The position numbers and the translations under genes are program-made. A stretch of 51,462 nt of DNA. Origin: Candidatus Eremiobacteraceae bacterium. GTDB taxonomy: Bacteria; Vulcanimicrobiota; Vulcanimicrobiia; Eremiobacterales; Eremiobacteraceae. The notes under the pieces are model-generated. The model saw only the letters and a list, made by a program, of their open reading frames with translations, was not told where the DNA came from and did no database searches. The stretch is taken from positions 1-51,462 of the forward strand of contig DATCBN010000041.1 in the NCBI GenBank assembly GCA_036511855.1. Direction: 5' to 3'. The number at the start of each line of letters is the position of its first letter. The stretch's first letter is position 1. Below are positions 1-51,462 of the stretch, in pieces.

Positions 1-1
1 T

Positions 2-262
2 CAACTCGGACCCGAATCGTCGTTCTCAGTAGGGCTGCGGCGAATCTTGGGGTCAGGGCCCCCCGACGGCTTCTCATTCCTCAACGGCGCGGGACTTCAG
101 CCGGGGCCGTACACGAGCGCATACAACGTCTCGTTCGCCTATCATCGCCGCTGGGCGCAAAACGAACTTTACACCGCGTATGGCGATCCGAACTTGCTCT
201 ACACGAAACCGGCATTCGTGCTGAAACTGATCCGCTACATCGGCGCCGAGAAGGGCACCTGA
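2..262 (+). CDS. C-terminal fragment of a probable outer-membrane beta-barrel protein
   Basis: The reading frame is open from the window edge to a TGA at 260-262, so this is the 3' end of a gene that begins upstream. The 86 visible residues alternate polar and hydrophobic positions with many aromatics (for example NVSFAYHRRWAQNELYTAYG), as in the last strands of an outer-membrane barrel. A TTG at 47 could start a 71-residue peptide, but the same pattern continues upstream of it, so a truncated longer gene is more likely. It converges on the NHL lipoprotein gene with only 5 bases between them. The specific family is not recognised; the barrel assignment is inference from composition. Confidence 0.5.
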   Translation, partial: QLGPESSFSVGLRRILGSGPPDGFSFLNGAGLQPGPYTSAYNVSFAYHRRWAQNELYTAYGDPNLLYTKPAFVLKLIRYIGAEKGT

Positions 263-267
263 CCGGC

Positions 268-1269
268 TTAGCGGATCGCGATGCCCGTCGGCGTGTCGAG
301 TTGTGTGTTGGACCCCGCGATGGTCCCTAGCGGCGCGGCATTCCCGGTCACGCCGGCGGAGAATTCGACGAGCGCGTTCTTGCCGGAGCTTGCAACATAG
401 ACGTTGCCGCCGCCGTCGACGACGACCTCGCCGGCAGATCCTAACATCGTATTCGAACCTGAAATCGAACGCAACGGCGGAGAGTCGCCGGTGCTGTCGG
501 CGGCGAAGGTCAACACGCTCGAGCTCGTCGTGACGTAGATCTGGCCGAACGAGTCGAGCGTGATGCCGCGCGGATTGACGAGCTTGGTGTCGAGCCCTTC
601 GATGATCCGTATGGGCGTTGCGTCTTTCCTCGAACCCGCCGCGAACTCGACCACGCTGCCGCCGTACGTTCCGCCGCCGTTCGCGATATAGATGTTGCCG
701 GCGGCGTCGAGCCAGAGCCCAGTGGGATTGTCCAAGTGCGTCTTCTTGCCGGAAATGTTGATAGCCGGCTTCGCATCACCGTTCGCGCCCGGCTTGAACA
801 CCAGAATGTTGTTCGAAACGCCGTTGGCGACGTAGAGCGCGCCGGTCGCGTCGACGGAAAGTCCCTCGGGTGGGCCGAGGTGCGTTTTACGCCCGGCGAT
901 CTCGATGAGCGGTGGGGTGTTCGGCAGCGCTCTCGGATCGTATTTGGAGACGTTGGTGTTGCCGGGCAGCGCATTCGAGCACCAAACCATGCCGGCGTGA
1001 TCCACGAAGATGAACGATGGACCGAAGATGCCCGTCTTGCTGTTTCCGAAAATGACGTTTTGCGGTGCGATATCGCCGATCGCGGGCGCCGCGTACCACG
1101 CGAGCGTTGACGACGCAGTATTCGCCACAAATACGGCGCCCGTCGGCACGAACGGCGACGGCGGGTCCAGCGGCATGGCAGTGCCCGCTCCGCCTCCGCA
1201 CGCGCTGAGGGCGAGCGCGGCGATGCATGCCGGCACGCAGAGTCCTGCGCGATGCGCGAATGTCTTCAT
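268..1269 (-). CDS. NHL/beta-propeller repeat lipoprotein (distal gene of receptor operon)
   Basis: This is a 333-residue exported protein. It starts MKTFAHRAG and has a signal peptide ending in the lipobox LSAC (about residues 20-24), followed by a GGG linker typical of a lipid-anchored protein. The rest is a run of about six repeats of roughly 45 residues with the pattern P-x-G-hydrophobic-D-x-x-G-x-hydrophobic-Y-V/I-A/T-N (for example GLSVDATGALYVANG and GLWLDAAGNIYIANG), the NHL/SMP-30 propeller signature. The ATG was chosen because it overlaps the stop of the upstream gene as ATGA (1266-1269) and is followed at once by the signal peptide. It is the last gene of a four-gene coupled operon. 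NHL propellers usually bind proteins, sugars or peptides; the ligand here is unknown. Confidence 0.85.
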   Translation of the reverse strand: MKTFAHRAGLCVPACIAALALSACGGGAGTAMPLDPPSPFVPTGAVFVANTASSTLAWYAAPAIGDIAPQNVIFGNSKTGIFGPSFIFVDHAGMVWCSNALPGNTNVSKYDPRALPNTPPLIEIAGRKTHLGPPEGLSVDATGALYVANGVSNNILVFKPGANGDAKPAINISGKKTHLDNPTGLWLDAAGNIYIANGGGTYGGSVVEFAAGSRKDATPIRIIEGLDTKLVNPRGITLDSFGQIYVTTSSSVLTFAADSTGDSPPLRSISGSNTMLGSAGEVVVDGGGNVYVASSGKNALVEFSAGVTGNAAPLGTIAGSNTQLDTPTGIAIR

Positions 1270-2249
1270 GGTCCCACCCCAAGTCCGGTAGGCGTCGTCA
1301 CGCCTTGCAATATATTGGCCGGTAAGCTGTTCGCCGAGAACGGCGGCCGGAACACGAGAATCCCGCTGGACGACCCCGATCCGTTGGCGACGAAGAGCCG
1401 TCCGACGTTGTCGATCGTCACGGTTTCGGGCGCTGCTAACATCGTGAACGCGCCGACGATCGCATACGCCGGCTGACTCGTCGAAGAGAATGGCGGCGTG
1501 AAGGAGTACACCGCGTTGACGTTTCGCGCCGCGACGAATAGATCGCCGTTCGCGTCGAACGCGACGCCGTGCGGACATTGCGAAGCACCGGGAAGCGCAA
1601 ATGCCAGCGCGGGAACGCTCGATGCGGAGAACGGCGGATCGAAGCGCACTATTTGGTTGGATCCGCACGCCGCGACGAACAAGCTTCCACTCGCGTCGAA
1701 TGTCATCTGCGCCGGTTGATTGACGCCCCCGATCTGAAAGGCCGGTGCCGTGGCGCCGAGCAGCGGCGGCGGATAGACCGAGATAGTTCCGGCCAGCGCG
1801 TCGGCCACGTAGAGCGTACCCGTCGCGTCGATCGCGACTGCATTCACCGACGTGGGATTGGGGCGCTGCGCCGGAATCAAGAAGACGGGTGTGCTCGAAC
1901 CGGTGATCGGCAAGTCGAAGAACGCCGTGCCGCCGGTTCCGGTAGCGGCGATGAGGGTGAATTCGTTCGCGATCGCGATGCCGCCGACGCAACTGCCTCC
2001 TGGTATCGGCGGCGTGACAAAGCCGGGCCCCGTCGCGACGCCCACCGGCGGCGGAAACGCGGCGATCGTGGGCGGCAGTCCGCCCGACGGACAGTTGCCG
2101 ACGTACAGCGACTGCTGCGACGGCATCGGTGTGGGCACCGCTCCGCTCGGATTCGCGGCCGTGCCGCATCCTTGCGCAGTCACGACGAGCGCGATGGAAC
2201 ACGCGGCAAGCCTCGCGCATCCGGCTATCCGCATCGATCGCTCCTTCAT
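1266..2249 (-). CDS. NHL/beta-propeller repeat lipoprotein
   Basis: This 327-residue protein has an N-terminal signal peptide and a lipobox-like AQGC at about residues 25-28. Repeats of the same class as its downstream neighbour follow: a G-x-hydrophobic-hydrophobic-V-A motif after an aspartate-containing turn, for example VAIDATGTLYVADA, VAFDANGDLFVAAR and VTIDNVGRLFVANG, with PPF/PPL linkers between blades. The ATG at 2249 overlaps the previous stop by four bases, so translation is probably coupled; a second in-frame ATG lies five codons later. This gene and 268-1269 look like diverged duplicates. I infer a surface or periplasmic partner of the TonB receptor; binding specificity cannot be read. 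Confidence 0.85.
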   Translation of the reverse strand: MKERSMRIAGCARLAACSIALVVTAQGCGTAANPSGAVPTPMPSQQSLYVGNCPSGGLPPTIAAFPPPVGVATGPGFVTPPIPGGSCVGGIAIANEFTLIAATGTGGTAFFDLPITGSSTPVFLIPAQRPNPTSVNAVAIDATGTLYVADALAGTISVYPPPLLGATAPAFQIGGVNQPAQMTFDASGSLFVAACGSNQIVRFDPPFSASSVPALAFALPGASQCPHGVAFDANGDLFVAARNVNAVYSFTPPFSSTSQPAYAIVGAFTMLAAPETVTIDNVGRLFVANGSGSSSGILVFRPPFSANSLPANILQGVTTPTGLGVGP

Positions 2250-3388
2250 GGTCCCGACGTCGGCTCGGTGCCGTATGTGAATTGCTGTACGCTCGACAAC
2301 GTGACGTCGGCTTGTCCGTTTGTGCCCGTGATCGGCGGCGAAACAGCGTTGCTTTGCGGATACGCCGCCGCGTATGCCGGATAGTCGAAGCCTGCGGCGT
2401 AGATCGAATAACGATCGCCGGTCGCGTTCGGGTTGCCTGTAGCCGCTTGATTATCGGCGGCGGTGCAAATCGTGTGGGTGGTCTGCTGTCCTATGCGCGG
2501 CCCGAGATCGGGCGCGAGAGTTAGTTCTTGCAATCCCGGTTGCGTGCTGCGCACGGTGAAAAATGCTTGGCTCGTTCCAAGCGTGGTCTGCGGATAACAC
2601 TGACCGAAGTCGGCGACGAAGACCCACTCTTCGGAGATTCCCGCCGGCACGTTGACGTCGATCTTCAATCCACCCGGATTGTCCGGGTCGGCGAAAGGTT
2701 GTAACGCGATGAGCACGGGCAATGGCGTGAGCGACGTCAACTGCGCGGTCTTCGCGACGACGACGTGCGAGTGCAAGCCGGTCGGGATCTGCAGGGTCAG
2801 ATCGTAGCTGCCGAGGACGGGCGATGCATCAAACGTGAGAAATCCCGGGCTGAATCCGACAAAACCGGTCGGGTACGTGCCGTTTGTGACCTGAGGCCAC
2901 GCGGGCGGGCCACCGTAATAGAGCAACGTGTTGAGGCCGTTGCGATCGTGGAGCAGCGGCTGGCTGTACTGAGCGAAGACTTGTGTCGGTCCGATCAGAT
3001 TATCGGGCGCGATTCCGTAGCCGAATGCCCCGCCCGTGCACCCGAACGTGGCGGCATTGCAGTCGCCGCCCGGCGGCGTGCCGCTGATATAGTTCGCATT
3101 GCCGCCGTTGACGGTTTCGCCGACGAAATTGTACGGGCCGGTGATTTTCGGCGTATCGACAAGTGCCCCGCTCAGTCCGTTAGACTGCCGGAACGTCTCG
3201 ACCACATTGAGGCCGACGATAGGTGCGCCGGAGGTCTGCAGCGTCGCGATGCCGACCGCGAAGTCGAGCGTCGAGTTCGCAGGATTGACGACCGTCGTGG
3301 CGGGCTGCACGCCGACTTGGCCCGACGTGCACCCGGCGAGTGCGATAGTCAGGCCGAGCGAGGCGGCGAGAGCGGCGATCGCTTTCAT
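2246..3388 (-). CDS. Hypothetical lipoprotein, second gene of receptor operon
   Basis: This is a 380-residue protein that begins MKAIAALAASLGLTIALAGC, a textbook lipoprotein signal with the LAGC lipobox ending at residue 20. The mature part is rich in Gly, Pro, Thr and beta-strand-like segments and contains no motif I recognise. Phrases such as YDLTLQIPTGLHSHVVVA and PAGISEEWVFVADFG suggest immunoglobulin-like beta sandwiches, which is only a guess. It overlaps the TonB-receptor gene upstream (ATGA at 3385-3388) and the propeller lipoprotein downstream by four bases each. By position it resembles the accessory lipoprotein of a receptor/lipoprotein uptake pair (compare SusD next to SusC), but no sequence relationship to SusD is visible. 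Confidence 0.7.
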   Translation of the reverse strand: MKAIAALAASLGLTIALAGCTSGQVGVQPATTVVNPANSTLDFAVGIATLQTSGAPIVGLNVVETFRQSNGLSGALVDTPKITGPYNFVGETVNGGNANYISGTPPGGDCNAATFGCTGGAFGYGIAPDNLIGPTQVFAQYSQPLLHDRNGLNTLLYYGGPPAWPQVTNGTYPTGFVGFSPGFLTFDASPVLGSYDLTLQIPTGLHSHVVVAKTAQLTSLTPLPVLIALQPFADPDNPGGLKIDVNVPAGISEEWVFVADFGQCYPQTTLGTSQAFFTVRSTQPGLQELTLAPDLGPRIGQQTTHTICTAADNQAATGNPNATGDRYSIYAAGFDYPAYAAAYPQSNAVSPPITGTNGQADVTLSSVQQFTYGTEPTSGP

Positions 3389-6300
3389 AGCCGTTCCTGA
3401 ATGTAGACGCGGAACGTCGTGGGCTGCAAGAGCGGCAAGATCACATACGGACTTGTCGGGAATGCGTCAAGAGGGTAGCCGGTCGCAGCGCCGTTGCCGG
3501 GCCCGCGCAATCCGGTGGACACTGGGCTCGTGTACAAATGGTTGAACTGCGGCACGCCGTAGAGCTGATTGAACAAGTTGGTCACGGCGACGCCGAACGT
3601 GCGCCGCGTGCCGGGCGGCGTGAATTCAAAAGTGACGTTGACGTTGGCCGACGGCTTGGATAAGAAGCCGCCTGCCGCCGACGTCTCGGCATTCACACCA
3701 CGCGTCGCCGCGATGTGCGGGTTGAACAGTGTTCCAGGATTCTGGGGATCGACATATTGGGGCGCGCCGTTGACGTTGCCGATCGTCCCGTCGGTATTTG
3801 GGATGTTGTACGCAACGCCATTCACGTAGAACGCGCCGAGCAGCCCGATGCCGGTGGGATAGCCGTCGTTGACCGAGATCACCGGGTTGATCCGGATGCC
3901 CGAACGGTTGCGGTAGTTCAGGGCAAGCGTCGCCTCGAGCGGCGAAAGATTGGGCGAGTGGTAGAGGTTGCCCAGCGCAAGCGACGCGGTCGGAAGATAT
4001 TGCCCAGGCGGATCGTTGCCGATCTGGTTGATGTACGTCGCCGAAAACTGGCCCGACAACCCGAAATCCGAATCTTGGGTGATGTCGAACTCCAAACCCG
4101 TCGCTTTTTGAATCCCGAGATTGGATTCGAACAACGGTCCCAAAGTCTGAGCGCCGGTGAACGGATCGAAGCCGACGATATTTCGCGAATTTTCCACGAT
4201 GTCGTAACCGCGCCGGTAGAACGGCGTCAGGCGAAGCCCCAGTCCGTGTCCGAAGTCGTGAGAGTACGTGACGTCGTAATTCGAAAAAGTCGCACCATGC
4301 AATGGTTGCGCAGGCGGCGAGCTGGTGACGCCAAGGCCCTGCACCGACCGGCTAGGATCGGTATAGAGCACATCGCGAGTGATCCAATACATCTGGTCCG
4401 CGTAGTCGCTGCACGGCTGGTTAAAGGTAAGACCGCAATACACCGCCGCTTTGCCCGTGAGATTGTCGAAGGACGGGATTCCTTTGAAGGCCGCAAACGA
4501 GTTTCGCTCCACATTGCTGCCGAGAAAACTCGGCAGCGGGATGGAAAGCGTGCGCCCAAACGTGGCGCGAATCGAGTCGCGCGGGCCCATGACGTGCGTG
4601 ATGCCGATGTGCGGCTCGTACAACCGCTGGTGGCGCACCGCATCGATCGACGGCGGATTGCTCGGATCGTCGGGAACGAGAAAGTTGTAGCCGTCTAGCC
4701 GCAGGCCCGTCTGGATTTTCCACAGCGGACTCATCGCGATCGTGTCTTGTGCGAACCAAGCGTAGATCTGCTGGCGCACGGTCGGGCCATATACGGCCGC
4801 AGGCAACCGCGGGATGCCGGTGGTGAGACGAGACGCGATATATCCGCAAGGCACGAGAATGCTTTGGGTGCTTGCGGGCACGTGATAGAGGAAGGGGCAG
4901 CCATTGGAATTCACGGGCAAGAAATCAAACGCGGCGAGCGGAGAAAACGTCTGGATATGATTGAAGCCGTTGACGTTCACGACCGTGAAGACCTGATAGC
5001 CGCCCGCGAACGCATTTGCTTGCGTGACGTCCACCGTGGTGCCGAACGGTTTCGCGAAATCGTATTTCCCCCCGAACTCGATGTAGTGTTTCGAGCCTTC
5101 CTGGGCGCTGATCTCTGCCGCAACGCCCGTGCGTGAGCCGCCATTCGCAGGCGTGAAGAGTCCGGTTTGCGGGAGGCTTTCGCGCTGGATGTCGATCGCT
5201 CGATAAAAGCGGATCGTGCCGAACGCGTTCGGGCTGAACGTATTCGAATATTCGAATTTGTACGCGGTGAACGGACTGTCAAATGTGTTCGATCCGAGTG
5301 CCGGACCCGGCAATCTCGCGCCCGGGAATACCGGGTAGATCGCTTGCGTCTGCAACGGCGTGAGCAGCCCGGGACCCGGATGCCCCACATTGCTGGAGTT
5401 CTGCAGGCCGAGCGTGTCGACAAAGGCGAGCTGCTGCGAAACATCCTGGCGCTGGAAGAACATCTGCAACTGCTCTTGTCTACGCGAGCCGAACCGGTAC
5501 AAAAGATTGTTGACGACGTCGTCTTGCTGCTGGCTCTGCGGGAGGTTCGCGACGGTGGCGTTGGTGGTGGAGAGCAGCGACGCGAGCTTCGTCACATCGC
5601 TGCCTCGTGGCCCGAACTGGAAATCTTGACGGACGCCGGTGAATCCGATGTACTCCGACCAGCGGCCGTTCGGCGTGGCTGTTCCGTATTCAAATCCGGC
5701 CTGATGGTAGAGCGGATCGCCGAAGTTCTGCCAGTTGCCCCCGAGGAAGTTGGCTTCGAGATCGATCATCCCGAAAGCCGGATACGTCCCTCGCTTGGCG
5801 GATAGCGCGATCAGACCGGTTCCGGTGTCGCCGTGTGAAGAGTCGCCGCCTCCGGGAATGAGCTGCAGCGAACCGACCCCGTTCAAGAGATTGAAATTGG
5901 CGACGTTGCCGGAGCGGCTTTGCAGCGACGCGTTGGGCAGCGTATAGTCGATGCCTTCGAACTGATAGGCGGTCTGGAAGTCGAACCCGCCGCGGATCTT
6001 GATGGTTCCGGAACTGTCTTTCGTGACGCTCGGGAGGCCCGCAAGCAGCGAACTCTCGTCCGTGTTGAACGACTTACCGAGCTGCGTCTGCAGCGCTTTG
6101 CTGGTGACGGCGTAGCTGGTCTCGGTCGCATTGGGCTGGTACGCGCTGCTCGCGGATCTCGTCACTCTAACCGTGCTCAGCGTGCGCACGTCGACGGTCA
6201 GGCGCTCGTCGATGGTTTTTGTGTCGTCCGGCAGCACCGTGACGCCGGTGACGGTCGCGAGCGCGTAGCCTGTTTTTTCAAACGTGAGCGTGTACGTGTC

Positions 6301-6543
6301 GGGCGCAAGTCCGACAAGCGCGTAGCCGCCGCGGACATTTGTGATCCCATTGTACGTTCCGCTCGGCGACGTAGCGACGATCTTCACGCCGGCGACCGGC
6401 GCGTGCGTGACGCCGTCGGTGACCGTGCCGCTCACTTGTCCGGTGAGCGCGGCGGACGCGAGTTCCGGCCGCAAAATGCCGGCGAGAATGATTGCGATCG
6501 CGATGAAGTGGCAAAGCACGCGCACATGCGGGGCGAGGGGCAT
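3385..6543 (-). CDS. TonB-dependent receptor with N-terminal carboxypeptidase-regulatory-like domain (Oar-like)
   Basis: This is a 1052-residue outer-membrane receptor. A signal peptide occupies about residues 1-31. Residues 34-115 form a CarboxypepD_reg-like/CNA-B-type fold (GQVSGTVTDGVTHAPVAGVK, then a YALVGLAPDTYTLTFEKTGY strand). The plug domain follows (about 125-260, with KIRGGFDFQTAYQFEGIDYT), and the remaining 750 residues are barrel strands rich in aromatics and Asn. This architecture is that of the Oar/SusC-like branch of TonB-dependent receptors, which import large substrates or act as adhesins. The ATG at 6543 has GGGAGG about 10 bases upstream. It is the first gene of a coupled operon with three lipoproteins. 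No ligand can be named, and no iron-siderophore genes are nearby. Confidence 0.9.
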   Translation of the reverse strand: MPLAPHVRVLCHFIAIAIILAGILRPELASAALTGQVSGTVTDGVTHAPVAGVKIVATSPSGTYNGITNVRGGYALVGLAPDTYTLTFEKTGYALATVTGVTVLPDDTKTIDERLTVDVRTLSTVRVTRSASSAYQPNATETSYAVTSKALQTQLGKSFNTDESSLLAGLPSVTKDSSGTIKIRGGFDFQTAYQFEGIDYTLPNASLQSRSGNVANFNLLNGVGSLQLIPGGGDSSHGDTGTGLIALSAKRGTYPAFGMIDLEANFLGGNWQNFGDPLYHQAGFEYGTATPNGRWSEYIGFTGVRQDFQFGPRGSDVTKLASLLSTTNATVANLPQSQQQDDVVNNLLYRFGSRRQEQLQMFFQRQDVSQQLAFVDTLGLQNSSNVGHPGPGLLTPLQTQAIYPVFPGARLPGPALGSNTFDSPFTAYKFEYSNTFSPNAFGTIRFYRAIDIQRESLPQTGLFTPANGGSRTGVAAEISAQEGSKHYIEFGGKYDFAKPFGTTVDVTQANAFAGGYQVFTVVNVNGFNHIQTFSPLAAFDFLPVNSNGCPFLYHVPASTQSILVPCGYIASRLTTGIPRLPAAVYGPTVRQQIYAWFAQDTIAMSPLWKIQTGLRLDGYNFLVPDDPSNPPSIDAVRHQRLYEPHIGITHVMGPRDSIRATFGRTLSIPLPSFLGSNVERNSFAAFKGIPSFDNLTGKAAVYCGLTFNQPCSDYADQMYWITRDVLYTDPSRSVQGLGVTSSPPAQPLHGATFSNYDVTYSHDFGHGLGLRLTPFYRRGYDIVENSRNIVGFDPFTGAQTLGPLFESNLGIQKATGLEFDITQDSDFGLSGQFSATYINQIGNDPPGQYLPTASLALGNLYHSPNLSPLEATLALNYRNRSGIRINPVISVNDGYPTGIGLLGAFYVNGVAYNIPNTDGTIGNVNGAPQYVDPQNPGTLFNPHIAATRGVNAETSAAGGFLSKPSANVNVTFEFTPPGTRRTFGVAVTNLFNQLYGVPQFNHLYTSPVSTGLRGPGNGAATGYPLDAFPTSPYVILPLLQPTTFRVYIQERL

Positions 6544-6995
6544 TATCTAAGGACCTCCCCGTATTTCGTACGTTCCTTTGAGTATAAGCCCCGAATGTTA
6601 AGCGTTCCTTATCGCGACATTATCACATCGGACAGGTCCGCTCCAAACGCGCGTGGGCACGGCAATTGTTTCTCTATTAAATCTACTGTATTAGTAGACA
6701 ATACATCAATTTGGGTACCCTGGCAATCTGCGAAAAGTCCTAAACTTAGATCAGGAAGCGATCACGTCCCCAGGCAGGTTGGATTAGCAGCCATATGGAC
6801 ACGGACATCTTAAAGGCAGGAGTTACACGCCACCGTCCGACCCGACTCCATCCGACGCCGATGCTTAACCTCTCCCCTATGTCGCGATAATCATGCGATA
6901 ACATTCGCACGCTACGCTAAGTGGGCTACTGGGCGAATCTTGCGAGGATACGCAAGGCTCCGTTTGCGCCACTCACACTTGTTCTAGAGGTGGAT
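6544..6995. other. Divergent intergenic control region, no gene seen
   Basis: This 452-bp gap separates the receptor operon (leftwards) from the PstS-like gene (rightwards). It is distinctly AT-richer than its surroundings, mainly around 6600-6760. On the minus strand TATACT (6586-6581) is a fair -10 box for the receptor operon, but no good -35 hexamer stands 16-18 bp upstream. A short inverted repeat lies at 6682-6698. I find no plausible small ORF with a ribosome site, no tRNA and no riboswitch I recognise. A Shine-Dalgarno-like TAGAGG at 6985-6990 serves the rightward gene. Confidence 0.6.
6682..6698. promoter_or_regulatory. Candidate operator: 6-bp inverted repeat
   Basis: The sequence is TCTACT-gtatt-AGTAGA, a perfect 6-bp inverted repeat with a 5-base centre. 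It lies in the AT-rich middle of the divergent region between the receptor operon and the PstS-like gene. Size and symmetry fit the site of a dimeric winged-helix repressor. It is too short to be more than a candidate. Confidence 0.25.
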
Positions 6996-8354
6996 ATGCC
7001 TAATCGCTTTAGGAAGATCCTGAATAAGGTTCTTTCGGCCGGACTTGCCATCGGCATGGTCGGCTCGCTTGCGGCGTGCGGGGGCAACTCGTCGTCCTCG
7101 CCGGCCGCGCCGGTGATTCCCGGTACCCAAAAAGCCAATTCGAAGACCGGCGCCAACCCCGACATCAGCGTCGGCGGCGTGTTCGGCGGCGGCAGCTCGC
7201 TCATCTCACTCGTCGAGCGCTCACTCATGGATAACTACGGCGTCGGCATCGCTAGCCAGCCGACGGGCCCCGTGAATAACAAGATCCAGATCCTGTACGC
7301 ATCCATTGGAAGCGGCGGCGGCCTCACCGCATACCTCACCCAAACTCCCTCGAACATAACGCCGGGCAACCCGCCCCCGCCGACGTCGACGCTATTCCCG
7401 AACTATCCGTACCCCGTATGGGATTACGCGATGAGCGATGCGCCGTTGAGTTCTACGCAGATCTCCCAATATCAGTCGGACGACCAGACGCAGCGCGGCC
7501 CCGCATTGGAAGTGCCTGTGACGTTGGACGGCGTCGCGACGCCGTACAATCCGTCGGGCCTCACCGTTCCATCGGGCGGCCTGCATCTCTCGGTGGAATC
7601 GCTTTGCGGCATCTTCACCGGGGGCATCACCAATTGGAACGATTCGCACATCACCTCAGATAACAACGGTATTCAAGTGTCGTCGAATCTGCCGATCCTC
7701 GTCGTCTATCGTGCGGATGGCAGCGGCACGACGTTCCTGCTTTCGAACCACACGAACACGGCGTGCGCCAGCACGACGTTCCCGTGGACGATCGGCGTGG
7801 GAACGTTGCTCACGTGGCCGGCCGGCTTCGACGGCGAAACCGGAAGCCAGGGCGTTGCCGGCAAGGTCGCGGCCACCGCCGGCGCGATCGGTTACGTTGG
7901 TCCTTCATTCCTCGGGCCACCGAACAACATCCCGGCTGCGCTGCTGCAAGACAATTTCTCGCTCAACCATCCCTCACAGAAGCAGTACATCAAGTTGAAC
8001 ACGACATCGATCACGAGAGCGTTGAACGGCGTCTCATTGCCCAGCAACTTCACGCCGACCGATATCCTCAACGACACGATCGTGCCGGATTCGCCCGCAA
8101 ACGGAGCATGGCCGATCGCCGGATTCTCGTACGCCGACTTCTACGGATGCTACGGCGTGAAGAAGACGGTGACCGCGCTTAAGGGCTACGTGCAATGGAT
8201 GGATTCGACGACACTGCCGAAGGGCCAATCCATCGCCGACAAAGCGATCATCGCGGGCGGCTTGGTATACTTGCCGAACGCGCTGAAGACCAAAGTCAGT
8301 GCCGCCATGGCAGGCGTGAAGCTCGGTCCGGTCTCCGGAGTCTGCACGCTGTAA
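6996..8354 (+). CDS. PstS-like phosphate/solute-binding lipoprotein
   Basis: This 452-residue substrate-binding protein has a signal peptide ending in the lipobox LAAC before GGN (about residue 24). The class-II periplasmic-binding-protein fold is indicated by PstS-type landmarks: an ASIGSGGGL segment early (compare the Ser/Gly phosphate loop), YAMSDAPLS, SLCGIFTGGITNWND, VYRADGSGTTFLLSN (the strongest PstS signature) and AGAIGYVG. The start at 6996 was chosen over a GTG at 6921 because it has TAGAGG six bases upstream and opens directly into the signal peptide MPNRFRKILNKVLSAG. It is longer than typical PstS (about 350), and no pstCAB or phoU lies next to it, so it may be a stand-alone phosphate scavenger or bind another oxyanion. 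The divergent neighbour is a TonB receptor. Confidence 0.8.
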   Translation: MPNRFRKILNKVLSAGLAIGMVGSLAACGGNSSSSPAAPVIPGTQKANSKTGANPDISVGGVFGGGSSLISLVERSLMDNYGVGIASQPTGPVNNKIQILYASIGSGGGLTAYLTQTPSNITPGNPPPPTSTLFPNYPYPVWDYAMSDAPLSSTQISQYQSDDQTQRGPALEVPVTLDGVATPYNPSGLTVPSGGLHLSVESLCGIFTGGITNWNDSHITSDNNGIQVSSNLPILVVYRADGSGTTFLLSNHTNTACASTTFPWTIGVGTLLTWPAGFDGETGSQGVAGKVAATAGAIGYVGPSFLGPPNNIPAALLQDNFSLNHPSQKQYIKLNTTSITRALNGVSLPSNFTPTDILNDTIVPDSPANGAWPIAGFSYADFYGCYGVKKTVTALKGYVQWMDSTTLPKGQSIADKAIIAGGLVYLPNALKTKVSAAMAGVKLGPVSGVCTL

Positions 8355-8371
8355 ATAACCCGTCCGTCGGA

Positions 8372-8399
8372 TGCGAGCGGCACGCGAGCGCCGCTCGCA
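8372..8399. terminator. Stem-loop downstream of the PstS-like gene
   Basis: A perfect 10-bp stem TGCGAGCGGC/GCCGCTCGCA with an 8-base loop begins 17 bases after the TAA of the binding-protein gene. There is no T-run after it on either strand, so it is not a classical intrinsic terminator. It could protect the 3' end of the mRNA or pause polymerase before the regulator gene. Confidence 0.4.
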
Positions 8400-8517
8400 C
8401 GACGACACAAGTGGGTCCCGCGCAGTGACGTTCGTTCACGAGGGGGCGGCGGCATAGCGCGGGGTCCTCTCCCAAAGCAGAGCTCGGCGTGACATCGCGC
8501 CGGAAAGCGCTAAAGCC

Positions 8518-9126
8518 ATGACGGCTCCCGTTCGCGTTGCCATCGTCGAACCGCAAGCGCTGTATAAGGAAGGCCTCACTCACGTCTTCCGCCGGTCGGC
8601 GGAGATAGAAGTGAAGGCGGATGTCCGCGAGGCGGCCGTCGATGTGGCGCTCGTCGGTACGGCCGTGCTCGAACTCCGCTCCGCCGAAGCGCTCGTCAGT
8701 ATCCGCGCCGAGAACCCGCGCATGCGAATCTGCGCGCTCGTCATGCCGGGGAACGAACGATCGTTCGAAATCGCGCGCGTCTTGTGCTCGGATGGATTTG
8801 CGAGCGTACATGCGACGCCAGCCGAGGTCATAACGTCGGTCATATCGGTGGCGCGCGGCGAGCGAGGTGTTGGAGAGCGCTTGGCTCAATCGAGCGATCG
8901 CCGCCAACACTCAGACAGGACCGGCGCCCGAACCGATCTGTCTAAACGCGAATCCGAAGTGATCAGGCTGATCGTCGACGGAATGTCGAACAAAGAGATC
9001 TCATCCGCGCTCGTGCTGAGCGAAAAGACCGTCAAGAATCACGTGAGCAGAATATTTTCAAAACTGCATGTGACCGCGCGGACTCAGGCCGCAGTGGTCG
9101 CGTTGCGGCAAGGAATGGCCGACTGA
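8518..9126 (+). CDS. LuxR/NarL-type regulator with a degenerate receiver domain
   Basis: This is a 202-residue DNA-binding protein. Residues 140-200 are a LuxR-family HTH ([20 protein letters not shown], then [17 protein letters not shown]). Residues 5-115 have the size and pattern of a response-regulator receiver, starting [16 protein letters not shown] and ending [17 protein letters not shown]. The chemistry is missing. The usual acidic pair after strand 1 is reduced to one Glu (E11). The phosphoacceptor Asp after strand 3 reads VALVG (Gly47), and the conserved Lys near the end is replaced in ASVHAT. It therefore probably responds by a phosphate-independent route. No histidine kinase is adjacent. 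The ATG at 8518 has only a weak ribosome site. Confidence 0.85.
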
Positions 9127-9137
9127 TCGAACCGGCC

Positions 9138-10214
9138 TCAGGCACTGTAGAGCGATGTCGGCTTAGACGCCTCGAAATCCGCAAACCACGGGCGCATCCG
9201 CAACGCGACGTTCACCAGCGCGAGTAGGACGGGGACTTCGACGAGCGGTCCGATGACAGACGCGAATGCCTCGCCCGAATCTATGCCGAAGACCGAGACG
9301 CAAACGGCTATCGCGAGTTCGAAGTTGTTGCTCGCTGCGGTCAATGCGAGCGACGTTGTGCGCCCGTATGACGCACCGGCGCGCCGGCCCATCGCAAACG
9401 AGACGCCGAACATCACGGCGAAGTAGATGACGAGCGGAACGCCGACCAAGAGCACATCAACGGGGTGCGCGACGATCCTCGCACCTTGCAGCGCGAACAT
9501 CGCGACGATCGTGAAGAGCAGCGCGACGAGGGTCAGCGGCGCGATCGTCGGAACAAAACGCTCGTCGTAGCGCGCGGCGCCGAGCTTCGGGCGAAGGAAC
9601 GCACGAGTCAAAGCGCCGGCAGCAGCCGGAATTCCAAGGTAGATCAGGACGCTGACGGCGACAGTCTCGATCGAAAGCGGAACGGCGAGACTCGGCAGAC
9701 CAACGAGCGGCGGAAGCACCGTCACAAAAAGATAGGCGTACGCGGCGTATCCAAACACTTGGAAGACCGAATTGAGCGCTACGAGCGCCGCTGTGTACTC
9801 GCGGTCCGCTTGGGCCAGTTCGCTCCACACGACGACCATCGCGATGCAGCGCGCGAGTCCGACCATAACGAGACCGGCGAACAGGTCCGGACGTCCGTGC
9901 AGAAATGCGGCGGCGAGTCCGAACATTAGGATCGGCGCAATGATCCAATTCTGAATCAACGACAGCCCCAGCAGCCGTGTGTCGCGCAGCGCCGCCGGTA
10001 GCGCTTCGTAGCGCACGCGCGCGAACGGCGGATACATCATGACGATGAGCCCGACGGGAACGAGGGCCGCGGGGAGCCGGACACCCAGCGTGCCTAGACC
10101 GACGCCCAGCAGCATCGCGAGGACGATCCAAAGCGTAAGGAACCGATCGAGGAACGAAAGGTCGGCGAGGAGCGGGCGGCTATTGGTTGAAACGAGCGCG
10201 TCCCTCAAATCCAT
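9138..10214 (-). CDS. acr3: ACR3-family arsenite efflux permease
   Basis: This 358-residue integral membrane protein has about ten hydrophobic segments and exports arsenite (As(III)) using the proton motive force. The ACR3 signature [13 protein letters not shown] (around Cys123, the conserved metalloid-binding Cys) and [11 protein letters not shown] near residue 290 are both present. Its length is normal for the family. It is the last gene of the arsR-arsI-arsC-acr3 operon, and its ATG directly abuts the arsC stop with no spacing, so it is probably translated by coupling. Regulation should come from ArsR at the 11640 promoter. The extended N-terminus (about 20 residues before the first helix) is usual for ACR3. 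Confidence 0.95.
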
Positions 10215-10886
10215 TCAAGCCTTTGTGCTTTCGTTGGACCGCAGCTCTTCGATCAACCGCTCGACACGGCGCTCGATGTCGTCGCGGATGCGGCGGACTG
10301 CGGCGATGTCCTTGCCTGCCGGGTCCTCGACCTCCCAATCCTCGTAGCGCTTGCCCGGATAGATCGGACATGCGTCGCCACAACCCATCGTGATGACGAC
10401 GTCGGCAGCGCGAACGACATCGTCGGTCATCGGTTTTGGGAATTCTTTGCCGATGTCGATGCCGATCTCGCTCAGCGCCTCGACGACGACGGCGTTGATG
10501 CTTCCCGCGGGCGCGCTGCCCGCAGAGCGTACGTGAACGAGGCCACCTGCCCGCGCGTCGAGGAGCGCTGCGGCCATTTGGCTGCGGCCCGCGTTATGCA
10601 CGCACACGAACAACACTTCGGGCATGATGTTCGGCAATTTCCCTTCGTTATGCGCGGCTGCACGCAACCGCTCGCGAGCGAATCGATACGCGAAAATCGG
10701 AATATAATCGTCTACGTGCGAACCTACGAGCGATTGGGCGCTCTCCGCGAGGCAGAGCCGCACAGTCTCGGGTGAGAAGATGCCGTCGAATTCATCGTGC
10801 AACTTGCCGGCCGACGTCAACGTGAGGGCAAGAACCTTGCTTCCGATCTCATCGCTCACGCCGGCACCTACTACACTGCGCAGCAT
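10215..10886 (-). CDS. arsC: Arsenate reductase, LMW-phosphatase type, with N-terminal helical domain
   Basis: This 223-residue enzyme reduces arsenate to arsenite for export by the neighbouring Acr3. The catalytic domain (about 89-223) carries the phosphatase loop CVHNAGRS (Cys95, Arg101), the resolving cysteines in MGCGDACPIYPG (Cys169, Cys173) and the acid loop WEVEDPAG. This is the thioredoxin- or mycothiol-linked ArsC family, not the glutaredoxin-linked ArsC of E. coli. Residues 1-80 form a separate all-helical domain of the kind fused to ArsC in many actinobacteria (phosphatase-like N-terminal three-helix domain). The start overlaps the end of the arsI gene by 16 bases. Cofactor thiol identity is not visible here. 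Confidence 0.93.
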   Translation of the reverse strand: MLRSVVGAGVSDEIGSKVLALTLTSAGKLHDEFDGIFSPETVRLCLAESAQSLVGSHVDDYIPIFAYRFARERLRAAAHNEGKLPNIMPEVLFVCVHNAGRSQMAAALLDARAGGLVHVRSAGSAPAGSINAVVVEALSEIGIDIGKEFPKPMTDDVVRAADVVITMGCGDACPIYPGKRYEDWEVEDPAGKDIAAVRRIRDDIERRVERLIEELRSNESTKA

Positions 10887-11308
10887 TCATCGGCATGAGG
10901 ATCGGCGCCGGAGCAGCACGTCGCGCCGCCTTCGTTTCGCGTCTCGGTGTCCTCGAGGACGGTGTACACTTCCCAGCGCCGGCCGTCCGGGTCTGCTGCC
11001 CACACCTTGGTCTGCTTGGCGTAGCAGCACGTCTCTTCGCGTTCGATGTCCACCGGCACGCCGGCGGCCTGCAAGCGCGCGATGGCCGCATCGACCGCTT
11101 CAACCGATTCGACGACGACGCCGAAATGGGCGGAGCGTCCAGGCTTTGCGGCTAAGTCTCGATCGAGCGCAAGCTCCAAACCGGGATCTTCAGTGATGAA
11201 CAGCGCGTAGTCATCGAGAGATTTCGCCGGTTCGGCATCAAGCAGCGTGCGGTAAAAGGCGACGCTTTTCGCGAGATCTCTCGTGGCAAGATTCAGGTGG
11301 GTTTTCAT
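10871..11308 (-). CDS. arsI: ArsI/CadI-type glyoxalase-fold protein (C-As lyase family)
   Basis: This 145-residue vicinal-oxygen-chelate protein begins with the strand KTHLNLATRDLAKSVAFYR. Likely Fe(II) ligands are His4, His61 (in RSAHFGVVV) and Glu113 (in RRWEVYTV). The pair Cys94-Cys95 in ETCCYAKQTKVW is the family hallmark that binds trivalent organoarsenical. Characterised ArsI enzymes cleave the carbon-arsenic bond of methylarsenite and aromatic arsenicals with O2. A Cys-rich tail (TCCSG and ECCAV) may add thiolate ligands. Start and stop overlap with arsR upstream as ATGA (11305-11308), so it is coupled. CadI is the older name; function as lyase is inferred from the motif. Confidence 0.9.
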   Translation of the reverse strand: MKTHLNLATRDLAKSVAFYRTLLDAEPAKSLDDYALFITEDPGLELALDRDLAAKPGRSAHFGVVVESVEAVDAAIARLQAAGVPVDIEREETCCYAKQTKVWAADPDGRRWEVYTVLEDTETRNEGGATCCSGADPHADECCAV

Positions 11309-11640
11309 GCGGCGACGGCTTTCTCTGAGAACAGCGCATTGACGGCTTTACGCAGTCGGCCAATGACGCCGGGAGCAAGGCGATAGTAGACCCACGTTCC
11401 TTTGCGCTGGCCACGGACGAGATCCGCGTCGCGCAGCCAACGAAGATGATGGGAAACGGTGGGCTGCTCCAACGGGAGTCCCGCTGTGAAGTCGCAGACG
11501 CAGACTTCGTCCTTGGCCCGCGCTAGCGTGGCCAGAATCGCCAATCGATGGGGATCGCCCAGCGCCTTGAAAAGCTGGGCATGTTCGCCGAAGTCGAGGT
11601 CGACGATCGTCGTCGCGGGGCAACATCGTTGTATTGACAT
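11305..11640 (-). CDS. arsR: ArsR/SmtB-family arsenic-responsive repressor
   Basis: This 111-residue winged-helix repressor is the first gene of the ars operon. The sensor motif EVCVCDF (Cys47, Cys49) in helix 3 is the As(III)-binding ELCVCD site, followed by the recognition helix QPTVSHHLRWLRDADLV. An extra Cys6-Cys7 pair sits at the N-terminus and could supply another thiolate. The ATG at 11640 lies only six bases after a TAATAT -10 box, so the mRNA is probably leaderless and no Shine-Dalgarno site is expected. Arsenite binding would release it from the operator spanning the promoter. Confidence 0.95.
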   Translation of the reverse strand: MSIQRCCPATTIVDLDFGEHAQLFKALGDPHRLAILATLARAKDEVCVCDFTAGLPLEQPTVSHHLRWLRDADLVRGQRKGTWVYYRLAPGVIGRLRKAVNALFSEKAVAA

Positions 11641-11677
11641 ACGTCGATATTAGCGATTGCATCGGGATTTGTCAATA
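11632..11677 (-). promoter_or_regulatory. ars operon promoter and probable ArsR operator, leaderless
   Basis: Read leftwards, TTGACA (11675-11670), a 17-bp spacer and TAATAT (11652-11647) form a near-consensus sigma-70 promoter. The expected start of transcription falls on or next to the arsR ATG (11640). The perfect 8-bp inverted repeat TATTGACA (11632-11639) / TGTCAATA (11670-11677) flanks the core promoter with 30 bp between the arms. The arms cover the -35 box on one side and the start codon on the other, a natural ArsR operator arrangement. A TTGTCA/TTATTT pair facing right (11669-11695) could serve the divergent DUF4336 gene. Confidence 0.75.
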
Positions 11678-11712
11678 TAGCGCCGGCGTTTATTTCAGGT
11701 TCGGAGGAAAAG

Positions 11713-12405
11713 TTGACGGACGGACCATCGCGACTTGATCAGGATATCTGGGTGTTGGAGAAAGATGTCCGCTTTGCCGGCATCCCGTTGCCGCACACGA
11801 TGACGATCATCCGGCTGCCGACGAATGGACTGTTCGTTCACTCACCCACCATTCTCGATTCGGCAACAGCAGAGGCGCTGGCATCGCTGGGCGCTGTCGA
11901 CTCGATCGTCTGGCCCAGTTGGTGGCACGACCTCTACCTTCGCGACTACGCGGCAGCCTATCCGCGCGCGAGGTTGTTTGGAGCGCCGGTGCTGGTCGAA
12001 TGGAATCGATCGCTTTCATCCCTTCGCGCTTTGGACGCGCGCGTTCCGCTCTGGGCGCCGTGTCTCGATCAGCTCTATGTCGATCGCATGCGGCTCTTTC
12101 TCGACGAGTTCGTGTTCTTCCATCGGCCAAGCCGTTCTTTGATCGTCGCAGACTTAGCATTCAATCTAGATGAAAGCAGGGGATGGTTTACAAAGTGGTC
12201 GTTCGGCGCCATCGGAGCGTACCCCGGATGCAATATCCCATGGTTCTACCGCTTGGCGCCGGCGGATCGCACGTATCTACGCGACAAGATCGAGCGCATT
12301 TTGGATTGGGACTTTGATCGGCTTGTCGTTGGTCACGGAAGCGTCGTGCCGACTCGAGGAAAGGACGCCTTGAGAAACGCCTATCGTTGGCTTTTGCGAC
12401 CTTGA
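11713..12405 (+). CDS. DUF4336 family protein (metallo-beta-lactamase-like)
   Basis: This 230-residue cytosolic protein matches the DUF4336 pattern: DQDIWVLEKDVRFAGIPLPH at the start, TIIRLPTNGLFVHSPT, a WPSWWHDLYLRDYAAAYPRA block (compare the N-K-F/H-H-L segment of the family), VADLAFNL, and a late VVGHGSVV. The pattern recalls a metallo-beta-lactamase fold whose classical HxHxDH motif is lost. Its biochemical role is unknown. The TTG at 11713 is favoured by GGAGG six bases upstream. It is transcribed away from arsR across a shared 72-bp region containing the putative ArsR operator, so arsenic control is possible but unproven. Confidence 0.75.
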   Translation: MTDGPSRLDQDIWVLEKDVRFAGIPLPHTMTIIRLPTNGLFVHSPTILDSATAEALASLGAVDSIVWPSWWHDLYLRDYAAAYPRARLFGAPVLVEWNRSLSSLRALDARVPLWAPCLDQLYVDRMRLFLDEFVFFHRPSRSLIVADLAFNLDESRGWFTKWSFGAIGAYPGCNIPWFYRLAPADRTYLRDKIERILDWDFDRLVVGHGSVVPTRGKDALRNAYRWLLRP

Positions 12406-12460
12406 GCATCCTCGGCCTTCGCAAAATGGAATCGCCGCCGGGCCCGCCAAGGGCGGCGCG

Positions 12461-13228
12461 ATGACCACGTGGATAATTCTCTTCGTTGCGGCGGTATTCG
12501 GCGGCGTGTTGAATTCCGTCGCGGGCGGGGGAAGTTTTCTCACGTTTCCGGCGCTGTTGTTCGTCGGCGTTCCTCCCATCAACGCGAATACCACGAGCAC
12601 GGCGGCGCTGCTGCCCGGTGTTTTTGCGAGCATCACCGGCTATCGCGAGGATTTTCCGAAGGCGACGATGTTCGTGGTTTGGCTTTCTGTCGCCAGTCTG
12701 ATCGGCGGTTTTGCGGGCGCGCTGCTGTTGCTTGGGACGCCCCAGGAAGCGTTTAAGCGACTTATTCCCTACCTGCTCGGCGTCGCAACGCTGACGTTCA
12801 TGCTCAGCAAACGTCTTTCGGAGTGGATGGGCCGCGGCGAACACCAAATCGCGGCTCCGTCACCTCGCGCGCTGGCCGGCATCTCCGCCGCGCAGTTGGT
12901 CATCTCCGTATACGGCGGATATTTCGGCGGCGGCATCGGCATTTTGATGCTTGCGACGCTCGGACTCATGGGCATGCGCAATATCCATGCGATGAACGCC
13001 GTGAAGACGGTGCTCGCGGCGATCATCAACACGGCGTCGTTCGTCACCTTCGTCTTCGCGCGCAACATCGTATGGCCGTATGCGGCGGTGATGATCGTCG
13101 GATCCACCATCGGCGGATATTTCGGCGCGCGCTACGTCCGGCGCTTCGATCAGTCTCTGGTCCGCGGATTCATCACCGTCGTTGGGATCGTGATGACCGT
13201 GTACTTCTTCGTGCGTCAGGGATTCTAA
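12461..13228 (+). CDS. TSUP (TauE/SafE) family membrane transporter
   Basis: This 255-residue integral membrane protein has seven to eight hydrophobic segments. The N-terminal half-repeat contains GGVLNSVAGGGSFLTFPALL and INANTTSTAALLPG; the second half has YGGYFGGGIGILMLATLGL and MNAVKTVLAAIINTASF. Both are signatures of the sulfite/organosulfonate exporter family (TSUP, formerly DUF81). Substrates across the family include sulfite, sulfoacetate, thiosulfate and others, so none can be assigned. It follows the DUF4336 gene by 55 bp in the same direction and converges on a YeiH-type gene. Confidence 0.9.
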   Translation: MTTWIILFVAAVFGGVLNSVAGGGSFLTFPALLFVGVPPINANTTSTAALLPGVFASITGYREDFPKATMFVVWLSVASLIGGFAGALLLLGTPQEAFKRLIPYLLGVATLTFMLSKRLSEWMGRGEHQIAAPSPRALAGISAAQLVISVYGGYFGGGIGILMLATLGLMGMRNIHAMNAVKTVLAAIINTASFVTFVFARNIVWPYAAVMIVGSTIGGYFGARYVRRFDQSLVRGFITVVGIVMTVYFFVRQGF

Positions 13229-13244
13229 TCAATTATTTGTAGGG

Positions 13245-13289
13245 GCCGACTTTTATGGTCGGCTGTACTAGGGCAAGCATCGCTTGCCC
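13245..13289. repeat. Palindromic intergenic repeat between convergent transporter genes
   Basis: Two hairpins stand in the 83-bp gap. The first is GCCGAC-ttttatg-GTCGGC (13245-13263). The second is GGGCAAGC-ATC-GCTTGCCC (13271-13289), the core of the window's repeat family. They lie after the stop of the TSUP gene and the stop of the YeiH-like gene, where a bidirectional terminator or mRNA end-stabiliser would be useful. Confidence 0.85.
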
Positions 13290-13311
13290 ATTGGGTGAGT
13301 GGTTCACACGA

Positions 13312-14295
13312 TCAAAGGACGCCTTGAATGGCGAGACTCGAAAGAGCGACGAGCGCCCACACAGCGGCGCCTAGCACGAGCGGCGAATAACCGACCGTTC
13401 GCAATTTGTCGAAGTCCGATCCGAACCCGACTCCGGCGAACGCGACGATCATGATGTAGCGTCCGGTCGTCGCAAGCCCGCCGAGAATGGCAGCGGGCAA
13501 GACGCCGATGGACGCCGCCGCCGCAGCGGCGACGAAAAGCACGATGAACCACGGCATCGTCGCGACGAAATCGAAACGGCCGCGCGCTCCGGCGCTGCGT
13601 TGCGAAACGTACAATGCTGCCCCTGCCGCGATCGGCAGTATAGCAAGCGTTCGCGCGAGTTTCACGATCGTCGCGATTTGGCCGGCCGCCGGAGCATACG
13701 CGTATCCGGCAGCGAGCACCGACGATGTGTCATTGATCGCCGTGCCCGCCCAGGTGCCGAATGTCGCATCGCTGAGATGAAGCGCATGTCCGATGGCGGG
13801 GAACAAGAAGACCGCCACTATATTGTAGAGGAAGATCGTGGCGGTCGCGAACGCGACCTCGCCGGCCTCGGCGCCGATCACCGGCGCAAGCGCGGCGATG
13901 GCCGACGCCCCGCAGACCGAAGTGCCGGCCGCAACGAGCAGACGCATGTTGAAACCGACCCGCATCAACCGCCCAAGCACGAGTCCGCCGGCCAATCCGG
14001 CGACGAGTGTGCCCACGAGCACCCATGCACTCGACCGGCCGTCTTGCCACAACACCGCGAGATCGATCCCGAATCCGAGCAGCACGATGCCGGCTTGCAA
14101 CAGATGTTTCGACGCAAATCTTGTTCCAGGTTCCAACGCCCCGCTCGCGCCGATGAGTCGGCGCGCCACGATGCCGGCCGCGATCGCGAAAATCGGAGCG
14201 CCTACCACAGGCCACTTGAAGCCTAAGAACACCGCGACGAGCGCCAGCGCAACTGCGAACAAGATGCCCGGCGCCAAAGTGCGTAGCGTCGTCAT
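13312..14295 (-). CDS. YeiH/UPF0324 family putative sulfate exporter
   Basis: This 327-residue membrane protein has about ten hydrophobic helices. Family landmarks are VGAPIFAIAAGIVARRL, LLQAGIVLLGFGIDL, the strongly conserved GTSVCGASAIAALAPVI, and GTWAGTAINDTSSVLAAGYA. Members of the YeiH/PSE family are annotated as putative sulfate exporters, with little direct biochemical evidence. The ATG at 14295 opens MTTLRTLAPG. It converges on the TSUP gene with palindromic repeats between them. Two different anion-transporter families side by side suggest sulfur-oxyanion handling, which is inference. Confidence 0.9.
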   Translation of the reverse strand: MTTLRTLAPGILFAVALALVAVFLGFKWPVVGAPIFAIAAGIVARRLIGASGALEPGTRFASKHLLQAGIVLLGFGIDLAVLWQDGRSSAWVLVGTLVAGLAGGLVLGRLMRVGFNMRLLVAAGTSVCGASAIAALAPVIGAEAGEVAFATATIFLYNIVAVFLFPAIGHALHLSDATFGTWAGTAINDTSSVLAAGYAYAPAAGQIATIVKLARTLAILPIAAGAALYVSQRSAGARGRFDFVATMPWFIVLFVAAAAAASIGVLPAAILGGLATTGRYIMIVAFAGVGFGSDFDKLRTVGYSPLVLGAAVWALVALSSLAIQGVL

Positions 14296-14513
14296 GTACG
14301 GATATCGTTCGGCCGTAGGCGCGGCGTCGACCTTGCATCGGGCCTGCTACATCCGTAGCAGCCATTTCGAGGGGCCGGAGCGCCCGGCGGCAAAGCACTC
14401 GCGAGCTTTTCACAGAGCGACCCGTTCGCTTTGGCGCGGAGCATCGCGCCGCGTTTCCGTGCCAATTTTCGTAGACCATCAACCGCCTACTAGTCCTTCG
14501 GGAGGGTGCACGC

Positions 14514-15176
14514 GTGTCCGATACCGCTCACGTCCATGACGAGCCGGAGACTCCGGCCGAGATCAGCCGCCGAACGTTCATGACGCAAGTGACCGTGATC
14601 GCCGGCACCATCGTGGGCCTCGGGGTGGCGATTCCGGTTCTCGGCGGGCTTGTGCCGTCCAAAGATATTCTCGATGCCGGCAAGCCGAAGTGGTATCCGC
14701 TCAACGCAGACGAATTCGAACAATTCGAAAAAGCGGCGGCCGATCCCATGAAAATAACGTTTCCTAAGACCACAGTGGACGGCTATCTCATGAGCGAGTC
14801 CAACGACTACGTCTGGGGCGTGAAGATGACGCCCGACCAGGAAGCACAATTCAAAGCTGACCGGCCGGATCTTTTCCAAGTCCCGCACGGCGACGTGAAA
14901 TACGAAGTGCCGGTCACGTACGAGAATATCGGCATCGCGTTGTTCAGTCCGATTTGCCCGCATCTCGGCTGCCGGTTCAATTGGAATAAAGACGAGCAGC
15001 AGTTCCTCTGTCCCTGTCACGGTTCGACGTACACGAAATTCGGCAAGCATATGGCCGGTCCGGCCAACCGCGGTTTGGACCCATTGCCGTTCCAAGACAA
15101 ATCGGGAATCGCGCAGGTCACGTGGATCAACTTTGAACAGACGACCGCCGACCGCTTGATCGTCTCGTACACGTAG
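14514..15176 (+). CDS. Rieske [2Fe-2S] protein of a cytochrome bc complex
   Basis: This 220-residue membrane-anchored protein carries a [2Fe-2S] cluster that takes electrons from quinol at the Qo site and passes them to cytochrome c. The ligand boxes are CPHLGC (Cys148, His150, Cys153) and CPCHGS (Cys166, Cys168, His169), with the disulfide pair Cys153/Cys168 intact. Residues 19-48 are ISRRTF followed by a hydrophobic helix, a Tat-like uncleaved anchor. The insert between anchor and cluster (about 60-140) is long. GTG at 14514 was chosen for GGGAGGG eight bases upstream and because it opens just before the anchor. The cytochrome b-c gene follows 11 bp later with GGAGG, so the two form an operon. 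Confidence 0.95.
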   Translation: MSDTAHVHDEPETPAEISRRTFMTQVTVIAGTIVGLGVAIPVLGGLVPSKDILDAGKPKWYPLNADEFEQFEKAAADPMKITFPKTTVDGYLMSESNDYVWGVKMTPDQEAQFKADRPDLFQVPHGDVKYEVPVTYENIGIALFSPICPHLGCRFNWNKDEQQFLCPCHGSTYTKFGKHMAGPANRGLDPLPFQDKSGIAQVTWINFEQTTADRLIVSYT

Positions 15177-15187
15177 GGAGGAGAAAA

Positions 15188-16681
15188 ATGCTCAACTGGA
15201 TCGAGGAACGCACCGGCGGCATCTCCGCCCTGAAGAATTTTCTCACGGAAGACGTTCCAGGCGGCGCGAGTTACTGGTACGTCTTCGGCAGTGCCACGCT
15301 GATCGCGCTGGTCATTCAGATCGTCACCGGCATCTTTCTTACGTTCTACTACGCGCCATCATCGGCCACGGCGTGGGAGTCCACGAAATTCATCTACGAT
15401 CACGTATCGGGGGGCGCATTCCTTCTCAGCATGCATTTCTGGGGCGCGTCGGCCATGATCGCGTTGATGACGATGCATTTGCTGCAAGTGATGATCTGGG
15501 GCGCCTACAAGAAGCCGCGCGAGATCATGTGGGTCATCGGCGTCATCTTGTTCCTGCTCACGCTCGTGCTCGGGCTAACGGGATATCTGCTCCCCTGGGA
15601 TCTCAATGCGTATTCGGCATCTGCCGTTTCCATCAAGATCGCCGGCGACATCCCCATCGTCGGCCCGGCCCAAGCCAATTTTCTGCAAGACGGTTTGCAA
15701 ATGGGGACGCTGACCATCAACAGATTCTTCGGCATCCACGTGTGGCTGATTCCGATCATGCTGCTCGGCCTCGTCGGGCTCCATCTCGCGGTGTTCCGCC
15801 ACAACGGTGCAGCCGGTCCGCCGGCCGACGAGACGCCGCGCAAGTTCGGCCGTTTCTTCCCCGACCAGATCTTCATGGATACCGTCGCCTCGCTGGTCAC
15901 GTTCCTCGTCATCGTCTCGCTCGCGGTGTGGATGCCTGCGCCGCTCCTCGCCAAAGCCGACCCGACGAACTCGGCGTTCGTGCCGTCGCCGGCATGGTAT
16001 TTCTTCCCGCTCTTCGGTTTGCTCAACTTGCTGCCAGGCAACATGTTCTCGGTCGGCAGCTTTGCCGTATCGGGTGAGCTCATCGGCACCGCGATCGTCC
16101 CTGCAGTCTTCGTCGCGATTCTCATGTTCTTGCCGTGGATCGACCGCAATCGAAAGCGCGCGCTGAATCAGCGGCCTTATTTCATTGGTCTCACCTTGTT
16201 GTCGGTGGTCGCCGTCTTTGGCTTGGGTTGGTATGGAGCGTCTTCGGTGCAGGCTCACATCGCCGCGAGCGGTGGCGCGGGTCAGACGCCGGTGCGAGGC
16301 TACGGCGCTGCACCAGCCGGCGCCCAAGAAGCTGCGGCGGCCGGCGGCGGGACCGCTTCGAATCCGGTAGCGCTAGGCCAGGCGGTCTATTCGCAGAACT
16401 GCACGTCGTGCCACAGCGCCAACGGCAGCGGCGTGCCGAACCTCGCACCCCCTCTGGACGGAAATCCCTTCGTCACCGGCGATGCCGCAAAAGTCATCGC
16501 TGTCTTGGACAACGGCTTGCACGGCCAAGCGGTGATGGGCAAGTCGTATTCCACGCAGATGCCGGCGTGGAAAGGGCAGCTCACGCCTTCACAAGTCGCG
16601 AACGTCATCTCATACATTCGCGGATCGTGGAGCAATCACGCGGGCGCCGTCACCGAAGCGCAGGTCAAAGCCGCAAAGTAG
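15188..16681 (+). CDS. Cytochrome b fused to a C-terminal cytochrome c domain
   Basis: This 497-residue quinol oxidation core subunit joins three parts. Residues 1-210 are cytochrome b6-like with the two-heme ligand pairs His83/His97 and His184/His199. Residues 220-350 are subunit-IV-like. A flexible Gly/Ala linker (about 358-390) leads to a monoheme cytochrome c domain (about 392-490) with CTSCH (405-409) and a distal Met near STQMPAWKG. The fusion puts the electron acceptor on the same chain as cytochrome b. The Qo-site motif, usually PEWY, reads PAWY (residues 268-271), so the conserved Glu is missing. The ATG has GGAGG upstream. It partners the Rieske protein just before it. Confidence 0.93.
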   Translation: MLNWIEERTGGISALKNFLTEDVPGGASYWYVFGSATLIALVIQIVTGIFLTFYYAPSSATAWESTKFIYDHVSGGAFLLSMHFWGASAMIALMTMHLLQVMIWGAYKKPREIMWVIGVILFLLTLVLGLTGYLLPWDLNAYSASAVSIKIAGDIPIVGPAQANFLQDGLQMGTLTINRFFGIHVWLIPIMLLGLVGLHLAVFRHNGAAGPPADETPRKFGRFFPDQIFMDTVASLVTFLVIVSLAVWMPAPLLAKADPTNSAFVPSPAWYFFPLFGLLNLLPGNMFSVGSFAVSGELIGTAIVPAVFVAILMFLPWIDRNRKRALNQRPYFIGLTLLSVVAVFGLGWYGASSVQAHIAASGGAGQTPVRGYGAAPAGAQEAAAAGGGTASNPVALGQAVYSQNCTSCHSANGSGVPNLAPPLDGNPFVTGDAAKVIAVLDNGLHGQAVMGKSYSTQMPAWKGQLTPSQVANVISYIRGSWSNHAGAVTEAQVKAAK

Positions 16682-16711
16682 GGGCTCCGTGGGGCCTGCG
16701 ATTCCGTACGA

Positions 16712-16755
16712 GGGTGAGCATCGCTCACCCAAAATGGCTAGCGATGCTTGCCCTA
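16712..16755. repeat. Palindromic repeat, one intact and one decayed unit
   Basis: GGGTGAGC-ATC-GCTCACCC (16712-16730) is an intact unit of the GTGAG subtype. It is followed by TGGCTAGC-GAT-GCTTGCCC, a unit of the GCAAG subtype whose left arm has mutated. Both lie 30-75 bp after the cytochrome gene and before the thiC leader, so they may end the respiratory transcript. Confidence 0.8.
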
Positions 16756-16802
16756 TTACAGTGTCAATCGAAGGCGCACGGACCGAAACCTTCGAACAAG
16801 AG

Positions 16803-18607
<1,805 letters not shown>

Positions 18608-18644
18608 CTCCGCTCGGCTCTGTGAGACCTTTGTGACTCTGTGG

Positions 18645-18706
18645 GGCCGACCTTCATGGTCGGCCAGGAAGAACATAATGGGCAAGCGATGCTTGCCCTC
18701 CTACAA
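18645..18706. repeat. Palindromic repeats between thiC and the dioxygenase gene
   Basis: GGCCGACC-TTCAT-GGTCGGCC (18645-18665) and GGGCAAGC-GAT-GCTTGCCC (18680-18698) with the flanking CTCCTACA (18699-18706). This is the same two-hairpin pairing seen at 13245-13289, again between convergent genes. Confidence 0.85.
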
Positions 18707-18755
18707 TTAGAAGGCCACGCCGAGAAGAAACCTCGGCCCCACATTCGTTGCTCTG

Positions 18756-20045
18756 CTACTCGCCGACCTCGCGATAGGCGACCAGCGCCGGGAATAGCGG
18801 GATGAGGTGCTTTTGCGCCCATCCGAGATATTCGATGCCGCCGCCGCCCGTGCCGGCTGTGGGTTCGGCCTCGCCGCGCTTGGCTGCGTAAGCGTTCACT
18901 TGCCGCATGCGCTCGCGCGTGACCCGGAGATGCACCGACAAGAAGCTGTCATGCGACGGGTCGTGCAGCGCTTCGTCCGCGCGCGCGATGTGGCGCAGGA
19001 TGTCTGACAAGTGCGAACGATGCGCGCGTTTGCGCAGCAATTGCGCACCCGCGCGGGCGGTCTGCAGATCATCGCGCCGGTGATTTTCCTTGGCGACCGC
19101 GGCGGTCATGTCGGCGCGAAAACGACCGACGGCTTCGGCGTGCTGTTTCTCGCGTTCGGCGAGATCGGCGGCGCCCGTCTCTTTGCGCCGGCTGAGGAGT
19201 ATGCGCTCCAGGATGTTCGCGGCGCGATCGACATCGGCGGGCGCGATCTTCTCGACCGTTGCGCCGGGCTGGCCGGCAAGCGACCCGATGCGGTGCAACA
19301 CTGCGTGGGCAAGATCGTCCACTTTTGCTGCGAGCGCGTAAGGCGAATCAGCCGGCGGCGTGGCGACGACCGCATCGTTGCGAAGGATCAACGGATCGAC
19401 CACCGCCGCCGTGCCATCGTATTTGTCTCCGTAGTTCGCGCGATACGTGTCGGATGGGAAGAGCCGCACTGACAGCAGATTGGACTTGCCGAGCGCGCGC
19501 TGAATGAGCCGGAACTGTGCTGATTGGAATCCGCTTCCAGGCACGAGATTGTCGCGGAAGCGATAAAATTCAATGCTGCTAAAGGTCTCGTCGGCGTCGC
19601 GCGGATCGCCGAGGTAGCGCATGATCGACGGCAGGAGTTCACGGCACGAAAAGCTCGCGCGGGCCGCGGCGGTGAGCGCCGGGCGCCAGAACGGCTCGTC
19701 CTCGCTGCAGTGCCGTAGGATTGAGTCAGCATCGCCGTTGGATAACAACTTCTCGAGCGTGCGCGCGATGACCGCGAAATCGAACGCGAGCATCTTGAAG
19801 GTCAACTCGTGCAGCTGGTGAGTGATGATGAAGACGCGTTCGTCGGGAACCGCGGAGCTCGGACGCTGGCTTGCGAGGAGGCTATCCAGGCCAAGATATT
19901 TATGGTAGTCGAGCATTCGCCGGCCGTCCGGCATCGCCGGATTGACGTCTAGGTCGCCGGTGAACCGGCTGCGCGCGGGATCGGAGCGCACCTCTTCGTC
20001 GACGGAAAAAGTCCACCAGCTCGCGTCGTCGTGTCGTTCTGCCAT
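18756..20045 (-). CDS. kynA: Tryptophan 2,3-dioxygenase family protein (long form)
   Basis: This 429-residue heme enzyme is expected to open the indole ring of L-tryptophan to N-formylkynurenine. Family motifs are YHKYLGLDSLLASQRP (47-62), ERVFIITHQLHELTFK with the active-site His76, YRFRDNLVPGSGFQSAQFR (161-179, substrate-carboxylate Arg), a His at 372 in SVHLRV as the likely proximal heme ligand, and the glycine loop GTGGGG at 398-403. Typical bacterial enzymes have about 280 residues. The excess here is an Arg/Glu-rich helical insertion (about 235-365) before the heme His. Starts MAERHDDASW; no kynureninase or formamidase is adjacent. The role could also be in making a kynurenine-derived product. 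Confidence 0.85.
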   Translation of the reverse strand: MAERHDDASWWTFSVDEEVRSDPARSRFTGDLDVNPAMPDGRRMLDYHKYLGLDSLLASQRPSSAVPDERVFIITHQLHELTFKMLAFDFAVIARTLEKLLSNGDADSILRHCSEDEPFWRPALTAAARASFSCRELLPSIMRYLGDPRDADETFSSIEFYRFRDNLVPGSGFQSAQFRLIQRALGKSNLLSVRLFPSDTYRANYGDKYDGTAAVVDPLILRNDAVVATPPADSPYALAAKVDDLAHAVLHRIGSLAGQPGATVEKIAPADVDRAANILERILLSRRKETGAADLAEREKQHAEAVGRFRADMTAAVAKENHRRDDLQTARAGAQLLRKRAHRSHLSDILRHIARADEALHDPSHDSFLSVHLRVTRERMRQVNAYAAKRGEAEPTAGTGGGGIEYLGWAQKHLIPLFPALVAYREVGE

Positions 20046-20132
20046 CAGGCTCTATTTGCGGGGGTAAGCGCACTGAACCTCTGACGTTTTGGCGGGGCGA
20101 ACGCATACCGTCGTCTAACTTACCTCGTTCTG

Positions 20133-21149
20133 ATGATCAACGGCACAATCGTCGACACCTTAGCTCGTCCGCTGCGCGACCTGCGCATTTCGGTCACCGA
20201 CCGCTGTAATTTCCGCTGCACCTACTGCATGCCCAAGTCCGTCTTCGGTCGCGACTTCCGCTTTCTGCCGGCTTCGCAACTGCTCACGTTCGAGGAGATC
20301 GCGCGCCTTGCGCGGATACTTGTCGACCGCGGCGTGGAAAAGATCCGGCTCACCGGGGGCGAGCCGCTGCTACGGCGAGATATCGACAAACTCGTGGCCA
20401 TGCTGGCTGACATCGATGGCGTTCGCGACCTCACGCTGACGACGAACGCATCGCTGCTCGCGGATAAAGCCACCGCATTGCGCGCCGCCGGGCTTCATCG
20501 CGTCACCGTCAGCCTCGACTCGTTGGACGACGCGACATTTCGGGCGATGAACGACGTCGAGTTTCCGGTTGCGCGCGTACTCGACGGTATCGACGCGGCT
20601 CTGGCCGCCGGCTTCCGTCCGATCAAGATCAACATGGTCGTCAAGCGCGGCGTGAACGAAGCCGACGTGCTGCCGATGGCCCGGCGCTTTCGAGGCCCCG
20701 ACTACATCATGCGCTTCATCGAATATATGGATGTCGGTTCGACCAACGGGTGGCGGTTGGAAGATGTCGTCTCGGCTTCGGAGATCATCGGCATCATCGG
20801 GCGTGAAATGCCGCTCGATGCCGCGGAACCGAACTACCGCGGCGAAGTCGCGGGCAGGTACAGGTATCTCGACGGCGGAGGCGAGATCGGCGTCATCGCA
20901 TCGGTGACGCAGCCGTTTTGCCACGATTGCACGCGCGCACGATTGGCCTCTGAAGGTCTGCTCTATACGTGCCTGTTCGCGACGCGCGGGCACGATTTCC
21001 GGGCATTGCTGCGTGGGGGGGCTTCGGATGCCGAAATCGCTGCGTTCACGGATTCGCTTTGGTCGGCGCGGTCCGACCGTTACTCCGAGGAGCGCGGCGA
21101 GAACACCGATGCTTTACCCAAAGTCGAGATGTCACACATCGGAGGCTGA
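20133..21149 (+). CDS. moaA: GTP 3',8-cyclase MoaA
   Basis: This 338-residue radical-SAM enzyme makes the first pterin intermediate of molybdenum cofactor. The SAM cluster is CNFRCTYC (Cys25, Cys29, Cys32). The C-terminal cluster motif is FCHDC...TC (Cys263, Cys266, Cys280), the CX2CX13C spacing of MoaA. The chain ends in Gly-Gly, as required in this family. GEPLLRRDI and [11 protein letters not shown] are further landmarks. Its stop codon is immediately followed by the methyltransferase gene, which shares its ribosome site region. moeA lies further right at 26933, so Moco genes are scattered across the window. Confidence 0.97.
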
Positions 21150-21151
21150 CC

Positions 21152-21943
21152 ATCGGGAACATCGACGAAGCAGCCATCAAAGAAAAGGTTCGGGCGCAAT
21201 TCGGCGCTGCCGCACAAAGCTATGTGACTAGCGAATCGCACAGCAAGGGCGATGACCTGCAACGGCTACTCCAACTCGCCGCGCCCACGGGCACCGAGCG
21301 GATGCTCGACGTGGCCACCGGCGGCGGGCACACCGCCCTTGCCTTCGCCCCGTTCGTCGCTTCTGTGACCGCGGTCGACCTGACGCCTCGCATGTTAGAA
21401 GCGGCGTCGGCCTATGCAGCCGAGCGCGGCGCGACGAACATCACGTTCGCCCTTGCCGACGCCGAACAATTGCCCTACGCTGCTGCGACGTTTGAGCTCG
21501 TGACTGCGCGGATCGCACCGCACCATTTCGCAGATCCGCGGGCATTCGTCCGAGAGGTCGCGCGCGTGCTGGTTCCCGGCGGGCTCTTCTTGCTCGACGA
21601 CAACATGGCGCCCGAAGACGACGAGCTGGATGCGTTCATGAACCGGTTCGAGAAATGGCGCGATCCAAGCCACGTCCGCGCGTGGAAAATGTCTGAGTGG
21701 CGTGCTTGGATTGAGGCCGAAGGCATTCGCTTCGTCGCCGAAGACGCGCTTCAATTAAAGCCTTACGCGTTCGTGGAGTGGACGGAGCGGATGCACATGC
21801 CGGACTCTGAGCGCGGCGCGCTCGAGCAATGGTTGCTTGCCGCACCGGAGCGCTCCCGCGACTACTTCCGGCTCGAAACGGACCATGGCTGCGTTCTCAA
21901 GCTTAGCGGAGCCTTCGCAATTCTAGCCGGGAGGAAAATATGA
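21152..21943 (+). CDS. Class I SAM-dependent methyltransferase with a probable non-canonical start
   Basis: This protein of about 263 residues has a Rossmann methyltransferase core: MLDVATGGGHTALAFAP (motif I), VTAVDLTPRMLEAA, ADAEQLPYAAATFELV and VLVPGGLFLLDD. The N-terminus FGAAAQSYVTSESHSKG is the usual opening of UbiE/BioC-like methyltransferases of this subgroup and must be inside the protein. No ATG, GTG or TTG precedes it in frame after the moaA coding region. A GGAGG (21141-21145) stands six bases before an ATC at 21152, so ATC (or CTG at 21146) is the best candidate start. It overlaps the next gene as ATGA. Substrate is unknown. Confidence 0.8.
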   Translation: MGNIDEAAIKEKVRAQFGAAAQSYVTSESHSKGDDLQRLLQLAAPTGTERMLDVATGGGHTALAFAPFVASVTAVDLTPRMLEAASAYAAERGATNITFALADAEQLPYAAATFELVTARIAPHHFADPRAFVREVARVLVPGGLFLLDDNMAPEDDELDAFMNRFEKWRDPSHVRAWKMSEWRAWIEAEGIRFVAEDALQLKPYAFVEWTERMHMPDSERGALEQWLLAAPERSRDYFRLETDHGCVLKLSGAFAILAGRKI

Positions 21944-22275
21944 GCGGTCTTTCCGCCCGGGATTGTGTGCCGTGCGAGGGCGGCGTGCCGCCGATGACCG
22001 CGACGGAAATCGAAAAACTGTTGCCTGAAATCGGCGGGTGGGAAGCCTCGGGTGGCCATCACCTCGTCAAGACGTACGCGTTCAAGAATTTTGCCGAGGC
22101 GTTGGCGTTCGTCGACCGCGTGGGCGCGATGGCCGAAGAACAGTGGCATCATCCCGACGTGCACCTTGCGTGGGGCAAAGTCACGGTGGAGCTATGGACG
22201 CATAAGATCGACGGCCTCACCGAAAGCGACTTCGTCTTCGCCGCCAAGTGCGACGCATTGCGTGACGGCGGATAA
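21940..22275 (+). CDS. Pterin-4a-carbinolamine dehydratase family protein
   Basis: This 111-residue protein has the full family motif: EEQWHHPDV (the His-His-Pro site), then a Trp in LAWGKV, WTHKIDGLTESD with the second catalytic His, and AAKCDAL. The enzyme dehydrates 4a-hydroxytetrahydrobiopterin in pterin recycling. Homologues beside moa genes have been proposed to act on molybdopterin-related pterins instead. The N-terminal LSARDCVPCEGGVPPM is a typical bacterial leader of this family. It is coupled to the methyltransferase by ATGA overlap (21940-21943). With moaA two genes upstream and no aromatic amino-acid hydroxylase visible, a Moco-linked role is worth considering. Confidence 0.93.
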   Translation: MSGLSARDCVPCEGGVPPMTATEIEKLLPEIGGWEASGGHHLVKTYAFKNFAEALAFVDRVGAMAEEQWHHPDVHLAWGKVTVELWTHKIDGLTESDFVFAAKCDALRDGG

Positions 22276-22278
22276 CCC

Positions 22279-23028
22279 TTGATAAGACGGTGGCTGATCA
22301 GGTTCACCGACGTCCCCGCGATCCGGCGCAACGCGCTTGATGTGGTCATTTGGTGGGAGAAGCGGCGTATCGCTTACAATCTGGTCGTCGGTTTGGCGGG
22401 CGTCGCGAGCTTGACGATCGCGGTGATTTTCTTGACTCTCCCCCCACGAGTCTTCGTGTCGAGCTATTGGGACTACCCAATACCCGATGGTTTCTTCGCA
22501 ATCTTCGCGGTGATACTGTTTGCGATTGCGGCGAACGTGTGCTACACGCTCGGCTGGATCGCCGAGCTTGGTTTGCGAAAGTTAGCGCCGGACCGTGCTC
22601 GAAGGCTTTCCACGCTTGCGATCAAAGCCGGATTCGTCTTTTCCGTGATCATAATTTTCGGATACGCAGGATTGTGCGGCGCCCATTGGGTGTTTCGCGT
22701 CGTGGCGACCGGCGGTTTCTCGCATCACCCGGTGAGTCGCTCGGAGATCGTCGGAACGTACGGTCTCAACTCAGGCGACGACGAGCTGGAACTACGGGCG
22801 AACGGATCGTACGTGAGCACATCAACGGAGCCGGATGGCCGGCGGATCGCACAGAGCGGCGACTGGACATATCACGATTTCGAGGACGGCTCAAGCAAGG
22901 TCGAGCTTTCAAATTTCTCTCCTCCGGCCGGGGCGGACGGGAATGAATTGACCGTCGAGAACGCCGGACAATCCAAACATCTTGTGTTCTATAATCCAGA
23001 CAAAGGCTCGATCTTCTATCGTAACTAG
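22279..23028 (+). CDS. Hypothetical membrane protein with C-terminal extramembrane domain
   Basis: This 249-residue protein from a TTG start has three hydrophobic segments (about residues 35-55, 72-95 and 112-138). A domain of about 105 residues follows, beginning PVSRSEIVGTYGLNSGDDELEL. The last part reads like a small beta-barrel of the lipocalin-like/TIGR kind (GTYGLN..., ELRANGSYVSTST, SGDWTYHDFED), with repeated G-x-W/Y strands. No function is recognised. The gene follows the pterin dehydratase by three bases, so it may be cotranscribed, but nothing in it suggests pterin chemistry. Confidence 0.6.
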   Translation: MIRRWLIRFTDVPAIRRNALDVVIWWEKRRIAYNLVVGLAGVASLTIAVIFLTLPPRVFVSSYWDYPIPDGFFAIFAVILFAIAANVCYTLGWIAELGLRKLAPDRARRLSTLAIKAGFVFSVIIIFGYAGLCGAHWVFRVVATGGFSHHPVSRSEIVGTYGLNSGDDELELRANGSYVSTSTEPDGRRIAQSGDWTYHDFEDGSSKVELSNFSPPAGADGNELTVENAGQSKHLVFYNPDKGSIFYRN

Positions 23029-23158
23029 CAGTAAGCGGTAGTGTCCTGGAGTTCGCTCAACCGTTGTCCCGGATATAGTCTCACAGATTTCTCACGGCGA
23101 CGCGAAGCTTCTGATTCCGATTTGACGTTTCTCAGTCAGGACGCCAGGGCATGATATC

Positions 23159-23164
23159 TATAAT
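23159..23164 (+). promoter_or_regulatory. -10 element (TATAAT) upstream of the repeat-protein gene
   Basis: A perfect TATAAT stands 39 bases before the ATG at 23203. A good -35 box at 16-18 bp is not obvious: a TTGACG at 23122-23127 is too far. This suggests either an activator-dependent promoter or one driven by the -10 alone. The predicted leader is about 30 bases and contains the AGGAGA ribosome site. Confidence 0.45.
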
Positions 23165-23202
23165 ACCCGCGTCATCGACTGATGAATTTAGGAGAGCAAG
23201 AA

Positions 23203-24069
23203 ATGTACAATGGGAAAATCGCGGTTGCCGCAGCCGCTATCGGGCTGGCAGCGCTGATCGGGCAAACCGCGCCCGCCGCGGCCGTGCCGGTCACTTCGAA
23301 CATGGTGTATGTGAGCCGCTACGTGGAGCGCGCGGCGGACGCACTGCAGAACGACAAGTCCGACTACGGCGGCCACCGAGCCGCAGCGATCACCGACATC
23401 AACAACGCCCGGACGGATATCGCCAACGCGATTGCTTACGACAGCAATCACGGGAACTACGCGAATCGCGTGGCCGTCAACTCAGCCGACGAAGCGACGT
23501 TTGAACGCTCGCAAGTCAACAGCGACAAAAACTTGACGCGAGTGCAGAACTATCTCGAGCGAGCGATCAATATGCTTAGCCGCGACGGCAACGTCTACGG
23601 CGGCTACCGCCTCAAGGCCATCAGCGACCTACAGGCTGCCCGCAATCAGCTTGGGACCGCGCTCACGTCGGTGAACCCGAACCAGAGCAGCGATAGCAAT
23701 GTTCGCTACAGCCGTGCATACATCGAACATGGCATCGATATGCTGCAGCACGATACCACCAACTACGCCGGGCACCGGGCCGCAGCAGTCAGCGCGATGC
23801 AAAGAGCCGACAACGACCTGCTCCTCGCCCTGCGTGCGGATCGCGCTGACGAGTCCGTGCCGTCAATACAAGACCTGCCGCAGCCGTCCGGTTGGCAGCG
23901 CGGCCAAAAGCAGAGCAACCAAAACATCGTCTACGCGCGGACGTATGTCGACCACGCGATTTCCATGCTGAAGCAAGACAACCACGACTACGGCGGCTAC
24001 CGAGCGCAAGCAGTCGCGCAGCTCAATGAAGCACGCGTGCAGTTGCAAGAGGCGGCGCAGTCCAGATAA
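23203..24069 (+). CDS. Exported protein with four tandem helical repeats, function unknown
   Basis: This 288-residue protein has a Sec signal peptide (about 1-28, ending APAAA). Four repeats of about 43 residues lie at 35-77, 112-155, 168-210 and 243-285. The shared pattern is Y-hydrophobic-E/D-R/H-A/G-I-x-M-L-x-x-D-x-x-x-Y-G/A-G-H/Y-R-x-x-A-hydrophobic, then A-R/D-x-x-L or -I and A-L. Each repeat should fold as a two-helix hairpin with a Y-G-G-H/Y-R turn. Linkers are polar and Asn/Ser/Gln-rich. ATG 23203 was preferred to 23182 because AGGAGA precedes it by seven bases and it opens the signal peptide. No known family is recognised. It sits alone behind its own promoter. Confidence 0.75.
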   Translation: MYNGKIAVAAAAIGLAALIGQTAPAAAVPVTSNMVYVSRYVERAADALQNDKSDYGGHRAAAITDINNARTDIANAIAYDSNHGNYANRVAVNSADEATFERSQVNSDKNLTRVQNYLERAINMLSRDGNVYGGYRLKAISDLQAARNQLGTALTSVNPNQSSDSNVRYSRAYIEHGIDMLQHDTTNYAGHRAAAVSAMQRADNDLLLALRADRADESVPSIQDLPQPSGWQRGQKQSNQNIVYARTYVDHAISMLKQDNHDYGGYRAQAVAQLNEARVQLQEAAQSR

Positions 24070-24081
24070 CGACGAAAAAAC

Positions 24082-24135
24082 GGGCAAGCGATGCTTGCCC
24101 TCCTACAATACGAACGGGGCAAGCGATGCTTGCCC
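24082..24135. repeat. Two tandem palindromic repeat units
   Basis: GGGCAAGC-GAT-GCTTGCCC occurs twice in direct orientation (24082-24100 and 24117-24135). The first copy is followed by TCCTACA and the second by TAATACA. They lie 12 bp after the repeat-protein stop, in a convergent intergenic region. Confidence 0.88.
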
Positions 24136-24143
24136 TAATACAA

Positions 24144-24174
24144 AAGAGGCGAGCCCGCTCTGGGCCCGCCTCTT
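24144..24174 (-). terminator. Rho-independent terminator for the serS-small peptide transcript
   Basis: The stem is AAGAGGCG-(A)-GCCC / GGGC-(C)-CGCCTCTT around a five-base loop, with one internal mismatch. On the minus strand the stem's 3' arm runs into TTTTGTATT, giving the U-rich tail of an intrinsic terminator. It lies 30 bases after the small gene's stop on that strand. Confidence 0.8.
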
Positions 24175-24203
24175 CTTCATCCAGGTCCGGTCGGTGCCAC
24201 ACG

Positions 24204-24332
24204 CTATCCCGTGGCTGCGACCCGAACCGCATGCCGCAATTCGGTAAGATGATCGGCGTAGCGCTTGTACACCACCCCTGCCACCGAACCTGCGATGACC
24301 ATCGAGACTAGGATCAAAGCCGGCCATCTCAT
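24204..24332 (-). CDS. 42-residue single-helix membrane peptide
   Basis: This small gene lies between serS and a terminator. It has GGGAGGG eight bases before an ATG at 24332 and reads 42 codons to a TAG. The peptide starts MRWPALILVSMVIAGSVAG, a single membrane helix, followed by a basic amphipathic tail (VYKRYADHLTELRHAVRV). A strong ribosome site and an adjacent terminator support it being real. It could be a small membrane regulator or an assembly factor; no family is recognised. It probably shares the serS transcript (75 bp downstream). Confidence 0.6.
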   Translation of the reverse strand: MRWPALILVSMVIAGSVAGVVYKRYADHLTELRHAVRVAATG

Positions 24333-24407
24333 CGCGGTCACCCTCCCTGGTGAAGCACCGGCGCGCAGTGCGCCGATAGCTTATTGACCGCCGTTCAGGC
24401 CCGTTTG

Positions 24408-25691
24408 TTACACCCTCGGGCCGATGATCTCCGTGCCGCCCATATATGACTGGAGCACCGCCGGCACCCGCACCGAACCGTCCGCCTGTTGATAGTTCTC
24501 GAGAACGGCGACCAGCGTCCGCCCGAGCGCCAGGCCCGATCCGTTCAGCGTATGGACGAACTCCGGGCGCGCTTTCGGCGCGGACCGATATCGTATGGCG
24601 GCTCGCCGCGCTTGGAAGTCGCCGCAGTTGCTGCACGATGAGATCTCGCGATAAGCATTCTGGCCGGGCAGCCAGACCTCCAGATCGAAGGTCTTTTGCG
24701 ATGCAAATCCGGTATCGCCGGCGCACAGCAGTACGACCCGGTACGGCAGCTCGAGTGCTTGCAGCAAGCTCTCGGCCTGGCCGACGATCTGTTCGTGGAG
24801 CGAAGCGCTTTGATCGGGTGCGCACAACCCGACCATTTCAACCTTTTCGAACTGGTGTTGCCGGACCAAGCCGCGGGTGTCTTTGCCGGCAGCCCCTGCT
24901 TCAGAGCGAAAACACAGAGTGCAGGCGGTATAGCGGACGGGCAGATCGCCGCCATCGAGGATCTCTCCGCGATGCATGTTCACGAGTTGAACTTCAGACG
25001 TAGGCGATAGGAACAGCTCGCCGCCCTCCACGGCGAACATCGCATCGGCAAATTTCGACAGATGTCCGGTGGCCTGCACCGTTTCCCGGTTGACGAGTAC
25101 GGGCGGCGAGATCTCAGTGAATCCCGCGGTCCGGTTTTGTTCGAGGAAGAAATTGGCAAGCGCGCGATTTAGACGCGCGCCATCGCCCGCGAGCACTGTG
25201 AACCGGCTGCGCGCCAGCGAAACACCGCGCTCGAAATCGAGAATGCGCAGACGCTCGCCGATGTCCCAATGGTGCTTCGGTTCGAAGTCAAAACGAGTGG
25301 GCTCTAGCACGCGCCGCACCACGACATTGGCGGATTCGTCGCGTCCGTCGGGCACGTCGTCGGCGAGCAGATTCGGGATACCGGTGAGCAGAAGATTCAG
25401 CTGTTCGTCGAGCTCGGCGGTACCGGTCTCCAGGGCCTTGATCGCGTCCCCAACCGAAGCCGATTCCGCCCGCAGTGCGGCGACCGCGTCGGTGCCGCCG
25501 GCTTTTGCTTTTGCGAATTCAGCCGACAGACGATTCCGATCGGCCTTGGCGCTGTCGAGCGCAGTGACGGCCGCGCGATAGCGCGCGTCGAGCGCGAGAA
25601 AATCGTCCACGATGCCGTCATCAAGCGAACGGCGTCGCAGGCCGAGACGGACACGTGCGGGATCATCGCGGATCAACCGGCGGTCGAGCAT
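24408..25691 (-). CDS. serS: Seryl-tRNA synthetase
   Basis: This 427-residue class II synthetase charges tRNA-Ser. The N-terminal coiled-coil arm (about residues 30-100, Ala/Glu/Lys/Arg-rich) reads the tRNA. The catalytic domain shows motif 1 around RALANFFLEQNRTAGFTEISPPVLVN, motif 2 CFRSEAGAAGKDTRGLVRQHQF and motif 3 LNGSGLALGRTLVAVLENYQ, plus YREISSCSNCGDFQARRA. Length and order are normal. ATG at 25691 begins MLDRRLIRDDP, the common SerS start. pilT lies upstream in the same direction with a 67-bp gap. Confidence 0.98.
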   Translation of the reverse strand: MLDRRLIRDDPARVRLGLRRRSLDDGIVDDFLALDARYRAAVTALDSAKADRNRLSAEFAKAKAGGTDAVAALRAESASVGDAIKALETGTAELDEQLNLLLTGIPNLLADDVPDGRDESANVVVRRVLEPTRFDFEPKHHWDIGERLRILDFERGVSLARSRFTVLAGDGARLNRALANFFLEQNRTAGFTEISPPVLVNRETVQATGHLSKFADAMFAVEGGELFLSPTSEVQLVNMHRGEILDGGDLPVRYTACTLCFRSEAGAAGKDTRGLVRQHQFEKVEMVGLCAPDQSASLHEQIVGQAESLLQALELPYRVVLLCAGDTGFASQKTFDLEVWLPGQNAYREISSCSNCGDFQARRAAIRYRSAPKARPEFVHTLNGSGLALGRTLVAVLENYQQADGSVRVPAVLQSYMGGTEIIGPRV

Positions 25692-25758
25692 CCGCCTTGA
25701 ATTACAGGGCCGCCGACGGTCGCCCTGTCGAGCGCGTCAGCGGCCGGCGATGGCTACG

Positions 25759-26856
25759 TCAGAATCCGGAGACGAACTTGACTTTGTTGTCGGCTTGGTT
25801 GCACATGCGCTGCAGCTCCTCCGGATGCGACGTCTTTTCGAGCGCGTCCTCGAACGAGACGAATCCGCTGTTGACGAATTCGGCGAGACACTTGTCGAGC
25901 GACTGCATGCCGACGGACTGGCCCGTTTGGATGGCGTTCATCATCTGCGCCGGCTTGTTCTCGCGGATCAAGTTGCGGACCGCGTGCGTGCCGAGCAGGA
26001 TCTCCATCGCGCAGACGCGTCCGCTGCCGTCCGCTTTAGGAACGAGCGTTTGCGTGAAGATCGCTTCAAGAACACCGCAAAGCTGCAACCGGACCTGCTC
26101 TTGCTGTGCGGGGGAGAAGACGTCGACGATGCGGTTGATCGACTCAGGGGCCGACGTGGTGTGCAAAGTTCCGAACACGAGGTGGCCGGTCTCGGCCGCG
26201 GTCAACGCAAGCGAAATGGTCTCGAGATCGCGCATCTCGCCTACCAAGATCACGTCGGGATCTTGGCGCAACGCCGATCGCAGCGCATTGTTGAACGACA
26301 GCGTATCGCGGCCGACTTCGCGCTGGCTGATGACCGATTTTTCATTCGTGTAAAGGAATTCGATAGGATCTTCGATCGTGACGATCCGCAGCGCCTTGTT
26401 CCGGTTGATATAATTCACCATGGCGGCAAGCGTGGTGGATTTGCCGGAGCCGGTGGGTCCGGTGACGAGCACGAGTCCACGAGGCTTGTGCGTCATCAGC
26501 TCGACGACGGCCGGCAAGCCCATCTTTTCAAGCATGGGCGGATTACCGGGAATGGATCGCATGACGGCGCTGATCGAGTCGCGCTGGAAACAAGCGTTGA
26601 TTCGAAAGCGCGAGACGCCGGGCAGCGAGTACGCGAAGTCGACTTCGCGGTGTTCTTCGAGCGTCGCTTGATCGGCGCGCTCCATAAGCGACGCGATCAG
26701 CTCTTGCGCGACCGAGGCCGTAAGCTTTTCCGGCACCACGGCCGACAGTTCGCCATGAAGCCGGATCATGGGAGCGCTGCCGACGACGAGGTGTAAATCG
26801 GACGCGCCGGCATCGACGGTCATGCGCAGCAAGTCATCCATCTTATGGGGAAACAT
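25759..26856 (-). CDS. pilT: Type IV pilus retraction ATPase PilT
   Basis: This 365-residue cytoplasmic hexameric ATPase powers pilus retraction, giving twitching motility and DNA uptake. An N-terminal PAS-like domain (SDLHLVVGSAPMIRLHGE) is followed by Walker A GPTGSGKST (133-141), the Asp box RIVTIEDPIEF, Walker B LVGEMRD (204-210) and the His box AAETGHLVFGTLHTTSA (222-237). No other pilus genes lie in the window. It is divergent from moeA across 76 bp. Starts MFPHKMDDLL; a second ATG (residue 6) is also possible. Confidence 0.97.
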   Translation of the reverse strand: MFPHKMDDLLRMTVDAGASDLHLVVGSAPMIRLHGELSAVVPEKLTASVAQELIASLMERADQATLEEHREVDFAYSLPGVSRFRINACFQRDSISAVMRSIPGNPPMLEKMGLPAVVELMTHKPRGLVLVTGPTGSGKSTTLAAMVNYINRNKALRIVTIEDPIEFLYTNEKSVISQREVGRDTLSFNNALRSALRQDPDVILVGEMRDLETISLALTAAETGHLVFGTLHTTSAPESINRIVDVFSPAQQEQVRLQLCGVLEAIFTQTLVPKADGSGRVCAMEILLGTHAVRNLIRENKPAQMMNAIQTGQSVGMQSLDKCLAEFVNSGFVSFEDALEKTSHPEELQRMCNQADNKVKFVSGF

Positions 26857-26932
26857 CTGACCTCCAGAGAACGCGATGGTTCGGTCGTTTCTTCAATTAT
26901 CGGTCGCCCAAGGGTGCGGTCGGAGGTCTTCA

Positions 26933-28201
26933 GTGTCGTCAAAACCTCGAATGTCTGCGAAATCCCGAACTGTGATAGGGCCCGTGAGCATCGCTGAGGC
27001 GCTCGCGGCTATGGCGCGACATCCGCTCCGGAAGGCGGAACCGGAGACGGTGCCGGTGAGCGCCGCAGAGGGCAGAATCCTGGCGGCCGATGCCAGGGCG
27101 GCGGAGAACGCCCCTCCGTTCACGCGATCGTGCGTCGACGGTTTCGCGGTCATCGCGCAAGAAGTCGCGGGTGCGACGGAGCAGTTGCCGGTTCGCCTTA
27201 GAGTCGCCGGCGACGTGGCAATGGGCGCTGCCGCGCCGGCAATTCTCGAGAGCGGCACGAGTCTTCGCGTACCGACCGGCGGCGCGCTGCCGCCGCAGGC
27301 CGACGGCGTCGTCATGATCGAGGATGCACAAGACGACGGCGGCTTCGTCGTGATCCGCGACGGTGAAGGGGTTCGCGATCACGTCACCCTCGAAGGCGCC
27401 GATGTCCGCGCGGGCGACTTGCTGTGCGAGCGCGGCACAACGCTCAGTCCGGCAGCCATCGGCATGCTTGCCGCAGCCGGCGTCGCAGAGATCAGCGCGT
27501 ACCGCGCACCGCGGGTCGCCATTCTCGTGACCGGCGATGAATTGGTTCCGGCGGGTGTGCCGCTCGGACCCGGGCAGATCCGCGACAGCAATCGCGCCGC
27601 ATTGTGCGCTGCGTTGGCCGCGATGGGTTTCGCGCCGCGTCTGTATCCGCGCGTTCCCGACGATCGCGCCGCGTTCGACGCGGCCTTCGCGTTGGCCCTC
27701 GCAGAAAACGATGCGGTGGTGATCTCCGGCGGATCGAGTGTTGGCGAACGCGATTACACACCCGATGTCATCGACGCGGCCGGCCCTCCCGGCGTGATCG
27801 TCCACGGCATTCGCGCGAAACCCGGGAGGCCGGCGGTGCTCGCGGCGGTCGGCGACAAGCCGGTGATCGGTCTGCCCGGAAATCCGGTCTCCGCGCTCGT
27901 CGTTCTCGAAGCGATCGGCAAACCGATACTACTTCGGATGTTCGACATCACACGCGAGCCATTGACCTGGCGCGCGGAATTGAGCGAAGCGATCGACGTT
28001 TCGACCAATCTCGAACATCGCATTCCAGTACGATTGACCTCCGGTCCCACCGGATTGCGTGCGCAGCCGCTCATCGGCACGTCAGCGCATTCGCACATAC
28101 TGGGATTCGCGGATGGACTCATCGTCGTGCCGGAACGTGTCGGTCACTTGGCTGCCGGTACTCAAGTCGATGTGGTGCCGTTTTCAGCAACGCGACGATA
28201 A
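26933..28201 (+). CDS. moeA: Molybdopterin molybdenumtransferase MoeA
   Basis: This 422-residue protein inserts molybdate into adenylylated molybdopterin. Domain order is typical: an N-terminal region with VSIAEALAAMARHPL, the conserved PPFTRSCVDGFAV loop, PTGGALPPQADGVVMIE, then the MogA-like domain with VTGDELVPAG, GQIRDSN and SGGSSVGERDYT, and VIGLPGNPVSALV. The GTG at 26933 is chosen because GGAGG stands six bases upstream (26922-26926). An ATG at 26951 is possible but lacks a ribosome site. The aligned start of other MoeA proteins lies near residue 20 here. It pairs functionally with moaA (20133). Confidence 0.95.
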   Translation: MSSKPRMSAKSRTVIGPVSIAEALAAMARHPLRKAEPETVPVSAAEGRILAADARAAENAPPFTRSCVDGFAVIAQEVAGATEQLPVRLRVAGDVAMGAAAPAILESGTSLRVPTGGALPPQADGVVMIEDAQDDGGFVVIRDGEGVRDHVTLEGADVRAGDLLCERGTTLSPAAIGMLAAAGVAEISAYRAPRVAILVTGDELVPAGVPLGPGQIRDSNRAALCAALAAMGFAPRLYPRVPDDRAAFDAAFALALAENDAVVISGGSSVGERDYTPDVIDAAGPPGVIVHGIRAKPGRPAVLAAVGDKPVIGLPGNPVSALVVLEAIGKPILLRMFDITREPLTWRAELSEAIDVSTNLEHRIPVRLTSGPTGLRAQPLIGTSAHSHILGFADGLIVVPERVGHLAAGTQVDVVPFSATRR

Positions 28202-28281
28202 GGCGCGCGATTAGCCGGAGGCACATCGCAGCGGCGGCGAGAATAGATGCGCTCCTTACGCTATTGTAGGACGTAGGCCGG

Positions 28282-29040
28282 ATGCGTTTTGGCATTGTGT
28301 CGGACATTCACGCCAACCTCGAAGCTCTTGACGCCGTTCTCGCTGAGATCGATGCGGCCGAGGTCGACGCTTTGCTTTGCCTCGGCGACATCGTCGGCTA
28401 CGGACCAAACCCGAACGAATGCTGCGACCGCCTTCGCGGACGCAATTGCATCGCCATCGCGGGAAACCACGACGAAGCGGCCGTCTCGGGCAAAGGCGCA
28501 GAATATTTCAATCCGCTCGCGCACGAAGCGCTGGTTTGGACCCAAGAAACGCTGTCATCCGTTAACCGCGATTATCTCCAGGCGCTCGGGCGGGACCGCC
28601 GGTTCGACGGAGCGGCTGCGGGCGATCTAAAGGGCGGATTCGCGCTCGTTCACGGCGCGCCGGTGTTTCACTTCGATTACATCCTCGACGTCATGGACGC
28701 ACAGCGCGCCTTCGAACGCGTCGAGGCGCCGGTCACGTTCTTCGGGCACACGCACGTGGCCGAAGTCTACTATCAAGACCTCGAAGGACGGGCGTTTCAA
28801 CAAAAATTGCTGCACGGGGGGCGCATCGACTTGGCGCCGTCCTACCGTTACCTCATCAATCCGGGTAGCGTGGGCCAGCCCCGCGACCACAATCCTCAAG
28901 CATCGTATGCAGTGCTCGACACGGTCGCGAATGCCGTAGAAGTGCGGCGCGTCTCGTACGACGTCGGCGTCGTGCAGGAGCGAATCGAGCACGCGCATCT
29001 ACCGGCCCAGTTGGCCACCCGGTTGGCCACCGGCTACTGA
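28282..29040 (+). CDS. Metallophosphoesterase (calcineurin-like, YfcE/DHH-type phosphodiesterase)
   Basis: This 252-residue cytosolic phosphoesterase has all five metal-site motifs in order: SDIHANLEAL (D-x-H), LCLGDIVGYG (GD), AGNHDEA (GNHD), LVHGAPV and FFGHTHVAEVY (GH-x-H). It closely resembles the predicted phosphodiesterase group that acts on small phosphodiesters or nucleotides; the true substrate is unknown. Length is slightly above the YfcE norm. It is upstream of a run of RNA/quality-control genes (smpB, tilS), but spacing does not prove cotranscription. Confidence 0.92.
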   Translation: MRFGIVSDIHANLEALDAVLAEIDAAEVDALLCLGDIVGYGPNPNECCDRLRGRNCIAIAGNHDEAAVSGKGAEYFNPLAHEALVWTQETLSSVNRDYLQALGRDRRFDGAAAGDLKGGFALVHGAPVFHFDYILDVMDAQRAFERVEAPVTFFGHTHVAEVYYQDLEGRAFQQKLLHGGRIDLAPSYRYLINPGSVGQPRDHNPQASYAVLDTVANAVEVRRVSYDVGVVQERIEHAHLPAQLATRLATGY

Positions 29041-29072
29041 CGATTGCGCGCAAGCACAACGATGGCGGCGAC

Positions 29073-29483
29073 ATGAGCCCGCAACTGCAGGACGACCGGC
29101 GCTGTTTTGCGTGCGGTCCTGAAAACCCGAACGGATTGCACATGCAGTTCGAATACGGCGACGGTGTCGCGACCTGCACCGTCGAGCCGGGTCAGGCGTT
29201 CGCAGGATGGAGCAACATCATGCACGGCGGCATCGTGGCCACGCTTTTGGACGAGGCGATGGCGCACGCCACGCTCACGACCGGTGAGCGGGCGGTCACG
29301 GCGCGGCTCGAGGTGCGCTTCCGCAAACCAGTGCCGACGGGTGATTCGCTTGTGGTGGAAGGCCGCGTGACCGGACGGCGCGGACGCGTGCTCGAAGTTT
29401 CGGGTGTCCTGCGCGGCGCGGACGGCACGGTTTATGCCAACGCTCAGTCGCGGTTCGTCACGGAGCTTTCGCCGGATGGCTGA
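29073..29483 (+). CDS. PaaI-like hotdog-fold thioesterase
   Basis: This 136-residue hotdog-fold protein should hydrolyse acyl-CoA or aryl-CoA thioesters. It has the opening CFACGPENPNGLHMQFEYG, the active-site helix GWSNIMHGGIVATLLDEAMAHA and a late strand V.ARLEVRFRKPVPTGD. The Cys pair in CFACG is a family feature of a PaaI-related branch. ATG at 29073 is 33 bp after the phosphoesterase stop. Its last eight bases overlap the smpB start, so the two are coupled. Confidence 0.92.
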   Translation: MSPQLQDDRRCFACGPENPNGLHMQFEYGDGVATCTVEPGQAFAGWSNIMHGGIVATLLDEAMAHATLTTGERAVTARLEVRFRKPVPTGDSLVVEGRVTGRRGRVLEVSGVLRGADGTVYANAQSRFVTELSPDG

Positions 29484-29940
29484 GGAAACGGGCATCAAGC
29501 CGATCGCGGCAAACCGGCGCGCCTATCACGACTATTTCATCCTCGACAAATTCGAAGCCGGCATCGCGCTAACCGGTACTGAAGTCAAGAGTTTGCGCGT
29601 GAACGGGTGCTCGCTCGTGGACGGATACGCGAACATCAGGAACGGCGAAGTCTGGCTGCTCAACGTGCACGTGCCGCCATACCAACAGGGTTCGTTTTTT
29701 TCGCAGCACGAGGCGCGCCGCGATCGAAAGCTGCTTCTCCACAGCCGCGAGATCAAGCGCGCCGTGTCCGATCTTCAAGAAAAGGGATTGTCGCTCGTGC
29801 CGCTGCGCGTCTATTTCAAACGCGGCCTTGTCAAAGTGGAGCTCGGCCTAGGACGCGGGAAAAAACAATACGACAAACGCGAAGCCATCAAAGAACGCGA
29901 AGCGCGCCGGGAAGTCGAGCGCGTCGCCCGCCGCGCCTAA
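29476..29940 (+). CDS. smpB: SsrA-binding protein SmpB
   Basis: This 154-residue trans-translation factor partners tmRNA to rescue stalled ribosomes. Family motifs: the N-terminal ANRRAYHDYFILDKFEAGI, LTGTEVKSLR, GSFFSQHEARRDRKLLLHSREI, and the basic C-terminal tail GRGKKQYDKREAIKEREARR that enters the ribosomal A site. The ATG at 29476 overlaps the thioesterase stop and opens MAEETGIKPIA, the usual SmpB N-terminus. ssrA itself is not in the window. Confidence 0.97.
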   Translation: MAEETGIKPIAANRRAYHDYFILDKFEAGIALTGTEVKSLRVNGCSLVDGYANIRNGEVWLLNVHVPPYQQGSFFSQHEARRDRKLLLHSREIKRAVSDLQEKGLSLVPLRVYFKRGLVKVELGLGRGKKQYDKREAIKEREARREVERVARRA

Positions 29941-29992
29941 GGGCCGAGTTCCAAACAGCCTGCGCCGGAATAGGGCCGGCATCCGCCAAAGT

Positions 29993-31375
29993 ATGCGTAC
30001 CATGATGGCATCTTCCCCATCCGGCGCGATCGCAAATGCGTCAACTATTGCGGTCGCCTGCTCGGGCGGATCGGATAGCGCGGCTGCTCTGCTTGAAACG
30101 CGCAAGCTCGCGCCGCACGCCGACGTCGTCGCGTGCTACGTGGATCACGGCGTGCGCCCACGCGCTTCCATCGATCGCGATATCGCAGCCGTTCGCGCTC
30201 AGGCGATGGCGGTTGGCGCCCGCACGCTGGTCGCGCACCTTCACTTGCGCGCTACGGGTGCCGGCACTTCCGAGGCGGCGTTGCGCAAAGCGCGTTATGC
30301 CGCACTTACCGTGATGGCGAAGCGCGTCCGTGCTTCGCTGATCGTCACGGGCCACCACGGCGGCGACGTCGCCGAATGGGTCCTCATCGCGATGATGCGG
30401 GGGAGCGGCGTCGACGGGCTAGCCGTGATGCCCGAAAGCAGGCAAGTCGCGCGCGGCATCACGCTGGTGCGGCCGCTCTTGCGCGAGTCGAAATCCGGCT
30501 TAGCGGACGCCGTGCGCAGGATGCGTCTGCCCGTCTCCGTCGACGAAACGAACGCGCAGCCGCGCTATGCGCGCAATCTCGTGCGGTCATTTCTTGCAGC
30601 GTGGTCCGCGCGTGGCGCTGCACCCGACAAAACGCTGGCGAGATCCGCGCTGCTGTTGGCCGAAGACCGCGCGGAGCTGGATACGCTCGCGCGGACGGAA
30701 CTCGACCGCGCCCGTTCTCGCAAAGTCCGCGCAGCGCTCAACACGCCCGTGCTTCGCGTGCTGACGCCCGCGCTGCTGCGTCGAGTCGTAAGGATGATCG
30801 TCCGCGATACGGCGGGCACGCCGTTGGATTTTTCGTTGGCTCACTGTGACGCGATCGTTCGTGCGATTCGTGAGGGCCGCGGCGGCGAGTTCCACGCCGG
30901 CAACGCGAAAGTGGTCTTGTCCGCCGGCTTGCTCCGGGTCGCCCCGCGAGTACCCTGTAGGAGGGCGAGCATCGCTCGCCCAAAAAAAAGGGTGAGCGCT
31001 GCTCACCCTCCTACAAACGACGACGAAATCGGCGCGATCCATTCAGTCCGCTTGCGCGCTGCGTCGCTGCCCGCGTCGCCGAACTTCACGGTGAGGCTGT
31101 CGGTTCCAGGCGACACATGCGTGCCGTCGGGTCGCCGGAATCCCGTGTCGCTCGCTCGCTTCCTCGCCAAGGAGGGCATTCCGCGCGATCTGCGCGCGTC
31201 GGTGCCGCTCCTGTGCATCGACGGCCGAATCGCCGCCGCGCTCGGCGTTCGGATCATGGAACCGTTCACGCCCATCTGCGGAGAAGCGACCGTCGACGTC
31301 ACATGGAAGTCCGCCGCTCTATCGGGACAAGGCGGACTGACCGATATCTTCAATATGAAGCACTCGCCGCCGTGA
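29993..31375 (+). CDS. tilS: tRNA(Ile)-lysidine synthase TilS, with an in-frame repeat insertion
   Basis: This 460-residue enzyme makes lysidine at C34 of the AUA-reading tRNA-Ile. The ATP-pyrophosphatase loop SGGSDS is at residues 24-29; YVDHGVRP, AALRKARYAAL and ETNAQPRYARNLVR follow. The C-terminal substrate-recognition domain (about 365-425: VRLSVPGDTCVPSGRRNPVS) is present. Residues 322-341 are encoded by a 60-bp palindromic repeat that lies exactly in frame (see that entry); it falls in the linker before the C-terminal domain. Starts MRTMMASSPSG, though nearby ATGs are possible. The stop overlaps the hpt start (GTGA). Confidence 0.93.
   Translation: MRTMMASSPSGAIANASTIAVACSGGSDSAAALLETRKLAPHADVVACYVDHGVRPRASIDRDIAAVRAQAMAVGARTLVAHLHLRATGAGTSEAALRKARYAALTVMAKRVRASLIVTGHHGGDVAEWVLIAMMRGSGVDGLAVMPESRQVARGITLVRPLLRESKSGLADAVRRMRLPVSVDETNAQPRYARNLVRSFLAAWSARGAAPDKTLARSALLLAEDRAELDTLARTELDRARSRKVRAALNTPVLRVLTPALLRRVVRMIVRDTAGTPLDFSLAHCDAIVRAIREGRGGEFHAGNAKVVLSAGLLRVAPRVPCRRASIARPKKRVSAAHPPTNDDEIGAIHSVRLRAASLPASPNFTVRLSVPGDTCVPSGRRNPVSLARFLAKEGIPRDLRASVPLLCIDGRIAAALGVRIMEPFTPICGEATVDVTWKSAALSGQGGLTDIFNMKHSPP
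30956..31015. repeat. Palindromic repeat unit inside the tilS coding sequence
   Basis: The 60-bp unit begins TGTAGGAGGG and ends CCCTCCTACA as mirror-image outer arms. Inside are GGGCGAGC-ATC-GCTCGCCC and GGGTGAGC-GCT-GCTCACCC separated by a run of eight A, i.e. two family hairpins head to head. It is exactly 20 codons long and in phase with tilS, adding residues from CRRAS to HPPT with no stop. The same arms occur in intergenic copies elsewhere. Confidence 0.9.
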
Positions 31376-31929
31376 ACGTCACAGCACAGGAATCACTGCT
31401 GGGCGACGTGGTTTTCGACTCCAAACAAATTGCGAGCGCTGTCCAGCGTTTGGCTGCTGCCATCACTCGCGATTACGCCGGCGAGCCGATCATGCTCGTC
31501 GGAATTCTCAAGGGAGCTATCCTCTTCTATGCGGATCTGATGCGCGCGTTGGGCGCGCACCCGCTGACGTTGGACTTCATGGTCGTCAGCTCATATGGAA
31601 GCGGCCGCGACGGCGGCAAGGGCAACGTGCGCCTGCTCAAGGATCTCGATCAAAAACCCGCCGGCAAACACGTGCTGCTCGTCGAAGATATCGTCGACGA
31701 AGGGCTAACGCTCGAATACCTGTTGAACAACCTCCGCAGTCGCGAGCCGCGCACCTTACGCGCGGTCGCTTTGATGGATAAACCCTTTCACCGGATCGCG
31801 CCGGTGCCGATAGACTATATAGGGCTGACCGCGCCCGACGAATTCTTGGTAGGGTACGGTTTGGATTACCAAGAAGGCTTCAGAAATCTGCCTTATATTT
31901 GTAAGCTGAAACGCCCCCCCAAATCGTAG
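31372..31929 (+). CDS. hpt: Hypoxanthine phosphoribosyltransferase
   Basis: This 185-residue type I phosphoribosyltransferase salvages hypoxanthine (and probably guanine) to nucleotides. Motifs: VGILKGAILFYADLMRAL (PPi loop), VVSSYGSGRDGGKG flexible loop, the PRPP-binding VLLVEDIVDEGLTL (acidic pair Glu-Asp), and FLVGYGLDYQEGFRNLPYI near the C-terminus. The GTG at 31372 overlaps the tilS TGA (GTGA), so the pair is coupled. The order tilS-hpt-ftsH is common in bacteria and supports all three calls. Confidence 0.96.
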   Translation: MNVTAQESLLGDVVFDSKQIASAVQRLAAAITRDYAGEPIMLVGILKGAILFYADLMRALGAHPLTLDFMVVSSYGSGRDGGKGNVRLLKDLDQKPAGKHVLLVEDIVDEGLTLEYLLNNLRSREPRTLRAVALMDKPFHRIAPVPIDYIGLTAPDEFLVGYGLDYQEGFRNLPYICKLKRPPKS

Positions 31930-32034
31930 TGTACATAGCGGCCGCCTTCACGCGGCCAGGGGGCTCTGCGGCTCCAAAACGCCCGTCCCGCGCCGCGATA
32001 GGCCGGCGCAGAAGAATCATCAGGAGAACTTCCC

Positions 32035-33987
32035 TTGGCTAGAATCGGTCGCGCGATGGCATGGTGGGTGGGCATCGTGATCTTGCTGCTCCTCGTTTTT
32101 AGCTGGTATCAGCAAAACGGCAAGCAACAGCAGCAGCAGCCCGCCTACAGCGTCCTCATAACCCAGATCGCGACGAATCCCGCCAAATTCGCCAAGGTCG
32201 TGCTCAGCGACGGGCTCGCCACGGCCACGATGACCGACAACACGAAAGAGATCGTCAACACACCGCCGGGCAAGTCGGACCAACTTCAACAGCTGCTCGA
32301 CAAAAATCACATCTTGTACAGCTTCGATAATAACACCACCAACACGCTTGGTCTCCAAGTGCTCTTCAGCGTGATACCGGTGGTCGTGCTCGTGGCCATC
32401 ATCGTCTTCTTTCTCCGGCAGGCGCAGTCGGGCGGAAGCCAAGCGTTGTCGTTTGGACGAAGCCGTGCGAAGCTGCATTCGGAGAACCGTTCGAAGGTGA
32501 CGTTCGCCGATGTCGCCGGTGTCGACGAGGCTAAGGAAGAACTGGCCGAAGTCGTCGAGTTCCTCAAGTACCCGAAAAAATTTCAATCGCTGGGCGCGCG
32601 CATACCCAAGGGCCTGCTTCTGCTCGGGCCGCCGGGCAGCGGCAAGACCTTGCTGGCCCGCGCGATCGCCGGTGAGGCCGGCGTGCCGTTCTACAGCATC
32701 TCGGGATCCGATTTCGTCGAGATGTTCGTCGGTGTCGGCGCGTCGCGCGTGCGCGATCTGTTCGAACAGGCCAAGAAGACCGCGCCGTGCATCGTGTTCA
32801 TCGACGAGATCGATGCGGTCGGACGCCAGCGCGGCGCCGGCTTGGGCGGCGGCCACGACGAACGCGAACAGACGCTGAATCAATTGCTCGTCGAGATGGA
32901 CGGCTTCGATATGAACGCCGGCGTCATCCTGATCGCAGCCACCAACCGCCCAGACGTGCTCGACCCCGCTCTGCTGCGTCCTGGCCGGTTCGACCGGCAA
33001 GTCGTGGTCGACCGTGCCGACGTCGTCGGGCGCGCCCAGATACTCGCCGTGCACGCGCGCAACAAGCCGCTGGCTCAGGACGTCAAGCTGGAAGTGCTCG
33101 CTCGCCGCACGCCCGGTTTTTCCGGCGCGGACCTCGAGAATCTTTTGAACGAAGCGGCGCTGCTCGCCGCCCGGTCCAACAAGACCGCCATCGACATGAC
33201 CGATTGCGAAGAAGCCATCGATCGCGTCATCGCCGGCCCGCAACGCAAGAGCCGCATCATCTCACATCGTGAGAAAGAGATCGTGGCCTATCACGAAGGC
33301 GGCCACGCGCTTGTCGGCAAGATGCTGCCCAACGCCGACCCGCTGCATAAGATCACCATCATCCCGCGCGGCATGGCTCTCGGGATCACGATGCAGCTGC
33401 CTACCGAAGACCGCTACCTGATGTCGCGCGCTGAGATCATCGACCGGATCACGGTGCTCCTTGGCGGGCGCGTTGCCGAAGAGCTCATCTTTCACGAGTG
33501 CACGACCGGGGCGCAAGACGATTTTCAAAAGGCCACCAGCCTGGCGCGGAAGATGGTCATGGAGTTCGGCATGAGCGCGAAACTCGGCCCGCTCGCGCTC
33601 GGACGAAAACACGAACAAGTATTCCTCGGACGCGATTTCGCCGAAGAGCGCAACTATTCCGAAGAGGTCGCGGGTCAGATCGACACCGAGGTGCGCGCGA
33701 TCATCGACGCGTGCTACACCCACGCTTACCAATTGCTTGAAACGAACATCGACAAACTGCACCGCCTTGCCGAAGCGCTGCTCGACCGCGAGACGGTCGA
33801 GGCCGAAGAGGTCGACCGGCTGCTCTCCGATCCATCACCCAGCCCGATCGCAGCCGAGCAACCCCGGTCTGCCGACAAAGGGCGACCGATACCAGACGAG
33901 ATCGCGGCCGCCGCCGCGAAACCGCCGGACGAAAAGGCGCGCACAAAACCCGCGGGACTTCCGTTCCCGCCTCCCGAGCCCGCATAA
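32035..33987 (+). CDS. ftsH: ATP-dependent zinc metalloprotease FtsH
   Basis: This 650-residue membrane AAA protease has two transmembrane segments (about 11-24 and 106-126) flanking the periplasmic domain. The AAA core has Walker A GPPGSGKT (198-205), Walker B VFIDEID (about 255-261) and the second-region-of-homology [19 protein letters not shown]. The zinc site reads HEGGH (421-425), where FtsH usually has HEAGH; the metal ligands are intact, only the third residue differs. The third ligand is probably an acidic residue downstream of the motif. TTG at 32035 has AGGAG about seven bases upstream. The C-tail is Pro/Ala-rich. It lies directly after hpt, as in many bacteria. Confidence 0.97.
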
Positions 33988-34007
33988 TCCAACATCACGA
34001 GGATGGC

Positions 34008-35387
34008 ATGACGTATTCATCGCGCGGCGCCCTCGCCGCGCTTTTCTTCTCGACCTTGCTGCTAGCGGTCGCACAGATTCCGGCGGTCGCGGCGGGCGAT
34101 ACGGCTTCGCAATTGACCCAATCGGGCCAACGTCCGGATGGACTCACCTACCGCATCATCGGCGGCGGAGCGTCGCCGACCGAAGCGATCGAGATCTGGT
34201 TTCGTTGCCCAGCCGACGGCTACGATGGATCGCGGCCGGGTATCGCGCGTTTGGCGGCGCTTGCCATCGCCGACGACAACCGCGGCGGCGCGAGTCTGCG
34301 CGACATCGCAAACGCGAGCGGTGGTGAAGTCGCGATCCAAGTATTTCCCGCCGCGACCGAGATCGGCATCGTCGTTCCCGCCTATCTAGCGGGCGCGGTG
34401 CAAGACGCGATGCTGACGCGCATCTTCCATCCGTCGCTTGGCGATGATGCGATAAAGAGCGCGAAGCTGCGCATGGCGGAGCAATTATCGCTCGCCGGCG
34501 TCGAGCCCGACATCTATTTGCGCGAGCGGCTGTTCGCCTCGATCTTCGCGAACGGCCCCTATCGCGATTCCACATTCGGCACTGCCGCCACGCTTGACAA
34601 GATGTCGCTGACGGACGTCCAGGAGTATATCGCTGATGCGTTTCGGCCCGCCAACGCGATCGTCGCGAGCGCAGGGCTCGGCTCGATGGACGTATACGGC
34701 GCGATCGCGACCTCGAGCGCAACGACCGGTCAGAGCCAGCCGTTGCCGCACTCGAGCGTTCGGACGTCCTTCGAGCCTGTGGTCTTGCCCGTGGACTCGT
34801 CCACTTCGGTGAGAGCGGTCGCCCTCGGCTGGGTTGGTCCTCCGATCAGCGACCAACGAGCGGCCACGGCGATGGATTTTCTGTCCGACTATCTGATGCG
34901 CGACGGCTACGGCACGGCGGCGCTCGCGCTTGCGAAGGCGCAACCGGAGTCGGAGTTTGACGGCCAGTTCATCACGCTACAGGATCCAGGCATCATGTTC
35001 GTGGGCATGTGGGGGACTGGGCTCGATCGACGCGGCGCCGTTAGCGCGATCCGCGCGGCCGTTCAGCGCGTCGTCGACGCACCGCTTTCCGATGCGGATT
35101 TCGCGCGGGCGTCGATCGCCTTCCAGACGCATCTGCTGCACGATATGGATGGTCCGCAGCCGGTGGCCGACAACGTGGGCTGGTACTTCGCGCAAGGCGC
35201 CACGGCGTACACGCCGGTCGACATGATTTTCGGTACGGGCGGCTACGAGGCTGCGGCCCGGTCGTTGACGCCCGGATTCGTGCACGACATCGCACGCCGC
35301 TACCTCTCGCCGGAGCCGGCCGTGGTAACGTCACCCGATACCGGCGGCTCGATCGCCTGGATCGCCCCAAAACAAGGAGATCGTTGA
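34008..35387 (+). CDS. M16-family peptidase-like protein lacking zinc ligands
   Basis: This 459-residue protein has a Sec signal peptide (about 1-29) and an M16-type shape. Where the inverzincin HxxEH motif should stand (GIAHLLEH in active members), the sequence reads GIARLAALA, so all ligands are missing. Other M16 features remain: FGTAATLDKMSLTDVQEYIADAFRPANAIVA around 185-220 and the C-terminal repeat half. It is likely the inactive partner of a two-subunit complex, but its neighbour is inactive too (see next gene). It is 20 bp after ftsH. It ends with a TGA one base before the next GTG. Confidence 0.8.
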   Translation: MTYSSRGALAALFFSTLLLAVAQIPAVAAGDTASQLTQSGQRPDGLTYRIIGGGASPTEAIEIWFRCPADGYDGSRPGIARLAALAIADDNRGGASLRDIANASGGEVAIQVFPAATEIGIVVPAYLAGAVQDAMLTRIFHPSLGDDAIKSAKLRMAEQLSLAGVEPDIYLRERLFASIFANGPYRDSTFGTAATLDKMSLTDVQEYIADAFRPANAIVASAGLGSMDVYGAIATSSATTGQSQPLPHSSVRTSFEPVVLPVDSSTSVRAVALGWVGPPISDQRAATAMDFLSDYLMRDGYGTAALALAKAQPESEFDGQFITLQDPGIMFVGMWGTGLDRRGAVSAIRAAVQRVVDAPLSDADFARASIAFQTHLLHDMDGPQPVADNVGWYFAQGATAYTPVDMIFGTGGYEAAARSLTPGFVHDIARRYLSPEPAVVTSPDTGGSIAWIAPKQGDR

Positions 35388-35388
35388 C

Positions 35389-36735
35389 GTGCGCAATCGC
35401 TCGATAGCTTTCGCGATGATGTGTTCGGCGGCATGGATCGCGCTCATCGGCGCGGCACAGTCGGTGCCCGCGGCTTCATTCCAAACCGCGACGACGGAGC
35501 GGCTGACCAACGGAACGACGATCGTCTCGCAGGCGACCGGCGGCCGCTTGGTGGCGGCGGAAGTGGTGGTGCCGGCCGGACTCGCGCAACAGACATCTGC
35601 CAACGCCGGCGTTGCGGGAGTGACCGCAGCACTTGTCCTGCGCACGCCAATCGATGGCGGCGAGTCGCTCGCCGATGCGGCGCAGCGCGTCGGCGCGACG
35701 GTGTCCTATACGCTCGACCCGTTCGACACGCGCTACTATCTCGAAGCACAGGCGCCGCAGTTCGCGGGCCTGCTCCAGGGACTCGTGAAGGCGATCGGTG
35801 CGCCCGACTTCAGCCAGTTCGTCGCGGTCCGCTCCGCCGCGCTGTCGGCGGCGGCGGCGGACGGCGCCAGTCCGGCGATCGCGGCGCTCGATATGCTGCG
35901 CCAAGTGACCTATTCGGGAACGGGCTATGCGTATCCCGATTCCGGGCTTCAGATCAGCCTGTCGAAGCTGACGGCATCGAACGTCTCGCTGTTCGCAGCG
36001 CAATACCACCTCGGGCCGGGCACGATCGTCGCGCTCGAAGGCGCCGTCGACGACTCGGTGCTGAGCGCGGTGCGCTCCTCGTTCAACGGCATCGCGCCAT
36101 CAGATGCACGCGGCCGGTCAATTCCGTTCGGAGGCGGTAAGCCGGACGGCCAGGCACAGCCGTTAGCGCCGCGCGGACACGAAGTCGTCACGCATCGCAT
36201 GGTCTCCGCACCATGGGTGGCGGTAGGTTATCCGGCGCCCGGCATGTTCACAAACGACTACCCGGTCATGCTCGTCATCGAAGCATTGCTTGGTCGCGGC
36301 GGCGACGTGCATTCGTTCTCGCTGGGTTCGGACAATGCGTTGCCTTCCGAATTCGTCGGCGCGTATTACCAATACGAGGCGCAGCCCGGCATGCTCGCCA
36401 TTTTCCTCAACGGAAGCGACTCGAGCGTCGATGGTGCCGTGCGCGATCTGCAGAGCGCAGTCGATCGCTTGCGCGGAACCGCCCTGCCCGATTCTCTCAT
36501 CGATCACGGCCGCCGCCTCGCGATGGGTCAGTACTACACGAGCGTGTCTAGTCTTGGCGACGCGGCGTGGCTGCTCGGCCGTGCCGTATCGTCGCCGGAC
36601 GGCACCAACTTCGAGAACCTCGTGCCGGTCCGCATCGCGCACGTGAGCGCGGCGGACGTCCAGCGCGTCGCAAGGCGCTATCTGACGGGCGAGATCCTCG
36701 GCATCGTGTTGCCGCAGACGTCACCGCAGCAGTAG
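35389..36735 (+). CDS. Second M16-like protein lacking zinc ligands
   Basis: This 448-residue exported protein starts at GTG with an N-terminal signal (about 1-29). It aligns in outline with its neighbour, e.g. GVAGVTAALVLRTPIDGGESLADAAQRVGA where active M16 enzymes carry HxxEH, and YHLGPGTIVALEGAVD followed by an M16_C-like half. No HxxEH or downstream Glu is visible. The two genes are adjacent (1 bp gap) and probably act as a heterodimer, perhaps as a peptide-binding clamp rather than a protease. The pair sits between ftsH and a glycosyltransferase; no function can be stated. Confidence 0.8.
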   Translation: MRNRSIAFAMMCSAAWIALIGAAQSVPAASFQTATTERLTNGTTIVSQATGGRLVAAEVVVPAGLAQQTSANAGVAGVTAALVLRTPIDGGESLADAAQRVGATVSYTLDPFDTRYYLEAQAPQFAGLLQGLVKAIGAPDFSQFVAVRSAALSAAAADGASPAIAALDMLRQVTYSGTGYAYPDSGLQISLSKLTASNVSLFAAQYHLGPGTIVALEGAVDDSVLSAVRSSFNGIAPSDARGRSIPFGGGKPDGQAQPLAPRGHEVVTHRMVSAPWVAVGYPAPGMFTNDYPVMLVIEALLGRGGDVHSFSLGSDNALPSEFVGAYYQYEAQPGMLAIFLNGSDSSVDGAVRDLQSAVDRLRGTALPDSLIDHGRRLAMGQYYTSVSSLGDAAWLLGRAVSSPDGTNFENLVPVRIAHVSAADVQRVARRYLTGEILGIVLPQTSPQQ

Positions 36736-36745
36736 TCGCGGGCGC

Positions 36746-37843
36746 GTGCGCGTCGCGTTCGTCCACGACTATCTCACCCAGTTCGGTGGCGCCGAGCGGG
36801 TGTTGCTTGCCATGCGCGCGATGTATCCGGATGCGCCGGTGTACACGTCGCTCTACGATCCGGCCGTTTTTGCAGGCGCGTTCAACGGCGTCGACGTGCG
36901 CACGACCTGGCTCCAGCACCTGCCGCTCGCGCACAAGTCGTTTCGCGCGCTCTTGCCGTTATATCCGTCCGCGTTTGCCGCGCTGGACATGTCGCCGTTC
37001 GATCTCGTGATATCCTCGACGTCTTCGTTCGCCAAAGGAGTACGGGTGCGCCCCGGGGCGCTGCACGTCTCGTACGTCCATACGCCGACGCGTTTTTTGT
37101 GGCGCATGGACGAGTATGCGTTCGATGTCGCACCGTGGTGGTCGCGCCCCTTGCTGGCGGCGGCACTGCCGGGTTTGCGCCGGTGGGACTACGCGGCCGC
37201 TCAGCGGCCCGATCACATCGTGGCGAACTCGCGAAACGTGGCCGCTCGGATATTATCGTGTTACGGGCGCGAGAGCGACGTCTTGCATTGTCCAGCCGAT
37301 ACGGAAGCGTTTGCGCCGGCCGACGCAAGCGAAATAGGCGAATCGTACGTGGTCGCCGCGCGGCTCTTGCCGTACAAGCGGGTGCGGCTTGCCGTTGAAG
37401 CGTGCAATGCGTTGGGCGCGCCATTGATCGTCCTTGGTTCCGGGCCGGATGAGGCGCGATTGCGAGCGCTCGCCGGACCAACCGTGCGTTTTACCGGTCA
37501 CGTGTCCGATGCGCAACGTCGCCAGATATTCGCGCGTGCTCGCGCGATCGTGGTGCCGGGCGAAGAAGATTTCGGCCTTGTGCCGGTCGAGGCCGCGGCG
37601 GCAGGCAGGCCGACTGTGGCATTCGGTGCGGGCGGAGCGATGGAGACGGTCGTGGACGGAGTGACCGGAGTGTTCTTTCGCGAACCGACGGCCGAGTCGC
37701 TCGCCAACGCGCTCAAAAATCTCGATCCATTCGCATTTAGCGTCGACTCGATGACGGCGCACGCGGCGAAGTTTTCGGCCGAGCGATTCCGCGCGGGCTT
37801 TCGCGCGCTCCTGGAATCCTATGGCGTGCCGGCGACTCTGTAG
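36746..37843 (+). CDS. Glycosyltransferase family 4 (GT-B)
   Basis: This 365-residue cytosolic or membrane-associated GT-B enzyme starts at GTG with RVAFVHDYLTQFGGAERVLL (acceptor domain Gly loop). It has VSYVHTPTRFLWRM, the domain link VVAARLLPYKRVRLAVEA, and the nucleotide-sugar site PGEEDFGLVPVEAAAAGRP (the E-x7-E-like motif) near residue 275, then GGAMETVVDGVTGVFF. These are features of GT4 mannosyl/glucosyl transferases used in cell-surface glycan or glycolipid synthesis. The exact sugar and acceptor are unknown. Ten bp separate it from the M16-like gene. Confidence 0.92.
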   Translation: MRVAFVHDYLTQFGGAERVLLAMRAMYPDAPVYTSLYDPAVFAGAFNGVDVRTTWLQHLPLAHKSFRALLPLYPSAFAALDMSPFDLVISSTSSFAKGVRVRPGALHVSYVHTPTRFLWRMDEYAFDVAPWWSRPLLAAALPGLRRWDYAAAQRPDHIVANSRNVAARILSCYGRESDVLHCPADTEAFAPADASEIGESYVVAARLLPYKRVRLAVEACNALGAPLIVLGSGPDEARLRALAGPTVRFTGHVSDAQRRQIFARARAIVVPGEEDFGLVPVEAAAAGRPTVAFGAGGAMETVVDGVTGVFFREPTAESLANALKNLDPFAFSVDSMTAHAAKFSAERFRAGFRALLESYGVPATL

Positions 37844-37860
37844 GATGGTGAGCCGTACTG

Positions 37861-37925
37861 GGGCAAGCATCCCGTACTAGGGTGAGCAACGCTCACCCAT
37901 TTGGGCAAGCGATGCTTGCCCTAAT
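37861..37925. repeat. Cluster of palindromic repeats after a glycosyltransferase gene
   Basis: A half unit GGGGCAAGCAT (from 37861) is followed by GGGTGAGC-AAC-GCTCACCC (37880-37898) and GGGCAAGC-GAT-GCTTGCCC (37903-37921), ending TAATA. Truncated and intact units are packed side by side, as if several insertions or duplications occurred here. Confidence 0.85.
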
Positions 37926-37978
37926 ACTTAACTGAGATATTCAAAGGTCGAGTCCGCGGGCTCTGCGAACGGGTCGCC

Positions 37979-38938
37979 GTGAAGCGACCGTTTACGTTTC
38001 CCACGTTGGATCTCAATCGCCTATCGCTGACCGCGCTCGACGATCGGCCGTCGAAAGTCTCTCGCGACGCGCTCGCAAAGTCGCATGTCCCCGGACAGAC
38101 TTTCGCTCAATTCTGGGAGTCGTTGCCCGACATCTTAGCGGTCAAAGATCTGCGCAGTTTGGTCGCCGACATCGCTCGATCAAACCGCGATGGCAAGGCC
38201 GTGGCGCTTGGCGCGGGCGGTCACGTCATCAAGACCGGACTCGCGCCGATCGTCGTCGATCTCATGCGCGATGGAATCGTCAACGCGGTCGCGACCAATG
38301 GATCAGTGTGCATCCACGATGTCGAGCTTGCGATCGTCGGCAAGACGTCTGAGGATGTCGATGCAAGTCTGCGCGACGGCTCGTTCGGCATGACGCGCGA
38401 AACCGCGGATTTCATCCTCGACGCTATCGCCGGCGAAGGGCCGTCGCTCGGACTCGGCCGCGCGCTCGGCAACGCGCTGCTCAAGCGGGGTGCGCCGTTC
38501 GCGGAGGCGTCGATTCTGGCGCAAGGCGCGGCGCTCGACGTTCCGGTGACCGTTCATGTCGCCATCGGCACCGACATCATCCACATGCACCCAAAAGCCG
38601 ACGGTGCGGCGCTCGGCGCCGCGACGTTGTTCGACTTTCGGCGCTTTACCGAAGTGGTCGCCGCAGTCACCGATGGCGGCGCGTATCTCAATTTCGGGTC
38701 GGCCGTCGTGCTGCCCGAAGTGTTCTTGAAGGCGCTATCGGTCGCGCGCAACCTGGGTTATCGCAACGACTTCGTCACCGCCGATTTCGATTTCATCCGC
38801 CACTACCGAACGCGCACGAATGTCGTCGTGCGGCCGCACCTTCACGGCGGGCGCGGCTACATGTTCACCGGTCACCATGAGATCATGATGCCGCTTTTCG
38901 CCGCGGGAGTTCGCGCGGCCATCGAAGCAAACCGCTGA
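37979..38938 (+). CDS. Conserved protein of unknown function, GT-rich Rossmann-like
   Basis: This 319-residue cytosolic protein starts at GTG (KRPFTFPTLDLNRLSLT). It is clearly under selection as a folded enzyme: AVALGAGGHVIKTGLAPIVV, NAVATNGSVCIHDVELAIVG, SFGMTRETADFILDAIAGEG, VTVHVAIGTDIIHMHPKADG and YLNFGSAVVLPEVFLKALSV. The GGHVIKTG and GTDIIHMHP segments look like substrate or nucleotide loops, with weak similarity in style to deoxyhypusine synthase. I do not recognise the family with confidence. It is 11 bp upstream of a rhomboid gene and lies after the repeat cluster. No pathway neighbours help. Confidence 0.6.
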   Translation: MKRPFTFPTLDLNRLSLTALDDRPSKVSRDALAKSHVPGQTFAQFWESLPDILAVKDLRSLVADIARSNRDGKAVALGAGGHVIKTGLAPIVVDLMRDGIVNAVATNGSVCIHDVELAIVGKTSEDVDASLRDGSFGMTRETADFILDAIAGEGPSLGLGRALGNALLKRGAPFAEASILAQGAALDVPVTVHVAIGTDIIHMHPKADGAALGAATLFDFRRFTEVVAAVTDGGAYLNFGSAVVLPEVFLKALSVARNLGYRNDFVTADFDFIRHYRTRTNVVVRPHLHGGRGYMFTGHHEIMMPLFAAGVRAAIEANR

Positions 38939-38948
38939 TGGCCGCCAC

Positions 38949-39548
38949 GTGAGCTGGCGCACGGCACCGGTGACGCTCTCCATGCTGGCGGCATGCTGGC
39001 TCGCCTTTGCCTTCGACTTCTTCGTGACGGGCGGCCGTCAGGAGATGGGGCCGCTCGTGGCGGCCGGTCAAATCGTTCCGTCGCTGATCCAAGGCGGCCA
39101 GTGGTGGCGTCTGATCACGTCCGGCTTCTTGCACTACGGAATCTTGCACATCGCATTCAATTCGTACGCGCTCTTCCAAGTGGGCATATTGGTGGAATAC
39201 GTGTACGGCAGTGCGCGATTTTTCGTCATCTACTTCGTCGCGCTGATCGCGGGCGGACTCGCCGCTTACTACTCCACGATCGGTTCCGACAACGCGACAG
39301 CCGGGGCGTCGGGCGCCATCATGGGCGTGTTCGGCGCGATGGGCGTGCTTGGCTTCAAGATCCCGCACGCGCGCACCGCGCTTTTGCAGAGTGCGATTTT
39401 CCCGATCGTCCTCACGTTGGGAAACGGTCTGCTGAACACCGGCATATCCAACGCGGGGCACATCGGCGGCTTGATCGGCGGCGTGCTCGCCGCGGTCGTC
39501 ATGACGCCGGCACGCGCGGCGATGCTGCGCGGCCAGAACGAAGCGTAG
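38949..39548 (+). CDS. Rhomboid-family intramembrane serine protease
   Basis: This 199-residue protein has six hydrophobic segments. The catalytic Ser121 is in GASGA (119-123) and the His171 is in NAGHIGGLIGG. The oxyanion/gating residues are represented by GFLHYGILHIAFNSYAL (His62, His67, Asn71). All rhomboid essentials are therefore present. Substrates are membrane proteins but cannot be named. Start is GTG at 38949, 11 bp after the unknown protein's stop; a preceding ATG is out of frame and stops at once. It converges on a glycosyltransferase with a 10-bp gap and no terminator. Confidence 0.93.
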   Translation: MSWRTAPVTLSMLAACWLAFAFDFFVTGGRQEMGPLVAAGQIVPSLIQGGQWWRLITSGFLHYGILHIAFNSYALFQVGILVEYVYGSARFFVIYFVALIAGGLAAYYSTIGSDNATAGASGAIMGVFGAMGVLGFKIPHARTALLQSAIFPIVLTLGNGLLNTGISNAGHIGGLIGGVLAAVVMTPARAAMLRGQNEA

Positions 39549-39558
39549 ATTTCGCCGG

Positions 39559-40614
39559 TCATACTCTGCATGCGTCTTCGATGACCTTGAGTGTGGATTC
39601 AGCACACGCATCCCAGCTCATCGCCGCCGCGCGGACTAGACCTCGAGCGCGCAGATCGGCCGCCAGCGTTTCGTCGGTCAACACGTCGACAAGCCGATCG
39701 GCCAGCGCACCGGCGTCGGCCGGCGAAAAATAAAGTGCGGCATCACCGCCGGCTTCAGGCACGCTCGCCGCATCGGATGCGATCACGGGTGTGCCGTACG
39801 CCATGGCCTCGAGCACCGGCAAACCAAAACCCTCATACATCGAGGGAAAAACAAGCGCCGCCGCACCGCGATAGAGCGCCGCCAACCGGGCATCGCTGAC
39901 CTCTCCTTCCATGCGCACGACAACTTCGCCGGCCGCATCCCGTCCGGGGAGATGTTTCGCACGCCCGGCTACCACGAGCGCGGTGTCGCTCCGAAGGCGT
40001 GACGGCAACATGCCCAGCGCCGTTGCCAACGTGGCTACGTTCTTGCGGCCCTCGACTTCGCCGACGAAGAGCACGTATTGTCGCGCGCCGTCAAATCGGG
40101 CGGGTTCAGCGTCCGCGAATGCCGGCGGAAAGTCCGTGCCCAAATGCACGACCCGGATCTTAGCTTCGTCCGCGCCCAAGTGGCGCACGATCTCGCGCTT
40201 TGTGAAGTTGGAATCCGCGAGAATGCATTCCGCCGTGCGAGCGGTCGTCTGAAACGGCTCCTGTTCGTTGCGCCGGCGCCGATCGTCGGGCGACGGCGAC
40301 TCGAATGGCCAGACATCGTGCACGGTGGCGATCGCTCTCACCGGCGCGACCCAGGTCATGCCGTTCCACGGATACCAGACCGCATCCAGGCCGAGCTGCC
40401 CCGATCGGGTCCTGCGCTCAACAGCCACGTCCGCGCCAACTTGCCGGCACAATCTCGTTCGCACCAAACCGGGAAAGCGGTGGGGTACGAGCAACGTCAG
40501 GCGGACTCGACCTGTTGCGCGCGTGGCCCAGCGGCGCAAAAGCGCGCGCGCGTAGCGGCCGATGCCGCGTTTGTCGTGCAGCAAGTTGACCGCATCGACG
40601 CCGAGCTGGAGCAA
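39559..40614 (-). CDS. Glycosyltransferase family 4
   Basis: This protein of about 351 residues is a GT-B transferase. Landmarks are QLGVDAVNLLHDKRGIGRYAR at the N-terminus, ATVHDVWPFESP, the ADSNFTKREIVRHLG block, YVLFVGEVEGRKNVATLATAL and the donor site FPSMYEGFGLPVLEAMAYGTPV with the E-x7-E spacing, then ALYFSPADAGALADRL. The start was set at TTG 40614, the first start codon after the upstream gene's stop (40625). A longer reading from 40860 would overlap that gene and lacks homology. No clear ribosome site precedes it. The role is surface glycan or glycoconjugate synthesis, inferred. Confidence 0.85.
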   Translation of the reverse strand: MLQLGVDAVNLLHDKRGIGRYARALLRRWATRATGRVRLTLLVPHRFPGLVRTRLCRQVGADVAVERRTRSGQLGLDAVWYPWNGMTWVAPVRAIATVHDVWPFESPSPDDRRRRNEQEPFQTTARTAECILADSNFTKREIVRHLGADEAKIRVVHLGTDFPPAFADAEPARFDGARQYVLFVGEVEGRKNVATLATALGMLPSRLRSDTALVVAGRAKHLPGRDAAGEVVVRMEGEVSDARLAALYRGAAALVFPSMYEGFGLPVLEAMAYGTPVIASDAASVPEAGGDAALYFSPADAGALADRLVDVLTDETLAADLRARGLVRAAAMSWDACAESTLKVIEDACRV

Positions 40615-40624
40615 CGGAGTCCGG

Positions 40625-43291
40625 CTAGCCGGCGGGCCGGCCAAAGCCGGCTTCGGAGAAGCCCGCCGGCGCCGATTCGCTTGCACTCGTGTTCGTGCGG
40701 GCCGCCGATTCGTCGTCGAGATTGACGATGACGACGCCATGCAGGCCGCGCGCCAACCCGACCAGATCCGTGCGCTGCGTGAAGAACAACGATTGGATGC
40801 CGCGATGACCTTCGTTTGCCAGCAATGTGAGCGCGCCGGCCGCTCGTTCCGGATCGGCATGGGCGAGCGCGTCGTCCAGGATGAGCGGCACGTGTTCTCC
40901 GGAGCCGAGCGCCTGCGCCGTCGCCGCGCGCAGCGCGAGATTCACTTGCTCGATCGTACCGCTGGACAACTGCCACGGATCCACCGTGCCGCCTCGTTCC
41001 AGCGACGTGAGCCGCACCGTGAAATCCGCCGGATTCAAATTGGCGCCGACGTATTTTCCCGACGTGATCTTCCCGACCGCTTCGCCAAGCGCGGCGTTCA
41101 TGGTCGGCAAATAGCTCTTGTGGATAGCGATCTTGACCTCGTCGATGATATCCCGCGCGAGTATTGCCGCGCGGGCGGCAGTGAACAAACGGCGCTCCTC
41201 GGCACGGCTGGCCTCCAAACGCTCTTCCAGCTCTGCGATATCGGGCAGTTTCGCCGCGTCGCATCGCGCGGTGAGCTCACGAGCCCTCGTCTTTGCCTCG
41301 GCCAGTTGACGGCGCAGGTCGTCGCGAGCGGCGACAGCCGTCTTCTCATCGACCGCCCCTTTCGATTGCGCATAATCCGGCGACGCCTCGCGCAATCCAG
41401 CGGAGAGGCGGCCGATCTCATCGCGAAGCGAGTCGACGTCGAAGTCGCCGAGCGCCTCTGCAAGCGTCGTTTGCGCAATCGCGACCGACGCGTCGGCACG
41501 CGACGCGTGCTCGGCCGCGCCGCGCAGCCCCCGGAAAGCGGCAATCCGCACGTCCAAGTCGGGGCCGGCGGCGACGCCGGCATCGTCGAACAGCGCAGTC
41601 AGTGTGGACGACGCCGATTCCGCCGCCGTCGATCCGGTCAAAACATCGCGCTCCAAAGCCCCGATGCCTTCGAGTTGCGCTTCAAGAGAGCGGAGCTGGC
41701 CGCGGCGCGACTCCAGCGTCTGAGCGAGCGCAGCCGCTTCGGCTTCGACCGCATCGCGATCTCGCTGCGCATTAAATCTCGCGCGTACCGACGCGACATC
41801 GGTGCAGTATAAGGATCGGCAGGCCTTTGTGAGGTCGGCCTGCGCGCGGTCGAGCACGTCGCGGGCATCCGCGGCTTCGGCCTCAGCAGCTCGGATTCGC
41901 TCCGCACGCTTGCCGGCCGCAGAAAGATAGAAGAGCACCATCACCAATCCGACGACGAGCGCGCCGACACCGGCGCGAGTCAGCATCGTCAACTGTTCGA
42001 ACATTCCGATGACGAGCACGATCACCGCAACGAGCAGCACGGGTGCGAATGCCATCGGCGTGGCCTGGCGCATCTGTCGCGCGATCGCGGCGCGCGTCTC
42101 GAGGTTGCGCGCGCGACTTTCCACCGCATCCACGGCGATGTCTTGCTCCTCGAGTTGTTCGACCGCGACGCGGTCCAATTCCGGCGCATCGCCCGCCCGG
42201 GTCGACGCAGCTTCGAGTTGTGCGCCTAGCTGGGTGGTCCGCTGTTCGTCGCCGGCGATCGCCTGTCTGCACTCGTCGCGTTGCGATCGCAGCAGCGCGC
42301 GTTCGGGTTCGCGGCCGTCGGCTCGCCCAAACGCCGATGCGGCTTCCGCGATCGCGATCTCGCGGATCGATATCGCATGCTCGATTTCGGCAGCCGCTTT
42401 TGCTTGATCCTCACGCGATTGAACGCGATCACCGGCGCCGAATCTTGCCGCAGGGATGGCGTCGCGCGATTGCACGGCTTGCGCGACATCCGCGAGAGCG
42501 ACTTCGACGCGGCGCGAGCGCTCCTCAAGTGAACGGAGGCGAGCGACAGTGACAACAACCTCCGCTTGGCGGCACTTGGTCTCGAGCGTGTCGGCCTCGG
42601 CCATCGCCGCGGCGCGCTGTTCGATGGTGGCCTTCAATTCGTGGGATCGTTCGTTCGCTCGCTTCCAATCGAGTTCGGCCTGTTCTCGGTCGGACCGGGC
42701 GGCGGCAAAAGGCGTGGTCCTGGACGCTTCGCTGCCGATGTCTTTCGTGGCAAAATTACTAAGCGCTAGAATCGCCGAGTCGGCGCCTTCGTCGCCGCCC
42801 GAACCAACGACGGCGGTGAGCCGCTCGCCCAACGCGCCGAAATCGGCATCTTCTTTCGATTGAAGCTCGCCCGGACCGACGACTGCAGCCGCGCGGTACG
42901 CGTCCAGCGACAGACTGAGCGCCAGTTGACCCGGAGAAACTTTGCGGCCCCCGCTCCAGGCATCGACTTGTTCCTTCGTGTCGAGCGTGCGGGTGACGGT
43001 TTTCACATCGTCGGCGAAGTCGCGCGTGGTCTCGAATCCGCGCCCGTCATCGAGCTCGAACTCCAAGCGCGCACGGTATGGAACACCCGATCGCCACGGC
43101 CGGTAGCGATCCAGGTCGAACGTGTATTGCTGTTGCGGGAATCCGAACAGCAGACGCATGATGCATTCGGCGAGCGTCGACTTGCCCGACTCGTTCGGAC
43201 CGGCGATCACCGTGAGCCCGCGCGAAAATTCGAACGGGCCGCGACCGACGAGCTTGCCGAAGCCGTCCACGATGACCCGTTTGAGGATCAC
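40625..43291 (-). CDS. YhaN-like SbcC/Rad50-type ATPase with membrane segments
   Basis: This 888-residue ATPase starts at GTG with MILKRVIVDGFGKLVGRGPF and Walker A GPNESGKST (31-39). Heptad-rich coiled coil occupies about 195-410 and 460-740. Two hydrophobic segments (about 414-431 and 439-458) interrupt the middle, where Rad50/SbcC have the zinc hook; no CxxC hook is seen. The signature LSSGTIEQVNLALRAA and Walker B LILDDALAHAD lie near the C-terminus. This layout matches Bacillus YhaN rather than SbcC. The stop of the partner gene upstream overlaps this start (GTGA, 43291-43288), so the two are coupled as in yhaO-yhaN. Confidence 0.88.
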   Translation of the reverse strand: MILKRVIVDGFGKLVGRGPFEFSRGLTVIAGPNESGKSTLAECIMRLLFGFPQQQYTFDLDRYRPWRSGVPYRARLEFELDDGRGFETTRDFADDVKTVTRTLDTKEQVDAWSGGRKVSPGQLALSLSLDAYRAAAVVGPGELQSKEDADFGALGERLTAVVGSGGDEGADSAILALSNFATKDIGSEASRTTPFAAARSDREQAELDWKRANERSHELKATIEQRAAAMAEADTLETKCRQAEVVVTVARLRSLEERSRRVEVALADVAQAVQSRDAIPAARFGAGDRVQSREDQAKAAAEIEHAISIREIAIAEAASAFGRADGREPERALLRSQRDECRQAIAGDEQRTTQLGAQLEAASTRAGDAPELDRVAVEQLEEQDIAVDAVESRARNLETRAAIARQMRQATPMAFAPVLLVAVIVLVIGMFEQLTMLTRAGVGALVVGLVMVLFYLSAAGKRAERIRAAEAEAADARDVLDRAQADLTKACRSLYCTDVASVRARFNAQRDRDAVEAEAAALAQTLESRRGQLRSLEAQLEGIGALERDVLTGSTAAESASSTLTALFDDAGVAAGPDLDVRIAAFRGLRGAAEHASRADASVAIAQTTLAEALGDFDVDSLRDEIGRLSAGLREASPDYAQSKGAVDEKTAVAARDDLRRQLAEAKTRARELTARCDAAKLPDIAELEERLEASRAEERRLFTAARAAILARDIIDEVKIAIHKSYLPTMNAALGEAVGKITSGKYVGANLNPADFTVRLTSLERGGTVDPWQLSSGTIEQVNLALRAATAQALGSGEHVPLILDDALAHADPERAAGALTLLANEGHRGIQSLFFTQRTDLVGLARGLHGVVIVNLDDESAARTNTSASESAPAGFSEAGFGRPAG

Positions 43292-44442
43292 GCGCGCAGC
43301 TTCTTCTTGGCAAACGCGAGCAAGCCATACCGCAACGCGAATTGCAGCAGGAGACGTTCGTCGTCGTCCGCGCTCGTCATGCGCTCGCGCATCGTGACGA
43401 CAAAGGCCGCGCGCACGGTATTGCCTTCATTCGCGATGGCGTCTAAATCAAATGCCTGATAATCTTCGACGAGCTCGAATCCCGGATATTGGAGCGTCAT
43501 GTCGTCGCGCAGGGCGTGCAGATCGGGGTCGAGCGATGCCTGCGCCGCGCCGGTAAGCCGGAAGCGGCAGAAGATAGAGCCGGGATACGGAATCGACGAC
43601 GCAACTTTTTCGCGAACGGCCTGGACGAGCGCGGCGGAATCGCCGAACCCGGCCACATCGAGTTCCGCATCGACGTAGCGCGTCTTGTTGATCCGCTCGA
43701 ACGTGACGCTCACGCGGCCGCCATCGACCGTGACGATGCTCGCCGTGTGTTCGCCGTCCTGATTTCTGTTGAGGGGCTCGGGCGATCCGGGGTACGCATG
43801 GTGCGGTCCCTGAAGCAGGCCGTGAAAGTGCCCGACCATGGCGTGCGCCGCACCGGCGCTCGCGATCTCAGCGCCGTTGAACGGCGCGATCGTCTCCTTG
43901 CCGGGCGGCATATGCTCTTCGTCGGACCCGTGAAAAAGAAGAAGATGCGTGCCGTCGCCGGTGCATGAAAAACCCGCGAGCGCGCGTCCATGATCGAGCG
44001 CAGACGTCTGGCCCAATCCCCACAGCGTCAGGCCATCGGCGAGCCGCTCCGGACGAAAGTTACGATCATCGAAGATGACGACGTTTGCAGGCAGCGGCTG
44101 CATCTGCCTATAGACCGATCCGGCCGTGCAAGGGTCGTGATTGCCTGGGCTGACGAACACGCGAATGGCGTCGAGGGCGCTGAGATGCCGGCGTATGTAG
44201 GCGGCGGTATCAGGGCCGGCATGCCGGTCTTCGTAAAGGTCGCCTGCGATGCAGACCGCGTCGACGCCACGCTCGCGGGCAAGATCGAGCGCCCGCTCGA
44301 ACGCGGCGCGCAATTGCTCGCGCCGTTTTGCGCCAAAGGCCGGTTCGCGACCGCCGAAGGCCATCTCGAGGTGGACATCGGCGATGTGGAGGATGCGGTA
44401 GCTCAGAACCGTTCCTTTCGTACGGAGCAGTGCGCGTGACAA
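43288..44442 (-). CDS. YhaO/SbcD-like metallophosphoesterase (DNA repair exonuclease family)
   Basis: This protein of about 370-384 residues is a calcineurin-like phosphoesterase: YRILHIADVHLEM (D-x-H), CIAGDLYED (GD), VSPGNHDPCT (GNHD), LLFHGSDEE and GHFHGLLQG (GHxH). It is the nuclease partner expected for the YhaN-like ATPase, coupled to it by GTGA. Start is uncertain. The only canonical codon is TTG 44442, without a ribosome site, which overlaps the divergent exchanger gene. A CTG at 44406 has AAGGA six bases upstream and would give the expected N-terminus SYRILHIADVHL. Either is possible. Confidence 0.85.
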   Translation of the reverse strand: MSRALLRTKGTVLSYRILHIADVHLEMAFGGREPAFGAKRREQLRAAFERALDLARERGVDAVCIAGDLYEDRHAGPDTAAYIRRHLSALDAIRVFVSPGNHDPCTAGSVYRQMQPLPANVVIFDDRNFRPERLADGLTLWGLGQTSALDHGRALAGFSCTGDGTHLLLFHGSDEEHMPPGKETIAPFNGAEIASAGAAHAMVGHFHGLLQGPHHAYPGSPEPLNRNQDGEHTASIVTVDGGRVSVTFERINKTRYVDAELDVAGFGDSAALVQAVREKVASSIPYPGSIFCRFRLTGAAQASLDPDLHALRDDMTLQYPGFELVEDYQAFDLDAIANEGNTVRAAFVVTMRERMTSADDDERLLLQFALRYGLLAFAKKKLRA

Positions 44443-45476
44443 GGGATGTGGTGCACGCGGGCAAAATCGGCACGGCCGTGCTCATCACCCTCGAATTGCT
44501 TGGCGCGCTCGTCTTGCTCGTCGTCGCGAGCGACGCCTTCACCAACGCGGTCGAATGGGTCGGATCGATCTACGGCCTGACGCGAAGCGCGATGGGATCG
44601 GTGGTCGCCGCGATCGGTTCGTCGCTGCCCGAAACGATGGTCGCGATCGTCGCGATCTTGGTTCTCCGGGATCCCGCGAGCCAAGCTGTCGGCATCGGCG
44701 CCGTGCTCGGCGCGCCGTTCATGCTCGCAACGGTGGTCTTCGCGCTCATCGGTCTCACGGCGATCGTTCGGCGGAAGATGAGCGACAGTGGGCAACGTCT
44801 GCAAGCCAACGTTCAGTCCGCCGTCTTCGGCCTCGTGCTCTTCGGATTCACGTTTGCGCTGGCCGTCGGCGCGTCCTTCGATCCGACGCCGGCGGTGCGC
44901 TCGATCACCGCAGCGCTCGTGCTCGGCGCGTACGTCGTCCATCTGATCTACCATATCCGCCGCAAAGGCGCTCCAGCGGCAGACCGTCCGCCGCCGCTGC
45001 GGCTCGCGCCGCGAGCCACCCATGCGCCTACATATGCGGTGTTCGGCCAACTTGCGCTCGCATTGGTTGTGACGGTAGCCGCGTCACACTGGTTTGTGAC
45101 CGCGGTGACCGCAGCGTCCGCCGAGGTCGGCGTGCCGCCGCTCGTCGTTTCGTTGTTCTTGAGCCCGATCGCGACGGAGCTTCCCGAGATCATGAACGTC
45201 GTGCTGTGGATGCGACGCGGCTTGGACGACCTCGCGGTAGGCAATGTGTTGGGCGCGATGATCTTCCAAACGTCAGTGGCGTCGGCGATCGGATTGCTCG
45301 CCACGCCCTGGCGCCTCGACGTGGAAGCTTATGTCGCCTGCGGGGCGACGCTTTTGGCTGTGGCGCTCGTATTGGCCGTCACATCGGTCCGGCGGCGTCT
45401 GGATTCGCGCGCCTTAGCGATCTGCGGCATCTTCTACTTCGCGTACATCTCGTACATGATGGTGCACGGGAGATGA
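44436..45476 (+). CDS. Sodium/calcium exchanger-family (CaCA) membrane protein
   Basis: This protein of about 346 residues has ten hydrophobic helices in two repeats. The alpha-repeat signatures are SVVAAIGSSLPETMVAI (first half) and VVSLFLSPIATELPEIMN (second half); the acidic Glu and the G/S residues that bind cation are present. CaCA members exchange Na+ or H+ for Ca2+, but bacterial substrates vary. The central stretch carries a charged loop (about residues 173-195). GTG 44436 was chosen because GGAG stands eight bases upstream and the first helix follows. It is divergent from and overlaps the start region of the YhaO-like gene. Confidence 0.88.
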   Translation: MTRDVVHAGKIGTAVLITLELLGALVLLVVASDAFTNAVEWVGSIYGLTRSAMGSVVAAIGSSLPETMVAIVAILVLRDPASQAVGIGAVLGAPFMLATVVFALIGLTAIVRRKMSDSGQRLQANVQSAVFGLVLFGFTFALAVGASFDPTPAVRSITAALVLGAYVVHLIYHIRRKGAPAADRPPPLRLAPRATHAPTYAVFGQLALALVVTVAASHWFVTAVTAASAEVGVPPLVVSLFLSPIATELPEIMNVVLWMRRGLDDLAVGNVLGAMIFQTSVASAIGLLATPWRLDVEAYVACGATLLAVALVLAVTSVRRRLDSRALAICGIFYFAYISYMMVHGR

Positions 45477-45487
45477 TCTCTTCCGTG

Positions 45488-46294
45488 TCACTTGGCTAGC
45501 TGCGGAAGAAAATACACGAAAACAAGTGTGACTGCGTTGAACGTGGTGTGCGCGATCATGTTGGCCCAGAGCGTGCGCGAGCGGTAGTACAGGAAGCAGA
45601 GACCCATGCCGACGGCCCACAGCGCCGCGATGCTCCAATAGTCGGCGTGAGCTGCCGCAAAAATCAATCCGCTTAAGGCGGCTGCCCACCACAGCGGCAT
45701 CCGTTGCACCAACGCTGCGAAAACCACGCCGCGGAACATGATCTCCTCGCACACGCCGGCAGCAAGCGCGACCCCGACGAAGTCAAACGCGAACGACGCA
45801 AGTCCGTGATGGCTCTTGATGATCTCGACGGACGCTTGCGGGTGGGGACCGAACACTTTCTCTTGCAATTCCCCCACGATAAAAGATACCAAGACGAGCG
45901 CCAGGCCCGCCAGAATTCCGATCAGCAAATCGACGGCTTTCGGGGGCCGGGCGAAACCGAGATTCGCACGCGTCGCCCCGACCGCGCCGGCGACAAGAAC
46001 GATCGCAAGAAATGCCATCAACGCTTCGCCGGGGACTACCGTGGCAAATAATGCCGGCGCCGTGAAGACCAGTTTCGAAATTGTGTTGACGTCGGTCGGC
46101 GTGCCCGGATGCGCCCGAGCGTATGGAAAGTAGGTGAAGATAAAGAGTATCGCGCTGACGATGATCTGCGCTAAGTAGAGTACGGCGACGCCGAAAACGG
46201 TGATGCCGAATATCGGCCAACCCCGCCAGCGCTTCGGTCCAAACGCCGGAACGTCCGGAGCGATAACCGGCGCGACCTGCTGCGTCTCTTCCAT
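45488..46294 (-). CDS. CPBP family intramembrane metalloprotease
   Basis: This 268-residue integral membrane protein has about eight hydrophobic segments. The Abi/CPBP motifs are EEIMFRG (183-189, the metal-binding Glu pair and Arg), FAAAHADYW (His216) and a third box with His249/Asn253 (MIAHTTFNAV). Such proteases process prenylated or other membrane proteins, or act in bacteriocin self-immunity; here nothing nearby suggests a bacteriocin. Starts MEETQQVAPV; the upstream gene is rsmA in the same direction with a 32-bp gap. Confidence 0.93.
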   Translation of the reverse strand: MEETQQVAPVIAPDVPAFGPKRWRGWPIFGITVFGVAVLYLAQIIVSAILFIFTYFPYARAHPGTPTDVNTISKLVFTAPALFATVVPGEALMAFLAIVLVAGAVGATRANLGFARPPKAVDLLIGILAGLALVLVSFIVGELQEKVFGPHPQASVEIIKSHHGLASFAFDFVGVALAAGVCEEIMFRGVVFAALVQRMPLWWAAALSGLIFAAAHADYWSIAALWAVGMGLCFLYYRSRTLWANMIAHTTFNAVTLVFVYFLPQLAK

Positions 46295-46326
46295 CGTCCT
46301 CCCCGCGTCTTGTCGTGCTTCTTTCG

Positions 46327-47199
46327 TTATGTGCGCGGCGCGGTGAATCCTAGGGCGGTCAATGCATCGACGATTCGGATGTAGCCTTCGAGCGGAACTC
46401 GCTCTGCGCGCACGTCGATGTCGACACCGGCGGTTTGCATCGCACGAAGTAGCAAGTCGCGGGGCGGTGCGTCGTCGCCTAGCGCCGAGATGACGCTGTT
46501 GACGAGCATCTTACGCCGCTGCGCAAATGCGGCACGGATAAACCGCAGCAGCAGGCGCTCGTCGCGCGCTCGGAGCGCGTCGGTTTTCAGCGGTTCGAGA
46601 ACGACGATAGACGACGCGACTGCGGGCGCAGGATAAAATGCGCCCGATCCCACGTCCAACAATTTTCGAACTCGGCAATGATAGGCGACAAACGCCGAAA
46701 GACTGCCGTATTCCTGAGTGCCGGCCCGCGCCGTCAGACGTTGGGCGTACTCGCGCTGGACCATGAGGACGGCGCATTCCCAAACGGGCGCGCACTCGAT
46801 GATCCTTTCGATCAACGGCGTGGTGATATTATACGGAAGATTGCCGCATATCGCGCGCGGCGGTGGAGATTTGGCCAGCGCACCGCTGTAGTCGAATGTG
46901 AGGGCATCTGCTTCGCAGACGTTCACGCGTGGGTCACCCTTGAATCGATCGCGCAAAATGGGGACGAGGTCGCGGTCGATCTCGAGCACGGTCAGCATTC
47001 GCGACCGGTCGAGCAGTGCGGCGGTGAGTGCGCCGGTGCCGCCACCGATCTCGACGATCGTGGAACCTTCGGGTACGGCCTGCGCTACGCGTGCGGCGAA
47101 TCGTGCATCGACGAGGAAGTTCTGACCGAAGCGCTTGCGCGCGCGAAGACCTCGCTCATCGAGAATCCGTTTGGGAGAAGCGTACGGGTTTGTCGGCAT
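46327..47199 (-). CDS. rsmA: 16S rRNA dimethyladenosine transferase RsmA (KsgA)
   Basis: This 290-residue methyltransferase dimethylates two adenines near the 3' end of 16S rRNA during 30S maturation. It has KRFGQNFLVDARFAARVA, the SAM loop VEIGGGTGALTAALL, VCEADALTFD and the catalytic NLPYNITTPLIER (NLPY motif), plus YPAPAVASSIVVL. Length is normal. The gene next upstream is the 3D/G5 protein, repeating the yabE-ksgA proximity of Firmicutes but without rnmV between. ATG 47199 opens MPTNPYASPK. Confidence 0.97.
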   Translation of the reverse strand: MPTNPYASPKRILDERGLRARKRFGQNFLVDARFAARVAQAVPEGSTIVEIGGGTGALTAALLDRSRMLTVLEIDRDLVPILRDRFKGDPRVNVCEADALTFDYSGALAKSPPPRAICGNLPYNITTPLIERIIECAPVWECAVLMVQREYAQRLTARAGTQEYGSLSAFVAYHCRVRKLLDVGSGAFYPAPAVASSIVVLEPLKTDALRARDERLLLRFIRAAFAQRRKMLVNSVISALGDDAPPRDLLLRAMQTAGVDIDVRAERVPLEGYIRIVDALTALGFTAPRT

Positions 47200-47220
47200 C
47201 GGACGCCGACTTCTGTATTA

Positions 47221-47278
47221 GGGCAAGCATCGCTTCCCCAGAAAAAAAACTAGGGCAAGCGATGCTTGCCCTCCTACA
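47221..47278. repeat. Palindromic repeat pair between the 3D protein and rsmA
   Basis: GGGCAAGC-ATC-GCTTCCCC (47221-47239, right arm with one mismatch) is followed by a run of eight A and GGGCAAGC-GAT-GCTTGCCC (47253-47271) with CTCCTACA after it. The head-to-head pair around an A-tract matches the arrangement inside tilS, with outer arms differing. Confidence 0.85.
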
Positions 47279-47291
47279 TATATTGAATAAA

Positions 47292-48104
47292 TTACCGATC
47301 GACGACGTAGACCGTGACCGGCTGGCGACCGAATCGGATAGCATCGCCGTAGCGATCCATGCAGAGGTCGATCCGCCGGCCGACGATCGCACCGCCCGTA
47401 TCGGCGGCGATGGCAAGACCGTAACCCGGAATGAACACGTGCGTGCCGAGCGGGATGACGTCCGGATCGACTGCGACGATGCCGTACTGCGCTCGCATGC
47501 CGTTGGCGGTATATCCCGTGGGATTCGCTTTTGCGGTGAGCGCCGTATACGCAGTGGCCTCCATCGTGTACACGTGGATCAATTTGTGATACGGCGTGCT
47601 GGATTTAAGTTGTGAGAGCGTGCGCGGCGTGCCTTCCAAGATGTGCGCCGGCCGCGAACCGCGGATGGTGATGCGCGAAATGACGGCGCGCTCGACTGCA
47701 ACCTCATCCCACATCGTCACGCGCTCGGTGACGACGCGCAGACCATCTCTGCCTTTTACGATGGATCGTTTGCCCGGCGCGAGCGCGGGCGTGAACTCGA
47801 TGATCGGATCCGGCTTGACGAGCACGCGATGCGTGGTGACGCGCGTGATGATGCGCATAGGCGCAACACGTGGAGCGACATCGTTGTTCTGAAGATAGTC
47901 GGTGCGGTTCGGGGTGGCGAAGAACGCGACCTGAACATCGTGCTCCGCAGACGTGACGGTCGCACGCGCAATTCCGGTGGATATCGTGTACGAAACCGAA
48001 TGCTGACGGCTAGGCGGCCCTTGCGCAATAGCTTCCGACCGCGCAAGGCCGCACAAAACCAGGGCGGTTACTGCGAAGAAGGTTAGCGGCGCAATGCGGC
48101 TCAT
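47292..48104 (-). CDS. Exported G5/3D-domain protein (YabE/Rpf-like)
   Basis: This 270-residue exported protein has a signal peptide (about 1-28, ending SEAIAQG), a DUF348-like region, a G5-like beta domain (KRSIVKGRDGLRVVTERVT) and a C-terminal 3D domain. The 3D domain has VYTMEATAYTALTAKANPTG, YGIVAVDPDVIPLGTHVFIPG and AADTGGAIVGRRIDLCMD, with the catalytic-type Asp residues that give the family its name. The family cleaves or binds peptidoglycan (resuscitation, cell-wall remodelling). ATG 48104 opens MSRIAPLTFF; AAGGAG lies farther up near an in-frame CTG at 48116. Next to rsmA as in Firmicutes. Confidence 0.85.
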   Translation of the reverse strand: MSRIAPLTFFAVTALVLCGLARSEAIAQGPPSRQHSVSYTISTGIARATVTSAEHDVQVAFFATPNRTDYLQNNDVAPRVAPMRIITRVTTHRVLVKPDPIIEFTPALAPGKRSIVKGRDGLRVVTERVTMWDEVAVERAVISRITIRGSRPAHILEGTPRTLSQLKSSTPYHKLIHVYTMEATAYTALTAKANPTGYTANGMRAQYGIVAVDPDVIPLGTHVFIPGYGLAIAADTGGAIVGRRIDLCMDRYGDAIRFGRQPVTVYVVDR

Positions 48105-48499
48105 GCGGCTCAGATCGTTTTCTCCTTGCGGATATTGGGCGAATCTAGGGCGGGCGGAACTGAGTCCTATGAAATTGTGCGAAACTCGCCGGTGCAAAGC
48201 GGTTGCGGGCTGTTTGCAATTTTTGAGATACGACCGGGCGAATATTCCCCGGTGTAATGATCGCGCGTTCGCAAATGACGCGAACGAATACGAATAAATG
48301 GTGGCTATAGATAGCCAGATGATTGCTAGCAGTATATCACGCGAAATATAGCAGCGTCAATTTTCGGTATTCATATGCGGTACACGCATGCGAGATTTGT
48401 AGTTTTAAGCGATTGCGTTCCGCTAGAGGAGTCCGAGTTCAACCACAGGAACGCGAATTTCACAATGCGTTCCGTGATGCGGGTTATCCACAACGTCGA
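48105..48499. other. Divergent intergenic region upstream of the 3D gene and a glycosyltransferase
   Basis: The roughly 395-bp region is AT-richer than neighbours between 48290 and 48420. It holds the 3D gene's AAGGAG ribosome-like site (48119-48124 on the minus strand). It also holds GGCTAT-AG-ATAGCC (48303-48316), a short palindrome, and TATA-rich stretches near 48333-48350 that could be a rightward -10. I see no convincing small gene, tRNA or riboswitch. Frames reading into the glycosyltransferase from 48323 have no homologous residues before about 48500. Confidence 0.5.
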
Positions 48500-49747
48500 T
48501 TGAAGATCGCGATTTTCACAGAAGTCTATCGTCCCATTGTGAATGGTGTCGTCACGTCGGTGGATTCGCTCGCGGATCACCTGCGTCGCGCGGGTCACGA
48601 CGTCTACACGTTTGCGCCGCACATTCCAAAGGGCGCGGAGACATTCGGTCGCGTGTTTCGGATGCCGTCGCTTCCGTTGCCGGCGCGCACCGAATACCGT
48701 CTCACGCTGCCGCTCGTATCGAGAAAAAATAAGCGCGCGTTCTTGGGTCAGTGCGATGTCATCCATTCGCATTCGTTGTTCATCACAGGGTGGATGGCGT
48801 CGTATTATGCGCGCAGAAGATTTCGTGTGCCGCTCGTGTTCACGTATCACACGCTGTTGGAGAATTACGCGCATTACTCGCCGCTCGGTCAGCGCCTGAC
48901 TTCGCAACTCACGCGCGAACTCACGCGCACGTACGCCAATGCCGCCGATGCGGTGATCGTGCCGACACAAGCAGTCGCGACGCAACTGCGGCAGCAAGGC
49001 GTCAATGCGCCGCTGTGCGTCGTTCCAACGGGAGTCGATATCGAGGCCTTCCGCGATGGCGATGCGGCGCGTGGCATGGCCGTTCGGAACCGTCACGGCA
49101 TTCCGCTGGACGCCCCGCTCGTGCTCTTGGTCTCTCGACTGGCCCAGGAAAAGAACGTGCCTCTGGTATTGGAGGCCTTGAAGCATTTGCGAAGTCGCCT
49201 ACCGGCCGCTCGCTTGCTGCTCGTTGGCGCCGGGCCGCTGGACGATGCGCTGAAAGCTCAAGCTGCGGCAGAGGGTCTGGAGGAAGCGGTTGCCTTTGCC
49301 GGCAGCGTGCCGTATGCAGAGCTGCCGGAGTACTACTCGGCCGCAGATGTCTTCGCGTTCCCATCCAGCACGGAGACCCAAGGGTTGGTCATGGCAGAGG
49401 CGTTTGCAGCCGGCCTGCCGGTGGTTGCCGTGGATACGCCGCAGGCGCGCGATGTGTTCGGGATCCACCTCGCAGGCGAACTCGTCGCGGATGCGCCCGC
49501 CATGGCGCAGGCCTTGTTCGCGCTTCTCACGTCGCCTGAGCGTCGCGCTGCGGCGTCGGCACACTCAAGGGCGGCTGCCGTCCAATTCGACGCCAGAGCC
49601 ACTGCAGGCAGAGTCTTCGCGGTCTACAACGCAGTGCTCGCCAACAAGGCGGGCCTTGCAGACATGTCGGCGTTCGACGAACTATTTGAAGTGGTCGATC
49701 CCGGGCTTGTCCCGGAAGACGCGCGCGAGAGATCGACCCAGACTTAG
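48500..49747 (+). CDS. Glycosyltransferase family 4, glycolipid-type
   Basis: This protein of about 415 residues is a GT-B enzyme: KIAIFTEVYRPIVNGVVTSV, YTFAPHIPKGAETFGRVFRM, DVIHSHSLFITGWMASYYAR, VFTYHTLLENYAHY, AVIVPTQAVATQLRQQGV, VVPTGVDIEAF, LVSRLAQEKNVPLVLEAL and the donor motif FAFPSSTETQGLVMAEAFAAGLP. The pattern is that of diacylglycerol glucosyltransferases and PimB-like mannosyltransferases, which build membrane glycolipids. TTG 48500 was chosen because homology begins at the next residue; no good ribosome site is visible, and a longer version from 48323 cannot be excluded. Confidence 0.9.
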   Translation: MKIAIFTEVYRPIVNGVVTSVDSLADHLRRAGHDVYTFAPHIPKGAETFGRVFRMPSLPLPARTEYRLTLPLVSRKNKRAFLGQCDVIHSHSLFITGWMASYYARRRFRVPLVFTYHTLLENYAHYSPLGQRLTSQLTRELTRTYANAADAVIVPTQAVATQLRQQGVNAPLCVVPTGVDIEAFRDGDAARGMAVRNRHGIPLDAPLVLLVSRLAQEKNVPLVLEALKHLRSRLPAARLLLVGAGPLDDALKAQAAAEGLEEAVAFAGSVPYAELPEYYSAADVFAFPSSTETQGLVMAEAFAAGLPVVAVDTPQARDVFGIHLAGELVADAPAMAQALFALLTSPERRAAASAHSRAAAVQFDARATAGRVFAVYNAVLANKAGLADMSAFDELFEVVDPGLVPEDARERSTQT

Positions 49748-49797
49748 GCTGGCTCGAGTTTTGAACCAGTAGGCACCCGACTTAGCCTTGCCCTGCC

Positions 49798-49826
49798 TTG
49801 ACTATCGAACACCTGTTCGATACAAT
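49798..49826 (+). promoter_or_regulatory. SOS promoter: LexA box between -35 and -10
   Basis: TTGACT (49798-49803), a 17-bp spacer and TACAAT (49821-49826) form a strong sigma-70 promoter. The spacer contains TCGAACACCTGTTCGA, a perfect palindrome with 7-bp arms that matches the mycobacterial/Bacillus-type LexA consensus (CGAAC-N4-GTTCG). LexA bound there would block polymerase until DNA damage activates RecA. The expected start of transcription is within a few bases of the ATG at 49836, so the mRNA is again leaderless. Confidence 0.88.
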
Positions 49827-49835
49827 TATAGCGTC

Positions 49836-50339
49836 ATGAACGCCCAAGCTCAAGCAGCCCGCCTTCCCCTAGCATTGCCCCCGGCCAAGGGCAGGGCCGC
49901 CCGCGCCGTTCGCGACGCCGATTATCAAGCCCACGTCACCGTCGTACGCTGCGGATCAAAACGGGGTGTCGTCGGGGTACAGGTCTTGGGTTCGCTCGGC
50001 ACCGATTCGGGCGAGCACTTCATTCCGTTCGAGGTCAGAGAAACGCCGTCGCAACTAGGCCGCGACTTCGGCTATGCCGGCATGCTCGCCGCCTTGCAAC
50101 GTCTTCGAGTGCTCGGCGTCCGGCGTGTTCTCGTACACACCGACGACGCGGCGCTCGTCGACGAATTGGATCACCGAGCAGAACCGCACAGCGATCTCAC
50201 GTTACCTTATATCATGTTGGGTTGTAAGCTGAACGAATTTGCGCGGGCCCGAGTCATCGCTTCGCCGCCTGAGCGGCTTGCGGGATTACGCGCGAAGACC
50301 GCCGCGCTTGCGCTCACCATCTACCAAGAAGTCGCGTAA
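49836..50339 (+). CDS. SOS-regulated protein of unknown function, possibly RNase H-like
   Basis: This 167-residue cytosolic protein starts at ATG with NAQAQAARLPLALPPAKGRA, a basic, disordered lead. The rest suggests an alternating alpha/beta fold: HVTVVRCGSKRGVVGVQVLG (two strands), a helix YAGMLAALQRLRVLGVRRVL, then VHTDDAALVDELDH and a helical tail with LNEFARARVI. The helix-strand-TDD segment recalls the RNase H-like fold, but most of its acidic catalytic residues are absent; only the Asp pair in HTDD is left, so the fold is a guess. Its promoter carries a LexA box, so it should be induced by DNA damage. No known SOS gene (lexA, recA, imuB, dnaE2) matches it. Confidence 0.7.
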   Translation: MNAQAQAARLPLALPPAKGRAARAVRDADYQAHVTVVRCGSKRGVVGVQVLGSLGTDSGEHFIPFEVRETPSQLGRDFGYAGMLAALQRLRVLGVRRVLVHTDDAALVDELDHRAEPHSDLTLPYIMLGCKLNEFARARVIASPPERLAGLRAKTAALALTIYQEVA

Positions 50340-50398
50340 CTCCGTTCGTCGTAAGAGGGCCGATATAATAGGGCCGACGTACTAGGGCCGATGTACTA

Positions 50399-50426
50399 GG
50401 GCAAGCATCGCTTGCCCATTTTTTTT
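50399..50426 (+). terminator. Palindromic repeat acting as an intrinsic terminator
   Basis: GGGCAAGC-ATC-GCTTGCCC (50399-50417) is followed by an A and eight T residues (50419-50426). This is a strong stem with a U-run, 60 bp after the SOS-regulated gene and just before the convergent AI-2E gene. Partial relatives (GGGCCGA...TACTA) precede it from 50357. A member of the repeat family appears to have been recruited as a terminator. Confidence 0.75.
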
Positions 50427-50434
50427 CGTGCCCA

Positions 50435-51462
50435 TCACTCCGATGTGCTCGTCGTCTCCCGTGCGAACTCCACTACAAGCGGTGGGCGCAAAGTAGTCTG
50501 TGGATCATGGGGATGCATGAAGCGCTTTACGATCACGCGGATGATGCCGGCGACCGGCACCGCGATGAACATCCCGAGCACGCCACCTAATTCTGCGCCG
50601 GTCAATATCGCGATGATCACGACCAGCGGCGTGAGGCCCACGCGCTGCCCAACCACCATCGGCGCAATGAAATGCCCTTCGATCTGATACATCAGCGCGA
50701 ACGCAACCGCCACGACGAGCATGGAAATGGGGCCGTTCGTGTACAGCGCGATGATGACGGCGGGAATCGCGCCGGCGATCGCGCCCACGTACGGAATGAT
50801 ATCGGTGATGCCCGCGAAGATGCCGATGAGGAGTGCGAACTTGATGTGCAGTGCCAAAAGCATGACCGTCACAATCACCGCGATGATCGCGCCCACGATG
50901 ATCTGCCCGCGGATGAATCCGCTCAGCACCGATTCGATATCGGCCAGTACCTCCAGCAGCAAGCTGCGCCGGCGTTCGGGTACCATGCGAAGCGCCATCG
51001 AGCGGAGATGCTCGAGGTCGATGATGATATACGCTGCCAGCACCGGGATGATGATGAGCGCGGTAATCACCGATGCGACGCTCAGCGCGATTTTCAACGC
51101 CTGACCTGCGAACGCGCCGGCATCGGTCTGCAATTGGACGACCAATTGGTCGACGAGGTTGGCAGCCGTCTCGCGCGCTTCGAGCGGCACTGACGACAAC
51201 AAGCTATTGTTCGCACCCACGATGCTGTCGCGCGCTTGCGTGAGTAGTCCGGGGAAATCGCGGCCGAGTGTGCGGGACTCGAACGCTATGCGCGGACCGA
51301 GAAACGCGAAGATGCCGCCAAACACAACCGCGAGCGCGACGTAGACGGTGGCAATCGCAAGCCAGCGCGGCCAGTGGCGCTTTTCGAGCCACGCGATCGG
51401 CGGGAAAACGAGATACGCGAAGAACGTGGCGCCGATCAGCACCGTGACCACGGCGAGGATCC
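50435..51462 (-). CDS. AI-2E family transporter, N-terminus beyond the window
   Basis: The frame stays open to the right edge, so the N-terminus is cut off; an in-frame GTG at 51451 is only apparent. The visible 338-plus residues are a multi-spanning protein with family landmarks FAYLVFPPIAWLEKRHWPRW, VASVITALIIIPVLAAYIII, SGFIRGQIIVGAIIAVIV, FAGITDIIPYVGAIAGAIPA and MYQIEGHFIAPMVVGQRVGL. The PerM/AI-2E family includes exporters and Na+/H+ antiporters; AI-2 transport is proven only for some. It converges on the SOS gene. Confidence 0.9.
   Translation of the reverse strand, partial: ILAVVTVLIGATFFAYLVFPPIAWLEKRHWPRWLAIATVYVALAVVFGGIFAFLGPRIAFESRTLGRDFPGLLTQARDSIVGANNSLLSSVPLEARETAANLVDQLVVQLQTDAGAFAGQALKIALSVASVITALIIIPVLAAYIIIDLEHLRSMALRMVPERRRSLLLEVLADIESVLSGFIRGQIIVGAIIAVIVTVMLLALHIKFALLIGIFAGITDIIPYVGAIAGAIPAVIIALYTNGPISMLVVAVAFALMYQIEGHFIAPMVVGQRVGLTPLVVIIAILTGAELGGVLGMFIAVPVAGIIRVIVKRFMHPHDPQTTLRPPLVVEFARETTSTSE

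Follow-up and report, generated by a model that had tools for sequence, protein, structure and literature searches.

An in-frame REPIN within the tilS gene of a soil bacterium of Candidatus Eremiobacterota

Introduction

How a 60-bp palindrome comes to lie inside the coding sequence of a conserved gene, and how the encoded protein bears it, is the question raised by the tilS locus of a soil bacterium of Candidatus Eremiobacterota (here G000, with congeners G001 and G002). The host genome is a draft of 3.07 Mb in 112 contigs, probably metagenome-derived like its named relatives, which are mostly metagenome-assembled Candidatus Eremiobacterota; the window analysed here is the whole of contig C41, 51,462 nucleotides. 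A first-pass annotation had placed a 60-bp palindromic unit within a single tilS open reading frame, and its coordinates proved exact (Table 1). The reading we favour, with a probability of about 0.88, is that this unit is a REPIN of a family amplified in G000, copied into tilS by a RAYT and tolerated in an interdomain loop. The work extends a REPIN-RAYT system with in-gene copies to an under-studied, mostly uncultured soil phylum.

Table 1. Position of tilS, its insert and the other repeat copies in the window.
Feature	Position	Strand	Basis
tilS, tRNA(Ile)-lysidine synthetase, 460 aa, contains the REPIN insert	29993..31375	+	profile matches, Foldseek
REPIN insert, 60 bp, encodes CRRASIARPKKRVSAAHPPT (TilS residues 322-341)	30956..31015	+	sequence, fold, ORF, structure model
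REP unit 1, GTAG head, GGGCGAGC..GCTCGCCC hairpin; sequence TGTAGGAGGGCGAGCATCGCTCGCCC	30956..30981	+	sequence, genome pattern search
A8 spacer AAAAAAAA separating both REP units	30982..30989	+	sequence; A/T-rich spacers recur in other G000 REPINs
REP unit 2, inverted, GTAG head outward; sequence GGGTGAGCGCTGCTCACCCTCCTACA	30990..31015	-	sequence, genome pattern search
Intergenic REP unit; second-family palindrome directly upstream at 13244-13263	13264..13289	+	sequence comparison, pattern search
Degenerate REPIN, upstream of TPP riboswitch	16705..16761	+	sequence comparison, Rfam
REP unit	18680..18705	-	pattern search
Two tandem REP units	24082..24142	-	sequence comparison, pattern search
REPIN-like pair related to the tilS insert	37869..37927	+	sequence comparison
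REPIN, two inverted REP units	47214..47278	+	sequence comparison, pattern search
REP unit	50392..50417	+	sequence comparison

Results

The host gene and the anatomy of the insert

By profile search, the tilS product scored 128.7 bits against TIGR02432 (cut-off 93.6), exceeded the cut-offs of PF01171 and PF11734, lay barely above that of TIGR02433 and fell below that of PF09179, the middle-domain model. The conserved PP-loop residues are kept in an alignment with relatives, and the top PDB matches of the structure model by Foldseek, 1ni5 and 3a2k, are both TilS. The gene gave a single match in the genome and is a conserved single-copy gene; tilS is essential in model bacteria.

The insert comprises two 26-bp GTAG-type REP units, inverted with respect to each other and flanking an A8 spacer. 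An unpaired GTAG-type head stands beside a short palindrome in the first unit and in its inverted partner, as in REPINs and GTAG-class REPs. Folded as single-stranded DNA, the 60-mer forms one long hairpin of -25 kcal/mol (z = -9.3), a value that none of 200 shuffles attained.

A REP family amplified in one genome and its RAYT genes

At least 251 exact copies of the REP unit are present in the 3.07-Mb genome, against 0 for a reversed-pattern control. Exact units of the same family number 6 in G001 and 15 in G002, and an exact pattern search of nine genomes of other genera returned 0. The outer arms of the insert recur in intergenic copies, as had been noted at first pass, both in the window and in the genome-wide search. 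In 1.73 Mb sampled for neighbour pairs and intragenic clusters (56% of G000), neighbouring units of this family formed 66 head-out pairs, 45 and 34 tandem pairs and 1 head-in pair. A bias towards head-out inverted pairs is the hallmark of REPINs (PMC3116915), and doublets with outward heads that fold as one hairpin are what we observe here. About 160 of the 167 REP clusters in the sample were not called intragenic by a codon-usage scan of limited sensitivity, so the family is mostly extragenic.

The genome carries two Y1_Tnp genes, corresponding to two RAYT loci, one intact (L001) and one frameshifted (L002). The intact gene, of about 153 aa, matches NF047646 (cut-off 80 bits), the NCBIfam model 'REP-associated tyrosine transposase', with a score of 96.1 bits, and has REPs of the tilS-insert family on both sides, some of them degenerate. 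The second (L002:1426-1889, G000 C4) is frameshifted near its end and apparently decaying, and the same REP family flanks it; a cognate RAYT bordered by the same repeat is thus present, as expected of a REPIN. Nine plus three units border the RAYT of G001; they belong to the family that is G001's own, GGCGGACCTTTATGGTCCGCC. Arrays of palindromes of a third, visibly distinct family, TGAAGGGGCCGAGTTTATCTCGGCCC and its relatives, surround the G002 gene (L063:1-800, G002 C26). With a different family flanking the RAYT of each of the three genomes, RAYT and REP are paired species by species, as is known for REPs.

Reading frame and site of the insert in the protein

The first-pass annotation had the insert in frame, stop-free and at a domain boundary, and the open reading frame and structure model bear this out. 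Stops interrupt two of the forward frames of the 60-mer, and tilS reads the sole open one. An AlphaFold2 model built with 17 relatives (mean pLDDT 80.9, pTM 0.60) predicts disorder at residues 321-349 (pLDDT < 50), between strands at 313-318 and 350-355, and the Pfam C-terminal domain occupies residues 366-425. From this low-confidence segment between strands and the position of the C-terminal domain, the insert is placed in a predicted disordered loop that joins the substrate-binding and C-terminal domains. Together with the copy number of the family, this loop supports the earlier proposal of a spreading repeat tolerated at a domain boundary, here a dispersed mobile palindrome in a conserved single-copy gene. 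The further statement that it 'adds 20 residues' stands in one sense, in that the insert codes for residues 322-341; a gain of 20 over an ancestor would rest on a clean empty tilS site, and none of the relatives offers one.

By our estimate, a random insertion would stay in frame and free of stops with a chance of about one in nine, length and phase each contributing a factor of 1/3. Fourteen strict REPINs of the genome measured 54-67 bp, and their lengths fell into the modulo 3 classes 0/1/2 as 5/7/2. Since multiples of three are not in excess, the element is not built to hold the frame; selection acting once it has inserted does so, and the in-frame copies that survive reflect this filter. 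The periods of the two tandem arrays that lie within genes, 42 and 36, are multiples of 3.

Two REP families in one tilS linker

It had been anticipated that relatives may lack the repeat. Genomes tested outside the genus do lack it, whereas in G001 and G002 this tilS linker is occupied by REPs of another palindrome family: three tandem units in G001 and two in G002, all in frame and read as ADHKGPP repeats. The presence or absence of the 20-residue block was sought in an alignment of tilS from relatives, as the first-pass annotation had proposed, and neither an empty site nor a nucleotide-level junction emerged, because the congeners carry the other family there and the linkers of other genera are longer and unalignable. 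Linker lengths in the genus, repeats included, are 54, 53 and 40 residues, and those in other genera of the family are 60-75 residues without matching palindromes, in a comparison that leaves out the relative G009. The proposed flanking target duplication is likewise not visible in tilS (GAGTACCC / insert / AACGACGA); transposition of the RAYT/IS200-like kind predicts none.

The repeats of G000 and of its congeners differ in family, number, orientation, arrangement and stem sequence. Measured against the conserved LRAA codons, the insert in G000 also ends about 33 nt (about 11 codons) further away than those of G001 and G002. These differences in family, number and arrangement, with the offset of the ends, lead us to infer separate insertions. 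Alternatively, a REP could have entered the linker once, in the ancestor of the genus, and been replaced or converted afterwards by the REP family now active in each lineage. This would account for a REP in this linker in all three congeners and for inserts that all end in CCTACA or CCCTACA with the conserved LRAA codons soon after, and elsewhere different REP families repeatedly adjoin each other. The offset of the ends, and the change from one family 1 REPIN to three or two tandem family 2 units with another number, orientation and stem, argue against such a shared event, and we consider it unlikely.

Separate insertions, as we prefer, would mean that sister lineages acquired REPs of two unrelated families in the same tilS linker; this is the most interesting part of the locus, if modestly so. 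The linker is a tolerant spot, marked by the second family in two sister species, and two families colonising it in parallel make site tolerance directly testable. The lengths are suggestive of a linker that lost ancestral sequence in this genus while gaining REP sequence. A tentative extension, which we hold to be somewhat less probable than its negation, is that the linker was rebuilt from mobile REPs, an ancestral connector of 60-75 aa having shrunk and two unrelated families having entered separately. If true, a selfish repeat supplies much of an interdomain connector, and one protein site is used recurrently, whatever the family.

Origin of the insert

In the reading that we favour, the REPIN most likely reached tilS as a single-stranded hairpin copied by a RAYT, a REP-associated Y1 HUH transposase; the RAYT is the probable mover, given the genes described above. 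The copy would have entered in its sole stop-free forward frame, and the interdomain loop would tolerate some 20 disordered, basic, Pro-containing residues. Survival is then explained by a length that is a multiple of three, by that single open frame and by the tolerant loop.

We take the insert to be passively tolerated rather than adaptive. An adaptive role, with the basic linker that the REP encodes, or its mRNA hairpin, adjusting either the activity of TilS or the expression of hpt-ftsH downstream, seems improbable to us, even more so than a shared ancestral insertion. In its favour, the encoded stretch is rich in Lys/Arg and the enzyme binds tRNA, all three species have kept REPs in tilS, and of the mere 8 exact family 2 copies in G002, 2 lie in tilS. 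Against this, the two lineages have wholly different sequences here, disorder is predicted for the segment, and the same repeat occurs in unrelated proteins, as tolerated insertions would. Repeats may be misassembled in a draft of this kind, but this is unlikely here in view of the in-frame flanks and the parallel cases described below. A chance palindrome or ordinary linker unrelated to any repeat family, which the hypervariability of the linker among relatives might suggest, can be dismissed, since both 26-mers match the 251-copy family exactly with an empty control and the fold is far outside that of shuffled sequence.

Other in-frame copies in the genome

Six of about 167 clusters (about 4%) in the sampled 56% of G000 are intragenic and in frame, and lie in tilS, uvrA, thpR, a membrane protein gene, a permease gene and dnaE. 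The scan is based on codon usage, and its thresholds were relaxed because strict ones overlooked tilS; as it also overlooked the tilS case of G001, the count is a lower bound. In uvrA (L210:9704-9730, G000 C77) a single in-frame REP gives a net gain of 6 residues and is absent from relatives 82-83% identical. In thpR an in-frame REP accounts for exactly 12 extra residues that relatives lack. About 47 extra residues built of 36-nt units, again absent from relatives, are found in the putative membrane protein (an ORF of 733 codons), and the permease-like ORF (L179:4410-4770, G000 C4) reads in frame through eight tandem REP units of 42-nt period, about 120 aa that are absent in congeners. The names of these last two are our reading of hydrophobic sequence, and NCBIfam gave no family for either ORF.

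Clean presence and absence was thus obtained for the in-frame REPs of uvrA, thpR, the permease and the membrane protein; target-site duplication is not resolvable in these genes, as the relatives are too divergent at the DNA level. The sites form a natural series, from empty through single unit and dimer to an eight-unit array, along which one may follow how selfish repeats become protein and which sites tolerate them. The dnaE copy (L207:18123-18142, G000 C93) is a palindrome of the second family, read as ADHKGRP, in a variable linker. The same linker holds another short repeat, MVGQDK/TVGQDK.

Comparison with known repeat systems

Like REPINs and GTAG-class REPs with their RAYTs (PMC3116915, PMC2817692, PMC3733652), the repeats described here are GTAG-headed imperfect palindromes of about 26 nt, with inverted doublets that form one hairpin, hundreds of mostly intergenic copies, a RAYT flanked by the same repeat and species-specific families. 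They differ from the known cases in the phylum of the host, Eremiobacterota, and in tandem same-orientation pairs being about as common as inverted ones. According to PMC3733652, open reading frames of numerous species contain GTAG and CGTC REPs and their dimers, over half of these inserts code for 20-30 residues, uvrA is one of the target genes, and two Xanthomonas species have unlike REPs at nearly the same place in recB. With in-frame REPs, uvrA and shared sites described there, the tilS case belongs to a described kind; tilS itself is absent from the targets named in the genome-distribution section of that paper. The tilS repeat is accordingly a real, correctly located and tolerated mobile palindrome, ordinary in kind.

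The likeness to Rickettsia palindromic elements drawn at first pass is one of function, in that both are palindromes tolerated in frame within protein genes, and not one of family. The intragenic repeats of R. conorii are, in the account that PMC3733652 gives of them, of the CGTC class (RPE-4, RPE-6) or the longer RPE-1, whereas the units here carry a GTAG head and have cognate RAYTs; on this tag we reject membership in the RPEs, within what that account covers. A literature search for REPs in Eremiobacterota gave no report among the matches listed, which is not proof that none exists, and the matches listed for tilS with a palindromic insertion were all unrelated papers on immunology.

The copies that accompany the insert elsewhere in the window are given in Table 1. 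The sole Rfam match in the window is a TPP riboswitch (RF00059, 64.8 bits) at 16799-16908, about 40 bp downstream of the degenerate REPIN.

Follow-up and report, generated by a model that had tools for sequence, protein, structure and literature searches.

A LexA box inside the promoter of a 167-residue gene

The window, by which we mean the whole stretch of 51,462 nucleotides analyzed here, belongs to a 3.07-Mb Eremiobacterota assembly, for which the closest named record stands at 71% protein identity. Near the end of the window, an open reading frame encoding 167 residues follows a TTGACT/TACAAT promoter with a 17-nt spacer, in which 10 of the 12 hexamer bases are matched, and the spacer holds the LexA-type box TCGAACACCTGTTCGA (Table 1). 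Rereading the sequence gave this box, its place in the promoter spacer and the length of the reading frame exactly as in the first-pass annotation. The palindrome had also been described as perfect, which is true of its 6-bp arms but not of the center, where ACCT is non-palindromic. A longer frame beginning at TTG 49788 was rejected, as it would run through the box and the -10 hexamer. The dN/dS values of the gene, 0.03‒0.41 in 12 pairs, indicate purifying selection.

Table 1 Features around the LexA-type box, in window coordinates
Feature	Position	Strand	Basis or remark
GT4-type glycosyltransferase, upstream neighbor	48323-49747	+	Start codon uncertain; outside the SOS unit
-35 hexamer TTGACT	49798-49803	+	Sequence; TTGAC-like in nearly all orthologous promoters
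LexA (SOS) box TCGAACACCTGTTCGA	49805-49820	none	Core CGAACACCTGTTCG at 49806-49819
-10 hexamer TACAAT	49821-49826	+	Sequence
Predicted SOS gene, 167 aa, ATG start	49836-50339, including stop codon	+	Open reading frame; orthologues; dN/dS
Probable intrinsic terminator	50399-50427	+	8-bp stem and T run
AI-2E-type permease, convergent	50435-51451, cut by window end	-	Named by sequence appearance

The ATG begins 9 nt after the -10 hexamer. Since transcription would start 5‒9 nt after this hexamer, the 5′ UTR would comprise about 1‒5 nt, and the leaderless transcript suggested earlier is plausible at the window locus. The spacing is held in the window's own family (f1), where the distance from box to start is 13‒17 nt in 12/12 loci. 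It is not conserved elsewhere: in many loci of other families the distance reaches up to 42 nt, often with AGG or GAGG before the start.

The exact 16-mer TCGAACACCTGTTCGA occurs once in the window, and its core CGAACACCTGTTCG has one zero-mismatch occurrence in the 3.07-Mb genome. The looser pattern CGAACN4GTTCG is not enriched genome-wide, with 10 occurrences versus 11 for its reversed control. Since the count is no higher than that of the control, it proves nothing alone, and we dropped enrichment as evidence. What raises the box above chance is its conservation across orthologous promoters.

NCBIfam matches identify the upstream neighbor as a glycosyltransferase. It lies directly upstream of the gene in 65/68 loci, and its stop codon precedes the box by 33‒81 nt in the loci listed. 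The convergent permease keeps the same order in loci related to the window. The stem of the probable terminator is one copy of a dispersed palindrome, GGGCAAGCNNNGCTTGCCC, which is present in 392 copies in the 3.07-Mb genome (0 for the reversed control). Its 17-mer starts at 13272, 18681, 24083, 24118, 37904, 47254 and 50400 in the window, and the copies are partly arranged in arrays with steps of ~42 nt (C4:124416-124770). This palindrome looks like a REP-type element.

Conservation of the box across the class

Of 102 distinct orthologous promoters, 101 carry CGAAC-N4-GTTCG without any change, and no other exact box occurs among 183,345 positions of the same loci. Over the 102 promoters, the ten box positions vary only at a single base in genome G118. 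The columns flanking the box, the hexamers excepted, carry little information, and the neighboring bases drift. Wherever a locus includes upstream sequence, the box is flanked by a -35 element resembling TTGAC and a -10 element resembling TATAAT. The central bases are mostly RTAY over the 102 promoters, which gives the class box CGAACATATGTTCG. The combined pattern TTGACN{0,4}CGAACN4GTTCG was found in 111/117 genomes of the class versus 1/32 other genomes of the phylum, with the reversed control near zero. With the exact box in 101/102 promoters, the LexA motif of the class is established, and the regulon becomes readable genome by genome.

LexA and its regulon

The first-pass annotation had proposed LexA control and named two observations that would speak against it, homologues that lack the box and a lineage that lacks LexA. 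All homologues with upstream sequence carry the box. The genome of the window encodes LexA, which matches the equivalog TIGR00498 with 214 bits (cut-off 111), and PF01726 was found in 82/85 good-quality genomes of the phylum. We take the HTH of the LexA encoded in this genome to resemble the Bacillus type. A weaker second match to the LexA domain in the same genome (L002) was set aside; its sequence suggests an IclR-like regulator.

Among the sites read, the other carriers of the TTGAC-(0-4)-box pattern are mostly imuA, imuB and dnaE2, and in the genome of the window a CGAACATACGTTCG box at C60:5759 precedes imuA-imuB. At lexA, boxes with one mismatch number two to three in most of the genomes examined and two in this genome. 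For LexA of Firmicutes, the consensus CGAACRnRYGTTYC and the footprint tacgAACatatGTTcgta have been reported (PMC2248561), and the class box CGAACATATGTTCG is the core of both. The class is like the LexA/SOS regulon of Firmicutes and Actinobacteria in having the same box; the LexA HTH is similar, the box is inside the promoter, and lexA and imuA-imuB-dnaE2 are common targets. On the other hand, the class differs from this regulon in its 167-residue target, which falls in no named SOS family, and in recA, for which no canonical box was found in seven of eight upstream regions (L268-L275, from eight genomes of the class). The absence of a canonical box from recA is unusual for an SOS regulon.

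Judged from the conserved promoter sequences, it is close to certain that the 167-residue gene is under LexA control in the class. SOS regulons are well mapped in cultivated phyla only, and a literature search, mostly of journals outside subscription, yielded no paper connecting LexA to Eremiobacterota.

Distribution of the gene and its association with aag

In a profile search, the gene was found in 105/117 genomes of the class and in 0/32 other genomes of the phylum, nearly always as a single copy. A search beyond the phylum, run with one single-protein query rather than a profile, gave one match, which belongs to the same phylum. The gene had been regarded as apparently lineage-restricted; this is true at the level of the class, which is not a narrow lineage. 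A mobile origin was considered and rejected, as no relatives were found in IMG/VR (three queries), phages or plasmids. The incomplete genome G061 has two boxed copies of the gene, on C38 and C255, which may result from contamination or strain mixture.

The conserved gene order is glycosyltransferase, the 167-residue gene, in many genomes aag, and rho, followed by a pseudouridine synthase. The aag gene, encoding 3-methyladenine DNA glycosylase (PF02245), is directly downstream on the same strand in 76/89 genomes of family f3 and 4/4 of family f2 (80/93 together), and the distance from the stop codon to aag is often 5‒43 nt. The assemblies of nine f3 genomes (genera g21 and g29) lack Aag but keep the gene; the two of these loci that were read through have the order glycosyltransferase, gene and rho with an intact box. 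In the window's family, f1, aag is adjacent in 0/11 genomes and is found 1.3‒8.8 kb downstream, also on the same strand, in 7/11. There, the block containing the permease parts the gene from aag. In one f1 genome (G018), aag lies behind an inserted block of permease, peptidase, TonB receptor and pilin-like genes, and in the genome of the window it was found on a different contig (C97), where no box lies nearby.

Since aag is adjacent in f2 and f3 and displaced in f1, an SOS operon of the gene and aag is likely to be ancestral and to have been split in f1. Co-transcription of the two genes is thus probably the ancestral state, with Aag/MPG being the probable operon partner and a protein different from the 167-residue product. 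The first-pass annotation had put the gene forward as a candidate repair factor, and the aag operon in related genomes strengthens this link to repair. The operon also suggests SOS control over the base excision of alkylated bases; in Escherichia coli, the excision of alkylated bases is largely under Ada and not LexA.

Remote similarity of the protein to RNase HI

The window protein matches no Pfam, NCBIfam, PADLOC or PHROGs family above cut-off, and the searches of PADLOC, NCBIfam and PHROGs gave only scattered weak matches, which agrees with the earlier statement that it is not a known SOS protein. No membrane segment was found, the highest 19-residue hydropathy being 1.0 in the window protein and 1.54 in the family. 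The protein, which is expected to be soluble, is basic, with a pI of 9.4 in the window and a median of 9.7 outside f1; a basic charge is common among proteins of GC-rich genomes. Tyr125 and Cys130 are invariant in the family.

When the family was aligned by hhalign with 26 RNase HI sequences taken from the same genomes, the match had a probability of 77% and an E-value of 2e-5, and the unrelated control, ImuA, gave an E-value of 0.73. The family profile ranks 21 of these 26 proteins above all 546 decoys. Pfam RVT_3 is matched by 5/67 members, with a best E-value of 6e-5, and in a separate search one member exceeded the RVT_3 gathering score (23.2 versus 21.6 bits); the match of the window protein alone is weak (E = 0.06). 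The top match among PDB profiles is ribonuclease HI, also weak (E = 0.28). A structure prediction had been proposed as a check on the fold. The model obtained was built from two sequences only and, with a pLDDT of 42, is unusable, so the reading of the fold rests on remote sequence similarity. In this model, strands and helices follow one another as E E E H E H E H, an order that would fit RNase H but does not count as evidence for it.

The family can be aligned with RNase HI/RVT_3 from helix A to the C-terminal helix, and its motif LPYVxLxCxLNxF aligns with LxPLyxxAxxLLrxF of RNase HI. However, the D10-E48-D70-D134 tetrad of active RNase HI is absent from the family. The family has G, A, S, I, T, V or L in place of E48, with an acidic residue in 0/67 members; most members carry Arg in place of D134, and Asp is found at the D70 position in 27/67. 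The residue next to the D70 position, D104, is acidic in 67/67, which would be compatible with an altered active site. Besides lacking the catalytic Glu, the last Asp and the DGGxRGNPGP loop, the family differs from RNase HI in its invariant Tyr125 and Cys130 and in its SOS regulation. Every genome examined also encodes a separate RNase HI in which the tetrad is complete. We consider an RNase H-like fold likely for the protein, with its active site lost, in agreement with the degenerate RNase H-like fold first suspected from its alpha/beta pattern.

Possible roles in the response to DNA damage

We consider, with a probability of roughly 0.55, that the gene encodes an SOS-induced and probably non-catalytic nucleic-acid binder of the RNase H fold, which acts in the repair or tolerance of base damage, and that it is a core SOS gene of the class. 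Since the LexA switch is retained in 101/102 promoters and a glycosylase gene follows in most lineages, the product is very probably a new DNA-damage-response factor. LexA would occupy CGAAC-N4-GTTCG between the -35 and -10 hexamers and shut the promoter, and upon DNA damage the RecA-stimulated cleavage of LexA would free it. The product, presumably a distant RNase HI paralogue in which the catalytic carboxylates have been lost, would bind damaged or hybrid nucleic acid without cutting it, for example abasic or alkylated DNA, the DNA of stalled forks or R-loops, and may assist or shield base-excision intermediates or stalled forks. A role in base damage seems most likely because of the probable ancestral co-transcription with Aag. 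The protein is unlikely to depend strictly on Aag for its function, since aag is not adjacent in f1 (0/11) and is gone from nine f3 genomes in which the gene persists. Its most likely role is that of a factor that assists or protects in the repair or tolerance of base damage and is useful without Aag too.

Several other explanations have to be weighed. It is highly improbable that the palindrome arose by chance or serves a different regulator and that the gene stands outside the SOS regulon. The missing genome-wide enrichment of CGAACN4GTTCG would fit a chance box, but the box is kept in orthologous promoters amid drifting surroundings, the same site is found at the mutasome genes and lexA, and it agrees with the consensus for LexA in Firmicutes and Actinobacteria. 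The box and promoter architecture common to imuA, imuB and dnaE2, together with the usual co-occurrence of the gene and ImuA, raises the question of a fourth member of the ImuA-ImuB-DnaE2 mutasome that aids error-prone translesion synthesis. Such a subunit is improbable, since the gene outlives ImuA in near-complete genomes: it is kept without an ImuA-level match in G049 (98% complete), G084 (98%) and G115 (94%). Conversely, G020 and G097 have ImuA without the gene, and the two occupy separate loci wherever both were read.

The persistence of the gene without Aag in the nine f3 genomes and without ImuA in these three is checkpoint-like, and the product could be a class-specific SOS inhibitor of cell division, which would fill the role of SulA or YneA in a new way and block septation until repair. 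Many lineages own an unrelated SOS division inhibitor, and the gene is small, mostly single-copy and equipped with the best-conserved box seen in the regulon; it resembles the SulA/YneA-type inhibitors in its size, its lineage specificity and its tight LexA control. However, it has no sequence similarity to them, including no match to the SulA family, and its genomic partners are different. The absence of a membrane segment argues against an inhibitor of the YneA, DivS or SidA kind, and the ancestral glycosylase operon and the similarity to RNase H point to nucleic acid rather than FtsZ. We regard a division inhibitor as unlikely. Somewhat less likely still, the protein could be a catalytically active member of the RNase H superfamily whose metal site has been rearranged (D39, E77, D104 and E158 in the larger families) and which would cut RNA-DNA hybrids or damaged DNA beside abasic sites made by Aag. 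Besides the invariably acidic D104, Asp is present at position 39 in 41/67 members and Glu or Asp at position 77 in 55/67 and at position 158 in 52/67. On the other hand, the window protein has Cys39 and Leu158, the position of E48 is never acidic and that of D134 rarely, and every genome examined also has a true RNase HI whose tetrad is intact.

A non-catalytic binder acting on base damage remains our preferred reading. In a bolder form, which is tentative and rather doubtful, a dead paralogue of RNase HI would have been recruited at the origin of the class as a universal SOS effector. This protein would read abasic or alkylated DNA or RNA-DNA hybrids without cutting, handing lesions to Aag or protecting them after its action, with Cys130 being functional and perhaps reactive. 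If this is true, base excision repair would include an SOS-controlled branch so far undescribed. Among the SOS targets seen in the class, the best conserved is a protein without a name in any family library, and it persists where the ImuA mutasome has been lost. In the literature searched, mostly outside subscription journals, neither the family nor its probable fold nor its role as the best-conserved SOS target of the class is described.

Further candidate targets of LexA

Both lexA boxes in the genome of the window (C30; L001 1819-1895) sit between lexA and a divergent open reading frame with a LysM domain. The second box is directly before the latter frame, a YneA-like layout, and this frame may be a further SOS gene. 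A one-mismatch box at C93:41524 (L282 1501) in the same genome stands just before an open reading frame for a DnaE-like DNA polymerase III alpha. In genome G045, TTGACCGAACGTACGTTCG (L239 555) precedes an ftsY-like frame, and the same string is present in G038, G040, G041, G051 and G052, all of genus g14, in which the receptor of the signal recognition particle is possibly under SOS control.
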